Source: Woeseiaceae bacterium
GTDB taxonomy: Bacteria; Pseudomonadota; Gammaproteobacteria; Steroidobacterales; Woeseiaceae
Assembly: GCA_021773075.1 (NCBI GenBank)
Contig: JAJFKT010000010.1
Span: 310,001 to 374,000, forward strand
Length of the DNA: 64,000 bases
Reading direction: 5' to 3'
Within the stretch, counting starts at the first letter, position 1, and each line of letters begins with the position of its first letter. A program made the position numbers and the translations under genes. Positions 1 through 64,000 of the stretch are shown here, in pieces. The notes under the pieces were generated by a model that ran no database searches, was not told where the DNA came from, and saw only the letters and a list, made by a program, of their open reading frames with translations.

Positions 1-1
1 C

Positions 2-925
2 AGGAGTGGATTTACCGCTGATGAACGTATTCCGGACCCGCAAATGATTTTGCGCGGCTACGAACGCTCGGCATTGACACTGAATTTCGTGCGTTCCTTG
101 ATCGATGGCGGGTTCGCCGATCTGCATCATCCGGAGTATTGGGACCTCGACTGGGTAGGGCATTCACCGACCGCGTCGGACTACCACAAGATTGTTTCTT
201 CGATCTCGGATTCACTTGATTTTCTCGAGACGGTGTCCGGAAGACAGTTTCATCGAACCCAACGTGCGGACATATACGCTGCGCATGAGGGCCTCCATTT
301 GCATTACGAGCAGGCGCAAACTCGTTATCTTGATCGCCGCGAACGTTGGTACAACCTGACCACGCACTTCCCCTGGATAGGCATGCGTACGGCCCAGCTG
401 GACGGTGCGCATATTGAGTATTTCAGGGGTATATCCAATCCGGTTGGCGTGAAAATCGGCCCGGGAATGACGCGCGAGTGGTTGCAGGGGCTGGTCACGG
501 CGCTGAATCCGAATAATGAGCCAGGCCGGCTGACATTGATTCATCGATTTGGTGCGAAGTCGGTTGAAGAGCACCTGCCGGGGATGATTCAGACCGTCAA
601 GGAGATGGGGTCGCCGGTTCTTTGGGTGTGTGATCCCATGCACGGCAATACTGAAAGTACGGCGGATGGCACCAAGACTCGCCGTTTCGATAACATAATG
701 TCCGAACTCGAATCAGCGTTTAAGGTTCATGAGTCGATGGGCAGTTACCTCGGCGGTGTGCATCTCGAGCTGACTGGAGAGAATGTCACTGAGTGCACCG
801 GTGGTGCGCGCGGTCTGACCGATGGTGATCTTGTGCGGGCTTACAAATCGACAGTCGACCCTCGGCTTAATTACGAGCAGGCCATGGAAGTGGCGATGCG
901 CATTGCAGGTCTCGACAAGAAATAA
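2..925 (+). CDS. Class II 3-deoxy-7-phosphoheptulonate (DAHP) synthase, C-terminal part
   Basis: The reading frame is open from base 2, so the 5' end lies outside the window and about 307 codons are visible. It catalyses the first step of the shikimate pathway, condensing PEP with erythrose 4-phosphate. Plant-type (class II) family hallmarks are visible: GGFADLHHPEYW near the left edge, the GMRTAQLDGAHIEYFRGI block, VKIGPGM, HRFGAKSVEEHLP, WVCDPMHGN and GGVHLELTGENVTEC. These supply metal and PEP ligands in known class II enzymes (family knowledge). It ends with TAA at 923-925, directly against the stop codon of the convergent rluE-like gene. Class is certain; whether the enzyme serves primary metabolism or a dedicated pathway cannot be told. 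Confidence 0.95.
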   Translation, partial: RSGFTADERIPDPQMILRGYERSALTLNFVRSLIDGGFADLHHPEYWDLDWVGHSPTASDYHKIVSSISDSLDFLETVSGRQFHRTQRADIYAAHEGLHLHYEQAQTRYLDRRERWYNLTTHFPWIGMRTAQLDGAHIEYFRGISNPVGVKIGPGMTREWLQGLVTALNPNNEPGRLTLIHRFGAKSVEEHLPGMIQTVKEMGSPVLWVCDPMHGNTESTADGTKTRRFDNIMSELESAFKVHESMGSYLGGVHLELTGENVTECTGGARGLTDGDLVRAYKSTVDPRLNYEQAMEVAMRIAGLDKK

Positions 926-1486
926 TTACTGCAAGTCACGCCACGCGTCTTTTGTCGACATCTCCCGAGATTCCCCGAGTGCGAGGCCTTCGAGCGTCCA
1001 GGGGCCCACGGCATAACGAATCAGGCGCAATGTGGGCAGGTCCACGGCTGCTGTCATACGTCTGACCTGTCTATTGCGGCCCTCAGAGAGCGTTAGCTCG
1101 ACCCAGCTATCAGTGACACTCTTGCGGTAGCGGATCGGAGGGTCGCGATCCCATAGCATGGCAGGTGGGTCAATGCGTTTGGCCGCTACGGCTCTAACCA
1201 TGCCATCCTTCAATTTCACGCCTCGCAGTAGTCGCTGGAGCTGATCATCACTGGCTTCACCTTCCACCTGGGCCCAATAGCACTTTCTTGTTTTCGATTT
1301 CGGCTGGCTGATGCGCGCTTGCAGGCGACCGTCATCTGTGAGGATGAGGAGGCCCTCGCTATCGTAGTCGAGGCGACCGGCCGGATAGACGTCCGGTGTA
1401 TTGACGTAATCGGCCAGGGTGGCGCGTCCTTCGGGGTCCGTGAACTGGCACAGCACCTGGAATGGCTTGTTTAAGACAATCAGCAC
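926..1486 (-). CDS. rluE: 23S rRNA pseudouridine synthase, RluE-like
   Basis: RsuA/RluB/RluE/RluF-family pseudouridine synthase without an N-terminal S4 domain, as in RluE, which modifies U2457 of 23S rRNA in E. coli. The catalytic motif is GRLDYDSEGLLILTDDG, the Asp of GRLD being the nucleophile; EGRNRQVRRM is the conserved C-terminal motif. I place the start at GTG 1486 because a strong GGAGG (1497-1501) precedes it and family homology begins at VLIVLNKPF. An upstream in-frame GTG at 1519 would add 11 residues and lacks this logic. Divergent from icd. RluE is preferred over RluB/RluF on length (186 aa) and lack of S4, with some uncertainty. Confidence 0.88.
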   Translation of the reverse strand: MLIVLNKPFQVLCQFTDPEGRATLADYVNTPDVYPAGRLDYDSEGLLILTDDGRLQARISQPKSKTRKCYWAQVEGEASDDQLQRLLRGVKLKDGMVRAVAAKRIDPPAMLWDRDPPIRYRKSVTDSWVELTLSEGRNRQVRRMTAAVDLPTLRLIRYAVGPWTLEGLALGESREMSTKDAWRDLQ

Positions 1487-1545
1487 TTTTTGTGATCCTC
1501 CGCGATCTGTACAATGCACGCCTTCCCTGATTCCCCGGACCCAAC

Positions 1546-2889
1546 ATGCACTACGATCATATCAATGTGCCCGCCGATGGCGCGCCTATCACTGCAAATC
1601 CGAATCATAGTCTTAACATTCCGGACTATCCGATCATTCCGTTTATCGAGGGTGATGGTATCGGCATCGATGTGACGCCGGTGATGCTCAAGGTCGTAAA
1701 CGCGGCTGTTGAGAAAGCCTATGGCGACAAACGTCAAATCAAGTGGATGCAGGTTTATGCTGGCGCGGCCGCAGCTGAAATTTACGGTGACGATGATTTC
1801 CTGCCAGAAGAAACGCTTGATGCCCTGCAGCGATACATTGTGTCCATTAAGGGCCCGCTGACAACACCGATCGGTGGTGGCATGCGATCGCTCAATGTTG
1901 CGATTCGACAGAAGCTTGATCTCTATGCCTGCGTACGGCCAATTAAATACTTTCCGGGCGTGCAGACACCGATGCTGCAATCCGATCTCGTGAGCATGAC
2001 CGTGTTCCGCGAAAACACCGAAGACATCTACGCCGGTATAGAGTTTCCGACAGGTTCTGAAGAAGTGCAGAAGCTCATCAATTTTTTGCAAACAGAGCTT
2101 GGTGTCACAGAAATTCGATTTCCGCTGAGTTCAGGCATCGGCATCAAACCTGTGTCCCGCGAAGGCTCTGAACGACTGATCCGAAAGGCGATTCAGCATT
2201 GTATTGATCGTGACCAGAAATCAGTCACGTTGGTGCATAAGGGCAATATCATGAAATTCACCGAGGGCGCGTTTTGCCATTGGGGATATGATGTCGCGCG
2301 AACCGAATTCGGTGCCAAGGAGATCGGCAATGGTCCGTGGCTGTCGTTCAAGAATCCGAAAACAGGCAATGAGATTGTTATCAAAGACGTCATTGCCGAC
2401 AACTTCCTGCAGCAGATTTTATTGAAACCGGAAGACTACGATGTCATCGCAACTCTGAATCTAAACGGTGATTACATTTCCGATGCGCTCGCTGCACAGG
2501 TTGGAGGCATCGGTATTGCGCCGGGCGCCAATCTTGCAGATTCAATTGGCGTTTTTGAAGCAACGCACGGAACAGCGCCGGGTTTCGCTGGCAAGGACCG
2601 AGTTAATCCGGGCTCGCTCATTTTGTCGGCTGCGATGATGCTGAGATACATTGGGTGGGACGATGCCTGCGATCTCGTATTGAAAGGCGTGGCAAAGACC
2701 ATTGCGAACGGCGAGCTGACATTTGATCTTGCGCGCCTGCGCGAGGCTATTCACCAGCCGAAGCGAAAAGATAAGCCGCACGGTAAGAAAGATGTTGAGC
2801 TCGAGCTCGATCAAATGGTCCCGGGTGCCAAACTCGTTGGAACCAGCGAATTCGGTGCAGCCGTAGTTCGCCACATGGACGACGAGTAA
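1546..2889 (+). CDS. icd: NADP-dependent isocitrate dehydrogenase
   Basis: TCA-cycle enzyme converting isocitrate to 2-oxoglutarate in the cytoplasm. The 447-residue protein follows the E. coli type homodimeric enzyme: FIEGDGIG near the N terminus, [18 protein letters not shown] carrying the serine that is phosphorylated by AceK in enterics, [26 protein letters not shown], and NLNGDYISD followed by [10 protein letters not shown] and [14 protein letters not shown]. It is about 30 residues longer than E. coli Icd, partly from an insert around [15 protein letters not shown] near the C terminus. Divergent from rluE; the UDG gene starts 8 nt downstream. Confidence 0.96.
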
Positions 2890-2897
2890 TTGCGTCC

Positions 2898-3545
2898 ATG
2901 AGTGTTGCGGAATCCGGCGAGATATTTGATCGTGATTGTCGCGCGTGTCCGAGGTTGGCGACCTTTCTCGATGGCGTGAAAGAGCGCTATCCAGACTATT
3001 ACTGTCGGCCCGTACCACCGTTCGGCGCTCCCGATGCTCGATTTCTTGTCGTTGGACTTGCACCCGGTATGCATGGGGCGAATAGATCGGGCAGGCCGTT
3101 CACCGGCGATCATGCGGGAATACTGCTGTATCAGATGCTGCATAAATACGGCTTCGCGAGTCGAGATCATTCAGAAGCGGCGGACGATGGCTTGCTGCTC
3201 GTCGATTGCCGAATAACGAATGCCGTAAAGTGCTTGCCGCCTGATAACAAACCGGTTGGTGCGGAGATTAATACCTGCAATTCTTTTCTTGCCAACGAAC
3301 TGATGACACTGCCTGAGAACTCAGTAGTGATGGCGCTGGGTGGGATTGCACACCGCGCCATCGTCAAGTCGATGGGATTTCGCCAAGTGGAGTTCAAGTT
3401 TGCTCACGCTGCGCTACATGATCTGGAGCAATTTCAAATGCTGGATTCGTATCATTGCAGTCGTTACAACACAAATACCCGGCGACTGACCGAGACCATG
3501 TTCGACGCCATATTTGCGAAGGCGCGGGAGTTGCTGGATAAATAG
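2898..3545 (+). CDS. Type-5 uracil-DNA glycosylase (UDGb-like)
   Basis: Base-excision repair enzyme of the uracil-DNA glycosylase superfamily, 215 aa. Motif 1 reads GLAPGMHGANRSGRPFTGD, matching type-5 UDGb where the usual polar catalytic residue is replaced by Ala. CRITNAVKCLPPDNKP follows, and the second motif is HCSRYNTNTRRLT in place of the common HPSxxN. An N-terminal CRACPR block may be the start of an Fe-S ligand set (inference). The gene is 8 nt after icd and just before uvrC, giving a small repair pair. The His-Cys-Ser variant is noteworthy. Assignment to UDGb is by motif reading and could be refined by phylogeny. Confidence 0.85.
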   Translation: MSVAESGEIFDRDCRACPRLATFLDGVKERYPDYYCRPVPPFGAPDARFLVVGLAPGMHGANRSGRPFTGDHAGILLYQMLHKYGFASRDHSEAADDGLLLVDCRITNAVKCLPPDNKPVGAEINTCNSFLANELMTLPENSVVMALGGIAHRAIVKSMGFRQVEFKFAHAALHDLEQFQMLDSYHCSRYNTNTRRLTETMFDAIFAKARELLDK

Positions 3546-3549
3546 CGCT

Positions 3550-5379
3550 GTGAGTGACGACGCGCCATTTGAGATTAAGCCTTTTTTGCGGACCCTGACG
3601 CACCGGCCCGGTGTGTACCGCATGCTCGACGCGAAATACAAAGTTATTTACGTCGGCAAGGCGCGTGATTTGAAAAAACGTGTTTCGAGCTACTTCAATC
3701 GCACTCACGACGCGCCGAAAACGGCGGTGATGATGGAGCAGGTCGCTCGCGTTGAAGTCACAGTCGCCAATACCGAGGCCGAAGCCCTCATCCTCGAGTA
3801 CAGCCTCATCAAACAACACAAGCCGCGATTCAATGTGTTGTTGCGTGATGACAAGAGTTATCCCTATATCTACGCGTCGACGGACCACGACTATCCACGC
3901 TTGCGCTTTCACCGTGGTGCGCGCAAGGGGAAGGGGCGGTACTTCGGACCCTACCCAAGTACGTCGGCGGTACGGCAAACGCTGAATGAACTCGAGAAAC
4001 TTTTCTTGATTCGCAATTGTGCAGATAATTTTTTTCGTAATCGAACGCGGCCGTGCCTGCAATATCAAATTAAGCGCTGTACCGCGCCTTGTGTGAATCT
4101 GATTTCAAAGCAGCAGTACGCGACTGATATCGACGCAGCGATTCAGTTCCTGGATGGTAAGAACAAGACTGTGGTGAATACATTCGTGAAGCGCATGGAC
4201 CAGGCGGCCAGGGTGCAGGACTACGAACACGCCGCACGCTATCGCGATCAGATATCCAAGCTAAAGGAAATCGAGGCTCGACAGCTCGTCAAACGCAGTA
4301 ACAAAAAGGACCTCGATATTCTCGGTTTTGCCTCCAACAGTGCTATTCACTGTGTGACCGTAATGTTTATTCGCAATGGCTCGATTATTGGCAGTCGAGA
4401 TCATTTCCCGAGACTGCAGGGTGAGACGGATAAGCAGAAAATCATTAACGCCTTCGTGGCGCAGTACTATCTGGGTCGCGATGCCCCGAGCGAGATCATT
4501 GTCGAAACTGAAATCGAAGACGGCGAACTACTGCAGCAGGAATTGACTGCGCGCGTTGGTCACAAGGTGCAGATTCGCTCCAACGTACGAGGTGATCGAA
4601 GTCGCTGGCTGCAAATGGCCAGAACCAATGCTGAGCAGGGCTTGAATTTGCGCGTGGCGAGCAACGCAACCATTAAGCGCCAGTTTGTGGCACTGGGTGA
4701 AGCGTTGCAGCTTGATGAGCCGCCGCAACGTCTTGAGTGTTTTGATGTGAGCCATACCTCGGGCGAAGCGACGGTTGCGTCGTGTGTTGTATTTAATACC
4801 GCTGGGGCACTGAAGAGTGACTACCGTAGATTTAATTTAAGCCCGCAAGCGGCCGGTGATGATTACGACGCGATGGCTGAGGCTTTGCAGAGGCGCTATG
4901 CACGGGTGAAAAAGGGCGAAGTGCCAATGCCGGATATCTTGTTCATCGATGGCGGTAAAGGTCAGCTGGGCGCAGCGATGAAGGTGCTTGGCGAACTCGA
5001 ACTCGAATGGCTGACCGTTGTTGGCGTTGCGAAGGGGCGCTCACGTCGACCCGGTGCGGAACAGTTGTTTCGTCCTGGCGAATCAAGGGCGATGACGCTG
5101 GCACCGGATTCGCCGGCGCTGCTATTGATTCAGCAGATACGCGATGAAGCGCATCGCTTCGCCATAACAGGACATCGACAACGCCGTGCGAAAGCGCGCC
5201 GTTCTTCGACGCTGGAAGAGATTCCAGGTCTTGGGCCAAAGCGGCGCAGAGAGTTGCTGCGTCAGTTTGGCGGCTTGCAGGGCGTTACGGCAGCCGGAAT
5301 CGACGACCTTGCCGATGTTCACGGAATTAGCCGAAAACTCGCTGAAACGATATACAATGCGTTACACCTCGACGGCTGA
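3550..5379 (+). CDS. uvrC: Excinuclease ABC subunit C
   Basis: Nuclease of UvrABC nucleotide excision repair, making both incisions around a lesion. Domain order is standard: GIY-YIG nuclease (GVYRM, VIYVGKARDLKKRVSSYF), a cysteine-bearing segment (CLQYQIKRCTAPCV), the UVR helix pair for UvrB contact (QDYEHAARYRDQI), the RNase H-like C-terminal nuclease (ECFDVSHTSGEA, DILFIDGGKGQL) and a double helix-hairpin-helix (EIPGLGPKRRREL). I choose GTG 3550, 4 nt after the UDG stop, giving 609 aa, the same size as E. coli UvrC; an ATG at 3514 would overlap the UDG gene. pgsA follows, as in many gammaproteobacteria. Confidence 0.96.
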   Translation: MSDDAPFEIKPFLRTLTHRPGVYRMLDAKYKVIYVGKARDLKKRVSSYFNRTHDAPKTAVMMEQVARVEVTVANTEAEALILEYSLIKQHKPRFNVLLRDDKSYPYIYASTDHDYPRLRFHRGARKGKGRYFGPYPSTSAVRQTLNELEKLFLIRNCADNFFRNRTRPCLQYQIKRCTAPCVNLISKQQYATDIDAAIQFLDGKNKTVVNTFVKRMDQAARVQDYEHAARYRDQISKLKEIEARQLVKRSNKKDLDILGFASNSAIHCVTVMFIRNGSIIGSRDHFPRLQGETDKQKIINAFVAQYYLGRDAPSEIIVETEIEDGELLQQELTARVGHKVQIRSNVRGDRSRWLQMARTNAEQGLNLRVASNATIKRQFVALGEALQLDEPPQRLECFDVSHTSGEATVASCVVFNTAGALKSDYRRFNLSPQAAGDDYDAMAEALQRRYARVKKGEVPMPDILFIDGGKGQLGAAMKVLGELELEWLTVVGVAKGRSRRPGAEQLFRPGESRAMTLAPDSPALLLIQQIRDEAHRFAITGHRQRRAKARRSSTLEEIPGLGPKRRRELLRQFGGLQGVTAAGIDDLADVHGISRKLAETIYNALHLDG

Positions 5380-5398
5380 CGAAAGGACCAGAGAAACC

Positions 5399-5977
5399 TT
5401 GAAGCTAAATCTTGCAAACATGCTGACCCTTTTCCGCATTGCGGCTATTCCGGTCGTAGTGATCTGTTTCTACAGCCCAATGTTGCCGCACGCGCGACCG
5501 ATCGCAGCGATCGTTTTCGGCATCGCTGCAGTAACCGATTTCATCGACGGTTGGGTCGCACGCCGCTACGGGCAGACATCCCGTTTCGGCGAATTTCTGG
5601 ACCCTGTTGCCGATAAGTTGATGGTATCGATCGTGCTCGTGATGCTGGTGCAGGCCGAGGCCCGGTGGTTCGAAGACGTAATTGCCATGATCATCATTGG
5701 CCGCGAAATTACCGTTTCCGCCTTACGTGAGTGGATGGCGACGATCGGCGAGCGTGCCAATGTGAAAGTATCCGTAGCGGGCAAAATCAAGACCACGCTG
5801 CAGATGTTCGGCATCGCGTTTATGGTCTACGAAAACGACATGTTTGGAATCCCCATATATACAGTGGGATTCGTGTTGCTGGTGGTCGCCGCAGTGATGA
5901 CGATTTGGTCAATGTGGATCTATTTGCGGGCTGCCTGGCCATTCATTATTGAAGATCTGGACACGGCAAATGAGTAA
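5399..5977 (+). CDS. pgsA: CDP-diacylglycerol-glycerol-3-phosphate 3-phosphatidyltransferase
   Basis: Inner-membrane enzyme making phosphatidylglycerophosphate, the committed step to phosphatidylglycerol and cardiolipin. The CDP-alcohol phosphotransferase signature is complete: DFIDGWVARRYGQTSRFGEF then LDPVADK, i.e. D-x2-DG-x2-AR-x8-G-x3-D-x3-D. Several hydrophobic helices follow. The usual N terminus (NLANMLTLFRI) implies a start at TTG 5399, with an AAGGA upstream at about 5385-5389. An alternative ATG at 5357 would add 14 residues and overlap uvrC by 23 nt. The uvrC-pgsA neighbourhood is conserved in many gammaproteobacteria. Function sure, start moderately sure. Confidence 0.93.
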   Translation: MKLNLANMLTLFRIAAIPVVVICFYSPMLPHARPIAAIVFGIAAVTDFIDGWVARRYGQTSRFGEFLDPVADKLMVSIVLVMLVQAEARWFEDVIAMIIIGREITVSALREWMATIGERANVKVSVAGKIKTTLQMFGIAFMVYENDMFGIPIYTVGFVLLVVAAVMTIWSMWIYLRAAWPFIIEDLDTANE

Positions 5978-5993
5978 AAGAAGCAATTTCGGC

Positions 5994-6021
5994 TTGACTT
6001 GAGCCCGGCACAAGCTAAAAT
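5994..6021 (+). promoter_or_regulatory. Sigma-70 promoter of tRNA-Gly
   Basis: TTGACT at 5994-5999 and TAAAAT at 6016-6021 are separated by 16 nt, close to sigma-70 consensus. A GC-rich discriminator (CTCGGCCC) leads into the tRNA at 6033. Such discriminators are typical of stringently controlled stable-RNA promoters (family knowledge). Confidence 0.75.
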
Positions 6022-6032
6022 CTCGGCCCTTC

Positions 6033-6107
6033 GCGGGTGTAGCTCAGCGGTAGAGCACTTCGTTGCCAACGAAGATGTCGTGAGTTCAATCCTCATCACC
6101 CGCTCCA
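6033..6107 (+). tRNA. tRNA-Gly (GCC)
   Basis: A 75-nt cloverleaf with encoded CCA. The acceptor GCGGGTG pairs with CATCACCCGC-side bases, the D-arm is TAGCTCAGCGGTAGAGCA, the anticodon stem is CTTCG/CGAAG around TTGCCAA with anticodon GCC at 6065-6067, and the T-loop is GTTCAATC. It has its own promoter upstream and a terminator downstream. Confidence 0.97.
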
Positions 6108-6113
6108 ATTAAG

Positions 6114-6144
6114 GCCCGACGACAGCGATGTCGTCGGGCTTTTT
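6114..6144 (+). terminator. Intrinsic terminator of tRNA-Gly
   Basis: A 10-bp perfect stem, GCCCGACGAC (6114-6123) with GTCGTCGGGC (6130-6139), with a 6-nt loop, followed by TTTTTC. It starts 6 nt after the tRNA CCA. Confidence 0.93.
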
Positions 6145-6208
6145 CGATTTCGAAGCTCACCTTGATTTCCAGCGCAGTCGGCCCGGCTAATCGCTCGCGT
6201 TACAAGCA

Positions 6209-6790
6209 TTATGACCGGCGCTTCAAATTCCCGAGTTCTTTTTGCCTCTGCTTCGCCTTCTGTTGCGAGCGATGATTGATGGCAACCAAGGGTGCGGCAA
6301 TCAGCAAACCAATAATTGTGATGACTGCTCCCAGATTGGTATCACCGAGCCAGTAATACAATCGCTGTAAGTACACGTTCTCGAGTTGTGCGACATTTTG
6401 CGCAATGGCATGCCAGGTAACAGCGATCCAACGACCTTCGCGATACCAAAGCCAAAACTGATAGCCCCACGCACACAAGGCCAATGTGCAAGTCGTGATT
6501 GCTACTGTTGTGAATATCGTCGTCCAGAACCTCGCCGTACGGTGGGCCGCAATTACCGCAAGATCTGCCTGGATGATCTCTCGTTCGCGACCGGTCTCGG
6601 CGAGCAACTGTTTTCTGGCGCGAAAATGGCTGATGCCCAAATAAACGGCGAGAGGCAGACACGCAGCCGCCGCCCAATAATTCACCAGCTCGTCCGAATT
6701 CAAGATGTACCCGACACCTATTACCGCAATCACGGTCAATAGCATGAGGGGTCCCAATTTGGCGAGAGCAAACAGGGGTGGAATCTTCAT
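6209..6790 (-). CDS. Hypothetical membrane protein, four predicted helices
   Basis: I do not recognise this 193-residue family. Hydrophobic segments lie at about residues 12-30, 38-53, 88-112 and 148-168, with a charged linker (REREIIQADLAVIAAHRTAR) between the second and third and a very basic C-terminal tail (QQKAKQRQKELGNLKRR). The gene ends 8 nt downstream... that is, it follows the sialidase-like lipoprotein gene (stop at 6798) on the same strand, so the two are probably co-transcribed. There is a 64-nt gap to the tRNA-Gly terminator. Confidence 0.7.
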   Translation of the reverse strand: MKIPPLFALAKLGPLMLLTVIAVIGVGYILNSDELVNYWAAAACLPLAVYLGISHFRARKQLLAETGREREIIQADLAVIAAHRTARFWTTIFTTVAITTCTLALCAWGYQFWLWYREGRWIAVTWHAIAQNVAQLENVYLQRLYYWLGDTNLGAVITIIGLLIAAPLVAINHRSQQKAKQRQKELGNLKRRS

Positions 6791-6797
6791 GGCCGCG

Positions 6798-8000
6798 CTA
6801 GTCGTAGAAACCGATGATCGGAACCCGGACAGAAGCCACCTTCCTAATCTCGTTCATCTCGTCCGTCCATGCGAAAATCAAATCGCCGCCGACCCGAACC
6901 AATTGCGGCAGTGTACGAGCAAGGGAGGTTCGGCCAATGGTCTCTACGCGGCTTAACTGACCGTCGAGCGTTAATCCGCGAAGGTTGATTGCGTAGGTTC
7001 CTTTCTTGTCGGACTCGAGCCAACTGATGGCAAATGAATGTCGGTTTATCGGCGTGGCGCCAACTCGACCAATTGCTCCCTTGGAGGCAATTTCAACCGG
7101 TTCTGAAAACGACTTGCCGGAATTCGTCGATATGGCTGCTTTGACGATCGGCGTGTTATTGGCGCCGCTAAACCAGACGACAAGCACGTTTTTCCCGTTT
7201 GCCGCAATTGATGCCCCGTTAACCGGACACCCGGCGATTTCCCAGCGGTCATCTGAAACGGCGGCGCCTGGCAGCCACTCACCATTAACTCTGCGAGCAA
7301 CATAAATGTCGCGAATCTCATCTTCAGTGCGGTTTCGGTAGGCCAGTATTGCGCCGCTTTCCGTCATTGCGACATCCGTTTGGCAGCAATCGCAGACCAA
7401 ATCATCGAGCAAGGCCTCGTCACTCAGAGATCCGTCGGGGCTGAGCGTTGCACCGCGTAAGGTCATGCCGGCGTCCGGCGTTTCGCGGCCATCCAGCCAA
7501 ACGAGGCCGGTGCCCGTATCCGCCTCGAATGATGATACGAAACCATGTTCTGTCAGCGTGCCATCGGTGTGTGGGCTCACCGGAGTACTCCACGATTCGC
7601 CCTTGTCTTTCGAAAATGATGTTAGCACTTGATATGAGTAAGTCGCATCTGCGGTGTAGCTCAGCCAATAGGCCAATAGAGCATCCGAGCCAATCTCATT
7701 GACCGCGGGCAGGTCCGCAGAATTAACGAACATACCTTCGTCGACGACGGCAGTTCCCGCCGCCTGCCAGTCGCCGAGAGTGAATTCAGAGAATCGCAAG
7801 GAGGCCCCGATTTCCTTGCGTTCCATCCAACTCAGGATGGCGCCGTCATGATCTGCCTGGCTTATCCGTGGCCCGTACGCAGGCTTCCCAGCAGGCGTCA
7901 TGAGTGGCACGGATTCGCCGAAAACCGGCAGGACTTGTTCGGTACAAGCGGCGAGTATGATCGCTGGGAGGAGGGCAATCAGACGGCTGATTTGATTCAT
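6798..8000 (-). CDS. Lipoprotein with sialidase-like (BNR) beta-propeller
   Basis: A predicted outer-envelope lipoprotein of 400 aa: signal peptide MNQISRLIALLPAIILAAC with lipobox LAAC and lipidated Cys19. The rest shows repeated beta-propeller blades with BNR/Asp-box-like elements (SFSKDKGESWSTP; ISTNSGKSFSEP), as in exo-alpha-sialidase-like folds. No sialidase catalytic set was verified, so enzymatic activity is not claimed. A CDCCQTD cysteine cluster sits mid-protein. I take ATG 8000, since an in-frame start at 8045 would put 15 polar residues ahead of the signal peptide. It is upstream of the 6209-6790 gene on the minus strand. Confidence 0.78.
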   Translation of the reverse strand: MNQISRLIALLPAIILAACTEQVLPVFGESVPLMTPAGKPAYGPRISQADHDGAILSWMERKEIGASLRFSEFTLGDWQAAGTAVVDEGMFVNSADLPAVNEIGSDALLAYWLSYTADATYSYQVLTSFSKDKGESWSTPVSPHTDGTLTEHGFVSSFEADTGTGLVWLDGRETPDAGMTLRGATLSPDGSLSDEALLDDLVCDCCQTDVAMTESGAILAYRNRTEDEIRDIYVARRVNGEWLPGAAVSDDRWEIAGCPVNGASIAANGKNVLVVWFSGANNTPIVKAAISTNSGKSFSEPVEIASKGAIGRVGATPINRHSFAISWLESDKKGTYAINLRGLTLDGQLSRVETIGRTSLARTLPQLVRVGGDLIFAWTDEMNEIRKVASVRVPIIGFYD

Positions 8001-8047
8001 GCAGCCATTATGCGAATTTTTCGGGTGGATTGCTGAGAATGTCAATG

Positions 8048-8053
8048 TATACT
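8048..8053 (+). promoter_or_regulatory. Candidate -10 box for tRNA-Cys/tRNA-Leu
   Basis: TATACT lies about 50 nt upstream of tRNA-Cys. I see no convincing -35 hexamer at the right distance (TTGCTG at 8030 is 12 nt away), so this is only suggestive. Confidence 0.35.
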
Positions 8054-8068
8054 GCGTCGCCTGCTCAG

Positions 8069-8093
8069 CGGAGTGGCTTCTGCCGCCACTCCG
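8069..8093 (+). other. Perfect hairpin in the tRNA-Cys leader
   Basis: CGGAGTGGC (8069-8077) and GCCACTCCG (8085-8093) form a 9-bp stem with a 7-nt loop, 12 nt before tRNA-Cys. There is no T tract, so it is not an intrinsic terminator. It would be at the 5' end of the tRNA precursor if the -10 at 8048 is used. Confidence 0.6.
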
Positions 8094-8105
8094 ATTGACC
8101 GCCGA

Positions 8106-8179
8106 GGCTAGGTGGCAGAGTGGTTATGCAGCGGACTGCAACTCCGTGTACGCCGGTTCGATTCCGACCCTAGCCTCCA
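8106..8179 (+). tRNA. tRNA-Cys (GCA)
   Basis: A 74-nt cloverleaf with encoded CCA: acceptor GGCTAGG/CCTAGCC with U discriminator, D-arm GGCAGAGTGGTTATGC, anticodon GCA at 8138-8140 in ACTGCAACT, T-arm CCGGTTCGATTCCGA-type. A run of eight Ts follows, then tRNA-Leu 13 nt downstream, so the two are probably co-transcribed. Confidence 0.97.
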
Positions 8180-8192
8180 TTTTTTTTGTCAT

Positions 8193-8279
8193 GCCCGGGT
8201 GGCGGAATTGGTAGACGCAACGGACTTAAAATCCGTTATCCGAAAGGGTGTGCGGGTTCAAGTCCCGCCCCGGGCACCA
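8193..8279 (+). tRNA. tRNA-Leu (TAA)
   Basis: An 87-nt class II tRNA with encoded CCA: acceptor GCCCGGG/CCCGGGC, D-arm GGCGGAATTGGTAGACGC, anticodon stem ACGGA/TCCGT with loop CTTAAAA giving TAA at 8227-8229, a long variable arm (TATCCGAAAGGGTGT) and T-arm GCGGGTTCAAGTCCCGC. Its 3' half recurs at 8931-8983 (see the pseudogene there). Confidence 0.97.
8232..8273 (+). repeat. Direct repeat, copy 1 (inside tRNA-Leu)
   Basis: A 42-nt segment of the tRNA-Leu 3' half, repeated 710 bp downstream at 8942-8983 with one substitution (G8262 to T8972). Such 3'-end tRNA repeats are the usual footprint of site-specific integration at tRNA genes, though tandem tRNA duplication and decay fits as well. Confidence 0.9.
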
Positions 8280-8392
8280 ACGATATTAGGCCCTTCAGCA
8301 GCTGCGACATTATTAGCCTTAGTTCGAACTGGCATAAGCGATTCTCCAGGTTGGTGCATCTAAATAGCATATGGGCATCAATGGAGATCGTA

Positions 8393-8899
8393 ATGAAACC
8401 GACTCGCACAATTTTGGCGCTGTTTGCCGCTCTACTGACCCTCCCGTTGGTAGCTGTCGGTCAAGGTGACGAGGCGTCGAACGACGACGCGATCGAGGAC
8501 ATAGTCGTTGTTGGCCAGAAATCCGTGTCCAGCTTGCGTCGGGGCGTTTTCGAGGCCGAAGAGGACTTCTACTCGGTTTTTAATAAGCTGAATGACGAAA
8601 AGGATTTCGACGTTCGTTGCCGCTATGAGAAGTTGACTGGAACCAACATCAAAAATCACATTTGCCGCGCGAGATTCGTTACAAAAGCTTTTGACAGGCA
8701 TGCTAGTAGAAACCGAAATAATCTATATCGGGCCGCAAATATGACTGCCGATTCGGCTCTTGAGGCGAGAACGGTCGAGTATCAGGCGAAGGTGGAGGAA
8801 CTGATCGCCGCCCATCCGGAATTGCAAGCCGCGCTCGAACGGTATAATGCCTCGCGGGCCCAATTTTTGGCGAATCGTTCGGGAAACGACAGCAACTGA
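8393..8899 (+). CDS. Hypothetical exported protein with TonB-box-like motif
   Basis: A 168-residue protein with a cleavable signal peptide (KPTRTILALFAALLTLPLVA, then VGQG). Right after it comes an acidic stretch and IEDIVVVGQK, which resembles the TonB box / N-terminal signature of TonB-dependent receptors, but no barrel or plug follows. The remainder is polar and helical with two cysteines in DVRCRYEK and HICRARF. I do not know its function. ATG 8393 is chosen because GGAG at 8383-8386 precedes it. The gene lies alone between tRNA-Leu and its decayed copy, so it may be cargo of a small insertion or simply sit inside a tRNA duplication. Confidence 0.8.
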   Translation: MKPTRTILALFAALLTLPLVAVGQGDEASNDDAIEDIVVVGQKSVSSLRRGVFEAEEDFYSVFNKLNDEKDFDVRCRYEKLTGTNIKNHICRARFVTKAFDRHASRNRNNLYRAANMTADSALEARTVEYQAKVEELIAAHPELQAALERYNASRAQFLANRSGNDSN

Positions 8900-8906
8900 G
8901 GCTTAG

Positions 8907-8990
8907 GCCCGCGATTGATTGTCTGGTGCACGGATTGAAGCTCCGTTATCCGAAAGGGTGTGCGGGTTCAATTCCCGCCCCGGTGGACCA
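8907..8990 (+). pseudogene. Decayed tRNA-Leu copy
   Basis: Bases 8942-8983 repeat tRNA-Leu 8232-8273 with one mismatch in 42, covering the anticodon 3' stem, variable arm and T-arm. The 5' half is badly eroded (GCCCG at 8908-8912 may be the old acceptor start), the D-arm is gone, and the 3' acceptor bases read CCGGTGG and cannot pair with it. The anticodon loop is TTGAAGC, which would read GAA rather than TAA. A CCA ends the copy at 8988-8990. Not expected to be a working tRNA. Confidence 0.8.
8942..8983 (+). repeat. Direct repeat, copy 2 (decayed tRNA-Leu)
   Basis: The downstream partner of 8232-8273. It also encodes, on the minus strand, the last few codons and stop of the nucleotidyltransferase-like gene. 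Confidence 0.9.
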
Positions 8991-9387
8991 GCAGCCATTC
9001 ACGTAACGCGGCGAGCTGCTGTTGATCTTTGTCGCTGCCACGAATTTCCTTATAGCGAGCGACATGCTGCAGCTGAACAAACGGCAGACCGTCAATAAGC
9101 TCAGCCGATTGAATCAATTCGGATACATCGAAGTCGCCGATTCCCCACGTCTGGCCAAACGTAATGTCGCCATTGCGCAGGTTGACGACTTCAACACCGT
9201 AGTTGGGTAGATATTCGCTCTCGCCGAGGGCGCAAACAGCGTCCCATGCCCGATTTCCACACAGGACATCCAGATCGTTCGCCGCTGGAATAATTTCACG
9301 TACGGCAAGCGGCCCGCTGCCGAAAATAGCGAAGTCCCCGGCCGGCAGCTCGAGTTCCAACAGGGCATTAAACAGCGTTCGGCTCAT
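8968..9387 (-). CDS. Nucleotidyltransferase-like protein
   Basis: A 139-residue cytoplasmic protein with a nucleotidyltransferase-superfamily core: FGSGPLAVREII followed by DLDVLC, i.e. a GS motif and a DxD-like metal site, as in MNT/antibiotic-nucleotidyltransferase folds. A third catalytic carboxylate may be in GDFDVSEL. A GGAGGAG ribosome site precedes ATG 9387. The last codons (about HRGGN) and the stop are read from the decayed tRNA-Leu copy, so the natural C terminus may have been replaced. No HEPN partner gene adjoins it, so a toxin-antitoxin role is not supported. Substrate unknown. Confidence 0.7.
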   Translation of the reverse strand: MSRTLFNALLELELPAGDFAIFGSGPLAVREIIPAANDLDVLCGNRAWDAVCALGESEYLPNYGVEVVNLRNGDITFGQTWGIGDFDVSELIQSAELIDGLPFVQLQHVARYKEIRGSDKDQQQLAALREWLLVHRGGN

Positions 9388-9824
9388 CGATTCACTCCTC
9401 CTGATAAAGAGCTTAACAAAAGACGTAGATCACACTCAAAACCACGACTGGTTAACAAATTCCGACATAAGTCCTGTGATTAGTGGCTCTAAACCCTTGG
9501 AAATGCCAAAACAGTCGTTCGAATACGTGCCGATGTGCAGGAGAACTCAAGTGACGGCGACAGCAAAAGACAACGTGGATTACAGATTACTGAATCGAAT
9601 GAGCAACCTCGTAATTTGTAGTCGTTGTCTTCGACAGGGCAAGATTACACCGGTCCCGCAGGTAATTTCCGATCGACACTCGTTGACTAACGAATGCGTC
9701 AGCTGTCGTCACGAATGTGCGAGCAGGAATGGCTATCGAGCAACGCTGGGGAAGCTTCTGCGTCTCGTTCGCTAAATCGATCATCGGCCGTGCATCGATT
9801 GAAAAGCGATGCCACAATACGCCG
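9388..9824. other. 437-bp stretch without a supported gene
   Basis: It separates the divergent nucleotidyltransferase and tdk genes. A 90-codon plus-strand frame at 9503-9775 encodes two CxxC pairs (CSRCLRQG and CVSCRHEC), which might be a small zinc-binding protein, but it lacks a good ribosome site and I cannot support it. No hairpin terminator or repeat seen. Confidence 0.4.
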
Positions 9825-10409
9825 ATGGCTAAACTCTATTTTTACTACTCTTCGATGAATGCGGGTAAGTCGACGGCGTTATTGCAGTCCAGTTACAACT
9901 ACAGAGAGCGCGGCATGAATACGATGGTCTTGGCACCAATGCTCGACGATCGCTACGGCACCGGCAAAGTGACCTCCCGTATCGGCATTGAGACCGACGC
10001 TTCCGTTTTTACGCGAGACGACAATTTATTCGAGCTTACTGAAAAAAAGTGTAATGACGAACCACTGCATTGTGTCTTGATCGACGAAGCGCAATTCCTG
10101 ACTCGTGACCAGGTTTTCCAGCTCAGCGACGTCACGGATAAGATGAATATTCCGGTTCTTGCCTATGGTCTCCGAACAGACTTTCAGGGCGAGCCCTTCG
10201 AAGGCAGCAAATATCTCCTGGCGTGGTCGGATAATCTGAAGGAACTTAAAGCGATCTGCCATTGCGGCAGCAAAGCAACGATGGTGTTGCGGCTCGACGG
10301 TGAAGGGAAAGCGGTTACTGAAGGTTCTCAGGTCGAGATAGGCGGAAATGATCGATACATATCGACCTGCCGCAAGCACTTTAAAGAGGCGTATTTAGCC
10401 TCTGCCTGA
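9825..10409 (+). CDS. tdk: Thymidine kinase
   Basis: Type II thymidine kinase of the salvage pathway, 194 aa. The P-loop is SSMNAGKST, the DEAQ-type Walker B is LIDEAQFL, a lasso/substrate region contains [10 protein letters not shown], and four zinc ligands are visible as CHCGSKA and CRKH. The start is ATG 9825 at MAKLYFYYS, the conserved N terminus; earlier in-frame starts add unrelated residues. Its stop (TGA 10407-10409) abuts the stop of the convergent AAA-FHA gene, forming the palindrome CCTGATCAGG at 10405-10414. Confidence 0.96.
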
Positions 10410-11693
10410 TCAGGTTTGAATAGTCGGCAGCTCTTCGGATACCGCTGGTAAGAGCTCTGTATTTTCCTGCGCAAGCAGGTTTCTCATATCTTGTAGCGTC
10501 TTCATTATCGCCGTATCTGCGAATTCTGCGCCATCCAGGTCCTGACGCACCGTTGCACAAGGATCGTGGAACTTGATGCGATGGTGGCCGAGTGTAACTA
10601 CGTCATCATGAATGAGCACATGATTGGACACGCGTTGTGAATTGACGAACGTACCGTTCGTGCTGTTCAGGTCCATCAGGAATGTTGTCGCTCCATGCCG
10701 GACCAACAATGCATGATGACGACTCACAAAACGGCTATTTATCGAGATGTCGTTATGCTCGGAGCGGCCAACGATTACTCGCGATTTATCCATGCGCAGA
10801 TCGTTCATTATGCTGCCGTTATTGGTAACGATCAGACGTGGTGCTTCGGGTGGCACCAGTTCGTCAGGAGAAACATCATCGAGTCCCTCGTCAGCCCAGG
10901 TTCCTGTTGGCAATGCCACGTGTTCGATATCGGAAACCGATACCGGCAGGGATTCGGTTCGCGCAAGTGCCAGCAAAGCGACCCGATCAACGATTCCAGG
11001 CCAACCACCCGATGCCTGCCAGATATCCCGGCATACCGCGTCTGGCAGAATAAATGCCGGGAATTCGCTGCCGGCCGTTTCCAACTTCTGGTGTAGGTAG
11101 TTTTTGGTCTCGTCCCGATTCATCGGACGAAGATGGAAATTGCTGACAAGTCGCTTCGCCATCGGAGCCATGGCCTTAGAGGCCATAATATTCGCAAGAG
11201 ATCGGTTGCTGACCAATACGATCTTGAGGGCACTGTTAGCGCGGACCCGCAACTCAGCAAGTTCGCAGAGCGCGCGCAGCGCGCTGGGGTTTAGATCTTG
11301 AGCGTTCTCGATGATGAGCAGTGGGGCTTTGTGAGATGCCGCCTGTTGCAGCGCGAAAACGCGAAGTAGTCCGAGCAACTCATTGGCGGAACTTTGTTGA
11401 AGGTCATAACCAAATTGCCGCAAGACAGAGATGAGTAAGTTCGTCGTGTTCAATCCCTTGCCGTCAATAACGGCAACCGAACAATCCTTATCGACGGTTT
11501 CCACAAAATTGCGGATCAGTGTGGTTTTTCCGGACAGCGACGGACCCTGCACAAGTGACAGCCCGGTCGGGTGCTCGCAGGTATCTCTTAAGACCTTAAG
11601 CGCAGCTTCTTTTGACGCATAGGAGAGCACAACCAACGGTCTTCCGTGAGTTGGAAAGGGTTGTGCTGAAAGTCCGGCTGCACCTAGGTCCAT
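10410..11693 (-). CDS. ExeA/GspA-like AAA ATPase fused to an FHA domain
   Basis: A 427-residue protein. Residues about 25-260 form an ExeA-type AAA ATPase: Walker A GPSLSGKTT at 50-58, Walker B LLIIENAQDL, and a winged-helix-like tail. Residues about 300-375 form an FHA domain (VIVGRSEHNDISI, RFVSRHHALL, DLNSTNGTFVN), which binds phosphothreonine peptides. A short acidic tail follows. GspA/ExeA ATPases act with GspB in secretin assembly, but that protein carries a peptidoglycan-binding domain, not FHA, and no type II secretion genes are nearby. Role in a phospho-dependent envelope or signalling process is inference. No kinase gene is adjacent. Confidence 0.85.
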   Translation of the reverse strand: MDLGAAGLSAQPFPTHGRPLVVLSYASKEAALKVLRDTCEHPTGLSLVQGPSLSGKTTLIRNFVETVDKDCSVAVIDGKGLNTTNLLISVLRQFGYDLQQSSANELLGLLRVFALQQAASHKAPLLIIENAQDLNPSALRALCELAELRVRANSALKIVLVSNRSLANIMASKAMAPMAKRLVSNFHLRPMNRDETKNYLHQKLETAGSEFPAFILPDAVCRDIWQASGGWPGIVDRVALLALARTESLPVSVSDIEHVALPTGTWADEGLDDVSPDELVPPEAPRLIVTNNGSIMNDLRMDKSRVIVGRSEHNDISINSRFVSRHHALLVRHGATTFLMDLNSTNGTFVNSQRVSNHVLIHDDVVTLGHHRIKFHDPCATVRQDLDGAEFADTAIMKTLQDMRNLLAQENTELLPAVSEELPTIQT

Positions 11694-11957
11694 AAGTAGT
11701 AACCCGCAGACAATTAAGTCGCGTTAAAATGGTATTGTCAGGTTTGGGTCTTTTCTTATAGTGAATATTGACCGCGTGAGTCAGTCTACGGTTTGGCCTC
11801 GGTTCTTGTAAACCGAAAATCAATAAGCCTTTACTTGTCAAAAGCACACAAAGTATTATTCGATTTGACATTACTTAAACTGCATAACTGACGGATAAAC
11901 AAGGATGTTTCTCTATAAATTCTCAGACGTCTGCGAACTGCGACAGAGTGTAAGGTA

Positions 11958-12569
11958 TTGACTGCAAAGCTATCGGCCAACGACCTCACTTTGATTCGTG
12001 GTGAGAACTGTCTATTTCAGGATTTGGGTTTTGCGCTAAAATCTGGCGAATTGCTGCTGCTCGAAGGACAAAACGGCAGCGGTAAAACCAGCCTGATGCG
12101 CGCGATTGCAGGCATGCTGAGCCTTGAGTCCGGCGAAATACTCTGGAATGACGTTCCTGTCAGCCAACAGCGCCAGGAGTTTCATGGTGCGCTGGTCTGG
12201 CTCGCACATCGCACAGGTTTGAAGGGTGACCTGACTCTGGTCGAAAACCTGCGTTTTGAAGCGTCATTGCGACCTCAGGCTAAGGTCGATGCAGATATCG
12301 TCTACAAGCGCCTGGGGATTTCGAAACTCAAGAGTCTGCCCTTACGTTCTCTTTCTGCCGGTCAGCAGCGACGGGTAGCTTTGGCACGCATGTTACTTGC
12401 AGATGTGCCTCTTTGGTTGATGGATGAGCCATTTACAAATCTCGATCGCGAGGGGCGCAAGCTCGTTATGACCTTGACGGAAGAGCACCTGGCGAACGAC
12501 GGAATGTGCGTGATGGCGGCCCACCAGGATATTGAAATCGACGCGACAGTACGTCGGGTGAGTCTCTGA
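11958..12569 (+). CDS. ccmA: Heme exporter ATPase CcmA
   Basis: ATP-binding subunit of the CcmABCD complex, which releases holo-CcmE during c-type cytochrome maturation. Walker A is EGQNGSGKTSLM, the ABC signature LSAGQQRRVALAR, Walker B LWLMDEPF, and the H-loop AAHQD. The only plausible start is TTG 11958 (next codons TAKLSANDL), preceded by a short AAGG; weak initiation is expected. First gene of an unbroken ccmABCDEFGHI operon. A 264-bp region upstream, shared with the divergent AAA-FHA gene, must hold its promoter; I could not pick one with confidence. Confidence 0.95.
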   Translation: MTAKLSANDLTLIRGENCLFQDLGFALKSGELLLLEGQNGSGKTSLMRAIAGMLSLESGEILWNDVPVSQQRQEFHGALVWLAHRTGLKGDLTLVENLRFEASLRPQAKVDADIVYKRLGISKLKSLPLRSLSAGQQRRVALARMLLADVPLWLMDEPFTNLDREGRKLVMTLTEEHLANDGMCVMAAHQDIEIDATVRRVSL

Positions 12570-13267
12570 TGGCAGCAAAAGAGACGATTCAGCCCGGAAT
12601 ACTGACAGGCTTAATTGCAATCACCCGGCGCGACCTGTTGCTCGCATGGAAACGCCCGGGTGATGTTCTCAATCCGCTGTTCTTTTTCGCGATGGTCTGC
12701 ACCTTGTTTCCGTTGGCGGTGGGCCCGAGTCCTGAACAGCTGACTTTCAGCGGACCGGGCGTGCTTTGGGTTGCCGCATTGTTGGCAACGCTGCTGTCGT
12801 TGAATTCGCTGTTCATGTCGGACCATGAGGACGGCAGCCTCGACCAGCTATTGGTCAGTCCGCAGCCCTTGCCGGTCCTGGCGCTTGGCAAGACACTAGC
12901 GCACTGGATAATCAGCGGCCTCCCGCTCGTGTTGATATCCCCATTGCTTGCGATGACCTACCGCATGTCTGTGGACATTGTAGGGGTTTTGATGCTGACG
13001 CTGTTGTTGGGCACAATCTGTCTAAGTTTGCTGGGCTCGATTGGTGCAGCGTTGACGGTTGGCTTGCACCGGGGAACGGCCTTGCTTAGCCTCCTCATTC
13101 TGCCACTCGCGATGCCAGTATTGCTGCTCGGTGCGAATACTGTTTCGCTGGCAGCTGGGAATGAGGCGTATGCGACCGGAATCTGGGCGTTGGGCGCTTA
13201 TGTTGTTGGCGCTTTATCATTGGCACCGTACGCAACGGCGGCCGCATTACGAATTAGTAACGAGTAG
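12569..13267 (+). CDS. ccmB: Heme exporter membrane subunit CcmB
   Basis: A 232-residue polytopic inner-membrane partner of CcmA in cytochrome c maturation. Six hydrophobic segments are visible and the CcmB signatures LLVSPQPLP and GSIGAALTVGL are present. Starts by a 1-nt overlap with ccmA (TGATG), which indicates translational coupling. Length is typical of the family (about 220). Confidence 0.95.
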   Translation: MAAKETIQPGILTGLIAITRRDLLLAWKRPGDVLNPLFFFAMVCTLFPLAVGPSPEQLTFSGPGVLWVAALLATLLSLNSLFMSDHEDGSLDQLLVSPQPLPVLALGKTLAHWIISGLPLVLISPLLAMTYRMSVDIVGVLMLTLLLGTICLSLLGSIGAALTVGLHRGTALLSLLILPLAMPVLLLGANTVSLAAGNEAYATGIWALGAYVVGALSLAPYATAAALRISNE

Positions 13268-13276
13268 AATCAAGCT

Positions 13277-14029
13277 ATGTGGAAATTCTTTCATCAATTG
13301 GCCTCACCGCCACACTTTTACCGGCTCGCCAAAACGCTCATACCATGGCTGGCGATTCCTGGATTATTGCTGATCGCTTACGGCGCTTATGCCGGTTTGT
13401 TCGTAGCTTCCGAGGACTACCAGCAGGGCGACGCGTTTCGAATCATCTACGTTCATGTTCCCTCAGCATACTTGTCCATGATGGCCTACGTGTTCATGGC
13501 CGTCGGCGGCGGTATCGGACTGATCTGGCGAATGAAGCTGGCGCATGCAGTCGCAGCCGCAGCGGCTCCACTTGGGGCGGCATTTACGTTTCTTGCATTG
13601 GTCACCGGTTCCATTTGGGGGCGACCGATGTGGGGGACGTGGTGGGAGTGGGGCGATCCACGACTAACGTCTGAATTAATTTTGTTGTTCTTGTATTTCG
13701 GCTATATGGCGTTGCGCTCTTCGATTGACGACACCGCCAAAGCCGACAAGGCAAGTGCCGTTCTCGCACTGGTTGGCGTGGTCAATGTCGTCATCATTCA
13801 TTACTCCGTTGTTTGGTGGAGTTCTCTGCATCAGGGACAGACGCTATTCAAGAAAGGTGGGCCGGGAATGGATGCCGACATGCTGTATCCCTTACTCGCG
13901 ATGATATTGGGCTTTACATTGGTTTTCGGCGCATTGCTCGCACGTCGTGTTCGGACAGAGGTGCTGTATCGCGAACGACGAACGCGTTGGGTGCGTGAGT
14001 TGATTTTGTCGCCAGAAGGAGACGGGTAA
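13277..14029 (+). CDS. ccmC: Heme handling protein CcmC
   Basis: A 250-residue six-helix inner-membrane protein that presents heme to CcmE. The tryptophan-rich WWD motif reads WGRPMWGTWWEWGDPRLTSE. HVPSAYLSM (first conserved His) and IIHYSVVWWSSLHQG (second His) carry the axial heme ligands known in the family. It begins 9 nt after ccmB and overlaps ccmD by one base. Confidence 0.96.
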   Translation: MWKFFHQLASPPHFYRLAKTLIPWLAIPGLLLIAYGAYAGLFVASEDYQQGDAFRIIYVHVPSAYLSMMAYVFMAVGGGIGLIWRMKLAHAVAAAAAPLGAAFTFLALVTGSIWGRPMWGTWWEWGDPRLTSELILLFLYFGYMALRSSIDDTAKADKASAVLALVGVVNVVIIHYSVVWWSSLHQGQTLFKKGGPGMDADMLYPLLAMILGFTLVFGALLARRVRTEVLYRERRTRWVRELILSPEGDG

Positions 14030-14190
14030 TGGACGCTTTAGCGATGGGTAACTACGGCGCATACGTATGGAGTTGCTTTGGACTCACTCTAATCGTGATA
14101 GTGTTCAGCGATTGGCGATCGCGAGCGCGCCATAATCAGGTTTACCGAGATATCGAAGTGCGCATTAAAGCGCTCGAGGAACGTCAATGA
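14029..14190 (+). CDS. ccmD: Heme exporter protein CcmD
   Basis: A 53-codon gene easily missed by length cut-offs. It encodes MGNYGAYVWSCFGLTLIVIV with a single membrane helix, then a basic RSRARHNQVYRDI tail, the usual CcmD pattern (short helix plus charged cytoplasmic tail). It overlaps ccmC by one base (TAATG) and ccmE by four (ATGA). CcmD helps release holo-CcmE from CcmABC (family knowledge). Confidence 0.9.
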   Translation: MDALAMGNYGAYVWSCFGLTLIVIVFSDWRSRARHNQVYRDIEVRIKALEERQ

Positions 14191-14660
14191 AACCCAGACA
14201 ACAACGTATGCTTGCCGTCGGCCTTGCCGTCGTCGGCGTGGCAATAGCCGCGGCTCTGACGCTACGTGCGTTCGACGAAAATATGATGTTTTTCGTCGAA
14301 ATTTCCGATGTCGTTGCCGGTGATTATCCGACCGAACGGACATTCAGAATCGGCGGACTGGTCGTCGATGGTAGTGTCGCGCGCGAAGAGGGATCGCTGG
14401 ACATGAATTTTCGCGTTACAGATATGCGTTGTGAACTCGCGGTTAGTTATACCGGTGTACTCCCTGATTTGTTTAGGGAGGGACAGGGTGTCGTCGCGCA
14501 CGGCGTAATGGCCAACGATGCGCTTTTCGTAGCCGACAAAATACTCGCGAAACACGATGAAAACTACATGGCACCCGAGGTCGCTGAGTCACTGGCGAAA
14601 CACGTCGATGATAAGATGGCGCCTTTGCAGGAGAGCGGCACGGAGTGTAATTCAGGATGA
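14187..14660 (+). CDS. ccmE: Cytochrome c maturation heme chaperone CcmE
   Basis: A 157-residue membrane-anchored periplasmic OB-fold protein that carries heme covalently on a histidine. The site LAKHDENYM contains His123 and Tyr127. One N-terminal helix (about 8-27) anchors it. It overlaps ccmD and ccmF by ATGA junctions, implying coupled translation. Confidence 0.96.
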   Translation: MKPRQQRMLAVGLAVVGVAIAAALTLRAFDENMMFFVEISDVVAGDYPTERTFRIGGLVVDGSVAREEGSLDMNFRVTDMRCELAVSYTGVLPDLFREGQGVVAHGVMANDALFVADKILAKHDENYMAPEVAESLAKHVDDKMAPLQESGTECNSG

Positions 14661-16579
14661 TTCCGGAAATCGGCCATTTCGCATTGATATTGGCTTTGTC
14701 TCTTGCCGTCTGTCAGGGCGTACTTCCCTTGATTGGTGCTCATCGAAACGATGCGACCTTAATGTCAGTCGCTCGCTCCGCGGCATACGGGCAGTTCGTT
14801 TTCGTCGCAATTTCCTTCATTTGCCTGACCTGGGCATTCTTGCAAAACGATTTTTCGGTCCTTTACGTCGCAAATCATTCGCAATTGGCGCTGCCAACGG
14901 GATATAAAATATCGGCGGTTTGGAGCGCGCACGAAGGCTCCTTACTCATGTGGATACTTTTGATGTCTGCGTGGACGATGGCCGTTGCCAGATTCAGTTC
15001 GGATATCCCGCCGCGATTGATTGCAAGAGTGATTGGCATATTGGGATTGTTATCCGTCGGTTTCCTGCTTTTCGCATTGCTGACTTCGAATCCGTTTGAA
15101 CGTCTTATTCCTGCGGCAATCGACGGCGCTGATCTGAACCCCTTATTGCAGGATCCGGGACTCGCGATTCATCCGCCTTTGCTGTACGTCGGCTACGTCG
15201 GGTTTTCCGTTGCCTTCGCATTTGCGGTCGCGGCCATGATCGGTGGCAATCTGGACAGAGACTGGGCGCGTTGGACGCGCCCCTGGACGACCGTCGCCTG
15301 GCTGTTTTTGACGATGGGTATCGCATTGGGCAGCTGGTGGGCGTATTACGAGTTGGGCTGGGGCGGCTGGTGGTTTTGGGATGCTGTAGAAAACGCCTCA
15401 TTTATGCCGTGGCTGGTCGGAACTGCATTAATCCACTCACTTGCCGTCACTGAGCGCAGAGGGCTCTTCAAGAGCTGGACCTTACTACTGTCTATTTCCG
15501 CATTTTCGCTGAGCCTGCTCGGGACCTTTCTCGTGCGTTCCGGCATCATCGTGTCAGTGCACGCATTTGCGACCGATCCGACGCGTGGTTTTTTCATCCT
15601 TTCTTTCCTTGCAATCGTCGTTGTCGGCGCACTGGCTCTTTATGCGTGGCGTGCGCCGAGTCTTGATTCGGACGCAGGCTTCGCGCTCCTTTCCCGAGAG
15701 ACATTTTTGTTGCTGAATAATGTCTTGTTGGTGGTCGCTACAACAGTGGTGTTACTCGGAACGTTGGCGCCACTGATTGTGGAAATGATCAACGGCGGTA
15801 AAATTTCAATTGGCGCGCCCTGGTTTGAGGTCGCTTTTCTCGTACCGATGCTGCCGCTAATCTTCTTGCTTGGACTGGGTATGCACACCGCCTGGCGACA
15901 ACAATCGGCAGGACCGTGGCTTCGACTGTTTAGAGTGCCGGCCATCGCAGCGGTTGTTGTCGGCATCGTTCTGCCAATCCTGTTTTATGGCCGAGTTAGC
16001 ATTCTGGTTGCGGTTGGTTGCATCGCCGCGGTGTGGATTGTTATTTCATCGTTGATTCAGCCAGTGCGATCCTGGCGCCGCAAGGATGGCGCAACTGCAA
16101 TTACTCGATCCGCTTTGGGTATGTCGATAGCGCACCTGGGAATGGGCCTGTTTGTTATTGGCGCGACCATTGTTTCCGCGTTCGGCGTTGAAGCGGATCG
16201 TGCGATTCGGCCGGGCGAAACGATTGCGGTTGCTGGTATTGATTTCACGCTTAAAGAAGTGCATCAGGTGCAGGGGCCGAATTACCTTGCCATTGAAGGC
16301 ATTGTCGAAATTCGTGATAGCGGCGAATTCGTTGCCACCGTGCGTCCACAGAAAAGACAGTACCAGGTGCAGAAAGACTGGATGACAGAGGCGGGCATTC
16401 ACCCGAGCTGGAATAAGGATTACTTTGTTGCACTCGGTGATCAGCTTGGTGAAGGCACCTGGAGTGTTCGCATCCAGTACAAGCCTATGATTCGTTTCAT
16501 ATGGATCGGCGCGTTCGTTATGGCTTTGGGTGGGATGGTTACAGTGACTGACCGCCGTAGAAGACGGGTGGCTAAGTGA
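14657..16579 (+). CDS. ccmF: Cytochrome c heme lyase subunit CcmF
   Basis: A 640-residue polytopic protein that transfers heme from CcmE to apocytochrome c with CcmH/I. The WWD domain reads ELGWGGWWFWDAVENASFMP; HPPLLYVGYVG carries a conserved histidine. Length matches E. coli CcmF (647). A large periplasmic domain near the C terminus precedes a last helix. Overlaps ccmE by 4 nt and ccmG by 4 nt. Confidence 0.96.
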   Translation: MIPEIGHFALILALSLAVCQGVLPLIGAHRNDATLMSVARSAAYGQFVFVAISFICLTWAFLQNDFSVLYVANHSQLALPTGYKISAVWSAHEGSLLMWILLMSAWTMAVARFSSDIPPRLIARVIGILGLLSVGFLLFALLTSNPFERLIPAAIDGADLNPLLQDPGLAIHPPLLYVGYVGFSVAFAFAVAAMIGGNLDRDWARWTRPWTTVAWLFLTMGIALGSWWAYYELGWGGWWFWDAVENASFMPWLVGTALIHSLAVTERRGLFKSWTLLLSISAFSLSLLGTFLVRSGIIVSVHAFATDPTRGFFILSFLAIVVVGALALYAWRAPSLDSDAGFALLSRETFLLLNNVLLVVATTVVLLGTLAPLIVEMINGGKISIGAPWFEVAFLVPMLPLIFLLGLGMHTAWRQQSAGPWLRLFRVPAIAAVVVGIVLPILFYGRVSILVAVGCIAAVWIVISSLIQPVRSWRRKDGATAITRSALGMSIAHLGMGLFVIGATIVSAFGVEADRAIRPGETIAVAGIDFTLKEVHQVQGPNYLAIEGIVEIRDSGEFVATVRPQKRQYQVQKDWMTEAGIHPSWNKDYFVALGDQLGEGTWSVRIQYKPMIRFIWIGAFVMALGGMVTVTDRRRRRVAK

Positions 16580-17106
16580 GCCGATATTTTCTACCGCTTA
16601 TTGCTGTATTAGCGCTGCTGCCCATTTTGATTTTAGGGCTGCGAGAAGATCGCGACCTAAACTTGTTGCCGTCGCAGTACATTGGTAAACCCGCACCCGA
16701 ATTCGATTTGCCGACGCTTCTTGATCCAGCGCAACGCATCAGTAATGCCGATCTCAAAGGACAGGTATCACTGGTAAATGTTTGGGCGACATGGTGTGTC
16801 GGCTGCAGAGCGGAGCACGGTTTCCTGATGCAGCTCTCGGAGACCAGCGACATTCCTATTTACGCGATCAACTGGCGTGATAATCGTCCGGACGCGATGA
16901 ACTTCCTAAGTCAATTGGGCAACCCCTATGTGGCATCCGGATTCGACGAGGATGGTCGAGTGGGTATCGATTGGGGCGTATACGGCGCGCCGGAGACCTT
17001 CCTCATCAACGTTGAAGGGCAAGTCGTTTATCGCTTTACCGGACCACTAAACTCTGTTTCATGGGAGCGGGAATTCCTACCTCGCATCGCGGAGATGTCG
17101 CAATGA
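16576..17106 (+). CDS. ccmG: Periplasmic thiol:disulfide oxidoreductase CcmG/DsbE
   Basis: A 176-residue membrane-tethered thioredoxin-fold protein that reduces apocytochrome or CcmH cysteines. The active site is WATWCVGCRAE (Cys74, Cys77) and the cis-proline region is YGAPETFLI. One N-terminal helix anchors it. The start codon is GTG 16576, overlapping the ccmF stop (GTGA). Confidence 0.95.
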   Translation: MSRYFLPLIAVLALLPILILGLREDRDLNLLPSQYIGKPAPEFDLPTLLDPAQRISNADLKGQVSLVNVWATWCVGCRAEHGFLMQLSETSDIPIYAINWRDNRPDAMNFLSQLGNPYVASGFDEDGRVGIDWGVYGAPETFLINVEGQVVYRFTGPLNSVSWEREFLPRIAEMSQ

Positions 17107-17537
17107 GAAAACGATTCGCGGTTTTTATGATTTCTTGCCTGGTGTCGGTGGCGGCTGTCGCAATTGACACTGGCAAAGCCTTCGATGATCCGGTGCTGCA
17201 GGCACGCTACGACAATCTCATTGCAGAAGTCCGCTGTGTGACCTGCCAGAATAACAGTATCAAGGATTCCAACGCGTTTATCGCGGCCGACCTGCGGCGC
17301 GAAATTCGGCGCTTAATCGGTGAAGGTAAGACAGACGCGGAAGTTACGGATTTTCTCGTTACTCGATATGGCGACTTCGTACTTTATCGGCCACAGAGAA
17401 CAGGCAAAATGCTGCTGTTATGGTTAGCGCCGTTCGCCTTTGTCGTTCTTGGTGGGTTAGCGCTCGTACGTGTGATTCGACACCGAATGTCGCTGCCGCT
17501 GGGTGAGGATGATTCTGACGTCGAGGGTGCGGGATGA
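17103..17537 (+). CDS. ccmH: Cytochrome c maturation protein CcmH (CycL/NrfF type)
   Basis: A 144-residue protein with a signal peptide, a three-helix periplasmic domain holding the redox pair VRCVTCQNN (Cys45, Cys48), and a C-terminal membrane helix. It keeps apocytochrome cysteines reduced for heme ligation. ATG 17103 overlaps the ccmG stop and begins a good signal peptide; an earlier in-frame ATG at 17061 is inside ccmG. Confidence 0.95.
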   Translation: MRKRFAVFMISCLVSVAAVAIDTGKAFDDPVLQARYDNLIAEVRCVTCQNNSIKDSNAFIAADLRREIRRLIGEGKTDAEVTDFLVTRYGDFVLYRPQRTGKMLLLWLAPFAFVVLGGLALVRVIRHRMSLPLGEDDSDVEGAG

Positions 17538-18538
17538 CGCTTTGGATTGTATTGACAGCGCTATGCCTGGCAGCGCTATGTTTTGTTATTTTGCCGTTCA
17601 TTCGAAGTTCCAAAAAGCTCACATCAGTGTTGGCGGCTGTTATTGTTTTTAGTGTCGGTTTGTCAGCATCCCTGTATTACTACATTGGCCAACCCGGAGT
17701 TCCGTCCGGTGCGGGGTCGATGCCTGACTCGGACGAGGTGGTTTCGTCACTGGCGGAGCGACTGCAGGATCATCCAGACGATGTTAACGGCTGGACAATG
17801 CTCGGTCGCTCATATCAGACCATGCAGCGTTACGACGAAGCTGTGAATGCTTTTGAGACGGCTATTGAGCTTGAGAAAGGGCAAAACGGACAGACCTTGG
17901 TTGCCCTTGCGATCGCATTGTTGGAGCGTCAGGGTGGTGAAATGTCGGATCGTGCGGCGAGTTTGTTCGAGAATGCGCTCGCACTTGATCCGAATAACGC
18001 CAATGCACTTTTTTATGCCGGCGGTGCTGCAGCGCGCCGTGGCAATACGGCCTTGGCGGCCGATCGCTGGGAAGTCCTTCTTGGCCTGAACGCGCCGCCG
18101 GAGATTCAAAAGCTGTTACAAAGCAAGATCAACGAGTGGCGCGGACTTGCGCCACCGAAGGTGGCCTCTGTACCGCTTCGTGATGCGCAGTCGGACGCCG
18201 TTGTAACGGTCGGAGTTTCATTGTCGGATGCTGCTCGTGCAGAATTGCCCGCAGATGCGCTCGTTTTCATAATCGCTCGAGATCCAGCACAGCCATCGCC
18301 GCCTATCGCAGTTAGACCGGGACGACTGGCGGACATACCTATGGTGGTATCACTAGGGGATGACGACGCGATGGTTCCTGGGAGGCCTTTGTCGGGCTTT
18401 TCAGAGATTGAAATCGTCGTCAGAGTTTCGCTTTCCGGTAGTGCAATGGCACAATCCGGCGACTGGTCGGGTTCAGTGATTACCGCTGCCACTGGCACGG
18501 CGGCGGTCAATCTAGTCGTCGATCAAAAAACTCCCTAG
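17534..18538 (+). CDS. ccmI: Cytochrome c maturation protein CcmI (TPR)
   Basis: A 334-residue chaperone that binds apocytochrome c C termini. Two N-terminal membrane helices (about 4-20 and 31-52) are followed by TPR repeats (GWTMLGRSYQTMQRYDEAVN, ALFYAGGAAARRGNTALA) and a beta-rich C-terminal periplasmic domain (VTVGVSLSDAARAELP). Starts by ATGA overlap with ccmH and closes the ccm operon. Confidence 0.92.
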   Translation: MTLWIVLTALCLAALCFVILPFIRSSKKLTSVLAAVIVFSVGLSASLYYYIGQPGVPSGAGSMPDSDEVVSSLAERLQDHPDDVNGWTMLGRSYQTMQRYDEAVNAFETAIELEKGQNGQTLVALAIALLERQGGEMSDRAASLFENALALDPNNANALFYAGGAAARRGNTALAADRWEVLLGLNAPPEIQKLLQSKINEWRGLAPPKVASVPLRDAQSDAVVTVGVSLSDAARAELPADALVFIIARDPAQPSPPIAVRPGRLADIPMVVSLGDDDAMVPGRPLSGFSEIEIVVRVSLSGSAMAQSGDWSGSVITAATGTAAVNLVVDQKTP

Positions 18539-18553
18539 CTAACGGAGCCCCAA

Positions 18554-18961
18554 ATGTCAGGGCCAATTGAAGCGGCGACCATGTGTTTCGCCTGCGGCGT
18601 CGAAAACCCTATCGGTTTGCAGATTAAATTCACTGTCGACGGTGACACTTGTACGGGCAAATTTACGCCAAGCGAAAACCATGTTGGCTGGAACGATACG
18701 GTGCATGGCGGAATTATTTACTCGGCACTGGATGATGTAACGGCAAATGTACTGTACAAACAAGGTCGAAAAGCGCATACGGCGAAGTGCGAAATCCGTT
18801 ATCGACAGGCCCTTTCAGTGGGCGAAACGATCACGCTGAAAGGTTGGATTGAAAAGGAAAAAGGTCGCCTGATAATCCTAAAGGGTGAGGCCCGACGACT
18901 TTCGGATGGCGAATTGGTCGCTGACTGTCAGGCGAGCTTTATGGATTCGGCCGGGAATTAG
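18554..18961 (+). CDS. PaaI-type hotdog thioesterase
   Basis: A 135-residue hotdog-fold protein. CFACGVENPIGLQIKF at the N terminus and NDTVHGGIIYSALDD are the signatures of the PaaI/4HBT thioesterase branch, which hydrolyses acyl-CoA thioesters; the Gly-Gly after His shapes the active site. Substrate unknown. It sits 15 nt after ccmI and 3 nt before the NMO-like gene, so may be at the end of the ccm transcription unit or the start of a thioesterase-NMO-crcB unit. Confidence 0.85.
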   Translation: MSGPIEAATMCFACGVENPIGLQIKFTVDGDTCTGKFTPSENHVGWNDTVHGGIIYSALDDVTANVLYKQGRKAHTAKCEIRYRQALSVGETITLKGWIEKEKGRLIILKGEARRLSDGELVADCQASFMDSAGN

Positions 18962-18964
18962 CGA

Positions 18965-19930
18965 ATGGCATTACCGGATTTGCTGCAAGGCCGGCTACGC
19001 GTGCCTCTTATCGGTGCGCCAATGTTCATCGTATCCGGGCCCGAACTGGTTATCGCGCAATGTCAGGCAGGGATTGTTGGATCGTTTCCGGCGCTGAACG
19101 CCCGACCCCAAAGTGCGTTGGTCGACTGGATCAAGCAGATCAAAGAGGCTTTGGGCGCCTACTCTGAGCTAAATCCGAATGAGCCTGTAGCGCCCTTTGC
19201 CGTAAATCAAATCGTACATGCCAGCAATACCCGTTTGCGCGAGGATATGGAGACCTGTGTCGAGCACCAGGTGCCGATTATTATCACCAGTTTGAGGCCG
19301 CCGGAGGACGTTGTCAGGGCCGTTCATTCATACGGTGGCCTCGTATTCCATGATGTCATTAATCTGCGTCACGCGCGTAAAGCGATAGCGCAGGGCGTCG
19401 ACGGCATTATCGCGGTCTGCGCCGGGGCAGGTGGCCATGCTGGCCCATTGAGTCCATTTGCGCTGGTGAAGGAAATTCGAAACGAATTTGACGGTGCGGT
19501 GATATTGTCAGGGAGTATTACCAGCGGTCAGGACGTACTCGCCGCCAGGGCAATGGGCGCTGATCTTGCGTATAGCGGCACGCGATTTATTGCGACGGCA
19601 GAGGCGAATGCAGTACCGGATTACAAAGAGATGATCGTCGCGAGCGGCGCTTCAGACATAGTCTATTCCTCATTGTTTACGGGTATTCATGGCAGTTACC
19701 TCAAAGCCAGCATCGCGAACGCAGGTATGGATCCCGATAATTTGCCGGAAGGAACTAAAGCGGATATGGACTTTGCAAGCGCCAGCAAATCCGATGCGAA
19801 AGCCTGGAAAGATATTTGGGGCGCAGGCCAGGGCGTCGGTGATATTGATGCGATTCTCCCCGCACGCGATGTTGTATTGAAGTTCGAACGAGAATACGGG
19901 GCCGCTCTTGATCGGTTGGCTGCCGAGTAA
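18965..19930 (+). CDS. Nitronate monooxygenase-like FMN protein
   Basis: A 321-residue TIM-barrel flavoprotein of the 2-nitropropane dioxygenase/NMO family. Visible signatures are PLIGAPMFIVSGPELV, the GAGGHAGPLSPF phosphate/FMN loop, AARAMGADLAYSGTRFIAT and a catalytic-type His in VFHDVINLRHA. NMOs oxidise alkyl nitronates (family knowledge); related enoyl reductases share the fold, so the substrate is not certain. It overlaps crcB by one base. Confidence 0.87.
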   Translation: MALPDLLQGRLRVPLIGAPMFIVSGPELVIAQCQAGIVGSFPALNARPQSALVDWIKQIKEALGAYSELNPNEPVAPFAVNQIVHASNTRLREDMETCVEHQVPIIITSLRPPEDVVRAVHSYGGLVFHDVINLRHARKAIAQGVDGIIAVCAGAGGHAGPLSPFALVKEIRNEFDGAVILSGSITSGQDVLAARAMGADLAYSGTRFIATAEANAVPDYKEMIVASGASDIVYSSLFTGIHGSYLKASIANAGMDPDNLPEGTKADMDFASASKSDAKAWKDIWGAGQGVGDIDAILPARDVVLKFEREYGAALDRLAAE

Positions 19931-20346
19931 TGCGGGTCGTCCTTTACTCCTATCTGTTCGTTGCCGCCGGCGGTGCTATCGGTGCGATGGCACGTTTTGC
20001 CCTCAATGTTTTTCTGCAGCGCGATGTAGAGTTTCCCTGGGGAACTCTCGCTGCGAACCTGTTGGGATGTCTCGCGATGGGAGTCATCGCGCAGTTCATT
20101 GCCAGCACAAACTGGTTCAATGACGCCGGAATTATTCCTGATCAATATCGTCTGCTATTTGCCGTTGGATTTTGCGGAAGCTTTACGACGCTATCGTCCA
20201 TGATTCTGGAACTCAATACGATGCTGCAAAAAAACGAGATTTTCTACTCGTTTTCCTATCTTGTCGGTACGCTGGTCGGTGGTTTTGCCTGTTTCTACTT
20301 TGGCGTCGTCTGTGTCCGGATGTTGTTGCAGTCGCAAATTAGCTGA
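19930..20346 (+). CDS. crcB: Fluoride channel Fluc/CrcB
   Basis: A 138-residue four-helix inner-membrane protein forming a dual-topology dimeric fluoride channel. Signatures: GGAIGAMARF, FPWGTLAANLLGC and GFCGSFTTLSSM (the central TT motif lines the pore). No fluoride riboswitch is seen, consistent with its being inside an operon. Its TGA directly abuts the stop of the convergent decarboxylase (TGATCA at 20344-20349). Confidence 0.94.
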   Translation: MRVVLYSYLFVAAGGAIGAMARFALNVFLQRDVEFPWGTLAANLLGCLAMGVIAQFIASTNWFNDAGIIPDQYRLLFAVGFCGSFTTLSSMILELNTMLQKNEIFYSFSYLVGTLVGGFACFYFGVVCVRMLLQSQIS

Positions 20347-21687
20347 TCAAGCCACGCATCCTTCCAGTAGAGCGACAATTCGTTTCACCCAATCTTTGTG
20401 TTCCGGCTTCATTAGTACGGACCGTAAGCAGGTAACTGAAGCCGAATCGACAGCGAAATCTCTAAGCCAGCCACTTGCAAGATCAACAGGTAGCTCTATC
20501 AGTGCCAAATGCAATTCTGCAGCGGCTGCATCGTCAAATAGTTGGCGTGCTTTCTTACTAGCGTCTGATGTGCTCACCGAATTCACGGCGTAGATGACGA
20601 TATCGAGTTCCGGTGGCATTAATGGTGTGAAAAATTCGCTTGCTTCCAGTCTTGTGTACAGGTCTCTTGCTGCTTGCAGAGAAGCGTCAAGACCGGCGGC
20701 GAATTCGCCGCCCGGTTTAAGCGGTAATAGTTGTTGAGTTGCCCACAATGCAACCGCGGATGCGCCAGGTCGGGAACACTCAAGACTAATTTCCCCCAGG
20801 TGTAACTCGGCCGAGCTGAAATAAGTGTACGGGGAACCATGCTTGTAGAAACTGCCGACGGATGGGTCCCTGAAAAGAACACAACCGCAACCGTAGGGTT
20901 GCAGGCCGTGCTTGTGTGGATCGATGACGATCGAGTCGACATTGCCCAGATCGTCAAAAGCGCTTCTGGCATCACCGTCCAGGACGCCCGCTAGTCCAAA
21001 ATACCCACCGTAGGCCGCATCAGCATGAATTCGAAAATCGTACTTGTCCTTTAAGCGCAGGATCTCCGTTAGTGGATCGACGGCGCCCAGACCGGTGTTC
21101 CCCATCGTCACGACGACCGTGCCAACGTCCCCTTCCTGCAGCAATGACTCAACGGCGGCAACGTCCATTCGACCATCACTAGAAACTGCAACAGAGGAAT
21201 ACGCGATGCCCAAAACCTCACTGATACGGCTATGCGTGTAATGCGCTTGCTGCGACCCGACGATGCGCTTTCCGGGGTGCAAACGACTCGCCACCCAAAG
21301 TGCCTCGAGATTCGCCATCGTGCCGCCACCGGTCAAATGGCCGAGCAGTTCCTCCCACCCAAACATCGCACCCAGTTCGACGATGCACTCTTTTTCCATC
21401 GCCGAGCTCGCACGTCCGCCGTCCAGTGCGTGGTTATTGGGATTGACCCAAAGCGACATTGCGTATGCAACACGGGCTACAGGATGGGGCGGTTTCAGCA
21501 TTTGCCCGGCGTATTGTGGGTGGAAATACGGGTAGTTGTCCTGCATGCGTTCGGCAACGGCATCAATAACCGTGGCCAATGCGCTTTCGTCCATATCCAC
21601 TGAAAAGTCGGGTAGCTCGGAGAAACCCTCCGAGAGTTTTTCGAGACCTTGTCGCAGTAAATTGAGTTCGCTCTTATTGATCATCAT
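20347..21687 (-). CDS. PLP-dependent group II decarboxylase-like protein
   Basis: A 446-residue fold-type I PLP enzyme of the pyridoxal-dependent decarboxylase family (glutamate, tyrosine, aspartate or aromatic amino-acid decarboxylases). HADAAYGGYF holds the PLP-binding Asp-x-Ala, and IVIDPHKHGLQPYGCG the Schiff-base lysine. GHLTGGGTMANLEALW is the conserved cofactor phosphate region. Substrate cannot be decided from motifs. Divergent from the sterol-desaturase-like gene with only 28 bp between start codons. Confidence 0.88.
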   Translation of the reverse strand: MMINKSELNLLRQGLEKLSEGFSELPDFSVDMDESALATVIDAVAERMQDNYPYFHPQYAGQMLKPPHPVARVAYAMSLWVNPNNHALDGGRASSAMEKECIVELGAMFGWEELLGHLTGGGTMANLEALWVASRLHPGKRIVGSQQAHYTHSRISEVLGIAYSSVAVSSDGRMDVAAVESLLQEGDVGTVVVTMGNTGLGAVDPLTEILRLKDKYDFRIHADAAYGGYFGLAGVLDGDARSAFDDLGNVDSIVIDPHKHGLQPYGCGCVLFRDPSVGSFYKHGSPYTYFSSAELHLGEISLECSRPGASAVALWATQQLLPLKPGGEFAAGLDASLQAARDLYTRLEASEFFTPLMPPELDIVIYAVNSVSTSDASKKARQLFDDAAAAELHLALIELPVDLASGWLRDFAVDSASVTCLRSVLMKPEHKDWVKRIVALLEGCVA

Positions 21688-21715
21688 TGGTCCGAGTTCA
21701 GGTTAATATGCGCGC

Positions 21716-22975
21716 ATGAATCTAATTGCGTTGGCCGTCCCGTTTTTCTTACTCGCTTTGCTGATCGAACTGGTCGCTGACCGGCTGAAGAACACCGGAT
21801 ACTACCGTAGCAATGATGCGATCAACAGTCTCAGCGCCGGCATCCTGAGTGAGACGACGGGTTACTTCACCAAATTGGTGCAGTTCACAATCTGGGGCTT
21901 GGTTCTTGGTCACCTGGCGCTTTTTGAATGGCAACGAAGTTGGTTCGACGCATCACTCAGCGGCATCATGTTATGGGTTCTTGCGGCAGTTCTTTGGGAC
22001 TTTTGCTACTACTGGAACCATCGACTTGGGCACGAAGTATCAATTCTTTGGGCAGCCCATGCGGTGCATCATCAAAGCGAGGAATACAACCTCTCCACCG
22101 CACTTCGGCAAACCAGCAGCAGCTTCATCTTCAGCTGGATATTTTATGTGCCGCTGTTTCTGATCGGAATACCCGCCGAGGTTTTGGTTACCGTTGCCGC
22201 CGTGAATCTCATCTACCAGTTCTGGGTTCATACGCGTTTCGTCAATCGCCTGGGCGTTCTCGACAGGATATTCGTGACACCCTCGAATCATCGAGTCCAT
22301 CACGCCCAGAATAAACGCTATATCGACAAGAACTATGGCGGTATTTTTGTCCTGTGGGATCGAATGTTTGGAACATTTGCAGAAGAGGCCGATTCCGACC
22401 CGGTTATCTTCGGTGTTCGCAAGCCATTGGCCAACTGGAATCCAGTTTGGGCCAACTTCCAGGTCTACAGTTACTTGCTGTTTGATTCGATCAGAACGAA
22501 ACGCTGGCAGGACAAGATCGCAGTCTGGTTTCGCCGCACTGGCTGGCGGCCCGCCGATATGCAGGCCGCATACCCAAAAGAAAGCACGGATCTGAAGATC
22601 TTTGAAAAATTTGATCCACCGATTTCGGTGGCGCGACGTCGCTACGTCATGGCGCAGTTCGTGGTTGTTGTGGCGCTTGCACTGAGCATTGCGGAAGGCT
22701 TTGCAAGCAAAGGTGCGAACGCAGTTTTGGTTCCGTGTCTGTTACTCTGGGCACAGCTATATACGCTGGGACTCTTGAATGAAAACAGGCCCTATGCCGT
22801 CAATTTCGAATTGCTCAGGCTGGTCGTTATTACGCCGATTGGTTTTCTGGCCTTCGTGGGCGCGGAGTGGAATTTGCCACCCGCTATCGGAATTATTATC
22901 CCGATCTACATTGTGGTGAGTGCTGTATGGGTGAAAAAAAGCGAGTTCGTACCGGAACGAAGTGGGAGCCATTAG
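21716..22975 (+). CDS. Sterol desaturase/fatty acid hydroxylase family membrane protein
   Basis: A 419-residue integral membrane di-iron oxygenase. Histidine boxes are visible: WNHRLGHE (about 100), HAVHHQSEEYN (about 115) and NHRVHHAQN (about 190), with YGGIFVLWDRMFGTF after the last, which is typical of the family. The extra C-terminal third (from about residue 300) adds more helices, similar in layout to alkylglycerol monooxygenase-like proteins (inference). Lipid substrate unknown. The RidA gene overlaps its 3' end by 49 nt. Confidence 0.88.
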   Translation: MNLIALAVPFFLLALLIELVADRLKNTGYYRSNDAINSLSAGILSETTGYFTKLVQFTIWGLVLGHLALFEWQRSWFDASLSGIMLWVLAAVLWDFCYYWNHRLGHEVSILWAAHAVHHQSEEYNLSTALRQTSSSFIFSWIFYVPLFLIGIPAEVLVTVAAVNLIYQFWVHTRFVNRLGVLDRIFVTPSNHRVHHAQNKRYIDKNYGGIFVLWDRMFGTFAEEADSDPVIFGVRKPLANWNPVWANFQVYSYLLFDSIRTKRWQDKIAVWFRRTGWRPADMQAAYPKESTDLKIFEKFDPPISVARRRYVMAQFVVVVALALSIAEGFASKGANAVLVPCLLLWAQLYTLGLLNENRPYAVNFELLRLVVITPIGFLAFVGAEWNLPPAIGIIIPIYIVVSAVWVKKSEFVPERSGSH

Positions 22976-23322
22976 TCGGTTATTGCAGGGCGGTAAGAGT
23001 AGGACCGCATATTGCTGTATCGGGCTGTGCGCCTGTGGATGCTGATGGCCAGCTGGTTGGACCAGACGATCCCTACCTGCAAGCAAAACGGTGTACAGAA
23101 ATTATTGCAGCGGCGCTGCAGGAGCTTGGTGTGGGCCTCGAACACGTCGTTCGAACACGTATGTTCGTAACGGATATTTCGCATTGGGAGGCGTTTGGCA
23201 AAGCCCATCGGGAAGCGTTCGGCGACGCGCCTCCTGCAACGTCCATGCTGGAGGTTTCGCGTCTAATTGGCGATGGAATGCTGATCGAGATCGAAGCCGA
23301 CGCTATTGTTGGTCATCATTAG
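22927..23322 (+). CDS. RidA/YjgF family enamine/imine deaminase-like protein
   Basis: A 131-residue RidA-fold protein. VRTRMFVTD carries the conserved Arg that binds the substrate carboxylate in active RidA members, and LIEIEADAIV holds the conserved Glu. Start ATG 22927 (GEKKRVRTGTKWE) lies within the end of the previous gene; an earlier ATG would add unrelated residues. RidA proteins remove reactive 2-aminoacrylate made by PLP enzymes (family knowledge); a PLP decarboxylase lies nearby, but a link is speculative. Confidence 0.85.
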   Translation: MGEKKRVRTGTKWEPLVGYCRAVRVGPHIAVSGCAPVDADGQLVGPDDPYLQAKRCTEIIAAALQELGVGLEHVVRTRMFVTDISHWEAFGKAHREAFGDAPPATSMLEVSRLIGDGMLIEIEADAIVGHH

Positions 23323-23328
23323 CCCCGC

Positions 23329-24528
23329 ATGCTTCGCCGTGTAAGCGTCTCGGCGGCTGAGGCGCGCTGTATCGCGTTGGCGGCGCAGGGCTTCGACAGA
23401 GCTCGGCCCAACGCACCAAATGACGTTCGGCACTTTCGCCGCGCGATGGCGGCGATCGCCGTATTACAACTGGATTTCGTCAACGTGCTCTTGCCGGCAC
23501 ACTTCATGATGATCTGGTCGCGCCTTGGCGCTTATGATCGTAGCCGATTCGAACGCTATCTGTATGACTCCGGCGAACATACTGAGCAATGGGCCCACGA
23601 AGCCTCAATTGTTGCCAGTAGCGACTGGCCTTTGCTGCAGTATCGTCGCCGCGATTACTCGCAGTGGAAAACCAGTCCACTTCACAAGATGCCGGACAAA
23701 GCTGCCTATCTGGATTCGATACTCGCGCATGTTGACGCCGAAGGAGGTACGACCAGCAATGATCTTCCAGCTGTTGCAGGTCCCAAACGAAAGGCCGGTG
23801 ACTGGCACCGCTCGATCCCTCGTTGGGGACTCGAACATCATTTCGGTAGCGGAAATCTGGCGGTACGAAGGCGCCTCAAGAATTTTCAGCGTGTTTACGA
23901 CAATCCCGGCCGGGTCATCGACGACTGTCATCTTGCACGGTCTCTCGACGAAGCTGACGCGCAACGAGAGCTATTGCGAAAAGCGGCAAGGTCTCTGGGT
24001 GTTGCCACTTGCCACGATCTTGCAGATTATTATCGAATGAAAATCGGCATGGTTATGCCGCGAATTGAGGAGCTTGTGGAGGAGGGAGCATTACGCGCTA
24101 TTTCCGTCGATGGCTGGTCCGAACCCGCGTATTTGGCGGCTGATGCCAAAATGCCACGGGAAATTCGCGGCGCGTCGTTATTGTCACCATTTGACCCTGT
24201 TGTCTGGTTTCGTCCGCGCGCGGAACGTCTGTTCGGTTTCGAATACCGTATCGAGATATACGTTCCCGAGTCCAAACGCCGTTGGGGATACTACGTGTTG
24301 CCATTTCGACAATGCGACGAGCTAACGGCCCGAGTCGATCTAAAGGCCGATCGCAAAAATTCTCGCTTATTGGTTCAGCACGCCTATCTCGAATCGGGTG
24401 CTGCGCGCGAAAGCACCGCGCATGCATTAGCGGCAGAACTCCGATCTTTGGCAGAGTGGCTACAACTTGAAGAGATCCAAATAAAAAAGGCCAGCGCTTT
24501 CGAAAAGGCGCTGGCCCGTTTGCTCTAG
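23329..24528 (+). CDS. AlkX/YcaQ-like DNA glycosylase (winged-helix HTH_42)
   Basis: A 399-residue protein of the HTH_42 winged-helix family that includes AlkZ and E. coli YcaQ (AlkX), glycosylases that unhook interstrand crosslinks. VLQLDFVNVLLPAHFMMIW matches the YcaQ QxD catalytic pattern (QLD) rather than the QxQ of AlkZ; EQWAHEASI and LSPFDPVVWFR are further family blocks. The 3' end of the gene contains, on the other strand, the terminator of the convergent gene. Six nt after ridA. Confidence 0.82.
   Translation: MLRRVSVSAAEARCIALAAQGFDRARPNAPNDVRHFRRAMAAIAVLQLDFVNVLLPAHFMMIWSRLGAYDRSRFERYLYDSGEHTEQWAHEASIVASSDWPLLQYRRRDYSQWKTSPLHKMPDKAAYLDSILAHVDAEGGTTSNDLPAVAGPKRKAGDWHRSIPRWGLEHHFGSGNLAVRRRLKNFQRVYDNPGRVIDDCHLARSLDEADAQRELLRKAARSLGVATCHDLADYYRMKIGMVMPRIEELVEEGALRAISVDGWSEPAYLAADAKMPREIRGASLLSPFDPVVWFRPRAERLFGFEYRIEIYVPESKRRWGYYVLPFRQCDELTARVDLKADRKNSRLLVQHAYLESGAARESTAHALAAELRSLAEWLQLEEIQIKKASAFEKALARLL
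24482..24516 (-). terminator. Intrinsic terminator, inside the alkX-like coding end
   Basis: GGCCAGCGC (24489-24497) pairs with GCGCTGGCC (24508-24516). Read on the minus strand the stem is followed by TTTTTTA, so it ends transcription of 24545-25018. The same bases encode KKASAFEKALARLL of the plus-strand glycosylase. Confidence 0.85.
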
Positions 24529-24544
24529 ATCGGATTTACGACCG

Positions 24545-25018
24545 CTAGGCCTCAGGTTGCTGCTCTCGATCGCCGCGACCTCTTTGGCCACGGCGTCGCT
24601 TATCCCTTTGGCCTTTGCGCTCTGTGTGTTTCTCCCGAGCGGCAACACGTTCCTCTTCGCTCATCGATTCCCATCGTGCCTTGCGATCTGCCCGATGTGC
24701 GCTGCGCCGCTCCCTGGCCGCCACACGCTCCTCGTCAGACATTGATGCCCTGCGTTCGCGCATCGCTTCACGATCGCGAGGTCGGTCGCCACCGCGCTGT
24801 TCACGAATGACCTGCTTCTCTTCGTCCGAGAGCGCGTCAAACTCGCTACGCCACTTTTGACGCATGGCGGTGCGTTCGTCATCGGACATCGCTTCCATAT
24901 AAGCGCGTCGGTCGTCGGCAGACATTGCCTGAACGCCCTGAACCGATTGTGCTGATGCTGCGAATGGAACCATCAGGCCAATGGCTGAAACCAGCAAAAT
25001 CTTTTGTATCGTATGCAT
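24545..25018 (-). CDS. Exported highly charged repeat protein
   Basis: A 157-residue protein with a clean signal peptide (KILLVSAIGLMVPFAASAQS). The mature part is nearly all Arg, Glu, Asp, Ser and Met, built from recurring units of the type MSDEERVAARE / MSEEERVAAREKH / MSDDERTAMRQ at about 20-residue spacing, likely long helices. Weakly like Spy/CpxP-type periplasmic helical proteins but without an LTxxQ motif, so I make no functional claim. Ends with a basic RRGQRGRGDR stretch. It has its own terminator and is divergent from a lipoprotein gene. Confidence 0.78.
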   Translation of the reverse strand: MHTIQKILLVSAIGLMVPFAASAQSVQGVQAMSADDRRAYMEAMSDDERTAMRQKWRSEFDALSDEEKQVIREQRGGDRPRDREAMRERRASMSDEERVAARERRSAHRADRKARWESMSEEERVAAREKHTERKGQRDKRRRGQRGRGDREQQPEA

Positions 25019-25081
25019 TTGTAAACTCTCCGTTAATACCGCGATACTATGACAACGTATTCCACCGCCGCAGGTTGACCT

Positions 25082-25657
25082 ATGACAGTATCTTTTTCTC
25101 GCGCCTTGGTGATGCTCGGTTTATTGGGCTTCCTCAGTTTGTATGGCTGCAGCAGCGAGCGCGTACTTATATCGAAGCAGGCTGCGGTTCCCGTTGGCGT
25201 TGATATGACGGGATTCTGGCAACTGCGCGGTAAGTCCGGTGCGCCCAATGTCGACGCAGACGAGCCATTCATTATTCAGTCAGGATCACGGCGGGCGCAA
25301 CGTGCGCGCCGCAATCGAGATTCCTCCGGTATTTCAGCGCAGGTGTTTCTCGTTTTCGGAGAGGCGTTGAAGATCTCCCAGACCGATTTTGGTCTTTTTA
25401 TCAGCTATGACCGTTCGGTCGTCGAGGAATACACTTTCGGGGAGAATCGGGAAATCAGCATTGGTCCAATCGAGGCATTGCGAGTCTCGGGCTGGGAGGA
25501 GGGTTCTTTCGTTGTCGAAACGCTTGACGACTCGGGCTTTACTCTTTTCGAGACCTGGCGATTACACGACGACAACTCGATACTCGTGCGCGATGTTCGC
25601 GTCAGCAAAGGCGAAACAGACCGTTACGCTCACCAGGAAATTTTCGACCGCAAATAG
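25082..25657 (+). CDS. Hypothetical lipoprotein
   Basis: A 191-residue predicted lipoprotein: hydrophobic signal with LYGC lipobox, Cys about residue 23, then SSER. The mature part begins with a TGFWQLRGK block reminiscent of small lipocalin-like/DUF lipoproteins, a basic RRAQRARRNR patch, and a beta-rich C-terminal half ending YAHQEIFDRK. I do not recognise the family. Divergent from the repeat protein (63 bp between starts). Confidence 0.75.
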   Translation: MTVSFSRALVMLGLLGFLSLYGCSSERVLISKQAAVPVGVDMTGFWQLRGKSGAPNVDADEPFIIQSGSRRAQRARRNRDSSGISAQVFLVFGEALKISQTDFGLFISYDRSVVEEYTFGENREISIGPIEALRVSGWEEGSFVVETLDDSGFTLFETWRLHDDNSILVRDVRVSKGETDRYAHQEIFDRK

Positions 25658-25672
25658 CGTCTCAGACTTTGT

Positions 25673-25739
25673 TAAAAAGGGCGGCGACTTTTTAGTCGGC
25701 CTGGCGGGAAGGAAAGGCCTTCTTCGAAGCCGCCGCCCT
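25673..25739 (-). terminator. Long-stem terminator of the TonB-like gene
   Basis: AGGGCGGCGACTT (25678-25690) pairs with AAGCCGCCGCCCT (25727-25739), 12 of 13 positions, with smaller hairpins possible in the loop. On the minus strand it is followed by TTTTTAAC, so it serves the TonB-like gene ending at 25746. No T tract on the plus strand. Confidence 0.8.
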
Positions 25740-25745
25740 GGGGTC

Positions 25746-26345
25746 TTACAGCTCGTCCAGAATAAATCTGAACAGGTTTTGAATGGCAGGCGTCGGTAGA
25801 GCCACACCGTCTACAACACGTGGTTTGAATTTGAAGTGCTCCGCTGCAGTTATCGCTGCTTTATCAAATACGCTGTCACTGGATTGAACGACGGATGTAT
25901 TCGAGACACGACCGTCTTCCAGGACGTCAAATTGCACTAGTACCCAGCCTTCAAGATTTCTGGCAACAGCTCGAGCGGGGTAAACCGGTGCCACGCGTAC
26001 CATTGCCACCAGTGGACCGTCACTGAATCCGTTCATCACGGGAATGCCGCCCGTGATGGGTGAAGTCGCTTTGGGTATGTGAACGCCGACAGGCTCCAGT
26101 TCGGTCGTTAGGCGGGGACGCATTGGCGGTAATTCGGTTTTCGTCAGTTTCTCTTTCGGGATAATTTTGTCAATGGTATCGACCGGTGTGTCTTCGGTCG
26201 CAAGTTTGAACGGATTGAGGAAGTAGCGATCGCGTACTTCGACTGTTGCGCCTGGCTGCAAAGTAATTAAGAGCTGCATTACGAACAGCAATCCGAAGGT
26301 CATGACGGTGCCGGAACTAATGGCCGAAGCGTATCGTGCAAACAT
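25746..26345 (-). CDS. TonB family energy-transducer protein
   Basis: A 199-residue protein with one N-terminal membrane helix (about 12-30), a Pro/Lys-containing periplasmic linker and a TonB C-terminal domain: PVYPARAVARNLEGWVLVQF, DGRVSNTSVVQSS, FDKAAITAAEHFKFKP. No ExbB/ExbD genes adjoin. A strong AGGAGA precedes ATG 26345. It is divergent from the padR gene across a region with PadR-type inverted repeats, so PadR probably controls it. Confidence 0.85.
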   Translation of the reverse strand: MFARYASAISSGTVMTFGLLFVMQLLITLQPGATVEVRDRYFLNPFKLATEDTPVDTIDKIIPKEKLTKTELPPMRPRLTTELEPVGVHIPKATSPITGGIPVMNGFSDGPLVAMVRVAPVYPARAVARNLEGWVLVQFDVLEDGRVSNTSVVQSSDSVFDKAAITAAEHFKFKPRVVDGVALPTPAIQNLFRFILDEL

Positions 26346-26389
26346 AATTGTTCTCCTTTTACTCCCGCGCTACGGTATGCCTTGAACTA

Positions 26390-26410
26390 CTAGGTATAAT
26401 ACATACCTAG
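26390..26410. promoter_or_regulatory. Inverted repeat, candidate PadR operator 1
   Basis: CTAGGTAT (26390-26397), a 5-nt spacer, and ATACCTAG (26403-26410): perfect 8-bp arms between the tonB-like and padR genes. GAACTAC flanks it on both outer sides in related orientation. Best explained as an operator for the adjacent PadR. Confidence 0.7.
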
Positions 26411-26431
26411 AACTACAAAGTAACCCTTGAA

Positions 26432-26452
26432 ATACCTTTTAGTTCGAGGTAT
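26432..26452. promoter_or_regulatory. Inverted repeat, candidate PadR operator 2
   Basis: ATACCT (26432-26437) and AGGTAT (26447-26452), 9 nt apart, share the half-site of operator 1. It ends 9 nt before the padR start codon, a position suited to autorepression. Confidence 0.6.
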
Positions 26453-26461
26453 GGTCGGGCG

Positions 26462-26800
26462 ATGGCACAAAGCAATCCACCATTCATGAGCGGTGTACCT
26501 GAGCTGCTGCTTCTCAGACTGCTCAATGACCATGAGATGTACGGCTACGAGCTGGTTCGCTCGATTAAGAAAGCCACCAATGAAGCTATTTCGCTGGGTG
26601 AGGGCGTGATCTACCCGGTTTTACATAGTCTGGAGCGGAATGGGTCGCTGAAATCGAAGCGCAAAGCCGTTGCTGGTCGAACTCGCGTCTATTACTCTTT
26701 GACCAAGAAAGGCAGAGACCGCCTGGGAAAACTCCGTCATGACTGGAGTCGTATTCAGGGCGGTGTTGCAATTGCCCTGGAGACGTCGAGCCATGCGTGA
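26462..26800 (+). CDS. PadR family transcriptional regulator
   Basis: A 112-residue PadR-type winged-helix repressor: LLLRLLNDHEMYGYELVR, LGEGVIYPVLHSLERNG and RVYYSLTKKGRDRL are the family blocks; the protein ends shortly after, so it belongs to the short PadR-s2 class. It overlaps the HAAS-like membrane protein gene by 8 nt, a common PadR partner. Candidate operators upstream suggest autoregulation and control of the divergent tonB-like gene. Confidence 0.92.
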   Translation: MAQSNPPFMSGVPELLLLRLLNDHEMYGYELVRSIKKATNEAISLGEGVIYPVLHSLERNGSLKSKRKAVAGRTRVYYSLTKKGRDRLGKLRHDWSRIQGGVAIALETSSHA

Positions 26801-27218
26801 GCCTGATTTCAATCTGCTGGCAACCGAACTTTTAAGAAAAGGCATTGCGCCGAAACATGCGCATCGAACGGTCAATGAATTACGCGACCATTACGATGAC
26901 CTCGTCGACGCAGCCGTCGATGATGGTGCCAATAGCAGAAAAGCCCGCAGTCAGGCGGCAGCACAACTCGGCAAAATGGACGTGTTTGTCACTGAAATGG
27001 CGTCACGCCGCGAATTGAAGACCTGGTCGTTCCGCTACCCGCATTTGGCTATTGTTGTTTACCCGCTGGCTTGTATTGCGGTACTGCCAGCAATACCGGT
27101 TTTCGCGGGTATCGCTCATCGTGCAATGCTCATGCGCTGGGGCGCAAGTTTGCTGGGGGCGGGCTTGATTACTGCGCTTATGCTACTCGTGATGCAGCTA
27201 TCGATTATTCTTGGTTAG
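26793..27218 (+). CDS. PadR-associated membrane protein (HAAS/DUF1700-like)
   Basis: A 141-residue protein with an N-terminal soluble helical domain (about 1-70: LRDHYDDLVDAA, QLGKMDVFVTEMA) of the type found next to PadR regulators, then two or three membrane helices (about 78-98, 110-135). Its ATG overlaps padR by 8 nt, so translation is coupled. Its 3' end overlaps the convergent DUF3108 gene by 14 nt. Molecular role unknown. Confidence 0.78.
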   Translation: MREPDFNLLATELLRKGIAPKHAHRTVNELRDHYDDLVDAAVDDGANSRKARSQAAAQLGKMDVFVTEMASRRELKTWSFRYPHLAIVVYPLACIAVLPAIPVFAGIAHRAMLMRWGASLLGAGLITALMLLVMQLSIILG

Positions 27219-27924
27219 CGGTGTAACTGACGAGCGTCGCCCGGAACTTACGTTTTCCCTTTCGATGCTGTTCGATAACAACGGGTAAGAAGCCGAGCTC
27301 TTCTGCACACCACAGTGTCGTAATCCTTGATGAGCCCTCTTTTTGATGGCGGATGCCCACGGCCTTGAAGGTTCCGGCCTTGGTCTTGATCTCACGATCG
27401 CCCGCGCTGGAGATATTTGCGATCCGCATCTTGTCGACATCGAAGAGGACGTACTGTTCTTTCAAGCCGCCGTTCAACAGGTCGTGCATGAGCGCGTATT
27501 GAATCGAAACATTGTCGTGAGAGACACCATCGAGTTGCAGCACAACGTCTTCTGACCCGACCGTGCCGCTGGCTTCGTTCGTGCTCCAGTCGAAGCTCAG
27601 ATCGACATCCGGATTATCCCTGATCGTATCGACAGCTTGAAATCGAACGGGGAGCACACCGTCGCTTGCTGCTGTGAACTCGGAGCTCACGTCCATCGTC
27701 CCTCGAGTGATCATTTTCGACCAGCCTGTTGGCCGAATAACGTGATGTGCAACATAGCCGTCCGGGGTGTTGCGGAGTTCGGTGTTCAGTCGGCCCGAAA
27801 CCACCGATATCTTGACCTTGTACTGCGCAGAATGAGGCATCAATTCTGCTCCCGCTGAGGCCTGGCCAGTAAATGCCATAGCCGTTATTGCAAGTATTGC
27901 TGGAAAATAGCGGGACAATTGCAT
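27205..27924 (-). CDS. DUF3108 exported protein
   Basis: A 239-residue protein with signal peptide (ILAITAMAFTGQASA). The mature part is beta-rich with DUF3108-type features: HSAQYKVKISVVSGRL, LPVRFQAVDTIRDN, IQYALMHDLLNGG and a C-terminal TTLWCAEELGFLPVVIEQHR. Such proteins are periplasmic and of unknown function. GAGGAGG precedes ATG 27924. It is 12 nt after the acyltransferase-like gene (same strand), so likely co-transcribed. Confidence 0.82.
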   Translation of the reverse strand: MQLSRYFPAILAITAMAFTGQASAGAELMPHSAQYKVKISVVSGRLNTELRNTPDGYVAHHVIRPTGWSKMITRGTMDVSSEFTAASDGVLPVRFQAVDTIRDNPDVDLSFDWSTNEASGTVGSEDVVLQLDGVSHDNVSIQYALMHDLLNGGLKEQYVLFDVDKMRIANISSAGDREIKTKAGTFKAVGIRHQKEGSSRITTLWCAEELGFLPVVIEQHRKGKRKFRATLVSYTANQE

Positions 27925-27936
27925 CGTCAGGCCTCC

Positions 27937-28683
27937 TCAGGCACCTGCCAGTACTGTTTCAGAGTCTGCCATAAGTGACATGACTGCATCCTGAACGGCT
28001 AATCTATGCGTTTCCAGCGCGTCCAGCGGGGTGTTGGCCGGAATCAAGTAAGGCTCACCAATGGCCAGAACCACGCGCGCAAACGGCTTCGGCACCATGA
28101 AATCGTCCCATCGATTCAGGTACCAGGCACGGTCCGCCGCAAAGCCCATCGGAATGATAGGTACGCCGGCGATTCTGGCCATCAGAACCGCGCCCATCTT
28201 GAATTCATATTTCGGTCCACGCGGCCCGTCTGCGGTGGTTACGATCGAGAAACCCGATTTCATCATGCGCTGCATGTCGCGCAAGGCCAGTGCACCACTT
28301 TGATTGGCTGAGCCGCGAATGACCTCAGCACCCCAGGCCTTGGCGATGCGTTCTGGTGCTTCGCCGTCAACTGAACCTGACACCAGGAAGCAGGCCTTAA
28401 ATCCACGCCGCACCCAGGAGCGAATGAGCGTTGAGCCAACGATATGGTGCTGATGCCAGTAACAAGGGGCACAGATCTCGTCGCCGTCGATATAGGGGTC
28501 CATATTCTGTATGCCAATGACGCGCTCAACGCGGTAGGTAGCCGACAGCAGCCGAATAGCACAACGCAATAAGGGCGAACACAGGAAATAATAGAGGCGT
28601 CGCGTAGCAGACATTCGTCGACGTGATGCCGAGCTGCGGCGTGATTCGACAGAATTGAAGTCTTTGTCCGGATGCTTGCTCAA
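27937..28683 (-). CDS. DUF374 lysophospholipid acyltransferase-like protein
   Basis: A 248-residue acyltransferase of the DUF374 (LPLAT) group. CYWHQHHIVG takes the place of the HX4D block, and SGSVDGE, VIRGSANQSGALALRDM, TTADGPRGPKYEFKMGAV and GVPIIPMGFAADRAW are family motifs. Members act in lipid A or phospholipid acylation (family knowledge). It is divergent from the P450/acyl-ligase cassette, so a lipid link is plausible. Confidence 0.87.
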   Translation of the reverse strand: MSKHPDKDFNSVESRRSSASRRRMSATRRLYYFLCSPLLRCAIRLLSATYRVERVIGIQNMDPYIDGDEICAPCYWHQHHIVGSTLIRSWVRRGFKACFLVSGSVDGEAPERIAKAWGAEVIRGSANQSGALALRDMQRMMKSGFSIVTTADGPRGPKYEFKMGAVLMARIAGVPIIPMGFAADRAWYLNRWDDFMVPKPFARVVLAIGEPYLIPANTPLDALETHRLAVQDAVMSLMADSETVLAGA

Positions 28684-28828
28684 AATCGGGCCTGTTTATG
28701 ATCGTTGAAATTAGTCATGCACGGCGTTTTAGCCGGTGCGGGGACGGAGTTTGCAGTATCGAATCTCTGCCGGTCAATGTAATATTGCGCCTGCTTTATC
28801 AATGCGATACCGCTGTATCTACCTTCCA

Positions 28829-30136
28829 ATGACGTCTCCTCAAAGCAATTTCAGGCAACCGCCGGGTCCCGGAGGCAAAGTGGCACTCGGAATTGATTCA
28901 GAAACCCTGGCGACGTTACAGGAATTGCAGCGTGAGTTCGGTGACATGGTCAGAATCACAAAGCCAAATGGTCGTCTCGCGTATTTCATTAATGACGCCT
29001 TCGAGGTGCGGCGCATTCTAACGCGCAGGCACAGCAAGTATCACAAAGGGCCAGGCTTTGAGCGCGTGAAAATGCTCCTCGGAAATGGCCTGATAGTCAG
29101 CGACGGAGATGTCTGGCGGCGTTCCCGGCGCATGATACAGCCGGCCTTCAGTCGTCAAAATGTACATCGACTCATGAAAGTTATGGTCGAATGCTGCGAC
29201 CGCCGTGCGATGCACTGGGCGGAACTGGCAGCCAACGGCGAACATTGCAACATTACCTCTGAGACCTCAGATTTCGCATTGGAATTGATACTCATCAGTA
29301 CCTTCAGCGGCGACTATGAGACACGAATCATGACCGCCGGCGATAACCCATTTGCGTTCCTGAGTCGCGACTCGACCCGAGACCTTAGTGTCGTCATGAA
29401 GGTTCGGCAGCTACGCGAATTACTGTTGAGTATCATTGCAGATCGCCGGGCTGGAAAAGGCTCGCAGGAATTTGATTTTCTTTCAATGTATCTGCAGGCG
29501 ACCGACAAAGAAGGGCGGTCATTCAGTGATTCCGAATTACTTGATGAGCTAATGACCTTGATTGTGGCTGGATTCGAGACCTCAGCGAATACTTTGAACT
29601 GGGTCTGGTATTTGGTTGCGAAGCATCCTGAGGTCGAAGCCAGGTTGATCGCTGACGCGCGGCAATTTGTACCAAATGTTTCGGCACTCGATTCCGAATC
29701 ACTGGGCGCGATGCAGTACACGCAGCAGGTCCTTGAAGAGACGCTACGTCTGTACCCGCCGGTATGGTTGTTTACTCGCCGCTCGCATGAACTCGACGAA
29801 CTCGACAATTTCGATGTCGCACCCGATACGGATATCTACCTGTCGCCATTTATCTTGCACCGCACAGACCACTATTGGCCGAATCCTGAGCAGTTTGAGC
29901 CGGACCGTTTCGCCCCGACCGATAAACCCAAGAAGGACCGACCGTTTTTCCCGTTTTCGCTTGGGCCGCGGCGTTGCCTTGGCGAGTATTTTTCATTTCT
30001 GGAAATGAAAGTTCACTTAGGATTGCTGCTGCCGCGCTTTCGTATGCAGTTAATTGATGATTCGCAACCTGAGCTAGAGCTCGGCATTAATCTGCGCTCA
30101 AGCAAAGATATATTCATGAAACCAATGGAACGATAG
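28829..30136 (+). CDS. Cytochrome P450
   Basis: A 436-residue heme monooxygenase. The I-helix oxygen-binding motif is AGFETSANT (about 245), the K-helix ExxR is EETLRLYPP (about 302), and the heme loop is FPFSLGPRRCLGEYF with thiolate Cys at about 382. The pattern is CYP4/CYP110-like rather than P450cam-like, groups that often hydroxylate fatty acids (inference for this protein). I choose ATG 28829 (TSPQSNFRQPPGPGG); an earlier frame start at 28736 adds unconserved residues. It is 7 nt before the acyl-AMP ligase, so first gene of a three-gene cassette. Redox partners are not adjacent. Confidence 0.92.
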   Translation: MTSPQSNFRQPPGPGGKVALGIDSETLATLQELQREFGDMVRITKPNGRLAYFINDAFEVRRILTRRHSKYHKGPGFERVKMLLGNGLIVSDGDVWRRSRRMIQPAFSRQNVHRLMKVMVECCDRRAMHWAELAANGEHCNITSETSDFALELILISTFSGDYETRIMTAGDNPFAFLSRDSTRDLSVVMKVRQLRELLLSIIADRRAGKGSQEFDFLSMYLQATDKEGRSFSDSELLDELMTLIVAGFETSANTLNWVWYLVAKHPEVEARLIADARQFVPNVSALDSESLGAMQYTQQVLEETLRLYPPVWLFTRRSHELDELDNFDVAPDTDIYLSPFILHRTDHYWPNPEQFEPDRFAPTDKPKKDRPFFPFSLGPRRCLGEYFSFLEMKVHLGLLLPRFRMQLIDDSQPELELGINLRSSKDIFMKPMER

Positions 30137-30143
30137 AAAACAG

Positions 30144-32084
30144 ATGCAGCTATACAACACGTTGACAGATCTGCTTGCCGATGCGCGTGGCAAGGATCGC
30201 GAAATTCGATTCATCGATGGCGAAAAAGACGAAAGTATCATCTCTTTCGCGCAGCTATGGGAGCGATCGCTTGCGCTGCTGGGCTCACTGCAATTACGCG
30301 GCATGCGACCGGGCGATGAATTGGTCGTCTTTAGCCGGTCAAATGAAAGCTTTGTAGTGGCGTTTTGGGCGGCCGTGCTTGGTGGAATGGTTCCGGTACC
30401 GGTTGCAGTGGGAATCAGCGATGAACACAGACTCAAACTATTTCGTATCTTGAAGCAACTTGATCGTGCGACTTTATTTACCGAAGAAGACTTGCTGATC
30501 CGTTTACTCGAGTTCTCGGAGACGCGGGAGCTTGGCGAGATAACAGCGATACTGAAGACGAAAACGGTGCTGATCAGCGATACCGACTCTGCGGCAAACG
30601 GTGAGGTGCATGCATCAACGCCTGAGGACATCGCGTTTATTCAGTATTCGTCCGGGTCTACAAGCGACCCGAAAGGCATCGTCCTGACGCATCGCAATTT
30701 GTGCACCAATATTCGCGCGATCATTGAGGGCGCGAACTGGGGTGCGGATGATCAGGCGCTGAGCTGGATGCCGTTGACTCATGACATGGGTCTAATCGGC
30801 TATCACCTTAGTGTTCTGGGCGCCGGGATGAACCATGCCGTTATGGACACCAATCTGTTCGTAAGGCGCCCGCTGATCTGGATGAGCAAAGCAAGCGAGT
30901 TACGGGCGACGCAGCTGTGCTCACCCAATTTCGGCTACAAGCATTTCCTGAAGCTGTTCCAGCGTAAAGGCCTTCCGGGTATCGATCTGTCCTCGGTTCG
31001 CCAAATCCTGAATGGCGCTGAGCCCATTTCCTGGGATCTTTGCGAAGAATTTCTCGCTGCGCTGGCGCCAGTGGGACTTTCACAGTCGAGCATGATGCCT
31101 GTCTATGGTCTGGCAGAAGCCACGGTCGGTGTTTCATTAAGCGAGCCCGGTTCCGGGATGGAGCGCATAACAGTGCATCGTCATAGTCTTCTGCTTGGCG
31201 AGAAATACGAAGCTGCGATGCCGGGCGATTCTGACGCTGTCAGTTTCGTCAAGGTCGGCAAAGCGATTCGTGATGTGAATATTCGTATCACTGACGATGA
31301 TGACCAGGTCCTCGGCGATGGAAGAATCGGCAATATTCAGCTATTTGGCAATAGCATGACCGAACGCATATACGGGGACGACGCGGCCACAGCCGAATTG
31401 TTCGCGGCAGATGGCTGGCTGCGAACTGGCGATTGCGGCGTATTTGTCGACGAAGATCTCGTCATAACCGGCCGCCAGAAAGACATCATTATCCTGAACG
31501 GACAAAACTACTACCCGCATGATATCGAAGAGATTGTCGCGCAACTGGACGGCCTCGACCTGAACAAAGTTGTAGTCGCTGGCGCAACACCCAAGGGTGG
31601 GCAAACTGAGGAGTTGATTGCGTTCATTCTTTACCGACAGGCCACGGACGACTTCGCAGCAATAATCGAGCAACTGCGAGATTTGCTCGGTGAGCAGACC
31701 GGGCTCGAGATTGACCAGGTAATTCCGGTTACGAGAATCCCCAAAACGACCAGCGGCAAGGTGCAACGTGCGAAATTACTGCAAGCCTATATTGACGGTG
31801 AGTTCGACGAAGTGCTTGATGAGCTACGACCAGCCGATGACGCGGCCAACGACGCTGACGACGACCCATTGGTGGCCGAACTGGAAAAAATCTGCCGGGA
31901 GTTCTCAAAAGATCGAAAGATTGGCCCGGATGACAATCTGTTTGAGGTGGGCGTCAGCTCACTGACGTTGACAGAGATCGTGTTGGCGATTGACGAGAAG
32001 CACCCGGGTAAACTCGATATCAGTGATTTGTTTGATCACCCGACATTGCGAGAAGTCGCAGCCTTTATGAAGGAAAATTCATGA
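30144..32084 (+). CDS. Fatty-acyl-AMP ligase fused to an acyl carrier domain
   Basis: A 646-residue protein. Residues about 1-560 form an AMP-binding enzyme with P-loop FIQYSSGSTSDPKG (about 167), LTHDMGLIGYH and GRQKDIIILNGQNYYPHDIE. The last motif is typical of fatty-acyl-AMP ligases (FAAL), which load acyl-AMP onto carrier proteins. Residues about 570-646 are a carrier domain, with the phosphopantetheine serine in FEVGVSSLTL (about 604). It would activate a fatty or aryl acid and load it in cis. It overlaps the KAS III gene by 4 nt (ATGA). Confidence 0.9.
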   Translation: MQLYNTLTDLLADARGKDREIRFIDGEKDESIISFAQLWERSLALLGSLQLRGMRPGDELVVFSRSNESFVVAFWAAVLGGMVPVPVAVGISDEHRLKLFRILKQLDRATLFTEEDLLIRLLEFSETRELGEITAILKTKTVLISDTDSAANGEVHASTPEDIAFIQYSSGSTSDPKGIVLTHRNLCTNIRAIIEGANWGADDQALSWMPLTHDMGLIGYHLSVLGAGMNHAVMDTNLFVRRPLIWMSKASELRATQLCSPNFGYKHFLKLFQRKGLPGIDLSSVRQILNGAEPISWDLCEEFLAALAPVGLSQSSMMPVYGLAEATVGVSLSEPGSGMERITVHRHSLLLGEKYEAAMPGDSDAVSFVKVGKAIRDVNIRITDDDDQVLGDGRIGNIQLFGNSMTERIYGDDAATAELFAADGWLRTGDCGVFVDEDLVITGRQKDIIILNGQNYYPHDIEEIVAQLDGLDLNKVVVAGATPKGGQTEELIAFILYRQATDDFAAIIEQLRDLLGEQTGLEIDQVIPVTRIPKTTSGKVQRAKLLQAYIDGEFDEVLDELRPADDAANDADDDPLVAELEKICREFSKDRKIGPDDNLFEVGVSSLTLTEIVLAIDEKHPGKLDISDLFDHPTLREVAAFMKENS

Positions 32085-33049
32085 CTTATTCGCGCATAGC
32101 GGGAATTGGCAGTTATCTTCCAAAAAACGTCGTTAGCAACAAAGATCTTGAAAAAACGATGGACACGTCCGATGAGTGGATTCGGGAGCGGACCGGGATC
32201 AAGCGCCGCCACATCGCTGCAGACGATGAATATACATCCACTATTGGCCTCGAAGCGGCCAGACGTGCAATGCAGGACGCCGGCGTTGGCCCGGAGGATA
32301 TCGACCTGATTATTGTTGGAACCTGCACACCGGACAAAGTGTTCCCGTCGACCGCCTGCATTGTTCAGCGGCAGTTGGGCGTGAATGGCGGCGGCGCGAT
32401 GGATGTAAACGCTGCCTGCAGTGGTTTTATTTACGGGCTCGACATCGCTAATCGTTTCATCAAGACGGGTGGAGCGAAGACCGCCCTTGTGATCGGTGCC
32501 GAAACGCTGTCTCGGATTACTAACTGGGAAGACCGCGGCACAGCGGTTCTGTTTGGCGATGGCGCGGGCTGTGTCGTTCTTCAGGCGAGCGAGGAGCCCG
32601 GCATTCTGGCGACGCATATCCATGCTAATGGCGAATATGAGGAGCTATTGCATGTACGTAGTGGCATTTCCGTCGCCTACGACAAGACTCAGGCGGGTGA
32701 AGCATTCATTGAGATGAATGGCAACGCCGTATTCAAACGTGCTGTCGCGACCTTCGACAATATTGCCAGAGAAACACTTGCCGATCTTGATGGTGAGCTG
32801 GGGGATATCGACTGGTTCGTTCCCCACCAGGCGAATATGCGAATCATCAAAGCGGCTGCAAAGAAACTGGGTATGCCGATGGAACGTGTCATCGCCACTG
32901 TAGACGAACATGCCAACACTTCCGGTGCCTCAATTCCCCTGGCATTGGATCAGGCAATCAGGGAAGGCAGGATTAAGCGGGGTGATACCTTGATGTTTGC
33001 CGCGTTCGGCGCAGGCTTCACCTGGGGTTCTGCGATGCTGAAATATTGA
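32081..33049 (+). CDS. Beta-ketoacyl-ACP synthase III-like protein
   Basis: A 322-residue thiolase-fold condensing enzyme. The catalytic triad is complete: Cys113 in NAACSGF, His249 in VPHQANMR, Asn279 in HANTSGA. Length and layout match FabH, which condenses acyl-CoA with malonyl-ACP. Position after an acyl-AMP ligase-ACP and a P450 suggests a dedicated homologue extending or releasing the carrier-bound acyl group, not the housekeeping FabH (inference). Confidence 0.92.
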   Translation: MTYSRIAGIGSYLPKNVVSNKDLEKTMDTSDEWIRERTGIKRRHIAADDEYTSTIGLEAARRAMQDAGVGPEDIDLIIVGTCTPDKVFPSTACIVQRQLGVNGGGAMDVNAACSGFIYGLDIANRFIKTGGAKTALVIGAETLSRITNWEDRGTAVLFGDGAGCVVLQASEEPGILATHIHANGEYEELLHVRSGISVAYDKTQAGEAFIEMNGNAVFKRAVATFDNIARETLADLDGELGDIDWFVPHQANMRIIKAAAKKLGMPMERVIATVDEHANTSGASIPLALDQAIREGRIKRGDTLMFAAFGAGFTWGSAMLKY

Positions 33050-33102
33050 CACAGAAGGCCAAAAAAAACATCGAAAATAGATTAATATATAACAATAAAT
33101 AA

Positions 33103-33130
33103 TTGATAATAAACGTAAATACGCTATATC
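33103..33130 (+). promoter_or_regulatory. Candidate sigma-70 promoter in an AT-rich intergenic region
   Basis: TTGATA (33103-33108) and TATATC (33125-33130), 16 nt apart, about 90 nt upstream of the small membrane protein gene at 33221. The surrounding 33050-33200 is far more AT-rich than its neighbours. Confidence 0.35.
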
Positions 33131-33220
33131 TAGATTGCTGATAGACTGTCCCGGACCGCAAAATCACTGCGGCAAATAATTATAAAACTCTAATAACAAC
33201 AAAGCGTAAAGGGGAATTTC

Positions 33221-33532
33221 ATGGGTGTAGGTAAAATCATTCAGATAGTTGCTGTATTGGCTGCCGTTGTCGCGGGATTGTGGGATGGCTTTCCGGAATC
33301 GGCATTGGTTATCGCAGTTCTTGGTGCTGTAGCGGGTTGGTTTGTTGCAGCAGAAGACCGTCATCGTGTCCTGTTAGTAGCGGTTGCGTTATCGGTTGTG
33401 AGCGGTGGATTGAATGCCATTCCAACTATCGGTGAATACATTTCAAGCGTGATGGGAAGCCTGGGCAGTCTTTATGCCGCTGGATCGATCACAGTTATTC
33501 TTGTCGCAGTGTACGAAAAGCTCAAACCCTGA
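33221..33532 (+). CDS. Small hydrophobic membrane protein
   Basis: A 103-residue protein with three or four membrane segments (about 6-20, 26-45, 49-65, 80-98) and few charges. I do not recognise it. AAAGGGGAA is a strong ribosome site just before ATG 33221, and a textbook terminator follows at 33557, so it is a monocistronic gene, probably well expressed. Confidence 0.78.
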   Translation: MGVGKIIQIVAVLAAVVAGLWDGFPESALVIAVLGAVAGWFVAAEDRHRVLLVAVALSVVSGGLNAIPTIGEYISSVMGSLGSLYAAGSITVILVAVYEKLKP

Positions 33533-33556
33533 TCTGTTCTGGTTCGTAAAACAGAG

Positions 33557-33587
33557 AGGCCGCTTTTTCGTAAGCGGCCTTTTTTTT
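33557..33587 (+). terminator. Intrinsic terminator
   Basis: AGGCCGCTT (33557-33565) pairs with AAGCGGCCT (33572-33580), 9 bp perfect, 6-nt loop, followed by seven Ts. It ends the 33221 transcript. Confidence 0.95.
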
Positions 33588-33645
33588 GTCTGTGTCGAGG
33601 CTGAGCTTACATAACACCCTGAAAAGACGTTTTTTCGGGAAAATT

Positions 33646-33665
33646 AGTGTGACCCGGTTCACACT
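33646..33665. promoter_or_regulatory. CRP/Vfr-like binding site
   Basis: AGTGTGA - CCCGGT - TCACACT, i.e. perfect 7-bp arms with the TGTGA-N6-TCACA spacing of the CRP family consensus. It lies 63-82 nt upstream of the small gene at 33728, a usual activator position. Confidence 0.65.
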
Positions 33666-33727
33666 TTAGTGGCACTGCTGTCTCTATACTGCGACATATT
33701 GACTGTCTCCAAACAGAGACGGTAACC

Positions 33728-33913
33728 ATGGATAGGCAAATGAATAAGGACTTTGAAGACATTCCTCTCTCAGAATCGAATGTCTCTTTAAAACTCGCGG
33801 ACATTCAGAAGCGCTGCCACGAACTCAACGTGGACGCGGATGGCTTCGGTGGCTTGTCGCTTGAGGAGCCGACCACTGAATCCGACAGCAATAACCCGTA
33901 CAGCCGCGGCTAG
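33728..33913 (+). CDS. Small acidic hypothetical protein
   Basis: A 61-residue acidic, hydrophilic protein without cysteines or membrane segment. A short helix (VSLKLADIQKRCHELNV includes one Cys near its end) is followed by a Gly- and Glu-rich tail that could be disordered. I correct the first remark: one cysteine is present, at about residue 31. No family recognised. Support is the CRP-like site upstream and its exact fit against the convergent prsW-like gene. Start could also be ATG 33740. Confidence 0.5.
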   Translation: MDRQMNKDFEDIPLSESNVSLKLADIQKRCHELNVDADGFGGLSLEEPTTESDSNNPYSRG

Positions 33914-34614
33914 TCTTCGGCAGTCTTGCCGACCGCATCGTGATGCATCCTACGCATCAGGATTAGTCGCCATATCCATATCGCAATGATCATTGTCGCT
34001 GCAATCGGTAGAGCTGCGAACGGCCGCAACAATACCAGGAAATCGTAAAAGCCATGCAATAGTGCGGAAACGGTAAATCCCAGAACAAGCGCGGGCCAGA
34101 TGTTTCGTCGACCCAACCAGGCTTGGGTAATCCAGTGCGCCCAAATTGACGCGAACAGGATGTGTACAACGGGACCGGCAAACCCGCGAGCGGCGGTTTC
34201 AAGTGGCGTTAGGTAGTCCAGGTAGTAAATGTTCTCCGCCGCTGAGTATCCCAAGCCGATAAACGAAGCGTAGATAATGCCATCGAGTGGCTCATCGAAT
34301 GCCTTCAGTCGCAGCACTATGACCAGGAACGGGAGTAACTTCGCGAATTCTTCTATCGGTCCAATTGCAAGCAGAGAAAATGCCAGTAATCCCAAGGGGC
34401 TGTCGTCAGCGAGGGCAACCGCGTCGTAACGCAGGCCGAGCGGGCCAAGCCCTGCGTACATCAGTTTCGAAATACCGGCGGCAGTCAAACCCAGACCAAA
34501 ACACAGCAGCAGATTCAACGGCGGCTCGGGTAAATGGCGGTCTTTGTGATAGTGATATACGGCCCAGAAAATCACTGGGACCACGATCGGCAGCATGAGT
34601 AAAGTCTGTTGCAT
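33910..34614 (-). CDS. PrsW family intramembrane metalloprotease
   Basis: A 234-residue polytopic protein with PrsW/CPBP-like glutamic-type motifs: GPIEEFAKLLPF (EExxK), IGLGYSAAENIYYL (conserved Glu), and two membrane histidines in PVVHILFASIWAHW and LLHGFYDF. B. subtilis PrsW cleaves the RsiW anti-sigma factor (family knowledge), which is suggestive given the ECF systems nearby, but no direct link is shown. I choose ATG 34614; an in-frame GTG at 34662 would leave only 14 nt to the divergent aminotransferase. Its stop overlaps that of the 33728 gene. Confidence 0.87.
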   Translation of the reverse strand: MQQTLLMLPIVVPVIFWAVYHYHKDRHLPEPPLNLLLCFGLGLTAAGISKLMYAGLGPLGLRYDAVALADDSPLGLLAFSLLAIGPIEEFAKLLPFLVIVLRLKAFDEPLDGIIYASFIGLGYSAAENIYYLDYLTPLETAARGFAGPVVHILFASIWAHWITQAWLGRRNIWPALVLGFTVSALLHGFYDFLVLLRPFAALPIAATMIIAIWIWRLILMRRMHHDAVGKTAED

Positions 34615-34676
34615 CCGGGCATTATCCAGATATGCTTCGAAATCTTCTCTGTCATCGATCACAGACGGGTTAGTAC

Positions 34677-35861
34677 ATGATATTGCGTGATTTTCCGCCG
34701 ATGGGTGTCTACGAGACGCTCTTCAAGTTTGCCGATGCGACGAATAAGTACATGGGCGATCCAGGCACGCATCCCTGGGCGCAGGGGTATCCACTAACGA
34801 CTCAAATACCAGGCGGCCCAGACTTACCCAAATCGATCGAGTTCGACGCCTTGGACTTGAAGTATCCGAAGGCCACCGGCGAGCCTCCATTGCTTGAAGC
34901 GATAGCGGACTATTACAAGCATTTCTACGGCGCGAATATCTCAAGTGAGAATGTGGCCGTATTTGCCGGCGGTCGGCCAGCAATATTTGCAACACTAGCG
35001 TTCCTGCTGGATGACACAACTGTTGCACTAGAGGAAACAGAATATACGCCGTACTACGATGTCCTGAAGGTCCTCGATCGAAAAGTCCATTTGATCAGCA
35101 GCAACGAAGCTAATCGCTTTCGCCCATCCGCCGAGGACTACGACATCCAGCCGCTGACGGATACGAGCAGGGTGATGCTCGTGAAGAGTAACCCTTGTAA
35201 TCCGACCGGTGTTGCGACCGGCGATGAAGAGCTGCGTTCATTGCTTGAGAAATTCAGTGCAGAAGACAAGGGTGCACTGATTGACGAGGCCTACGAATTC
35301 TACTGCGATCCGGAACCTGAGAGTGCTCTGAAACACATAGAGAATATTGATGACACCAATATTTTCGTTATCGGTGCTGCGACCAAGGGGTTGCAAGTGC
35401 CGGGAATGCGGATTGGCTGGGCAATTGCCTCAAGGAAACACATCGAGATATTCAGGAATTATTCTTCATTCGGTATGGGTGGTGTTTCACGTGCCTCGCA
35501 AATTTATGTAACAAAGTTAATGGAGCGCAGCAGGATTACGCAGGCTCGGAATGCAATCTGCAAATTCTACAACGAGCAGAGGAAGCGCTACGGCGACGGT
35601 CTGGCCGAACTTGGTTTCGAACTCTACACGGGCACTGGCGGGTTCTATCACTGGGGGAAGCTGCCGCAAGGCTTAACAGGTGATGGATTCAATGAAAGAT
35701 TGTTCGCACATGAGGCGGGGATATTGCCAGGACGTCTTTGCGATATGGGGAGAACTGAAAGTGTCAGTTCGCTCGAGCACTTTGCACGATTTTCCTTTGG
35801 CCCGTTGAGCGCTGAGTCTTACGAGGATGACCTCAGTATCCTGAGGGAGTCGCTGCGCTGA
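34677..35861 (+). CDS. PLP-dependent aminotransferase (class I/II)
   Basis: A 394-residue fold-type I aminotransferase. VFAGGRPAIFATL replaces the usual GxxxA phosphate loop, KSNPCNPTGVATG is the NPTG substrate-binding block, LIDEAYEFYC the PLP Asp/Tyr region, and AATKGLQVPGMRIGWA holds the Schiff-base lysine. Specificity unknown; lysine or alanine-type enzymes look similar. The EamA exporter begins at its stop codon, so the pair may make and export one amino acid or derivative (inference). Confidence 0.88.
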   Translation: MILRDFPPMGVYETLFKFADATNKYMGDPGTHPWAQGYPLTTQIPGGPDLPKSIEFDALDLKYPKATGEPPLLEAIADYYKHFYGANISSENVAVFAGGRPAIFATLAFLLDDTTVALEETEYTPYYDVLKVLDRKVHLISSNEANRFRPSAEDYDIQPLTDTSRVMLVKSNPCNPTGVATGDEELRSLLEKFSAEDKGALIDEAYEFYCDPEPESALKHIENIDDTNIFVIGAATKGLQVPGMRIGWAIASRKHIEIFRNYSSFGMGGVSRASQIYVTKLMERSRITQARNAICKFYNEQRKRYGDGLAELGFELYTGTGGFYHWGKLPQGLTGDGFNERLFAHEAGILPGRLCDMGRTESVSSLEHFARFSFGPLSAESYEDDLSILRESLR

Positions 35862-36736
35862 GTAACGCATTTCTATACGTTGTAACGGTGCTGATCTGGG
35901 GATCAACCTGGTTCGCAATTGAGTTTCAACTCGGCGTCGTAGATCCTGAAGCTTCCATTGTCTATCGCTACTTTTCAGCAGCTGGAATTCTATTTATATG
36001 GTGTAAAGTCAAGCAGTTGCCGCTGTTATTTAATCGAAAGTCGCACGGTTGGTTTGCGCTGATGGGTTTGTTGATGTTTTGTCTCAACTACATCTTCGCG
36101 TACCGGGCGCAAATCCATATCACATCGGCTTTATCAGCGATCGCATTCACCTCAATGCTGTGGATGAACATCATCAATTCTCGACTGTTTTTTGGCACTC
36201 GAATTGCGCCGCGAATATACCTCGGTGCGGCGCTCGGAATTAGCGGAATTTTTGTGCTGTTTGGCCCTCAGGTTGCTGAAGTTTCATTTTCTGACGCTGT
36301 CTTCTTCGGCTCAATACTTGCAGTTACCGGCGCGCTAATGGCTTCATTGGGCAATATTGTCTCGCAAGCTGCGCAGAAAGAGAGTCTGCCGGTCGTGCAG
36401 TCGAATGCCTGGAGCATGCTGTACGGCGGTCTTTTTACGACAGTCATCGCACTGGCATCGGGAAGCGAATTTGGATTCGATGCAACACCGACGTACGTCG
36501 TTTCACTGCTTTACCTTAGCGTATTCGGATCTGTGATTGCATTCGGTGCGTATCTGACCTTACTTGGGCGTATCGGTGCACATCGGGCAGGATACGCGAC
36601 CGTCATGTTCCCGGTCGTGGCGCTTATCTTGTCGATGTTGTTCGAGGGTCTTAGCGCCGATTTCTCAATAATCGCGGGATTTGCGCTGGTCCTCAGCGGC
36701 AATTTTCTCATATTGACGAAAAGCCACAAGCATTAG
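35858..36736 (+). CDS. EamA/DMT family transporter, probable CTG start
   Basis: A ten-helix drug/metabolite transporter (about 292 aa), two EamA repeats (first VLIWGSTWFAIEFQLG, second after about residue 155). The family-typical N terminus SNAFLYVVTVLIWGSTWF is in frame up to CTG 35858, which overlaps the aminotransferase stop as CTGA, with GAGGGAG at the right distance upstream. The first conventional start, GTG 35888, would cut off half of the first helix. So a rare CTG start is likely. Probably exports a metabolite. Confidence 0.85.
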   Translation: MSNAFLYVVTVLIWGSTWFAIEFQLGVVDPEASIVYRYFSAAGILFIWCKVKQLPLLFNRKSHGWFALMGLLMFCLNYIFAYRAQIHITSALSAIAFTSMLWMNIINSRLFFGTRIAPRIYLGAALGISGIFVLFGPQVAEVSFSDAVFFGSILAVTGALMASLGNIVSQAAQKESLPVVQSNAWSMLYGGLFTTVIALASGSEFGFDATPTYVVSLLYLSVFGSVIAFGAYLTLLGRIGAHRAGYATVMFPVVALILSMLFEGLSADFSIIAGFALVLSGNFLILTKSHKH

Positions 36737-36737
36737 C

Positions 36738-36980
36738 TCAATTATTTCGACGATCCAGTTTTTGCGTTTCCGTTAACACGGTCACTTCGCGGCCGCGAGC
36801 AACGCGTCTGCGCGCGGCATAAAGCCAGACTGAGCGTCCGATGCTGACAAAGCCCATGAGAATATAGGTACCGAAGAAACGAATGTCCGGCCCGGTCATC
36901 AGAGCGAAGACGAAGAACAGCACGCCCATAAGCATCCAGAACTGGGGGATGTGGCGATAGAGCTTATCGGGTAGCAACAT
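36738..36980 (-). CDS. Small two-helix membrane protein
   Basis: An 80-residue protein with two membrane helices (about 13-30 and 36-54) and a basic cytoplasmic tail (RRRVARGREVTV). No family recognised. It ends 1 nt from the convergent exporter stop. Confidence 0.65.
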   Translation of the reverse strand: MLLPDKLYRHIPQFWMLMGVLFFVFALMTGPDIRFFGTYILMGFVSIGRSVWLYAARRRVARGREVTVLTETQKLDRRNN

Positions 36981-37080
36981 AGCTGGGACCTGCCTTATGC
37001 GAAATGCAGGCCAATTCTGCTACGAAATCAATGCCCAAGCGCGTAACTGGCGCACATTCTGAGAGGACGCTCTGAGTTGC

Positions 37081-37824
37081 TCATGGGGCTTTTACGGCCA
37101 ATGTGTCGTGGTGGCCCGAAATTAGCGAGCGCAGGTAATAAGAAATATCGGCGAGCCCCTTGAATCCAGCTGATTTGGCCGCGGCTTCTTTTTCGGCATC
37201 AGTCACGTTGGCTGGGGCGGCAAAGGTCTGCAGACTTTTGTGGAAACCGATGGTGAATACGTCGACATTTGAGCCTGCGGCCCTATAGAAAATCATATTC
37301 TCAGTTTGTTCGGTTGATTTGAGATAGGCGTTTTCCATTCGGCGTTGCTGCATCAGCTCCGCCGACTTTCCTGCTGCGGCTTCGAACATTTCTATGTGGA
37401 AGAAGCTGTTCTCGTTGTAGGCTTTCTCAATAATCTCGAATGATGGGCCGAACGCAAAGTGATCCTCAGAAAACGCGAGTAGAGACGATAATCCATGAAG
37501 TTTCTGCGTTATTTCCAGACCAGCGTTCGTACGCTTTTCAATCGCCGCATCGTCGTAGAATGCGACCCAGCTATTCATTGGCGTGATAAACAATAAATCC
37601 CATTGGTCACCCTGTGAATGTCGCATCACCAATGGCGTGGGTTGACCGGTGTTTTCATAGTAAGCAGATGCCATCACGACCTTAATGCCATCCAGCAGCT
37701 CTGCCAACGTGCCGGGTGTTGCGCGAACCGTGGTCACTCGATAGAGGTAGTTACCTTCGGATTCGGCTCTTACGGTGGGGATTAGGAATATTAGCGCGGT
37801 AAGGACTAGCATGAGTTTACGCAT
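37081..37824 (-). CDS. Exported hypothetical protein
   Basis: A 247-residue protein with a clear signal peptide (RKLMLVLTALIFLIPTVRA). The mature part looks like two ferredoxin-like/EthD- or ABM-type repeats: NYLYRVTTVRATPGTLAELLDGI followed later by FFHIEMFEAAAGKSAELMQQ, each a beta strand then helix. A DUF-type stress or heme-degrading-like fold is possible, but I see no catalytic residues. Function unknown. Confidence 0.72.
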   Translation of the reverse strand: MRKLMLVLTALIFLIPTVRAESEGNYLYRVTTVRATPGTLAELLDGIKVVMASAYYENTGQPTPLVMRHSQGDQWDLLFITPMNSWVAFYDDAAIEKRTNAGLEITQKLHGLSSLLAFSEDHFAFGPSFEIIEKAYNENSFFHIEMFEAAAGKSAELMQQRRMENAYLKSTEQTENMIFYRAAGSNVDVFTIGFHKSLQTFAAPANVTDAEKEAAAKSAGFKGLADISYYLRSLISGHHDTLAVKAP

Positions 37825-37888
37825 GGACTTTGCTCATCTTTGGATTGACGGGTCATAATACGCAATCCAGAGTCGCGCAGGAAATGAC

Positions 37889-38347
37889 GTGTCGATCAAA
37901 ATTCGAGCAGCTACGCCAGACGATTTGCCGACAATCCTTGCGTTTGAGCAAGGGGTTGTCGAGGCCGAGAGACCGTATAACCGCACTATCAAAGACGGGA
38001 CCGTTCACTATTACGATATGGCGGCGTTAATTGCAGCCGATGAATCGTTGGTATTAGTCGCTGAGGTAGGTGGGGAGGTAACAGGAACCGGGCATGCGAC
38101 GCTAAAACGATCTGTAGATTACTTTGTACATGATCGGCATGCCTATCTTGGCCTGATGTATGTCGAGCCAAAGCTTCGCGGCCAGGGCATTATTCAGGAA
38201 ATTATCAGAGAGCTAATGGCTTGGGCGAGAGGAGAGGGCGTCACTGATTTTTATCTTGAGGTTTACGCCGACAACGAGTCAGCTGTAAGAGCGTATGAGA
38301 ACTTCGGATTCCAGCGAAACATGATTGAAATGACGCTACACGACTAG
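37889..38347 (+). CDS. GNAT family N-acetyltransferase
   Basis: A 152-residue GNAT-fold enzyme. The acetyl-CoA pyrophosphate loop is VEPKLRGQGIIQEII (Q/RxxGxG/A type), and SAVRAYENFGFQRN is the conserved C-terminal motif. Substrate unknown. Start GTG 37889, with AGGAAA upstream. It overlaps the Hsp15-like gene by one base (TAGTG). Confidence 0.9.
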   Translation: MSIKIRAATPDDLPTILAFEQGVVEAERPYNRTIKDGTVHYYDMAALIAADESLVLVAEVGGEVTGTGHATLKRSVDYFVHDRHAYLGLMYVEPKLRGQGIIQEIIRELMAWARGEGVTDFYLEVYADNESAVRAYENFGFQRNMIEMTLHD

Positions 38348-38736
38348 TGGCAAGCTCAGATTATTTGCGTATCGATCGGTGGTTATTTTTTTGTCGATTT
38401 TACAAGACCCGAGTGCTCGCCACGGCGGCTGTTACGGCGGGCCACGTAATACTCAATCAGGAAAAAGCGACACCGGGAAGTCGCGTTAAAAGTGGTGACC
38501 GAATTAATCTGCTGCGTGATCGCTTACCGTATTCGCTGACAGTCGTCGCCGTCCCCACGAGGCGAGGTCCCGCCAAAGAAGCAGAGCGCTGTTATGACGA
38601 GGATGCTGGAACGATCCTCGAACGAGAGAATTTGCGAACAGCGCTGCGTCAAGACCGTATGACTATGCCACGCACTCAAGGAAAGCCGGACAAACACACA
38701 CGCCGCAAGCTAAGAGATCGCGGCCGAAACAGCTAG
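38347..38736 (+). CDS. hslR: Hsp15-like S4 RNA-binding protein
   Basis: A 129-residue S4-domain protein like E. coli Hsp15, which binds free 50S subunits carrying a stalled peptidyl-tRNA. YLRIDRWLFFCRFYKTRVLA and GHVILNQEKATPGSRVKSGD form the S4 core, and a very basic C-terminal tail (KPDKHTRRKLRDRGR) follows. GTG start overlapping the upstream stop. Confidence 0.87.
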   Translation: MASSDYLRIDRWLFFCRFYKTRVLATAAVTAGHVILNQEKATPGSRVKSGDRINLLRDRLPYSLTVVAVPTRRGPAKEAERCYDEDAGTILERENLRTALRQDRMTMPRTQGKPDKHTRRKLRDRGRNS

Positions 38737-38760
38737 CCGGCCTGACTACTCGGAAGGGGT

Positions 38761-40281
38761 CTACCCGGAAAGGGTCGGACCGTTCAATAGAGCATCTTTT
38801 GTAAGTGCCACGATCAGGTCCACTTCCTTCGCGGTGACGTCGAATACCGGTGTGTACCGCAACGAACGTTCGCCGCCGTGAATGACTCCGAGGCCATTCC
38901 TGCGCAGGTAGTCTTCAATGCTATCGGCACCGTAGGTCTTGTAGCGTTTGGCCAGCGCACAACTTGCGAGTAAGCCGGTGCCCTGGGCAGCGGTTACGCC
39001 GCCGCCAGTTTCATCGGCCAACGCCGCCAACCCCGCGACGAGTTGCTGACCGCGCGAACGAATATTTTCACGGCGACTTTCGTCGAGTGAATCGAAGACC
39101 GCAACCGCGACATCAAGCGCTCGTGGATTGGATGTCATCGTATTGCCGTACAAACCGCTTCGATAAATCGCCGCTATCTCAGTTGAAATTGCCAGAACCG
39201 AGAGCGGATACTGGCCGGCATTGAGTGCCTTTGAATACGACTCCATGTCCGGCGCCTCCAGGTCACTGAACCCAGGGTAATCCACGACGGATAAAACGCC
39301 TTGAGCACGTAAGCCAGCTTGAATCGAATCAATAATGAGAACTGTACCGACGTCCTTCGTTAATGCTCGTGCGCGAGCGTAGAATTCCGGCGTCACTGGC
39401 ATTCCAGGATTGCCTTCACCCATGACCGGTTCCATAAAGAAAGCTTCGATGAAGACACCGTCATTGTCAGCATTGCGAAAGACAGCCTCCAATGCGTCGA
39501 TGTCGTTCGGCTCTACAGTGAGCAGGTAGTCGCTGTCGCGATACGAGGCCAGATACTTGTTGTAGGTTTCTGCACACGAATCCGAGAATCGTGCTGGCCG
39601 GTCGGTTCGTCCGTGAAAGCTGCCTTGGAGTGTCAGACCACGAACTTTATGACCATCGTGGCGAGCCCCTGTATCAGTTTGTTTGCGCGTGTTCGCATCA
39701 ACCAGGCGAGATGCCAGCGAGTTGGCCTCGGATCCGCTGTTCAGACAAAGAAAACTGGCAAAGGGCGCGTCGCCGGATCGGGTATGACCAATCTCTTTCT
39801 TGAGACGATCGGTGAAATCGACCTGACTTACGCTGGCGGTCATGATGTTCGCCATGACATGTGGCTTATTCATCGCGTCCAGGATTTCCTGGGGAGCATG
39901 TCCAAGCCCGAGCATTCCGTAGCCGCCACAGTCGTAAATTACTGCGCCCTTGAGGCTGACCACCCACGGACCAACTGCACTGACGGCAACGTATGGGTTG
40001 ACCGCGTCTTTTGCATAGAAGTTCGTCAAACCGCCGTGTGCCTGGCTGATCTGTTCTTTCTCGCTTAGGGCGAGGAAGTCAGCGTGGGTCTGTTGGTATC
40101 CGAGAAAACTCTCGTGCGCGCGCTCAATGGCAAGTGCCAGCTCACGATAACCGTTCTCGAGAAAGTCACGAATGACTTCGTCAGAAAGACCGACTGTTAG
40201 TGCTCCGCCACCGAAACTCCTCATCTCCTGAAGAGCGCAAATGTGTGAATTGATTGTGCTTGTGTCTACGACGTGGGCCAT
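38761..40281 (-). CDS. Class III aminotransferase
   Basis: A 506-residue PLP enzyme of the class III (ornithine/lysine/omega-amino acid) family. Blocks visible: YDCGGYGMLGLGHAPQEIL, CLNSGSEANSLASRL, LQGSFHGRTDRPA, AFFMEPVMGEGNPGMP, VLIIDSIQAGLRAQG and SKALNAGQYPLSV with the cofactor lysine. It is longer than most (about 430) owing to an N-terminal helical extension of about 80 residues. ATG 40281 has GAGGT 5 nt upstream. Substrate not assignable. Confidence 0.88.
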   Translation of the reverse strand: MAHVVDTSTINSHICALQEMRSFGGGALTVGLSDEVIRDFLENGYRELALAIERAHESFLGYQQTHADFLALSEKEQISQAHGGLTNFYAKDAVNPYVAVSAVGPWVVSLKGAVIYDCGGYGMLGLGHAPQEILDAMNKPHVMANIMTASVSQVDFTDRLKKEIGHTRSGDAPFASFLCLNSGSEANSLASRLVDANTRKQTDTGARHDGHKVRGLTLQGSFHGRTDRPARFSDSCAETYNKYLASYRDSDYLLTVEPNDIDALEAVFRNADNDGVFIEAFFMEPVMGEGNPGMPVTPEFYARARALTKDVGTVLIIDSIQAGLRAQGVLSVVDYPGFSDLEAPDMESYSKALNAGQYPLSVLAISTEIAAIYRSGLYGNTMTSNPRALDVAVAVFDSLDESRRENIRSRGQQLVAGLAALADETGGGVTAAQGTGLLASCALAKRYKTYGADSIEDYLRRNGLGVIHGGERSLRYTPVFDVTAKEVDLIVALTKDALLNGPTLSG

Positions 40282-40345
40282 GGGAGACCTCGTAAAATGC
40301 AATCGCAAATTATAGCAAAACGCCTATTGCGGCGAAATCCTTGTA

Positions 40346-41179
40346 TCAAGGCATGAAACGCGAGAGTGCTATTGACCCAGCCGCGAAAAACCGTTTCCTG
40401 GTAAGCCAGATGAGGCCGAGGAGGGTGAAAATCCCGGTGCTTCCCCCACCACCACCGCCACCGCCACCGCCAGTGTTGGGAACCGGTACGGTCGGGGTGG
40501 CGGTTGTTGGCGTTGGATTCAGTCCAGCGGCGGAATCAACTGTTGAATCGATTACGCTTATCCCGGTAACGATATTGAGGTGTGAATTGTTGATCGGAAC
40601 CTGGTTTGCAAAGTCGGTTGCAGTAAAGTTTCGCAGGGGCAATTCATCAAGAGGGGGCGCGAAACCGAACTTTGGCAAGGCCGCGAGCGCATCAACAACG
40701 TCCATACCGTTACCAGTAACCTCGCCGAATGCGGTGAAGCCACCATTTTGACTATCGAGATTCCCGGCGTTGTTGGATAAGTTAATAAACCACTGGCTGG
40801 TAGCGCTGTTTTCATTGCCGCCTTGCTTGGCCATTGCGATTGTACCGCGGACATTGGAGTAAATAGGCTCGTTCGTGACTGCAGGATTGGTCGGAATGCT
40901 TGTGATCTGAGCGTTAAGGTCGGTCTGAAAACCACCACTTTGAACGATGAAGTTTGACACTGAGCGGTGAAAAATCGAATCTGTGTATGCGCCATTCTCA
41001 ACATAGTCCAGGAAATTGGCAACGGTGGCCGGTGTGGTGTTGTCGTACAGATTTATCTCGAAATCACCAACGACGGTTTCGACAATCACAACAGTGGCAT
41101 TTGCTGTCCTGGAAAAGGAAGTCGCAAAGAAAAGCACCAGGATCGTCGCAATGACGATCGAATTTGAACGAATGGACAT
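40346..41179 (-). CDS. Exported cyclophilin with GlyGly-CTERM-like tail
   Basis: A 277-residue protein. Signal peptide 1-28, then a cyclophilin peptidyl-prolyl isomerase domain (about 30-195): FHRSVSNFIVQSGGF, GTIAMAKQGGNENSATSQWF and FTAFGEVTGNGMDVVDAL. A Pro/Thr-rich linker (PTPTTATPTVPVPNT) leads to ten consecutive glycines, STG, a hydrophobic helix and RKR, the tripartite GlyGly-CTERM sorting signal cleaved by rhombosortase in gammaproteobacteria (family knowledge). About 13 residues follow the basic cluster, longer than usual. Divergent from the ECF sigma operon. Confidence 0.85.
   Translation of the reverse strand: MSIRSNSIVIATILVLFFATSFSRTANATVVIVETVVGDFEINLYDNTTPATVANFLDYVENGAYTDSIFHRSVSNFIVQSGGFQTDLNAQITSIPTNPAVTNEPIYSNVRGTIAMAKQGGNENSATSQWFINLSNNAGNLDSQNGGFTAFGEVTGNGMDVVDALAALPKFGFAPPLDELPLRNFTATDFANQVPINNSHLNIVTGISVIDSTVDSAAGLNPTPTTATPTVPVPNTGGGGGGGGGGSTGIFTLLGLIWLTRKRFFAAGSIALSRFMP
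40444..40472. repeat. Triplet repeat encoding a polyglycine run
   Basis: Alternating CCA/CCG triplets on the plus strand, which code for ten glycines on the minus strand in the cyclophilin tail. Slippage here would change linker length in frame. Confidence 0.85.
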
Positions 41180-41289
41180 AGAAAACTCTCAAATAGATTA
41201 ATTGGCCAAAACAGCGGGCGATTGTACAGAGTTAGATGCCTACGACAATATCCAACTCGGAGAATTCCGTTCAATGCTAGGCTGGAGAT

Positions 41290-41850
41290 ATGCGGGATAG
41301 CGACTCACGTAGCGATATGGAGCTGATTAGCCTGTGCAATTCCGGAAGCCGGAGCGAGGCGTCTGCGGCTTTTAGCAGCCTATACGCCCGACACAAGGAC
41401 TATGTCCTTAGAGTCGCATTTCGTTATGTAGGCAACGCGGATCTCGCACTGGACGTATTGCAGGAAACATTTTCCTATTTGCTTCGGAAGTTCCCCCCAC
41501 CTGGCGCGGGGCTCGTGCTGACAGCCCAATTGAGAACGCTGTTGTACAGCGCTGCGAAAAGCACGGCGCTGAGCATATTGCGTAATAAGAACGTCACTAC
41601 GAGAGACGAGAACATCGAGCCCGATGAACTACGGAGCCCGGAGGATGGCCAGTCGGAACTCCCACAGCTCTTATCTGGCTTGGCGCCCAATGAACGGGAG
41701 GTCATAATTCTCAGATTCGTCGATGATCTCTCCCTTGCCGAAATCGCAGAGACCCTCGAGATACCGCTGGGTACCGCAAAGTCACGCCTGCATAAGGCGG
41801 TCATGGCGCTCCGTAACTCCCGGTATATACAGGAGTTTTTCGATAAATGA
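41290..41850 (+). CDS. ECF sigma factor, system 1
   Basis: A 186-residue RNA polymerase ECF sigma factor. Region 2 is YARHKDYVLRVAFRYVGNAD with LDVLQETFSYLLRK; region 4 is LAPNEREVIILRFVDDLSLA followed by IAETLEIPLGTAKSRLHKAV, a helix-turn-helix. First gene of a tightly coupled operon through 46205. The next gene product has a single membrane helix and is the likely anti-sigma factor (inference). Target promoters cannot be named. Confidence 0.92.
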   Translation: MRDSDSRSDMELISLCNSGSRSEASAAFSSLYARHKDYVLRVAFRYVGNADLALDVLQETFSYLLRKFPPPGAGLVLTAQLRTLLYSAAKSTALSILRNKNVTTRDENIEPDELRSPEDGQSELPQLLSGLAPNEREVIILRFVDDLSLAEIAETLEIPLGTAKSRLHKAVMALRNSRYIQEFFDK

Positions 41851-41893
41851 ACCTTTTGGGGGCTTGCTGCGCTTAATACTTAAGGAGCGCAGA

Positions 41894-42283
41894 ATGACGA
41901 ATCAGCAAAAACCCGATTTCGATTTGCCCGACGGCCTTGTCGATCGACTAAAGCAGGCTGATCAGGCACCAGCGGTGATTACCGCCAAGGTAGACCGGGC
42001 CGTATCGGCTATGACGAGCGAGCAGTTCTCGACACGTCCGGGCCGGCGTATCAGTGCGCCTGTGTGGCTCTCTGCGGCTGCGTCAGTGGCGCTCGCCGTA
42101 TTTATCGTTCAAATGCAGGCGCCGGCCCCCAGTGAGGGCGTTCTTTACTCGGACGTTGACGGATCCGGGCAAATCGATATCGCCGATGTCATGGCGATGG
42201 CCATGCGTGAACAGGACGATGTGAGCGCAGCGGAACTCGAGGCCTTCGCAATGCAGGTGGTTGCACTCGGCGATACGTCATGA
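41894..42283 (+). CDS. Membrane protein with periplasmic dockerin-type repeat, putative anti-sigma
   Basis: A 129-residue protein: a short cytoplasmic part (1-53), one membrane helix (about 54-75), and a periplasmic tail with the calcium loop DVDGSGQIDIAD at 87-98. Asp87, Asp89, Ser91, Asp95 and Asp98 match the dockerin/F-hand pattern, followed by the usual VMAMA helix. Only one loop is present; full dockerins have two. Position after an ECF sigma suggests an anti-sigma factor whose sensor is the dockerin-like part (inference). ATG 41894 follows TAAGGAG. Coupled to the next gene by ATGA. Confidence 0.75.
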   Translation: MTNQQKPDFDLPDGLVDRLKQADQAPAVITAKVDRAVSAMTSEQFSTRPGRRISAPVWLSAAASVALAVFIVQMQAPAPSEGVLYSDVDGSGQIDIADVMAMAMREQDDVSAAELEAFAMQVVALGDTS

Positions 42284-42726
42284 ACGCTCTTCGGGTCCTG
42301 GTCATTCTAGCGTTGGTATTTTTCGCTTCCACGGCGGCTGCCGAGCCCCGCTTCGTCGCTGTCGACGTTTATGTCATTAGCGACAAGCCACTCGCTGCGT
42401 GGCAGTTCAGTTTCGAGGGCGGTAATGCCGGTTTAAAAGTCGTCGGGATTGAGAACGGTGATGCTGCCGTATTTGAAGATGCGCCGTATTACGACAGGCA
42501 AGCCGTTGCAGCAGGCACAGCGGATCGCGTTGTTGTCGCCGACTACTCGCTCGCTGACGTCGCGACTCTGCCGATCGGACGGGTGCGTGTCGCGACACTG
42601 CACCTGATGTTGAACGGTGATGAGCCGCCCGATTTTGATGCGCATTTGGCCGTCGCAGCAACCTACGGCGGGAAACACATTGAAGCGAAAATTAGTCTTG
42701 AGATTTCCTCAGGGAGTGAGCAATGA
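42280..42726 (+). CDS. Exported cohesin-like beta-sandwich protein
   Basis: A 148-residue protein with signal peptide (1-20, ending AAAEP). The mature part reads like a cohesin-type domain: VAVDVYVISDKPLAAWQFSF, GLKVVGIENGDAAVF, VVVADYS and LPIGRVRVATLHLML, i.e. beta strands in the order expected for proteins that bind dockerins. No membrane anchor, so it should be free in the periplasm. The match is by pattern only and moderate. Overlaps both neighbours by 4 nt. Confidence 0.65.
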   Translation: MNALRVLVILALVFFASTAAAEPRFVAVDVYVISDKPLAAWQFSFEGGNAGLKVVGIENGDAAVFEDAPYYDRQAVAAGTADRVVVADYSLADVATLPIGRVRVATLHLMLNGDEPPDFDAHLAVAATYGGKHIEAKISLEISSGSEQ

Positions 42727-44969
42727 ATTACAGGAATTTACAGGCTTGGGCAGTTCTGCTGGTCAGCGCACTAATCACCATCGGTTGCGCGTCCACGAGC
42801 TTATACGCGCCACAGGAGGTCGCGACGCAGTCGGAGCCTGAGAATCTTCCGCCATCACGATCTTCTGATGACGGCGGGTTTGAGGAAGTTGTGGTAGCCG
42901 GTAATCGGCGGAACGAGCGCGGACGGAGTGACCAAGAACGCATGCAATCTACTAGATCTGCGACGACTCCGTCATTACCTAGCGCAGAAGCGATCGGCAT
43001 TACCGGATATGTCAATAATAGTGCTCTACAGGCTGGAGCAGATGGCATCGATGCATTTCTCGCGAAGGTGGGTGACGAGGAGCTTTGGATAATTTCGAAA
43101 GCTGACGTCGCGGATCCTGCTACAAACAATGACGAGCCAGGCACCGGCGCCATGATGGCGACCTTCGAGCAAAAGGAAGTGCCACTGCCACTCAAGCATA
43201 CGGATGTATCGGCACGCATTGCTGGCTACATCAGTACAGTCAATGTACGGCAGCAGTTCGAGAATCCCTACGACAGCAAGATCGAAGCGGTTTACATGTT
43301 CCCGTTGCCCGAAAAAGCGGCGATATCCGAATTCCTGATGATAATCGGTGAGCGCAAGATTCGCGGCATTCTTCGCGAAAAGGAAGAGGCAAAACAAATA
43401 TACGAGGCAGCACGTTCGCAGGGTTATCAGGCAAGCCTGCTCGTACAACATCGACCGAATATTTTCGAACAGAAAGTCGCGAATATCGAGCCTGGAAAAT
43501 CGATCAATGTCGACATCAAGTACTTCCATACGCTGGCCTACAACGATGGCTGGTATTCATTCATATTCCCGACGGTGGTTGGACCGCGCTACAACCCACC
43601 ACATTCCACAGACCCGATCAGCGCGTTGCCGCGAACGGACTCATCGTCGGTGACCGGCGTTCGCTATCTCAAGCCAACAGAACGCTCGGGACACGACATC
43701 AGTATCGAGGTCAGTGTTGATGCAGGCGTCAAGATTGAAGAATTACGCTCGACACACAAGATTATTGCCGAACGTACTGACTCAAATCAGGCATCCGTTT
43801 CGCTGGCGGCCGAGGCGACGCTTCCAAATCGCGATTTCATTTTGGATTTTCGCGTCGCGGGCGAAACAATGAAATCGAATCTGCTGACCTACGTTGACCC
43901 TGAGACGCAACAGGGCTACTTCACTATGATGTTATATCCGCCCGAGGCAACCGATGTCATTGCGCGCCGAAAGATGGAGATGGTCTTTGTTATCGACTCG
44001 TCCGGATCGATGAGCGGTACACCAATGGCGCAAGCCAAAGATGCAGTTGAGTCCGCCCTCGATAATCTGCAAGAAGGTGATACGTTCCAGATCATTCGAT
44101 TCTCCGACAATGCAAGCCAATTCGGCCGCGATCCGGTTCCTGCGACCAGGGACAATATTGTGCGAGCCAAACGCTACCTGGCCAACCTGCACGGCGGTGG
44201 GGGCACTCGAATGATTGAAGGCATTCGGGCCGCTCTGAATTTTCCGCACGATCCATCGCGATTTCGATTTGTTTCCTTCTTAACGGACGGCTACATCGGC
44301 AATGAAGTCGAAATACTCGCGGAGATTCATCAACACATCGGCGCGGCAAGAATCTTTAGTTTTGGCGTTGGCAGTTCAGTCAACAGGTACTTAATGGAAA
44401 GTATGGCCAAGGTCGGGAAGGGTGCGGTTGCCTATCTCGGGCCGCAGGATTCCGGCTCTGAGATCATGTCCGACTTCTTTCGTCGCATTAGTCATCCGGC
44501 CCTCACTGATGTTCAGATTGACTGGGGTGGTATGGCGGTCAGTGATGTCTATCCCTCAACCTTGCCCGATCTGTTCGTCGGCAGGCCACTGGTGGTGACC
44601 GGATTATTTACAGGAGCGCCAAGCTCTATCGCAGTGCTCGGGCACGGCAGCGAAGGCGAACGTCGTCAGGCGATCAAGAGCGACTCGGGTTCAGAAGGCG
44701 CATCATCGCTCGCGAAAATATGGGCGAGATTGCGGGTCGAAGATCTTGACCACCGGCGGAGCATCGGTGGCGACCCGGACGGCGAATTTGCGACGGCCAT
44801 TCGAGAGACGGCGCTGCGCTATCAGTTGATGTCAGAATATACGTCGTTCGTTGCGGTCGACAGCTCTAAACGCACGGCGGGCGATCATGGCACGACCGTC
44901 CATCAAGCGGTGCCAGTACCCGCCGGTGTCAAATACGAAACTACGATTGGCCAGGAGGGCTCGCAATGA
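42723..44969 (+). CDS. VIT and VWA domain lipoprotein
   Basis: A 748-residue predicted lipoprotein (lipobox ITIGC, Cys22). A low-complexity segment includes FEEVVVAGNRRN, similar to the TonB-box signature of TonB-dependent receptors. A VIT domain follows (about 155-290; VNVRQQFENPYDSKIEAVYM, PLPEKAAI), then a VWA domain (about 415-590) with an intact MIDAS motif DSSGSMSG and a downstream FLTDGYIGNE. The C-terminal third is unassigned. VIT-VWA proteins resemble inter-alpha-trypsin inhibitor heavy chains and bind proteins through a metal ion (family knowledge). Coupled to both neighbours by ATGA. Confidence 0.87.
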   Translation: MNYRNLQAWAVLLVSALITIGCASTSLYAPQEVATQSEPENLPPSRSSDDGGFEEVVVAGNRRNERGRSDQERMQSTRSATTPSLPSAEAIGITGYVNNSALQAGADGIDAFLAKVGDEELWIISKADVADPATNNDEPGTGAMMATFEQKEVPLPLKHTDVSARIAGYISTVNVRQQFENPYDSKIEAVYMFPLPEKAAISEFLMIIGERKIRGILREKEEAKQIYEAARSQGYQASLLVQHRPNIFEQKVANIEPGKSINVDIKYFHTLAYNDGWYSFIFPTVVGPRYNPPHSTDPISALPRTDSSSVTGVRYLKPTERSGHDISIEVSVDAGVKIEELRSTHKIIAERTDSNQASVSLAAEATLPNRDFILDFRVAGETMKSNLLTYVDPETQQGYFTMMLYPPEATDVIARRKMEMVFVIDSSGSMSGTPMAQAKDAVESALDNLQEGDTFQIIRFSDNASQFGRDPVPATRDNIVRAKRYLANLHGGGGTRMIEGIRAALNFPHDPSRFRFVSFLTDGYIGNEVEILAEIHQHIGAARIFSFGVGSSVNRYLMESMAKVGKGAVAYLGPQDSGSEIMSDFFRRISHPALTDVQIDWGGMAVSDVYPSTLPDLFVGRPLVVTGLFTGAPSSIAVLGHGSEGERRQAIKSDSGSEGASSLAKIWARLRVEDLDHRRSIGGDPDGEFATAIRETALRYQLMSEYTSFVAVDSSKRTAGDHGTTVHQAVPVPAGVKYETTIGQEGSQ

Positions 44970-45766
44970 TCACACAGAGACTTCAGGTTTGCCTTTCAAT
45001 AATGGGTCTACTCGTCGCAGGCGGCTGCGCACAACACTACGTTACGCCGGGTGCTGCGCTTGAACTGACTGAGATCACAGACAAGGATCTGCAGCACTAT
45101 TTCCAGCGCCAGCCGGCAGCGTCATTCCCGGCCAGTATCGCCGTGGTTCGGGTACAGGACTCGGGCTACTACCACCGGGGAAATCGCGATCGTGGTCGTT
45201 ATGCCATTGTCAGTACACGCGATCTCGAATCGGATGAAGCCTACGAAAAAATACAGAAGTTGACGCACGTCCGCGGCGTCGCGCCAATTGGCCGAATGTT
45301 GGTTCCCGCCAATGCCAACGGGATCAAAGAGCTTCGTGTTGGAGCAGCCCAGCTTCAGGCTGATATGGTCCTTGTTTATTCAGTTGATACTTCGTTCGCG
45401 GTGGATGGTAAACAATACGGACCACTCAGTGCGATATCGCTGGGCTTGCTCAAGAACAGGAATGCACATGTCACTGCGACGGTCGCTGGTTTGTTGGTAG
45501 ATGTTAGAACCGGATTCATATACGGCAGTGCCGAGGCTTCAAGTTCGCAAGAAAAGAAAACGTCAATCTGGGCATCGCGGCTTGCGATCGACACTGCACG
45601 CATCGCAGCGGAACAAGTCGCATTTGATGAGTTTGTGGACGAGTTCGGAGATCTTTGGAACGGCGTTATCCAAACGCATACGAGAACAGCCCTTGTGAAT
45701 CCCGCGCAATCCAGTGCAAACTCACCGACCGGCCGGAGCTACCACACGGTTACCTTTGAGGATTGA
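44966..45766 (+). CDS. Hypothetical lipoprotein of the ECF operon
   Basis: A 266-residue lipoprotein (VAGGC lipobox, Cys21). The mature part has strand-rich blocks such as SFPASIAVVRVQDSGY, QADMVLVYSVDTSF and VAGLLVDVRTGFIYGSAEAS, which resemble lipoproteins of the GNA1162/rhombotarget-lipoprotein type (weak, by pattern). Since a GlyGly-CTERM-like protein lies next to this operon, that resemblance is worth checking. Function unknown. Confidence 0.72.
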   Translation: MITQRLQVCLSIMGLLVAGGCAQHYVTPGAALELTEITDKDLQHYFQRQPAASFPASIAVVRVQDSGYYHRGNRDRGRYAIVSTRDLESDEAYEKIQKLTHVRGVAPIGRMLVPANANGIKELRVGAAQLQADMVLVYSVDTSFAVDGKQYGPLSAISLGLLKNRNAHVTATVAGLLVDVRTGFIYGSAEASSSQEKKTSIWASRLAIDTARIAAEQVAFDEFVDEFGDLWNGVIQTHTRTALVNPAQSSANSPTGRSYHTVTFED

Positions 45767-45770
45767 CATC

Positions 45771-46205
45771 ATGAACGAGAAGGCTGCGAATGCCATACAT
45801 TGGAGTTTTTGGGCGATTGCAGTGTTTGCGCTTGTCTGGAACGTTCTGGGTAGCGTTAATTACATGATGCAGACGAATCTGGACATGGTGGCGTCATTAC
45901 CTGATACGCATCGTGCGATTATCGAAGGTAGACCAGCCTGGGCAACTGGCGGGTTTGCGATATCCGTTTTCATTGGTGCGCTCGGCGGCTTACTGCTTCT
46001 ACTTCGAAAGCCCGTTGCCTTTTATCTGTTTGTCGCATCCTTGCTCGGAACAGCCATCACAGTCATCCACACCATTGACGTTGCCAACTCGGTGATCAGG
46101 TTCAGCGTTGCCGAGATAGCGATAATGATCTTATCGCCCGTCGTCGTCGCAGCGTTTATGGTTTGGTATTCGAGACGTGCGCAAAGCATCGGATGGACCC
46201 GCTAG
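45771..46205 (+). CDS. Four-helix membrane protein
   Basis: A 144-residue protein with membrane segments at about 10-27, 60-79, 85-104 and 115-135. An extracytoplasmic loop with DTHRAIIEGRPAWATG lies between helices 1 and 2, typical of small DUF membrane proteins described as sugar transporter-like in annotation; I would not assign transport. ATG 45771 is 4 nt after the lipoprotein stop, so it closes the ECF operon. Confidence 0.72.
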   Translation: MNEKAANAIHWSFWAIAVFALVWNVLGSVNYMMQTNLDMVASLPDTHRAIIEGRPAWATGGFAISVFIGALGGLLLLLRKPVAFYLFVASLLGTAITVIHTIDVANSVIRFSVAEIAIMILSPVVVAAFMVWYSRRAQSIGWTR

Positions 46206-46208
46206 TTT

Positions 46209-46520
46209 CTAAGACTCACGTGCGTCGAGGATCGCTTTGATCAGGTCCTCTGGTACATCCTCCGGGATTGATGCGCCCGATTCTGACATAACAGCTTCGG
46301 CAATTTCCATTGTCCGGCGATAGGCCGCCAGGTACTCGCGGCACTCTCGGCAAAGTCCCAAATGCCACTCAAAGATCGACCGTTGTTTGGCGGGCAACTC
46401 ATCTTCCAGATAGCTGATCAGGAAGTCTTCGAATTCCTTACAAGTGATCATGTGACGCATGCGCTTGAGAAAATAGCCTTTAAGTCGACGCCGAAAACCA
46501 CCGGGACGTGCTGCATTCAT
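46209..46520 (-). CDS. Zinc-binding anti-sigma factor, system 2
   Basis: A 103-residue soluble protein. MITCKEFEDFLISYLEDELP then FEWHLGLCRECREYL gives the HxxxCxxC zinc-finger anti-sigma (zf-HC2/ZAS) pattern. No membrane helix, so it is a cytoplasmic sensor-type anti-sigma. It overlaps the ECF sigma gene by 4 nt, which supports pairing. The N terminus is basic (RPGGFRRRLKGYFLKRMRH). Confidence 0.88.
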   Translation of the reverse strand: MNAARPGGFRRRLKGYFLKRMRHMITCKEFEDFLISYLEDELPAKQRSIFEWHLGLCRECREYLAAYRRTMEIAEAVMSESGASIPEDVPEDLIKAILDARES

Positions 46521-47116
46521 AGTTTGGCACCTCCACGAAGAATGGGTTCAATCAATTTCTTAAGTGCAGCTCGTGCTCGATGTAACCTCACTTTTACATT
46601 CGCTTCGGTAATATCGAGAGTCTTAGCGACTTCCCGGGTGTCATACCCTTCGACGTCTCGAAGCAGCAAAAGGATACGGTATGTGTCAGGCAGCGTATCA
46701 ATACAATCATGCAAGAGCTCTCTGGTCTCTTCATTTTCAACAACTTCAGCAACTTCCGGAAGCCGCGACCAGGGCATCTCGATGCGACAGTCATACAGAT
46801 CGAATTCCGGCTGCAGGTCGTCAACCGACTTCTCAGCTTGCCGTTTGATCTGTCGAATTTTGTCCAGCGCAGTGTTGACGGTAATTCGATGCAACCAGGT
46901 TTTGTGGCTGGATCGTCCCTCAAATTTGGCGAGGCCGCGAAAAGCCGCCATAAATGAATCCTGCACGACATCTTCAGCATATCCGCGATCTCGTAACAGT
47001 CGCTCGGCCAACGCGAGCATCCAGCCGATATTGTCACGGACCATAGCCTCCACATCGGCCTCGTTAGCGGGATCGCCGGGCGTGAAGTCTCTGGATTTTG
47101 GATCGTCGTTGGACAT
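46517..47116 (-). CDS. ECF sigma factor, system 2
   Basis: A 199-residue ECF sigma factor of RpoE-like type: region 2 ALAERLLRDRGYAEDVVQDS with FMAAFRGLAKFEGRSSHKTW, region 4 LPDTYRILLLLRDVEGYDTR followed by EVAKTLDITEANVKVRLHRA. ATG 47116 (SNDDPKSRDF) is chosen; a TTG at 47221 would add a cysteine-containing, unconserved stretch. Paired with the zinc anti-sigma downstream. Divergent from the 47303-49598 genes, which may be its targets (inference). Confidence 0.92.
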   Translation of the reverse strand: MSNDDPKSRDFTPGDPANEADVEAMVRDNIGWMLALAERLLRDRGYAEDVVQDSFMAAFRGLAKFEGRSSHKTWLHRITVNTALDKIRQIKRQAEKSVDDLQPEFDLYDCRIEMPWSRLPEVAEVVENEETRELLHDCIDTLPDTYRILLLLRDVEGYDTREVAKTLDITEANVKVRLHRARAALKKLIEPILRGGAKL

Positions 47117-47212
47117 CGGGCCGTCATCATTCAACAAAAAGCAAATTGGGCAGAAACAGTTAGCGTCGAAAGGAGTGCTAACGAATGCAGTTCTTCGTAT
47201 TCTGGCACCGAG

Positions 47213-47226
47213 TGTAACCAATTACA
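47213..47226. promoter_or_regulatory. Short inverted repeat in divergent ECF promoter region
   Basis: TGTAA-CCAA-TTACA, 5-bp perfect arms, between the divergent ECF sigma (47116) and the 47303 gene. Possible operator; short enough to be chance. Confidence 0.3.
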
Positions 47227-47302
47227 GGCTGGAAACGTCTACTAATCTCATTGGCACAGACGTAATTGGCGCGGGGGCCACCATTCAAAAAGGCAAAACA
47301 CA

Positions 47303-47947
47303 ATGACAAAATCAATTGCCATTACGACCGGTCTGGTTGGTCTATTGGGCGCGGTACTGACGGGAGCCGGAGAATTCATTCTGCATTTCGATGCGCTCGC
47401 GCGCTTCGGTTCCGAGTTTGAATTTTTTGCAGGCATAACGAACGAACGGACATCACTCGGGCATTTCGTCGGCGTGCTAGGTGCGCCCCTGTATCTTGTC
47501 GGTGGCTGGCATATCTATTTAATGTTGCGACCGGCGAGTCCGAGTTGGTCGCTTGCGGCATTCTTCATTACCGCATATGGATTCGCCGTAGGTGCCGTTT
47601 GGATTGGATCAAGGGCGAGCATCAGTGCACTCATCAACACGCCGATGACGCCCGATATTGAGCAGCTGATCGGATTGTACGACTTCCGCTACGAGACGTT
47701 GTTGCAAGTTATTCGTATCGCAGTTCTGATTCTGTCAGTTATCTACATTTGGCTTACATTGAGCGGACGTAGTCATTACCCAAAATGGATGGCTGCACTT
47801 AACCCGATTCTGTTGATCGTCGGGAGTTTCATCGTTTATGCGATCGCACCGGCAATCGGAAAATATTTGATGCCAATCGCATTGAATGTTGCATTTTTCA
47901 TATTTTTTACAGCGTCAATCATGATCGCTAGAAAGAACGGAGTTTGA
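47303..47947 (+). CDS. Polytopic membrane protein (DUF6796-like)
   Basis: A 214-residue protein with about six membrane helices (7-25, 52-72, 82-103, 135-156, 168-186, 190-207). Extracytoplasmic loops carry GEFILHFDALARFG and TPDIEQLIGLYDFRYE. I recognise the general layout of a conserved unknown membrane family (DUF6796-like), with no known activity. Four nt before the FG-GAP protein gene, so likely an operon. Confidence 0.72.
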   Translation: MTKSIAITTGLVGLLGAVLTGAGEFILHFDALARFGSEFEFFAGITNERTSLGHFVGVLGAPLYLVGGWHIYLMLRPASPSWSLAAFFITAYGFAVGAVWIGSRASISALINTPMTPDIEQLIGLYDFRYETLLQVIRIAVLILSVIYIWLTLSGRSHYPKWMAALNPILLIVGSFIVYAIAPAIGKYLMPIALNVAFFIFFTASIMIARKNGV

Positions 47948-47951
47948 ATCA

Positions 47952-49598
47952 ATGAAAATTTTGAAACGGGTGTTTGGCGGGTTGGGGATATTGCTCGTCG
48001 TAGTAGTTGTGTTGCTCGTCGGCATGGGACTTTCTGACTCACGCATTGACTATGACGTCTCGAAAGAGGGCGTTGTAATTCCGACCTTTACGACAGTCGA
48101 GATTCCGTTCGATCAGAGCAACGACTTTTCGAGCGCACATCCATTTGCGGCCGGCGCCATCATCGATATTGATGGTGACGGAACTGAAGAATTATTCCTT
48201 GGTGGTGGGCCCGGTCAGCTGGACGCGCTCCTGAAGTATTCAGATGGCGACTTTCACACAATAAAGGACTCGGCTGGCATCGCGAAAGCGAACGCAGTCG
48301 CAAGTTTCGGGGCGTCGGTCATCGATACCGATGGTGATGGTCGCGATGACCTGATCGTCAGTCGTACCGACGGTGTGTGGTTACACCGCAATCTCGGTGG
48401 CAGGTTCTCTACCGAAAAACTGCCGTTCGCTATTCCCGAAGACACGACACCGATGTCTGTTGCTGTGGCGGATCTGAATCGCGACGGTCACTTTGATCTG
48501 TTCGTTGCCGGCTATATCCGCCTGGATCTGGTGGAAGGTCAGAATATCTTTAACAAAGTCGGTTACGGCGGTAGCAGTCGTCTGTTTATGAATCGGGGCG
48601 ATAATACATTTGATGATGTCACCGAGGCAGCAGGACTGACGTATACACACAATACGTTTATGGGAATATTCGTGGATGTTGATGACGACGGGCTCGAAGA
48701 TCTGGTTGTTGCACATGATACGGGGCAGGTTCGTACCTGGTGCAACATGGGTGACGGCACCTTCGTCAATCATGATAATCCGAATACGGGACAATACAGC
48801 TACCCAATGGGAATCGCCGTTGGCGATTACAATAACGACGGTCGCGTGGACTTTGCGTTTTCGAATGTTGGCAGTACACCGCCAAACTTCATGATTCGCG
48901 GCGACCTCAGAGACGACCAGGTCAGTAACTGGAAGTGGATACTGTTCGAGAACCTCGGTAATTTTGAGTTCAATGACAGCGCTGAGACTGCCAAAATTGC
49001 GGACTACGAATTCTCCTGGGGAATGACTTTTGAGGACTTAAACCTGGACGGGCGGGACGATCTCATCGTCTCGGAGAATTACATCGGCTTACCGCTACAC
49101 AAACCTCCATTTTTACGCGCGCCGGGTCGGCTTCTAATTCAGAATCCTGCCGGCGAGTTTGTGGCAGTTGGAAAAGAAGCGGGCGTGATCAATAAACGCT
49201 ACTCGATTGCGCCGATTTTCGCTGACTTTAATGGTGACGGATATTCGGACCTTGTACACGTTAATCTGGCAGGACGCTCGCAGGCATTCATTAGTAAAGG
49301 CGGCGATGCCGGCTTCCTAAGAGTGAAGCTACCGAATACAGTCGAATCGATAGCGGCCAAAGTACAGGTCACGCTCGACGACGGCAGCACCTTGACGAAA
49401 GATTTCGTATCAGGTGAGGGGCTTGGTTCCGATCCATCGCATGTATTGACCTTTGGTTTGGGAGATCGAACGGCGACGAAAATCAATGTGAAGTTGATCG
49501 ATGGTCGCACGATTGAACAAGAGGCAAATTTGCGAAATACGACGGCCTTTATCGATCTGACTCAGGACGAGTCGGCAGAAGCGAAAATAGTTGATTGA
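47952..49598 (+). CDS. FG-GAP/VCBS repeat protein with ASPIC/UnbV-like end
   Basis: A 548-residue exported protein anchored by an N-terminal helix (about 10-28). Seven or so FG-GAP/calcium-loop repeats form an integrin-alpha-like beta-propeller: DIDGDGTEELFLGG, DTDGDGRDDLIVSR, DLNRDGHFDLFVAG, DVDDDGLEDLVVAH, DYNNDGRVDFAFSN, DLNLDGRDDLIVSE, DFNGDGYSDLVHVN. The C terminus has ASPIC/UnbV-type strands (VTLDDGSTLTKDFVSGEG). Such proteins act in envelope adhesion or binding; ligand unknown. Follows the DUF membrane protein by 4 nt. Confidence 0.88.
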   Translation: MKILKRVFGGLGILLVVVVVLLVGMGLSDSRIDYDVSKEGVVIPTFTTVEIPFDQSNDFSSAHPFAAGAIIDIDGDGTEELFLGGGPGQLDALLKYSDGDFHTIKDSAGIAKANAVASFGASVIDTDGDGRDDLIVSRTDGVWLHRNLGGRFSTEKLPFAIPEDTTPMSVAVADLNRDGHFDLFVAGYIRLDLVEGQNIFNKVGYGGSSRLFMNRGDNTFDDVTEAAGLTYTHNTFMGIFVDVDDDGLEDLVVAHDTGQVRTWCNMGDGTFVNHDNPNTGQYSYPMGIAVGDYNNDGRVDFAFSNVGSTPPNFMIRGDLRDDQVSNWKWILFENLGNFEFNDSAETAKIADYEFSWGMTFEDLNLDGRDDLIVSENYIGLPLHKPPFLRAPGRLLIQNPAGEFVAVGKEAGVINKRYSIAPIFADFNGDGYSDLVHVNLAGRSQAFISKGGDAGFLRVKLPNTVESIAAKVQVTLDDGSTLTKDFVSGEGLGSDPSHVLTFGLGDRTATKINVKLIDGRTIEQEANLRNTTAFIDLTQDESAEAKIVD

Positions 49599-49623
49599 TA
49601 TCGGATGTGAGGTCTGATCTTCT

Positions 49624-50511
49624 CTATCGGGCGCGTGACTCGAGCGCAGTGAGGTTCAGCCTTCCGTCACTGACGGGAGGGCACCAATAGTAAGCGCCTG
49701 TCACTGGTTGCGTGTACTCAAAGAGTGCGTCTTGAACGGCATCTCCCTCACCTGTCATTCGCTTGAGTATTGCCTCGAACGATTCCAATGCATTAACAAA
49801 AGCGACAAACATCAATCCGCCGGACATCTCCTGAGTCCACGGCATCGAACGACGAAGCATAAAGGCGTGCGGATCAACGCTTTTTGCGCCGCTGCGTCTT
49901 ACATGTGCACTTGGAGGAGATTCGGGAAACTCGACGTTGTCGCTCATGCGTCGCCCAATCGAGTCGTCCAATTTATTACGTGGCATTGAGCCAATCACGT
50001 CGAAATCATGGACCCACTGTTGAACGGCCACAAAACTGCTGCCATCCATACCGTCGCCCATACCCTGCTGGGTGGCAACCCCTTCGGCTTCATCGTCCGG
50101 CGGATTTTCGGTGCCGTCGATATAGCCGGTCAGGTCGCGGTTCTCGTCGTATTGGAAGGAATCAACGGTGCTTGTCAGGTCGAAGTAGGGGGCGAGGGCG
50201 TTCACAATTTCCCTCGAGCGGTGAAATAATTCGCCTCGATCTGAGCCGCGCAGCCAGCACCACACATCAGAGGGCGTTGCAGGAATCTCGATACCACGTT
50301 GCGTTTCCGCGTGCATGCTCTTCATGCCAGGTATCTGTGCACCCAGACTTTTTATGAAGGTACTGCCAAGACCAACGACGGTGTTATTAACGTCAATGTG
50401 CGATGCCAAAGCTCTCAATGCTGCTGGCGCATCCGCGTCGGCATTGCATGAGAACGTGAGGTAACGAGCCTGCTTAACAGGGCCGGCAAGAATACCGGGC
50501 TGAGGGTGCAT
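49624..50511 (-). CDS. Dyp-type peroxidase
   Basis: A 295-residue heme peroxidase of the dye-decolourising family. The distal GxxDG motif is TGYIDGTENP, the proximal heme ligand His lies in PPSAHVRRSG, and the conserved distal Arg is in FMLRRSMPW. SSFVAVQQWVHDFD is a further family block. No signal or Tat peptide, so cytoplasmic (YfeX-like) or encapsulin cargo; no encapsulin gene is in the window and no clear cargo tail is seen. Confidence 0.93.
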   Translation of the reverse strand: MHPQPGILAGPVKQARYLTFSCNADADAPAALRALASHIDVNNTVVGLGSTFIKSLGAQIPGMKSMHAETQRGIEIPATPSDVWCWLRGSDRGELFHRSREIVNALAPYFDLTSTVDSFQYDENRDLTGYIDGTENPPDDEAEGVATQQGMGDGMDGSSFVAVQQWVHDFDVIGSMPRNKLDDSIGRRMSDNVEFPESPPSAHVRRSGAKSVDPHAFMLRRSMPWTQEMSGGLMFVAFVNALESFEAILKRMTGEGDAVQDALFEYTQPVTGAYYWCPPVSDGRLNLTALESRAR

Positions 50512-50866
50512 ATTTGTTCCGGTCGTGGTCAGTTCGCCCGATTTTAGCTCAAGTCTTTACGACAAACTACATTCCCACAAGCATATTGGTGTTTCCCCAC
50601 GGCATGGTTTTCGGCGAGGATTCGAGCGTGATTTCGTTGGCCAGACAAAGTAGTGAATGGAAACCTATAGACGGATGCAGTTGCCCGGATGTTAGACTAT
50701 TCAAGAGAAATGGAACGTAAGTTATGACTAATATTCTGTATTCCGGAACCAGAAACGCATCGAGGTGGGTCATGCTTGGAAGTCCCCCCCCGCCAGCAAG
50801 GGAAACAAACCGCTTCCTCGTGCGGACATTGAGATGCGGCGACGTTCGCAACCTGGAGTGACGACA
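50512..50866. other. 355-bp intergenic region without a supported gene
   Basis: Separates the divergent Dyp peroxidase and the 50867 gene. Contains a homopolymer run of nine Cs near 50785 (AGTCCCCCCCCGCC) and a spurious minus-strand frame. No tRNA, terminator hairpin or repeat seen. Confidence 0.4.
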
Positions 50867-51676
50867 ATGCCATTGACTCTGCGACAATTTTGTATGCGGC
50901 TTCGAGAGGTGCAGATGTTGGAGGTTTTTTCGAGCATGGTTTTGTTCGCATGCTTCGTTAACTTTCAGACTGCGTTGGCCGACAATGAAGTGATTGAACT
51001 GTTGCCAGGCGATCCAAGAATCACCGGTGATATCACGAAACCGCACACATCACGTTGGGCAATGACTCGAATATATGACGAAGAGAGTCCAGAACAGCTC
51101 GGCGTGTGGCTCGACCGACATGAGATTGTGGAAATTGAAGGGCGCACGCTTCACAAGTTTCAAACGGACGTTGTCTGGACAACGGGGAGACCGCGACGAG
51201 ATATCGTCTTCTGGGATCAGGATTCAATGGAGACAATATCGGTTGAGTTGGAAAACTACAATAATAAGGGCGGTTGGGCCTACTACGTTTATGACGAAGA
51301 TCACCTAAGCCAGATTTATCGCAGAGAGCCGTTTGGCGAAGTATTTTCGGAAAGTCGCGTCTTGGGAACGCGTGTTTTTGAACCCGGGCATGGACTCGTT
51401 TTTGCGATTTTGTTGAATATTCAGCCGGGACAGAAATTACGATACCCGTATCACCAGCGCTATAGCGATGAGGTGAAAATGATGACGCTTGAAGCTGTGC
51501 GGCGTGAAGAAATTGAGACACGCCATTTCGGTAAAGTAAACACACTGTTGTTCGAGGCGGAACAGGGTTGGAAGTATTGGGCTGTTCGCGAGCCACCGTA
51601 CGTATATCGATTGGACATACCCATTGCGAACAACGGCGTTGATCGATGGGAGCTATTAGAATATATCGTCGAATAG
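50867..51676 (+). CDS. Exported hypothetical protein
   Basis: A 269-residue protein. A signal sequence with arginines (RQFCMRLREVQ) and hydrophobic core (MVLFACFVNFQTALA) starts at ATG 50867; ATG 50915, with GAGAGGTG close upstream, is a real alternative. The mature part is polar and Tyr/Trp-rich (KGGWAYYVYDEDHLSQIYRR; QGWKYWAVREPPYVYRLDIP), without cysteines or known motifs. Not recognised. Followed 33 nt later by a SnoaL-like gene. Confidence 0.65.
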   Translation: MPLTLRQFCMRLREVQMLEVFSSMVLFACFVNFQTALADNEVIELLPGDPRITGDITKPHTSRWAMTRIYDEESPEQLGVWLDRHEIVEIEGRTLHKFQTDVVWTTGRPRRDIVFWDQDSMETISVELENYNNKGGWAYYVYDEDHLSQIYRREPFGEVFSESRVLGTRVFEPGHGLVFAILLNIQPGQKLRYPYHQRYSDEVKMMTLEAVRREEIETRHFGKVNTLLFEAEQGWKYWAVREPPYVYRLDIPIANNGVDRWELLEYIVE

Positions 51677-51709
51677 TGTCGTCAACGTCGGGTGCGACAG
51701 GAGATTTGA

Positions 51710-52228
51710 ATGAAATGTATTAGCATTTTGCTCGTGCTTGTCATAATGGCAGCCTCTAGTTCCGCGTCAGCGGATGAATCTGAGGATATACTGGCCCTGA
51801 GGGCATTGGACCAATCCTACGCTAAAGGATGGAAAGAGGGCGATGCTGATAAAGTGATGGCGCTGTTCACCGAAGATGCCACTCTTGTCCCGCATCATGG
51901 TGACGAGCCGATAAAGGGCCATGCAGCTATTCGCAACTTTTGGTTCAATCCGGATTATCCACCGACGGTTGTTCCATTCTGGACAAGGAAGCCCGAAGAG
52001 TTTTTTATTTCCGGCGATGTGGGAGTAGTTCGGGGTACGGCACGACTCGTATGGGAATTTGATGGAGTACGGACGACCATACCCAATGGGAATTATGTAT
52101 TGATCGCCGTTCGAAGAGAGCAGGAGTGGCGAATTCGTATGCTTACGTGGAACGATGATCCTCGTAGTTGGGAGCAGGAATCGATTGACACGTTGGCCGA
52201 CGACGCAACACGGATAGTTGTCGATTAG
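51710..52228 (+). CDS. Exported SnoaL/DUF4440-like protein
   Basis: A 172-residue protein with signal peptide (KCISILLVLVIMAASSSASA). The mature part has the NTF2-like fold pattern of DUF4440/SnoaL_3 proteins: ILALRALDQSYAKGWKEGDA, VMALFTEDATLVPHHGDEPI, RIRMLTWNDDPRS. Such proteins include ketosteroid-isomerase-like enzymes and binding proteins; catalytic residues cannot be assigned. Fourteen nt before a lipoprotein gene. Confidence 0.83.
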   Translation: MKCISILLVLVIMAASSSASADESEDILALRALDQSYAKGWKEGDADKVMALFTEDATLVPHHGDEPIKGHAAIRNFWFNPDYPPTVVPFWTRKPEEFFISGDVGVVRGTARLVWEFDGVRTTIPNGNYVLIAVRREQEWRIRMLTWNDDPRSWEQESIDTLADDATRIVVD

Positions 52229-52242
52229 GAGTATTTATTAGT

Positions 52243-52590
52243 ATGAACGTCAGATATATCGCACCTCTCTTCTTGGCTCTCGCAGCTTCCGGTTGCTCGT
52301 TTTACGATGTCGCGACCAACGCTGCGGATGCTATGGCCGGTACGGGTTTGTTTTCGGATAAGGATCCGCATTATTCCGAGTGGGACGGATTATGGAACCC
52401 GGAAACGAGTCGATGCATTAGGGACGAGAAGAAATTGCGTCCAATCTTGCGGCAATTGGACGCATTAGAAGAGGGTAAGGACTACGTTATTCTTCCTACC
52501 GGAGAGAAGTACCCGCTCGAAAAGCGGGCAGCAAGCGACGAGTCAATGCCTGGACCTACAGCGACATGCCTTGAACGCACTTCAGACTAG
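52243..52590 (+). CDS. Small hypothetical lipoprotein
   Basis: A 115-residue lipoprotein (lipobox LAASGC, Cys18). The mature part includes SEWDGLWNPETSRCIRDEKK and ends CLERTSD; two further cysteines could form a disulfide. Not recognised. Likely co-transcribed with the SnoaL-like gene; convergent with an HTH gene (15 nt). Confidence 0.68.
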   Translation: MNVRYIAPLFLALAASGCSFYDVATNAADAMAGTGLFSDKDPHYSEWDGLWNPETSRCIRDEKKLRPILRQLDALEEGKDYVILPTGEKYPLEKRAASDESMPGPTATCLERTSD

Positions 52591-52605
52591 ACCGTTACAA
52601 CACAA

Positions 52606-52998
52606 TCAACGACCTGATGCCCAGCCGATAAATGAGCAAGACATACCGGCAATCAGGCCAACGAGCCCCAGGCTAATTCCCACCTCGAATGCGGATCCGT
52701 CGCCAGCAATCCAGTTCGCGGCGATGGCTATCAATGCGAGCGTAACGCCGACGATAACGCCGCCATACCCCCAGCGAACACCGATCAAATGGGTTCTCGG
52801 CTTTTCTTCTAAGTTGTGCATTTCGACCTCCAATGCGGATGCAATTGATTTAATAGAGTTTGTAGACCCTCCACCGTTACTTTCCAGACGCTGAACCGTT
52901 CGGGCACTCAAATCGGATGCAATGGCGAGCTCTTCTTGAGACCATCCCCTTGCGGTTCTAAGGCGTTTCACGAGTTCTTTGTTGATCGTTCGTTTCAT
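52606..52998 (-). CDS. Xre-type HTH protein with two membrane helices
   Basis: A 130-residue protein: Cro/CI-type helix-turn-helix (about 5-62; KRLRTARGWSQEELAIASDL, SARTVQRLES), then two membrane helices (about 75-94 and 102-125). A membrane-bound regulator; target and signal unknown. Begins at ATG 52998. Confidence 0.85.
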   Translation of the reverse strand: MKRTINKELVKRLRTARGWSQEELAIASDLSARTVQRLESNGGGSTNSIKSIASALEVEMHNLEEKPRTHLIGVRWGYGGVIVGVTLALIAIAANWIAGDGSAFEVGISLGLVGLIAGMSCSFIGWASGR

Positions 52999-53104
52999 GT
53001 TTGCACTGATGGCTTGGGTCTTTCTAAAGAATGCCGAATATTTTAGAAATCTAACACGTCAACGTTACGTCAGGTCACGACAAATGCACGACATTTCCGT
53101 CGGC

Positions 53105-54226
53105 TTAGGGCACGAGGTCGATAACATCAACCTGCACATCAAATATCTCACCGTCACGCAGCAGGCTCATGGTGGTCTTTTCGCGATAAACTTCATTCCA
53201 ACGTTCGCAACCCTGTCCCAATACTTGAGTGCCGTTCGCAGCCACAACGACGTCGCCCGGCCGCAGCTCTGCCCGTTCGGCAGGCGTATCGGGGAGCACT
53301 CTCACGATCTCGTATCCCTCGGGGGACGGTATGAAAACGGCGCCAGTGCCACGCTTCGACGGGAAGTGCAGCGGTTCGGCAGAGTCGGCGCGAATTCGCA
53401 CGCGTCGCGACCTCTGATCGAAAGTCCAGGCAAAGCGCCGCATCACATCGGTACCTAATAGTTCGGTGGTTGCTCCGGTACTGACGAAGGGCTGCTGTAC
53501 CTTCACACCGGCGATTTCGATCTCGGCGTCGACACGACCAATGTCGTAATAGCGCAGCTCTTCCATGCCTTGCGCAACCGATACGGGTAGCGGCGGGTAT
53601 AACCACGGTAATTTTTCAGGTCGGCGAAGGGAGATCGATCCAGATGAACCACTGTCAATTAGCAAGCGATGGCGCCGTCCGGCGATGTCAGTGTCAAGGT
53701 AAGGTCGCCGGTCAGGCCCACGAGCATTGAATACATCGACTCCGTTGACCTTTGGCAGTCGTCCACGAGCTATGCGAATTTCGCGAGCCGGGAAGTCGAG
53801 AGTAAGCAGGTATTTCTTGAATTCGCGAAACGGTAGGAAAATGTCAACTTCGATACCAAGCGGCTGCGACAGGTGATCGAGTTGCCGTGTGTAGGGCCGC
53901 AACTTGGGAAACGTCAATGGACCAGCGGTCGCACCGCGGATCGTGATCTGTTTTCGTACTTCGACCGGGGCACCACCGGCTCGGACGACAGCATCGGGGT
54001 CGATGTGAAGACCGGCCCCACCGGTGTCGAATAATGCCATAAGAGTCGTCGCGTTTCCGTCGCCGTCCAGATCGACCTCAAGCGGGATCAGAAAATAGTC
54101 GCCGCACATTGTCGAGGGCACGACGAGTTCCGATGGCGATCGGTCCGCTGGTGCGGCATACAGGGATGATGCGGCCGCAATCGTAATCGCCAACGCGAAT
54201 GAAATGCCCAACACTTTCATAGACAA
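53105..54226 (-). CDS. Exported retropepsin-like aspartic protease with PDZ domain
   Basis: A 373-residue protein. Signal peptide 1-25 (ending LYAAPA), then two aspartyl-protease half-sites in one chain: ALFDTGGAGLHI and LLIDSGSSGSISL, both with the D-T/S-G active-site triad, the layout of bacterial retropepsin-like proteases. A PDZ domain follows (about 300-370; YEIVRVLPDTPAERAELRPG, DVVVAANG). Acts in the periplasm; substrate unknown. It stands alone. Confidence 0.85.
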   Translation of the reverse strand: MSMKVLGISFALAITIAAASSLYAAPADRSPSELVVPSTMCGDYFLIPLEVDLDGDGNATTLMALFDTGGAGLHIDPDAVVRAGGAPVEVRKQITIRGATAGPLTFPKLRPYTRQLDHLSQPLGIEVDIFLPFREFKKYLLTLDFPAREIRIARGRLPKVNGVDVFNARGPDRRPYLDTDIAGRRHRLLIDSGSSGSISLRRPEKLPWLYPPLPVSVAQGMEELRYYDIGRVDAEIEIAGVKVQQPFVSTGATTELLGTDVMRRFAWTFDQRSRRVRIRADSAEPLHFPSKRGTGAVFIPSPEGYEIVRVLPDTPAERAELRPGDVVVAANGTQVLGQGCERWNEVYREKTTMSLLRDGEIFDVQVDVIDLVP

Positions 54227-54327
54227 ATTCTAGCAAGGATATCGAAGTGCTGACGGATGATTTGGACGACCAGGTGATAGAATACTGAGATGCAACTCAT
54301 GATCTTCGGTCGTCGAAGCGAAATCTG

Positions 54328-54729
54328 ATGAAATCAAGCCCAGAAGACCTTAACGACATCGTCTCATTTAAGTTCGGCGATAACGAAGAGCTGTGTAACG
54401 AGTTGCTGCGCCTGGTTAAATCTGGCAAGAAAACGGCGACCTGTGAGGCCCTACGCGCATTTGGTCCACAGGGCGAGGAGATACCGGTTGTTGGTCGTCA
54501 GGACGTCGCATTGAATTGGGATGGTACGAAAGCTCTGCTTCTTGAAACGCTGGAGGTGACTCAGGTGCGTTTCTGCGATGTTGACGAAGGTTTTGCCCTC
54601 GCCGAAGGAGAGAATGATGATCTGGCGGGATGGCAGCGCGATCATAAAGCGTATTTCGAGCGAAGCGGTGGTTTTGACAGCGAAATGATGCTGGTCTGCG
54701 AACGCTTCAAGCTGATCCACGTTTATTGA
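54328..54729 (+). CDS. ASCH domain protein
   Basis: A 133-residue ASCH (YqfB-type) protein. FKFGDNEELCNELLRLVKSG followed by KKTATCEA, and a later EGFALAEGENDDLAGWQRDH block, are typical. ASCH proteins include an amidohydrolase of N4-acetylcytidine in E. coli (YqfB) and RNA-binding relatives (family knowledge). The usual Lys and Glu of the active site are present in KKTAT and LAEGE, but activity is not proven. Confidence 0.87.
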   Translation: MKSSPEDLNDIVSFKFGDNEELCNELLRLVKSGKKTATCEALRAFGPQGEEIPVVGRQDVALNWDGTKALLLETLEVTQVRFCDVDEGFALAEGENDDLAGWQRDHKAYFERSGGFDSEMMLVCERFKLIHVY

Positions 54730-54925
54730 CCCTGTTTGGGTCCAAATCGCCGCCATTTTTTTCTCGCTGAGTGTAACCGAATGCCAGCGCCGAACGTCTA
54801 CGGTGTTCGGCAATTCAATGTAAGCCCCGCGGAGAGTGGTATGAATATTGGGATGCGTACTCCGCTTACGGTGTACGGTTGGCGCAGTTGTGTGTCACGC
54901 CATTGGGTGTTACGGGGACCGATAG

Positions 54926-57900
54926 TTGGCTGAGAAGCACTTAAGGGTCTGCAATTTCTGCGAGGCGATGTGCGGCATCACGGTGACCGTCGACCCGACG
55001 CGCGGTAATGAAGCCGCCACCATCGTTGTAAAACCCGATCCGGACGATCCATTTTCCAAAGGCAGTATGTGCCCCAAAGCACCTGCGTTAGGGGCGTTGC
55101 ATGTGGACCCTGATCGCCTGCGTTACCCAGTGAGAAAGAGTGGCGATGATTGGGTCTCGATCAGTTACGAGGAGGCGTTTCAACTGGTCGTCTCCAAGCT
55201 AAATGGCGTACTCGAAAAACATGGGTCCAATGCCGTGGGAAGCTATCTGGGCAATCCCATCGTTCATAACATGGGAATGATGTTATTCGCCAAACCGTTT
55301 ATTCGCGCATTGGGTTCAAAGAACGTTTTCTCAGCGACCAGCATGGACCAGCTACCGCATCACTTTGCCGCGCACTATATGTTCGGGCACGAATTTCGTA
55401 TCCCGGTTCCTGATATTGATCGAACCGATTACATGATTATCATGGGCGCGAACCCGATAGCGAGCAACGGGTCGATCATGACCTCGGCGGGCGTGCAAGA
55501 TCGATTGCGCCATATCGAACAGCGCGGCGGAAAATTCATCGTAATCGACCCGCGCAAGACGGAAACAGGGAAGATTGCCACCGAGCACTACTTCATTACA
55601 CCCGGTCGCGACGTGTACTTCTTACTGGCCTTTTTGCATGTGCTTTTTCGTGATGGACACGCGACTTGTGGAGACCTTCGATCGATTACGACTGGGGTCG
55701 AGAATCTCGAATCACTGTTGAGCACGTTCACGCCTGAGAAAGCCGAAGCACTGAGTGGAATCTCAGCTGCGACCATCGAGACGCTCGTTGCCGAATATGC
55801 GGCCCAGGAACGGGCGGTAGTGTATGGACGAATGGGATTATCCACGCAAGCCCACGGCGGCCTGTGCCACTGGTTGATCAACTGCATCAATATCGTGTCA
55901 GGCCATTTCGACCGGCCGGGTGGCATGATGTTTCCATCCCCGGCGATTGAAGTCGTTCGCGGGAAGCGAAAAAAACAATCTGTTGGTCGCTGGCAAAGTC
56001 GTGTGCGGGGCTTAAACGAGTTTTATGGGGAGCTGCCTGTTTCAACAATGGCTGAGGAAATGGCCGAGGAGGGCGAGGGCCAGATCCGCGCTTTTGTAAC
56101 AATTTGCGGCAATCCGGTGCTTTCCACACCGGGGGGGAAACGTTTGGATACCTTGTTGCCAAAATTGGACTTCATGGTTTCTATCGATAACTACATCAAC
56201 GAAACCAGCCGGCATGCGGATGTGATTCTGCCCACGCCAACCGGATTGGAGAACGATCACTATGATCTGATATTCAACATGATCTCGGTGACGAACAACG
56301 CCAAGTATTCCGAAGCACTCTTCCCTATCGCCAAGGATCGTTTGTACGATTGGCAGGTCTTGCAAGAACTGGCGTCGCGTATGCGAGGCAAACGCAGCCT
56401 GCTAGAACGGTTCATTACGCCGCGTCGTATCGTGAACTTGGGTTTGATGTTGGGGCCCTATGGTCGACTAAGTCACCCCAAGCGTTGGCTATCTGGCTTA
56501 TCCCTGAAAAAGGTCATCGCGTCAAAACACGGTATTAGCCTCGGCCCATTGCAAGCGCGTATGCCCGAGGCTTTACTCACAACCGATAAAAAAATCCACT
56601 TGATGCCACAGGTATTTACCGACCGCCTTAAAGCACTTCCCGTAGAAGAGGAAACAGGTGACTTTCGCCTGATTGGTCGGCGCAATGTGGCGACCAATAA
56701 TTCCTGGATGCACCAGTTCGCGAAACTATCGAAATCGCGACTCGTTCGTTGCACCGTGATGATCAATGACGCCGATGCAAAACGCCTGGACATTGAAGAC
56801 GGCGAAATGCTGCGGGTTATTAGCCGGGTAGACGAGATTAGCCTGCCTGCAGAAGTGAGCGAGACGATGATGCCCGGCGTACTTAGCATTCCGCACGGTT
56901 TTGGGCACACGCGCAAAGGTACGCGCATCCGCCACGCGGAGGCCAAACCCGGAGTCAGCGTCAATGACATTACAGATCACCTCCGAGTTGATCCGTTGAC
57001 CGGCAATGCTGCGTTTTCCGGACAGCCGGTTCGTCTCGAGCGAATACCGGGCGGCAGCAAAGCACGCCTGCAAGAAGGCAGGCCAGTCACTGTTTTGTAT
57101 GGGTCGCAGACCGGCAATGCGGAGATGGTCGCTCGTGATCTGGCGAAAGCCGCGGAGGACTACGGCATGATCGGCGATGTTCGTGATATGGAAGAGATTA
57201 CGCTGAGCGATTTAGTCGGCGTTGAGCGCATTGTATTGCTGTGCTCCACTTACGGTGACGGTGATATGCCTGACTCGGCACAGGCGCTATGGGACGAATC
57301 TGAGGACGCCTCGGCCGACACGTTGAAGGGCAGCTATTATTCGGTGCTTGCATTGGGCGATGAAAGCTATGATCACTTCGCTAAGGCAGGACAGGATTGG
57401 GACGAACGGTTCGAAGCGCTCGGTGCGCATCGCATTCAGGAAATCTGCCTTGCGGACGTCGATTATGACGAAATAGCGCAAACCTGGATGGAGTCGGCGC
57501 TACCGACAATCTCGAAAATTGGCGAGCAAGCAACGCTGATAAAAGCGTCGGATGTTGTCAATACGACGGCGACTCGACGATACAACCGGCGCAATCCCGC
57601 CCTTGGGCAATTGCTAAAAAGGCGTCGGCTAACCGATACAGAATCCTCTAAAGAGGTCATGCATTATGAAATCGGCTTGCTCAGCGCTGGTCTGACCTAT
57701 AAGCCCGGTGACACCCTCAACATTCTGGCCAAAAATGATCCCGACCTGGTTGCCGCTGTCCTGAAGCAAATGGGTTGCGCGGGAAACGAGCGCATCGGCA
57801 ATTTTCACGAAAGTATCGAAGACTTGCTGACGCATCACTTTGAGATTCGAACTCCATCCAAAGCCTTGCTAAATCAAATTGGGATGGATGCAAGCACCGA

Positions 57901-58651
57901 TTCTGAGTATTTATGGGGCAGGGATGTACTGGACCTTGTACGCGAGCATCCGAGCACTTTTGGTGAGATGGAAACGCTGGCTTCTGTATTGCGGCCGCTC
58001 GCACCGCGCTCCTATTCAATCTCGTCGAGCCACGATGCACACCCCGGAGAGGTGCATCTGACCGTGGCGACGGTGCAGTACGAAAATCAAACGCGTAACT
58101 ACGCTGGCGTGGCTTCAAGCTATCTCGCCCAGCGAGTTTCTGTAGGCGACAAATTGCAGCTCTATGTGGCCCCTAATAAATCGTTTTCGCTGCCGATTGA
58201 TGCTGATCGTCCGATAATTCTTGTCGGACCCGGAACAGGTGTTGCACCGTTTCGAGCATTTCTCGAGCAACGCGCGTTCGACACGGCGAAGGGGCCTGCC
58301 TGGCTTTTCTTTGGGGAACGCGAGGAACAGCACGACTATCTGTATCACGATGAACTGGCGTCGCACTTGGCTGTCGGAACCCTGGCGCGGCTAGATACTG
58401 CGTTTTCCAGAGATCAGATGGAAAAAGTCTACGTCCAGGACAAAATGCGCGCTGCGGCGTCTGAAGTCTGGGAGTGGCTCCAAAACGACGCCGTCATCTA
58501 CATATGTGGTGACGGCAAGCAAATGGCACCGGACGTTGAAGCGGAGTTACTCCAAATCATCTCGGAGCAAGGATCAATGAACCTGTTTGATGCCGAATCC
58601 TTCTTACAGAAGCTTCGGAAAGACAAACGCTACCTACTGGATGTTTACTGA
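54926..58651 (+). CDS. Molybdopterin oxidoreductase fused to flavodoxin-FAD-NADPH reductase module
   Basis: A 1241-residue protein. Residues 1-715 are a Mo/W-bis-PGD oxidoreductase of formate dehydrogenase/assimilatory nitrate reductase type: [4Fe-4S] ligands CNFCEAMC and GSMCPKAPAL, GANPIASNGSIMTSAG, and the dinucleotide-binding C-terminal domain (PHGFGHTRKG). Residues about 718-860 are a flavodoxin (LYGSQTGNAEMVARDL), followed by FAD- (RSYSISSS, about 1027) and NADP-binding (VGPGTGVAPFRAFLE, about 1100) domains like CysJ or P450 reductase. Electrons would run NADPH-FAD-FMN-FeS-Mo. TTG 54926 is forced as start by an adjacent in-frame TAG. No signal peptide. Confidence 0.92.
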   Translation: MAEKHLRVCNFCEAMCGITVTVDPTRGNEAATIVVKPDPDDPFSKGSMCPKAPALGALHVDPDRLRYPVRKSGDDWVSISYEEAFQLVVSKLNGVLEKHGSNAVGSYLGNPIVHNMGMMLFAKPFIRALGSKNVFSATSMDQLPHHFAAHYMFGHEFRIPVPDIDRTDYMIIMGANPIASNGSIMTSAGVQDRLRHIEQRGGKFIVIDPRKTETGKIATEHYFITPGRDVYFLLAFLHVLFRDGHATCGDLRSITTGVENLESLLSTFTPEKAEALSGISAATIETLVAEYAAQERAVVYGRMGLSTQAHGGLCHWLINCINIVSGHFDRPGGMMFPSPAIEVVRGKRKKQSVGRWQSRVRGLNEFYGELPVSTMAEEMAEEGEGQIRAFVTICGNPVLSTPGGKRLDTLLPKLDFMVSIDNYINETSRHADVILPTPTGLENDHYDLIFNMISVTNNAKYSEALFPIAKDRLYDWQVLQELASRMRGKRSLLERFITPRRIVNLGLMLGPYGRLSHPKRWLSGLSLKKVIASKHGISLGPLQARMPEALLTTDKKIHLMPQVFTDRLKALPVEEETGDFRLIGRRNVATNNSWMHQFAKLSKSRLVRCTVMINDADAKRLDIEDGEMLRVISRVDEISLPAEVSETMMPGVLSIPHGFGHTRKGTRIRHAEAKPGVSVNDITDHLRVDPLTGNAAFSGQPVRLERIPGGSKARLQEGRPVTVLYGSQTGNAEMVARDLAKAAEDYGMIGDVRDMEEITLSDLVGVERIVLLCSTYGDGDMPDSAQALWDESEDASADTLKGSYYSVLALGDESYDHFAKAGQDWDERFEALGAHRIQEICLADVDYDEIAQTWMESALPTISKIGEQATLIKASDVVNTTATRRYNRRNPALGQLLKRRRLTDTESSKEVMHYEIGLLSAGLTYKPGDTLNILAKNDPDLVAAVLKQMGCAGNERIGNFHESIEDLLTHHFEIRTPSKALLNQIGMDASTDSEYLWGRDVLDLVREHPSTFGEMETLASVLRPLAPRSYSISSSHDAHPGEVHLTVATVQYENQTRNYAGVASSYLAQRVSVGDKLQLYVAPNKSFSLPIDADRPIILVGPGTGVAPFRAFLEQRAFDTAKGPAWLFFGEREEQHDYLYHDELASHLAVGTLARLDTAFSRDQMEKVYVQDKMRAAASEVWEWLQNDAVIYICGDGKQMAPDVEAELLQIISEQGSMNLFDAESFLQKLRKDKRYLLDVY

Positions 58652-58660
58652 GTTACCGCA

Positions 58661-59368
58661 ATGGATGAATCGAATCAAATCAGCGTCAATCTGGGCGCCA
58701 AGAATCGCGCGACAATTACCTCGACCGACAAGGAGTGGCCATTATCGAAACCCGTCTATGCCATAAACTGGTTCGATACGAAGTCGCTTTCCCTTTACAA
58801 CCTCTATAACCGACTTGCGTCGCGCAGTGTCATTGCAGTAGGCGGTCGCCCGCGCTTTAAGGGCAAAGTGACGAGAGTCTTGTACGGAGATGACGAGGAT
58901 CGTCGGGACGTACTGTTGATCGTCAACTATCCGTCGCCACAGTGTTTTCTCAATATGCTGACAAGCACCTATTTCATGATCGTCAGCATTCTGCGGATGC
59001 TCGCCGTAAAGCGATTCACTTTCGGCTTTACTCGTTCGAAGTCCGAATCCGCTATCGAAAAGGATCCTCTTTTTGAACAGGCATATTTGGTCCATTTTTA
59101 TCGTGGCAACGATATTTCCGAGGAAGTTTTGGCTATAGCAACGCGGGTTGGCTCACGGGTGCTATACAGCGGCACGCTGTCGGCGCGGGTTAGTACTGGA
59201 TCAACTGAGGGAAAGTCACAAAACATCCATTGCTTGATGGACGGCATCGTCGTTCTTCAGGCAAATGACAGTAGCGTATTCGACAAAATGACGATGTCGG
59301 ACGAATACCAATCTGTCGTTCAGAAGACCGCTGCATCGTTCGTGGCGCATATCGATCGCCTAATCTAG
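58661..59368 (+). CDS. Hypothetical protein with two DUF1330-like modules
   Basis: A 235-residue cytoplasmic protein. It reads as two alpha-beta modules: VYAINWFDTKSLSLYNLYN with VIAVGGRPRFKGKV and LLIVNYPSPQCFLNMLTST, then QAYLVHFYRGNDISEEVLA with SRVLYSGTLSARV and CLMDGIVVLQAN. This resembles tandem DUF1330/EthD-like ferredoxin folds (by pattern, moderate). It is 9 nt after the molybdenum fusion enzyme gene, so probably works with it. Function unknown. Confidence 0.68.
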   Translation: MDESNQISVNLGAKNRATITSTDKEWPLSKPVYAINWFDTKSLSLYNLYNRLASRSVIAVGGRPRFKGKVTRVLYGDDEDRRDVLLIVNYPSPQCFLNMLTSTYFMIVSILRMLAVKRFTFGFTRSKSESAIEKDPLFEQAYLVHFYRGNDISEEVLAIATRVGSRVLYSGTLSARVSTGSTEGKSQNIHCLMDGIVVLQANDSSVFDKMTMSDEYQSVVQKTAASFVAHIDRLI

Positions 59369-59385
59369 GAAGTGAGGAAACCAGA

Positions 59386-59655
59386 ATGCGCATTACCTTG
59401 ATAATACTCGGAGCAATTCTGATTCTAATTGGAGTGATTTCGATGGTGACGCCGATTCCCGGGAGCACTTTTTTTATTGCTACCGGTAGTGGGCTTTTAA
59501 TCTGCACCAGTGAACGGGCAGCGAATTGGATCAGGAATGCACGGACGAATAACGTTCGACTTAATAAGTCAGTGACCTGGATGGAGAACAAGATGGGCGA
59601 TCGGCTTAGCGGTCCGATGCGCCGCACCCGTCCAGCGGTTCAACCTGAGCCTTAG
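59386..59655 (+). CDS. Small membrane protein (PGPGW-like)
   Basis: An 89-residue protein with two short helices (about 3-20 and 27-43) around PIPGSTFF, like the PGPGW transmembrane family, then a charged cytoplasmic tail. GAGGAAACC precedes ATG 59386. Part of the operon begun at 54926. Confidence 0.72.
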   Translation: MRITLIILGAILILIGVISMVTPIPGSTFFIATGSGLLICTSERAANWIRNARTNNVRLNKSVTWMENKMGDRLSGPMRRTRPAVQPEP

Positions 59656-59670
59656 ACGAGAACAGCAGGT

Positions 59671-60522
59671 ATGCAAAAAACTAACAATAACTCTCCCATT
59701 GCAGTCGTTACCGGGGTATCGAGCGGGATTGGACGTGCGATCGTCGAGCATATGATCATCGACGGTTACGATGTCTTTGGCAGTGTTAGGAACGAGGAAG
59801 ATGCTAAAACATTGTCCAAACAAATGGGCCCCAAATTCAAGCCTCTGGTTTTCGACGTTCGCGAACGCGAAAAAGTAAGGCTGGCTGCGGAATTCGTTAA
59901 GTCTCAATTGAACGGCCAGGTTCTGCATGGGTTGGTGAACAACGCGGGAGTAGCGGCGTTCGGGCCGGTAGAGATTCTGGACGATGAGGCTTTCGACGCA
60001 TCGATCGACATCAATCTAAGCGGCGTTCGCACGGTCACAAACGCATTCATACCGTTATTGCGTGGCACGGAGTCGAAGAGTCCGGGAAAAATTATCAACA
60101 TTAGCTCCCTGTCCGGCATTCTAAATACACCGATGAATGGTGCCTATTGCGTCTCCAAACATGCACTCGAGAGCCTGGCTGACATCTACCGCCGGGAACT
60201 ACTACCGGCGGGTATTGATGTAGTGTCGGTTCGATCCGGCCCAATACAATCGGAGATTTGGAATAAAGCTCGGTCTCAGGGTGACACCTATGACGATGCG
60301 GCGTATCAGAAGATGGCGTCGAAGGTGCGTCGAATCATGCGGCGGGCCGAAAGAGACGCGCTCCCGGCAAGCGCAATCGCCAATACGGTCATGGATATAT
60401 TGGCTGGGCGCAAGAAACGTGTTGCTTACCACCTAAGCAAGGGCGCGTGGATTTCACGCTTCCTTGCCGTATTACCTGCTCGTTGGGCCGACCGTCTCAT
60501 CACTAATTCACTCATGTCTTGA
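59671..60522 (+). CDS. Short-chain dehydrogenase/reductase
   Basis: A 283-residue classical SDR. Cofactor motif VTGVSSGIGRAIV, NNAGVA, the catalytic serine in INISSLSG, and YCVSKHA (Tyr-x3-Lys). Longer than the common 250 aa by a C-terminal extension (KKRVAYHLSKGAWISRFLAV) as in hydroxysteroid/retinol-type SDRs, which suggests membrane contact and a lipid or sterol substrate (inference). Member of the 54926 operon, 15 nt after the previous gene. Confidence 0.9.
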   Translation: MQKTNNNSPIAVVTGVSSGIGRAIVEHMIIDGYDVFGSVRNEEDAKTLSKQMGPKFKPLVFDVREREKVRLAAEFVKSQLNGQVLHGLVNNAGVAAFGPVEILDDEAFDASIDINLSGVRTVTNAFIPLLRGTESKSPGKIINISSLSGILNTPMNGAYCVSKHALESLADIYRRELLPAGIDVVSVRSGPIQSEIWNKARSQGDTYDDAAYQKMASKVRRIMRRAERDALPASAIANTVMDILAGRKKRVAYHLSKGAWISRFLAVLPARWADRLITNSLMS

Positions 60523-60552
60523 TCGGTATCGGGATAAGCAGCCGGAATTCCA

Positions 60553-60984
60553 ATGATAAATACGACTCAAAGTAGACTGTTGAATATGGCTCCGCGATTA
60601 TTGCGCATTAGCCTGGCAGCATTTTCGATCTACGTATTGAGCGGGATTATTCCCATTTCGATCACGCACGCACATGCCGGGAACGCTTGCCCGATGATCG
60701 GGCCGATACCCGCCTGCTATATCGTTTCGATTTGTTATGCAGCGATGGGCATCGCCAGTTTACTGTGGGCAAAGGCGCTAAACTGGCTGTTCTTTGCAGG
60801 GGCGGCGCCTGTAATTCTGCTTGCACTTGCCGGTACGTCTATGGAGCTCATGGGTCGACCAACGTGTCCGATGTCTGGTACCGGGACGCCATTGTGCTTC
60901 TACTCTCTGGCGGTCGGAATAGCCATGCTCACCATCTTCCTGGTCGCCTTGAAGATGGAACAACGACCGCTGGCATCATTGTGA
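60553..60984 (+). CDS. Cysteine-rich four-helix membrane protein
   Basis: A 143-residue protein with about four membrane helices (22-38, 52-72, 78-96, 113-133). Two outside loops carry a repeated motif CPM-x(n)-C: ACPMIGPIPACYIVSIC and TCPMSGTGTPLCFY, each at the start of a helix. Possible metal or redox site, or internal duplication. Family not recognised. Thirty nt after the SDR gene. Confidence 0.68.
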   Translation: MINTTQSRLLNMAPRLLRISLAAFSIYVLSGIIPISITHAHAGNACPMIGPIPACYIVSICYAAMGIASLLWAKALNWLFFAGAAPVILLALAGTSMELMGRPTCPMSGTGTPLCFYSLAVGIAMLTIFLVALKMEQRPLASL

Positions 60985-61062
60985 TCCGGATAGTTTTATT
61001 CAAAAGCTTAAGCGGTTCCAGATAAGCTCGTTTCAAAATTAGGGCAACATGGGAGTACGACA

Positions 61063-62646
61063 ATGACGATGCGTCAGCATTTTGTAATTTTCACGGTGGC
61101 TATGCCGCTTTTGGTGTTGGGCATTGGCTGGGTCTGGCCTCCTGCTTATTGGTTGTTCCCGGTCCTGGTGCTCATCATCGCCATCGGCATCTTCGATATG
61201 ATCCAGACAAGCCACACGATACGACGCCTATACCCGGTACTAGGGCATTTTCGGTATCTGCTGGAGGCAGTGCGTCCGGAGATACAACAGTATTTCGTAG
61301 AATCGGAAACCAGCGGAAGGCCAATTCCACGTGAGTTCCGGGCACTAATTTATCAACGTGCCAAAGGTGCACGTGACACCCGTCCGTTCGGGACCATATT
61401 TGATGTCGATCGACCGGGGTATGAATGGGTCAATCACTCTTTGGCGCCCAAGCACGCTACTGATCTGCATCCCAGGATCAAGTTTGGCGGACCTGAGTGC
61501 AGCAAGCCGTACATGGCGTCGCCGCTCAACATTTCGGCTATGAGTTATGGGGCGTTGAGCAAAAACGCAGTCATGGCGCTTAACAAAGGTGCCAAGCTGG
61601 GCGGATTTAGTCACAACACCGGCGAAGGTAGCTTGAGTCCCTACCATCTCGAGCACGGTGGCGACATTGTGTGGCAAATCGGCACGGGATATTTCGGTTG
61701 TAGAGATGAAAACGGCAGTTTTGATCCAGACTTATTTGCTCAGAACGCGGCTCGTGATGTTGTCAAAATGATCGAAATTAAGTTGTCACAGGGTGCGAAG
61801 CCCGGTCACGGCGGCATTTTGCCCGCAGCCAAGCTCACCGAGGAAATCGCCAAGATACGCCATGTTCCGATGGGTGTGGATGTGGTGTCGCCACCTGGAC
61901 ATTCATCATTTTCAAACGCGACCGAGTTATTGCAGTTCGTTAGAAAGCTACGTGAACTCTCGGCTGGCAAGCCCGTAGGATTCAAGTTGTGTATCGGACG
62001 GCGAGACGAGTTTCTCGCGATTTGCAAAGCAATGCTCGAGACCGACATTTACCCTGATTTCATCACCGTGGACGGCGGCGAGGGCGGTACGGGTGCCGCT
62101 CCGACGGAAATGACCAACTCAGTGGGCACACCCCTCCGAGACGCGTTGATTTTCGTGAACGATGCATTGATCGGTATTGGTGCGCGCGACAAGTTGCGCA
62201 TTATTGCCTCGGCAAAAATGTTTTCGGCGTTTCATATCCTGCGCGCAATGGCGCTCGGTGCGGATACCGTCAATTCTGCACGGGGCATGATGTTGTCTCT
62301 GGGCTGTATTCAAGCGCGGTCGTGTAATACCGATGAATGTCCGACGGGTATTGCTACGCAAAACCCATCTCGAACAAAAGGCCTCGTTGTGGCGGACAAG
62401 GCGACCCGTGTGGCGAACTTTCACAAGGAAACGGTCGCGAATCTGGCAGAATTAGTTGCGGCGGCGGGACTTGATAATATTCAGCAGTTGACGCCCAAAC
62501 ACATTAATCGGCGTGTACAAGGTACCGACGTCAAAACCTATGCGCAGCTGTATCCGAATATTACGGATGGTTGTCTGTTATCCCCCGATACGATTCCCGA
62601 GGATTGGGCCGAAAGCTGGCAAGATGCAAACCCTGGCGCTTGGTAA
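61063..62646 (+). CDS. Membrane-anchored FMN-binding glutamate synthase-like protein
   Basis: A 527-residue protein. Two N-terminal helices (about 7-24, 28-45) anchor a glutamate-synthase FMN/Fe-S domain: NISAMSYGALSKNAVMALN, GAKPGHGGILP, VDGGEGGTGAAP, ADTVNSARGMML, and the 3Fe-4S-type GCIQARSCNTDECPTGIA. It lacks the N-terminal glutamine amidotransferase domain of GltB, so it is not a standard GOGAT; archaeal-type or other NAD(P)-linked roles are possible. Substrate unknown. Confidence 0.9.
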   Translation: MTMRQHFVIFTVAMPLLVLGIGWVWPPAYWLFPVLVLIIAIGIFDMIQTSHTIRRLYPVLGHFRYLLEAVRPEIQQYFVESETSGRPIPREFRALIYQRAKGARDTRPFGTIFDVDRPGYEWVNHSLAPKHATDLHPRIKFGGPECSKPYMASPLNISAMSYGALSKNAVMALNKGAKLGGFSHNTGEGSLSPYHLEHGGDIVWQIGTGYFGCRDENGSFDPDLFAQNAARDVVKMIEIKLSQGAKPGHGGILPAAKLTEEIAKIRHVPMGVDVVSPPGHSSFSNATELLQFVRKLRELSAGKPVGFKLCIGRRDEFLAICKAMLETDIYPDFITVDGGEGGTGAAPTEMTNSVGTPLRDALIFVNDALIGIGARDKLRIIASAKMFSAFHILRAMALGADTVNSARGMMLSLGCIQARSCNTDECPTGIATQNPSRTKGLVVADKATRVANFHKETVANLAELVAAAGLDNIQQLTPKHINRRVQGTDVKTYAQLYPNITDGCLLSPDTIPEDWAESWQDANPGAW

Positions 62647-62709
62647 ATGAGGTAAACGACTTCTAGTCTGCTTTCCTCGTACATTAAGCACTTTCTTTGA
62701 TTAGTTCTC

Positions 62710-63015
62710 ATGACACGAATAGTTAACACAACGCTTGCACTTGCGATTCTGAGTTTCTTGCTCAGTTCAGCGGCATTTACGCCGATGGTATTTGTGGCTT
62801 GGCTCGCTGCGGTGATCGGGGCCATGGGCGTTTGGTTGGGTCATGTCCGGCGAGGTTTGCTTACGATCTATTTCGCCGTTGGCGCAACGATTGTTTCTCC
62901 TTTGTTTATGAAAATTCGGTCAGTGGACTTATTGCTGATAGCAATTCCGATTACTGGTGCGCTAATCGCATTCTTTTCATGGCGAAGCGACCAGCATTCT
63001 AAGGATTTAAATTAG
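62710..63015 (+). CDS. Small polytopic membrane protein
   Basis: A 101-residue protein with about four hydrophobic segments (7-22, 25-40, 47-67, 75-92) and a polar tail SWRSDQHSKDLN. Not recognised. No clear promoter or partner; lies between the FMN protein and the thioredoxin-like gene. Confidence 0.62.
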   Translation: MTRIVNTTLALAILSFLLSSAAFTPMVFVAWLAAVIGAMGVWLGHVRRGLLTIYFAVGATIVSPLFMKIRSVDLLLIAIPITGALIAFFSWRSDQHSKDLN

Positions 63016-63079
63016 TTGTTGCGGATGATTAAAAGAAAATGATAATGACTCGATCGACGATCGCTAAAAAGGGCTCACT

Positions 63080-63619
63080 GTGCTTTCAACAACTACCTTC
63101 GTAGGTTTCCGCAAACTGGTAATCAAACATCGGAAGCTGCTAGTCGAAGTGTGTTTGATATTGGTGGTGCTGACCGGAATTACTGCTTACCAGCAACGCA
63201 AGCTATTGGCGGCCGATAGTCAGGGCGCGCCTCTTTTGGTTGCGGAGGACTTGGAGGGAAACCTAATCGATCTGGCTGCATACAATGGCCGGCCGGTATT
63301 GGTCTACTTTTTCGCGCCCTGGTGCAACTATTGCTCAGCCAGTGCGGACAATATTGTTCGCTTGCGTCGTATGCGCGATGAAGAAAACCTGGCCATCGTG
63401 ATGGTGGGGCTTGACTGGAAAACCCGCCAGGAGCTAGTGGACTACTCCGCTAACCATGAGCTCAATGTTCCGGTTCTGATGGGTGAAATCTCGATCGCGC
63501 AAGACTGGAACGTGTATGGCTTTCCGACATATTACGTTCTCGATGACAAACACCGAATTGTTAGTCGGGATTTTGGCTACAGCACACAATTGGGATTGTC
63601 ATGGAGAACGTGGCTCTGA
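63080..63619 (+). CDS. Membrane-tethered thioredoxin-like protein
   Basis: A 179-residue thioredoxin-fold protein facing the periplasm: one N-terminal helix (about 20-36), LIDLAAYNGRPVLVYFFAPW, then the redox pair in APWCNYCSAS (CxxC), and cis-proline YGFPTYYVL. TlpA/ResA/ScsD-like. ScsD acts in periplasmic disulfide handling (family knowledge). Ends with TGA followed by a terminator; convergent with bactofilin. Confidence 0.88.
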   Translation: MLSTTTFVGFRKLVIKHRKLLVEVCLILVVLTGITAYQQRKLLAADSQGAPLLVAEDLEGNLIDLAAYNGRPVLVYFFAPWCNYCSASADNIVRLRRMRDEENLAIVMVGLDWKTRQELVDYSANHELNVPVLMGEISIAQDWNVYGFPTYYVLDDKHRIVSRDFGYSTQLGLSWRTWL

Positions 63620-63631
63620 TCCGACACTAAA

Positions 63632-63660
63632 AAAGGGTCCTAAGCGGACCCCTTTGTTTT
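63632..63660 (+). terminator. Intrinsic terminator after thioredoxin-like gene
   Basis: GGGTCC (63635-63640) pairs with GGACCC (63646-63651), extended by AAA/TTT around a bulged C, followed by CTTTGTTTT. The A/T flanks let it work in both directions, so it may also serve the convergent bactofilin gene. Confidence 0.8.
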
Positions 63661-63702
63661 CTACTGAGTTGCACCGTCTATGTGCAATCCACAAACGCCT
63701 AA

Positions 63703-63999
63703 CTACTTCTTATTGCGATCTGCATCCGGCGCTCGCATCTCGATGCTGCCGTTGAAGGTGGCACCTTCATGAATTGCGATGCTCGGGGCAACGATGTTTC
63801 CTGTAACCTTGCCACTTTCTCGAATCGTGACCCCAACCGTTGCCGAAAGATCGCCTTCTACGCGGCCTTCGATAAAGATCTTGGTTGCATTTACGTTGGC
63901 AAGGAGACTGCCTTTGGGTTTGACCGTCAGGCAACACTTGCCCTGATTGACCGTGCCCTCGACCGTACCTTCGATAATAAGGTCTTCACCCGCCGATAA
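63703..63999 (-). CDS. Bactofilin (partial, 5' end beyond the window)
   Basis: A reading frame on the minus strand, open to the window edge, encodes at least 98 residues and ends KK-stop (TAG, 63703-63705). The beta-helical bactofilin pattern is clear: EDLIIEGTVEGTV, IFIEGRVEGDLSA, VTIRESGKVTGNIVAPS, EGATFNGSIEM. Bactofilins are polymerising cytoskeletal proteins tied to cell-shape and envelope enzymes. A CC pair (KCCLTV) is unusual but not informative. A peptidase M23 partner would lie outside the window. Confidence 0.93.
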   Translation of the reverse strand, partial: LSAGEDLIIEGTVEGTVNQGKCCLTVKPKGSLLANVNATKIFIEGRVEGDLSATVGVTIRESGKVTGNIVAPSIAIHEGATFNGSIEMRAPDADRNKK

Positions 64000-64000
64000 C

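Follow-up and report, generated by a model that had tools for sequence, protein, structure and literature searches.

We propose that a four-gene module, with an optional fifth gene for a lipoprotein, signals across the cell envelope: a dockerin-type anti-sigma factor would be under the control of a periplasmic cohesin together with a VIT-VWA lipoprotein, and in proteobacteria TonB would engage the lipoprotein. On balance we think that this proposal is right. The module was identified in the window, a stretch of 64,000 nucleotides from a Woeseiaceae bacterium. Its core (an ECF sigma factor, a single-pass protein with a dockerin-type tail, a protein with a predicted cohesin fold, and the VIT-VWA lipoprotein) is present in proteobacteria, Binatia, and Planctomycetota. 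The literature that we searched does not describe it (the published re-classification of ECF sigma factors and a survey of non-cellulosomal cohesins were outside the scope of that search).

Six genes lie in a row on the + strand of the window. The first (41290..41850, 186 amino acids) encodes an ECF sigma factor, as the preliminary description had stated: it is a short protein with both Sigma70 regions 2 and 4 (Pfam Sigma70_r4, E = 8.8e-16; Sigma70_r4_2, E = 5.5e-15; Sigma70_r2, E = 1.9e-6; all above cut-off), and it is conserved ahead of genes 2–4. It is followed by a presumed anti-sigma factor (41894..42283, 129 amino acids), the secreted protein with the predicted cohesin fold (42280..42726, 148 amino acids), the VIT-VWA lipoprotein (42723..44969, 748 amino acids), a second lipoprotein (44966..45766, 266 amino acids), and a membrane protein, which we will call gene 6 (45771..46205 from the first ATG, with an earlier in-frame GTG at 45714). 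Most of these genes had been described as overlapping by 4 nucleotides. Three of the five junctions are ATGA overlaps of this kind, but the other two are gaps, of 43 nucleotides between the sigma and anti-sigma genes and of 4 nucleotides between the genes for the second lipoprotein and the membrane protein. We also considered a shared sigma promoter 5' of the operon, but no promoter-like element emerged from counting dyads in 39 upstream stretches; those dyads that exceeded shuffled sequences mostly contain ATG and resemble start regions instead.

A failure to find the homologs together in other genomes would have counted against the preliminary description; for the four-gene core they are found together, across several phyla. 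All loci were located by means of the cohesin gene, and co-occurrence is thus known from the cohesin side alone. At 50 of the 65 loci found in this way, the genes lie on one strand in the order sigma, tail protein, cohesin, VWA (31/35 loci in proteobacteria, 4/4 in the Binatia group, and 15/26 in planctomycetes; the count includes L054, in which a TonB gene lies between the sigma and tail-protein genes). Among the 15 exceptions, 12 reach a contig end or have a divergent sigma gene. The other three are L165 and L172, which have all four genes and where over-long open reading frames disturb the order, and L161, where the sigma gene was not found. With a script that favored a 4-nucleotide start wherever one existed, a 4-nucleotide overlap joins the tail gene to the cohesin gene at 39 of 42 loci and the cohesin gene to the VWA gene at 25 of 41. 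We also looked for a link to phage by scanning viral contigs with the cohesin-like protein, but none of the 25 pattern matches was a relative.

The operon had been described as having six genes; five of them are upheld, but gene 6 is not. The gene for the second lipoprotein follows the core at 9 of 44 loci, which makes it an optional member. (This protein has no Pfam family of note and no match among PDB sequences at E ≤ 1.) In contrast, no related locus carries gene 6: it has no BLAST match at E ≤ 1e-3 across 73 loci, a set made up of the 44 and another 29. (At least 7 of the 29 are loci from the 44 that were retrieved again, and in many cases the contig ends close to the operon.) The lone relative that we saw, with 32% identity, is in L024 and away from any module. 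We therefore see no connection between gene 6 and the module and rejected it as a component.

The product of gene 2 has the layout of an anti-sigma factor. Its gene adjoins the sigma gene, and the protein has a short N-terminal helical part, which would be cytoplasmic, a single predicted transmembrane helix (residues 58–75, 42065..42118 on the + strand; hydrophobic by inspection and helical in the AF2 model), and the dockerin-type C-terminal tail. We presume that it is an anti-sigma factor from this position and topology. The AF2 model (helices at residues 15–23, 31–46, 58–75, 96–106, and 112–126) has low confidence, with a pTM of 0.26, which precluded searching for similar folds. The window protein does not match any known anti-sigma family in Pfam or NCBIfam, and such families appear weakly in just a few of 42 members (CnrY at E = 0.054 at best, in two members; NrsF at E = 0.0083).

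That the N-terminal part convincingly matches no anti-sigma family would also suit a structural operon for adhesion or surface assembly, with the ECF sigma factor merely as its regulator and the small membrane protein as an assembly anchor; adhesion and assembly are typical roles of cohesin, dockerin, and VWA domains. We consider this explanation quite improbable, because at the great majority of loci the gene for the membrane protein is the sigma gene's neighbor, because cytoplasmic helices with a single transmembrane helix (in the low-confidence model) are a minimal anti-sigma layout, and because the cohesin profile matches at a single place in nearly every genome with a match, unlike the repeated scaffoldins.

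Cohesins and dockerins are best known as the parts from which cellulosomes are assembled. The product of gene 3, which has a signal peptide without a lipobox (by inspection), is predicted to have the jelly-roll fold of a cohesin. When its AF2 model (pLDDT 86.4) was compared to known structures with Foldseek, the top 22 matches were all cohesins or cohesin-bearing scaffoldins (1ohz_A, E = 4.3e-4), as were 47 of the 50 entries from VIA (Z 9.6). The preliminary description of this protein as cohesin-like was right in kind. Sequence searches were less helpful: gene 3 has no Pfam family, PF00963 does not match the window protein, seven relatives, or four planctomycete members, and comparing the cohesin profile to PDB sequences found no cohesin and nothing of use. 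Linking gene 3 to cohesins and gene 2 to dockerins required relatives and structure prediction, as Pfam on the window proteins was insufficient.

A dockerin loop had also been proposed for the single-pass protein. This too was correct in kind, but in the window there is one EF-hand loop only, while planctomycete homologs have two repeats. The tail in the window has one canonical loop, DVDGSGQIDIAD (residues 87–98, 42152..42187 on the + strand), corresponding to the first dockerin repeat, and then a helix without a second loop. We recognized this loop from alignments, from sub-threshold scores for Pfam EF-hand models (E = 0.037), and from the planctomycete homologs. The window protein is not a two-repeat type I dockerin, and the Pfam scan gave no Dockerin_1 match to it. 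In the planctomycete homologs, two-loop tails can be read directly, and three of four members, scanned singly, exceed the Dockerin_1 cut-off of 22.9 bits (31.2, 33.0, and 24.6 bits). Some Dockerin_1 signal, at E ≤ 1, was seen in 21 of 42 members. Comparing the anti-sigma profile to the PDB found dockerin chains weakly (E = 0.046 to 0.73), among unrelated chains and with centrin ahead of them (E = 0.01).

In the proteobacterial tails, the second loop is gone. Furthermore, L023, L065, and L034 (which shares a contig with L019) retain the module although their first loop has been altered or has disappeared, so calcium-dependent docking cannot be universal. The persistence of the cohesin gene in such lineages could mean that the tail does not bind the cohesin-fold protein, which would instead bind a ligand or act as a scaffold for the VWA lipoprotein; the genes would still encode a sigma/anti-sigma switch, and the EF loop would be a calcium sensor or a structural remnant. 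As this alternative would have it, the proteobacterial tail tracks the cohesin no better than it tracks other parts (the distance correlation of the tail is 0.41 with the VIT domain versus 0.33 with the cohesin, with no significance test). We nevertheless think that it is unlikely: a dockerin classically partners with a cohesin, planctomycetes pair a two-repeat dockerin and a cohesin in adjacent genes, and scanning the window's genome with Pfam Dockerin_1 and Cohesin gave no match to either (the two models likewise fail to detect the pair in the window).

Gene 4 encodes a VIT-VWA lipoprotein, in agreement with the preliminary description (Pfam VIT, E = 4.6e-35, and VWA_3, E = 7.3e-18, both above cut-off; lipobox at Cys22). 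The closest named family is TIGR03788, the marine proteobacterial sortase target, which also has VIT and VWA domains (E = 2.3e-148). However, the window protein scores 495.5 bits, under the family cut-off of 551.65, and it is a lipoprotein. (A separate paralog in the window's genome lacks the TonB box discussed below; by inspection, a sortase-like gene adjoins it.) The DxSxS metal-site motif is found in 28/30 proteobacterial, 4/4 Binatia-group, and 22/23 planctomycete VWA proteins. The linker ahead of the VIT domain contains EELWII (residues 119–124, 43077..43094 on the + strand), and the corresponding pattern [EDQ][LIV]W[IVYF][IV] is found in 30/30, 4/4, and 19/23 members of these groups. Under the Lol rule of proteobacteria, the residue at position +2 of the lipobox bears on whether a lipoprotein is located in the outer membrane. 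None of the 54 lipoboxes found has Asp at this position (7 proteins have no lipobox), so by this rule the lipid anchor is predicted to sit in the outer membrane.

Between its lipid anchor and the VIT domain, the lipoprotein also has a motif that resembles a TonB box, FEEVVVAGNRR (residues 53–63, 42879..42911 on the + strand). It scores 22.4 with a TonB-box matrix, versus 14.8 for the best of 1000 shuffles, and a pattern scan of the genome matches it as well. (Of 49 plug matches, 30 receptor loci were fetched; 3 of these had no match to the regular expression and were dropped, and the other 27 went into the matrix.) A box is present in 23 of 32 proteobacterial linkers at p < 0.01, rising to 28 with the looser threshold of p < 0.05; at p < 0.01, it is present in 0/4 Binatia-group and 0/4 planctomycete linkers. 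The linkers of L063 and L071 dropped out of this scoring. The four proteobacterial linkers without a box at p < 0.05 are L046, L047, L049, and L051, and L047 lacks one despite an adjoining TonB gene. When scored with a profile built on the N-termini of TonB receptors, 18 of the 32 proteobacterial linkers exceed all of 2850 shuffles (the highest of which reached 8.0 bits), and five linkers extend into plug-like sequence (23.5 to 41.9 bits, E down to 2e-13). Pfam Plug does not match the window protein or the linkers or N-termini of seven relatives. As a motif, then, the linker appears to carry the TonB box of a TonB-dependent receptor's N-terminus.

This stretch might be unrelated to TonB, and either be a motif for another periplasmic factor or a functionless relic of a fusion. 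We give this somewhat less than an even chance; it concerns only the TonB part of our proposal. It would account for the absent or degenerate motif in some proteobacterial members, for the failure to find it in other phyla, and for similar boxes in two other secreted proteins of this genome that are not receptors. But the strict motif EE(V/I)(V/I)VT(G/A) lies beside a receptor plug at 13 of its 14 sites in this genome, and the reversed control pattern has no match there. Also, although the linker is divergent in other respects, the box is kept, at two distinct positions, and in five members it leads into plug-like sequence. Moreover, TonB genes are found beside or within related operons: there are TonB_C genes at 9 of 44 loci, with 7 near the operon, 1 directly upstream of the sigma gene (L047), and 1 inside the operon, between the sigma and anti-sigma genes (L054). 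Seven of these nine cases share one neighborhood and are not independent. The TonB-box-like motif, the nearby TonB genes, and the complete planctomycete dockerins were not part of the preliminary description. (In L032, a divergent gene for a receptor barrel lies upstream of the operon.)

We propose that the ECF sigma factor is held by the cytoplasmic part (about 55 residues) of the small single-pass anti-sigma factor, whose extracytoplasmic part would be a dockerin or the reduced remnant of one. The soluble, exported cohesin would dock on this tail. The VIT-VWA lipoprotein would be the sensor or the ligand-binding part, and by capturing or releasing the cohesin it may alter the stability of the anti-sigma factor and so free the sigma factor. 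In proteobacteria, the lipoprotein has gained, as its sequence shows, an N-terminal stretch like that of TonB receptors, so TonB can probably grip it, which would couple the switch to the energized envelope or to the supply of TonB. Our proposal keeps the dockerin-type tail, the cohesin, and the co-occurring core from the earlier interpretation, but not gene 6. Distance correlations, which carry no significance test, agree with the proposed pairings when all 52 rows are taken together and also among planctomycetes, but in proteobacteria the N-terminus of the anti-sigma factor correlates best with the VIT domain (0.57, versus 0.37 with the sigma factor). A more specific version, which we offer tentatively and think somewhat unlikely, is a TonB-powered sigma switch without a barrel: TonB would pull on the box of the lipoprotein, and the cohesin-dockerin bond would be made or broken at the anti-sigma factor. 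If so, the cell would sense force, the supply of TonB, or a ligand at the metal site of the VWA domain.

The proposed module resembles FecI/FecR-type signaling, such as FoxI/FoxR/FoxA, which comprises an ECF sigma factor and a membrane anti-sigma factor with a periplasmic part that contacts a partner linked to the outer membrane, and which involves TonB (PMC11637429). Unlike FecI/FecR/FecA, the six genes of the window do not include a receptor barrel. The partner would be a separate cohesin and the VIT-VWA lipoprotein, and the presumed anti-sigma factor ends in a dockerin. If the module works as FecI/FecR does, then the lipoprotein would replace the receptor barrel and the cohesin-dockerin contact would replace the STN contact. 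The module is also similar to SigI/RsgI of cellulolytic clostridia, in which an alternative sigma factor is paired with a membrane anti-sigma factor that has an extracytoplasmic sensory module, in hosts that also have cohesins and dockerins (PMC6056542). However, SigI is described as lacking sigma4, whereas the sigma factor in the window has region 4, and in the window the dockerin itself forms part of the presumed anti-sigma factor. Finally, non-cellulosomal cohesins and dockerins appear in the "Planctosome" proposal for freshwater planctomycetes, but that was proposed for peptide degradation, and the portion of the source available to us does not tie in a sigma or anti-sigma factor (PMC6461901).

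If our proposal is correct, then a cohesin-dockerin pair is used as a signaling contact in a widely spread operon. The module would offer a candidate function for some stray planctomycete cohesins and dockerins, and a TonB box on a lipoprotein would broaden the range of presumed TonB targets.

The operon in the window consists of six genes on the forward strand, with 4-nt overlaps at three of the five junctions between them. Pfam identifies gene 1 (41290-41850) as encoding an ECF sigma factor and gene 4 (42723-44969) as encoding the lipoprotein with VIT and VWA domains. The presumed anti-sigma factor with its dockerin-type tail (the tail protein, gene 2, 41894-42283), the cohesin-like protein (gene 3, 42280-42726), a second lipoprotein (gene 5, 44966-45766), and a membrane protein (gene 6, 45771-46205) match no Pfam family above the cut-off. 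Directly 3' of the operon, in convergent orientation, is a second ECF sigma gene accompanied by a gene for a zinc-finger (zf-HC2) anti-sigma factor (46209-47221, reverse strand). By inspection, the divergent upstream gene (40346-41179, reverse strand) resembles a cyclophilin-type isomerase with a glycine-rich C-terminal tail.

Sequence families gave no cohesin match to the gene 3 product. The evidence for a cohesin comes from its AlphaFold model (pLDDT 86.4). When Foldseek was used to compare the model to the PDB, every one of the top 22 matches was a cohesin or a scaffoldin that contains cohesins (best E = 4.3e-4, TM = 0.54). VIA-align listed 50 entries, of which 47 likewise belong to these classes (Z up to 9.6, for 117 residues at 3.0 Å). 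A cohesin fold for this protein is well supported by the predicted structure.

The tail of the gene 2 product has one EF loop. Six of the first eight members have an intact loop; that of L019 is altered, and L023 lacks the loop. Using a strict regular expression, we counted one loop in 33 of 35 proteobacterial tails (including the window's) and none in the other two (L065 and L034, which is on the same contig as L019). The four tails from the Binatia group have one loop each. The 24 planctomycete tails vary, with two loops in 12, one in 10, and none in 2; on direct reading, planctomycete tails look like two-repeat dockerins, and three of the four that we scanned singly exceeded the Pfam cut-off. 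The tail could be like a dockerin by chance, but the simplest reading of these sequences is that the second loop was lost in the proteobacterial line. Pfam's dockerin and cohesin models have no match in the window's genome, and both models miss the window's own pair as well. In another genome (G035), a different membrane protein is encoded beside an ECF-like sigma gene (L024 5087-6333), and it resembles the transmembrane region of the window's presumed anti-sigma factor (59% identity over 32 residues).

The distribution of the module is patchy. A single-query search with the cohesin-like protein of the window gave matches in 7 of 60 genomes and in 2 of 369 genomes of the class (both counts include the window's own). 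A 43-row cohesin profile matched 19 of 396 genomes of the order, again including the window's own, and 22 of 392 genomes of a planctomycete's phylum, including the centre genome. A named scan yielded 44 loci, from Woeseiaceae, other Gammaproteobacteria, unspecified Proteobacteria, Candidatus Binatia, one "Deltaproteobacteria" (counted below within the Binatia group), and planctomycetes. Reading gene order by profile, we found sigma, tail protein, cohesin, and VWA in that order on one strand at 31/35 proteobacterial, 4/4 Binatia-group, and 15/26 planctomycete loci. Contig ends truncate nine of the 15 exceptions; at three (L068, L163, and L174) the sigma gene is encoded upstream on the opposite strand; two have all four genes, with the order disturbed by over-long ORFs; and at L161 the sigma gene was not found. 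Gene 5 follows the VWA gene at 9 of 44 loci, and none of the related loci scanned contained a match to gene 6.

Of 57 VWA members scanned, 54 retain the metal-site motif, and aspartate occupies position +2 in none of the lipoboxes that were found. The linker between the lipid anchor and the VIT domain is divergent apart from two short motifs. An ELWVI-like motif (43077-43094 in the window) is present in 53 of 57 members and is kept across phyla; the other, seen in proteobacteria, resembles a TonB box. A box matrix was derived from 27 receptors encoded in the window's genome, and we compared each linker's score with those of 1000 shuffles of itself. Among proteobacterial linkers, 23/32 reached p < 0.01 and 28/32 reached p < 0.05; for the Binatia group the counts were 0/4 and 1/4, and for planctomycetes 0/4 and 0/4. 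The box precedes the ELWVI motif in Woeseiaceae members and follows it in the group related to L036-L044. With a profile of receptor N-termini (the box plus the start of the plug), 18 of 32 proteobacterial linkers outscored all 2850 shuffles, the best of which reached 8.0 bits; the highest scores were those of L043 (41.9 bits), L055 (38.2), L044 (33.1), L038 (33.1), and L039 (23.5); the window's linker scored 11.0 bits. The 25 linkers from planctomycetes and the Binatia group all scored 0 bits or lower, and Pfam's Plug model had no match in the seven linkers scanned.

Across the window's genome, a strict TonB-box pattern has 14 sites (0 in the reversed control), of which 13 are beside a receptor plug and one is in another secreted protein. 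A wider pattern has 10 sites (1 in the control): eight adjoin a plug, and the other two are in the window's lipoprotein and in a small secreted protein. Besides the window's lipoprotein, two secreted non-receptor proteins of this genome have TonB-box-like motifs: a 233-amino-acid protein with the motif directly after its signal peptide (L189 2822-3523, reverse strand, contig C2) and a protein, SIMPL-like by inspection only, with the motif in an internal stretch (L188, reverse strand, contig C4 near 134.3 kb). The genome's two VIT-VWA paralogues lack the box; one of them (L025 6372-9006, contig C23) is adjoined by a gene that looks sortase-like.

TonB_C proteins are encoded at 9 of 44 loci, and Pfam confirmed six of the proteins, encoded at five of the loci, as well as the L054 protein. 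Seven of the loci share a common neighbourhood, with the TonB_C gene 2 to 5 kb upstream and an opposite-strand gene between. At L047 the TonB_C gene is directly upstream of the sigma gene (4226-4900), and at L054 it is inside the operon, between sigma and anti-sigma (1079-1702). At L032, a divergent gene for a TonB receptor barrel is upstream. The neighbours point towards TonB, with only about three of the cases being independent. They perhaps also point to iron: a gene for the ferrous iron transporter FeoB is divergent from sigma at L053 (2366-4573, reverse strand) and L070 (2223-4427, reverse strand), and the end of the same FeoB protein is at the corresponding place in L064.

In the titles and abstract starts of the searchable literature, we found no description of a dockerin anti-sigma factor or of a cohesin beside an ECF sigma factor. 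The module would be novel relative to that literature, whose range does not take in the main ECF classification paper.

Gene content, gene order, the predicted fold, and the motifs are established by our analysis. Controlling for the VWA domain, we also computed distance correlations over 52 rows. The N-terminus of the anti-sigma factor correlates best with sigma (0.46 over all rows, 0.32 in planctomycetes), and the tail correlates best with the cohesin (0.40 and 0.23). In proteobacteria, the VIT domain outdoes sigma for the N-terminus and the cohesin for the tail. These correlations give weak support at most to the pairings that we propose. In our proposal, the gene 2 product would hold the sigma factor, its tail would bind the cohesin-like protein, and the VWA lipoprotein would alter that contact, with TonB pulling on the lipoprotein in proteobacteria.
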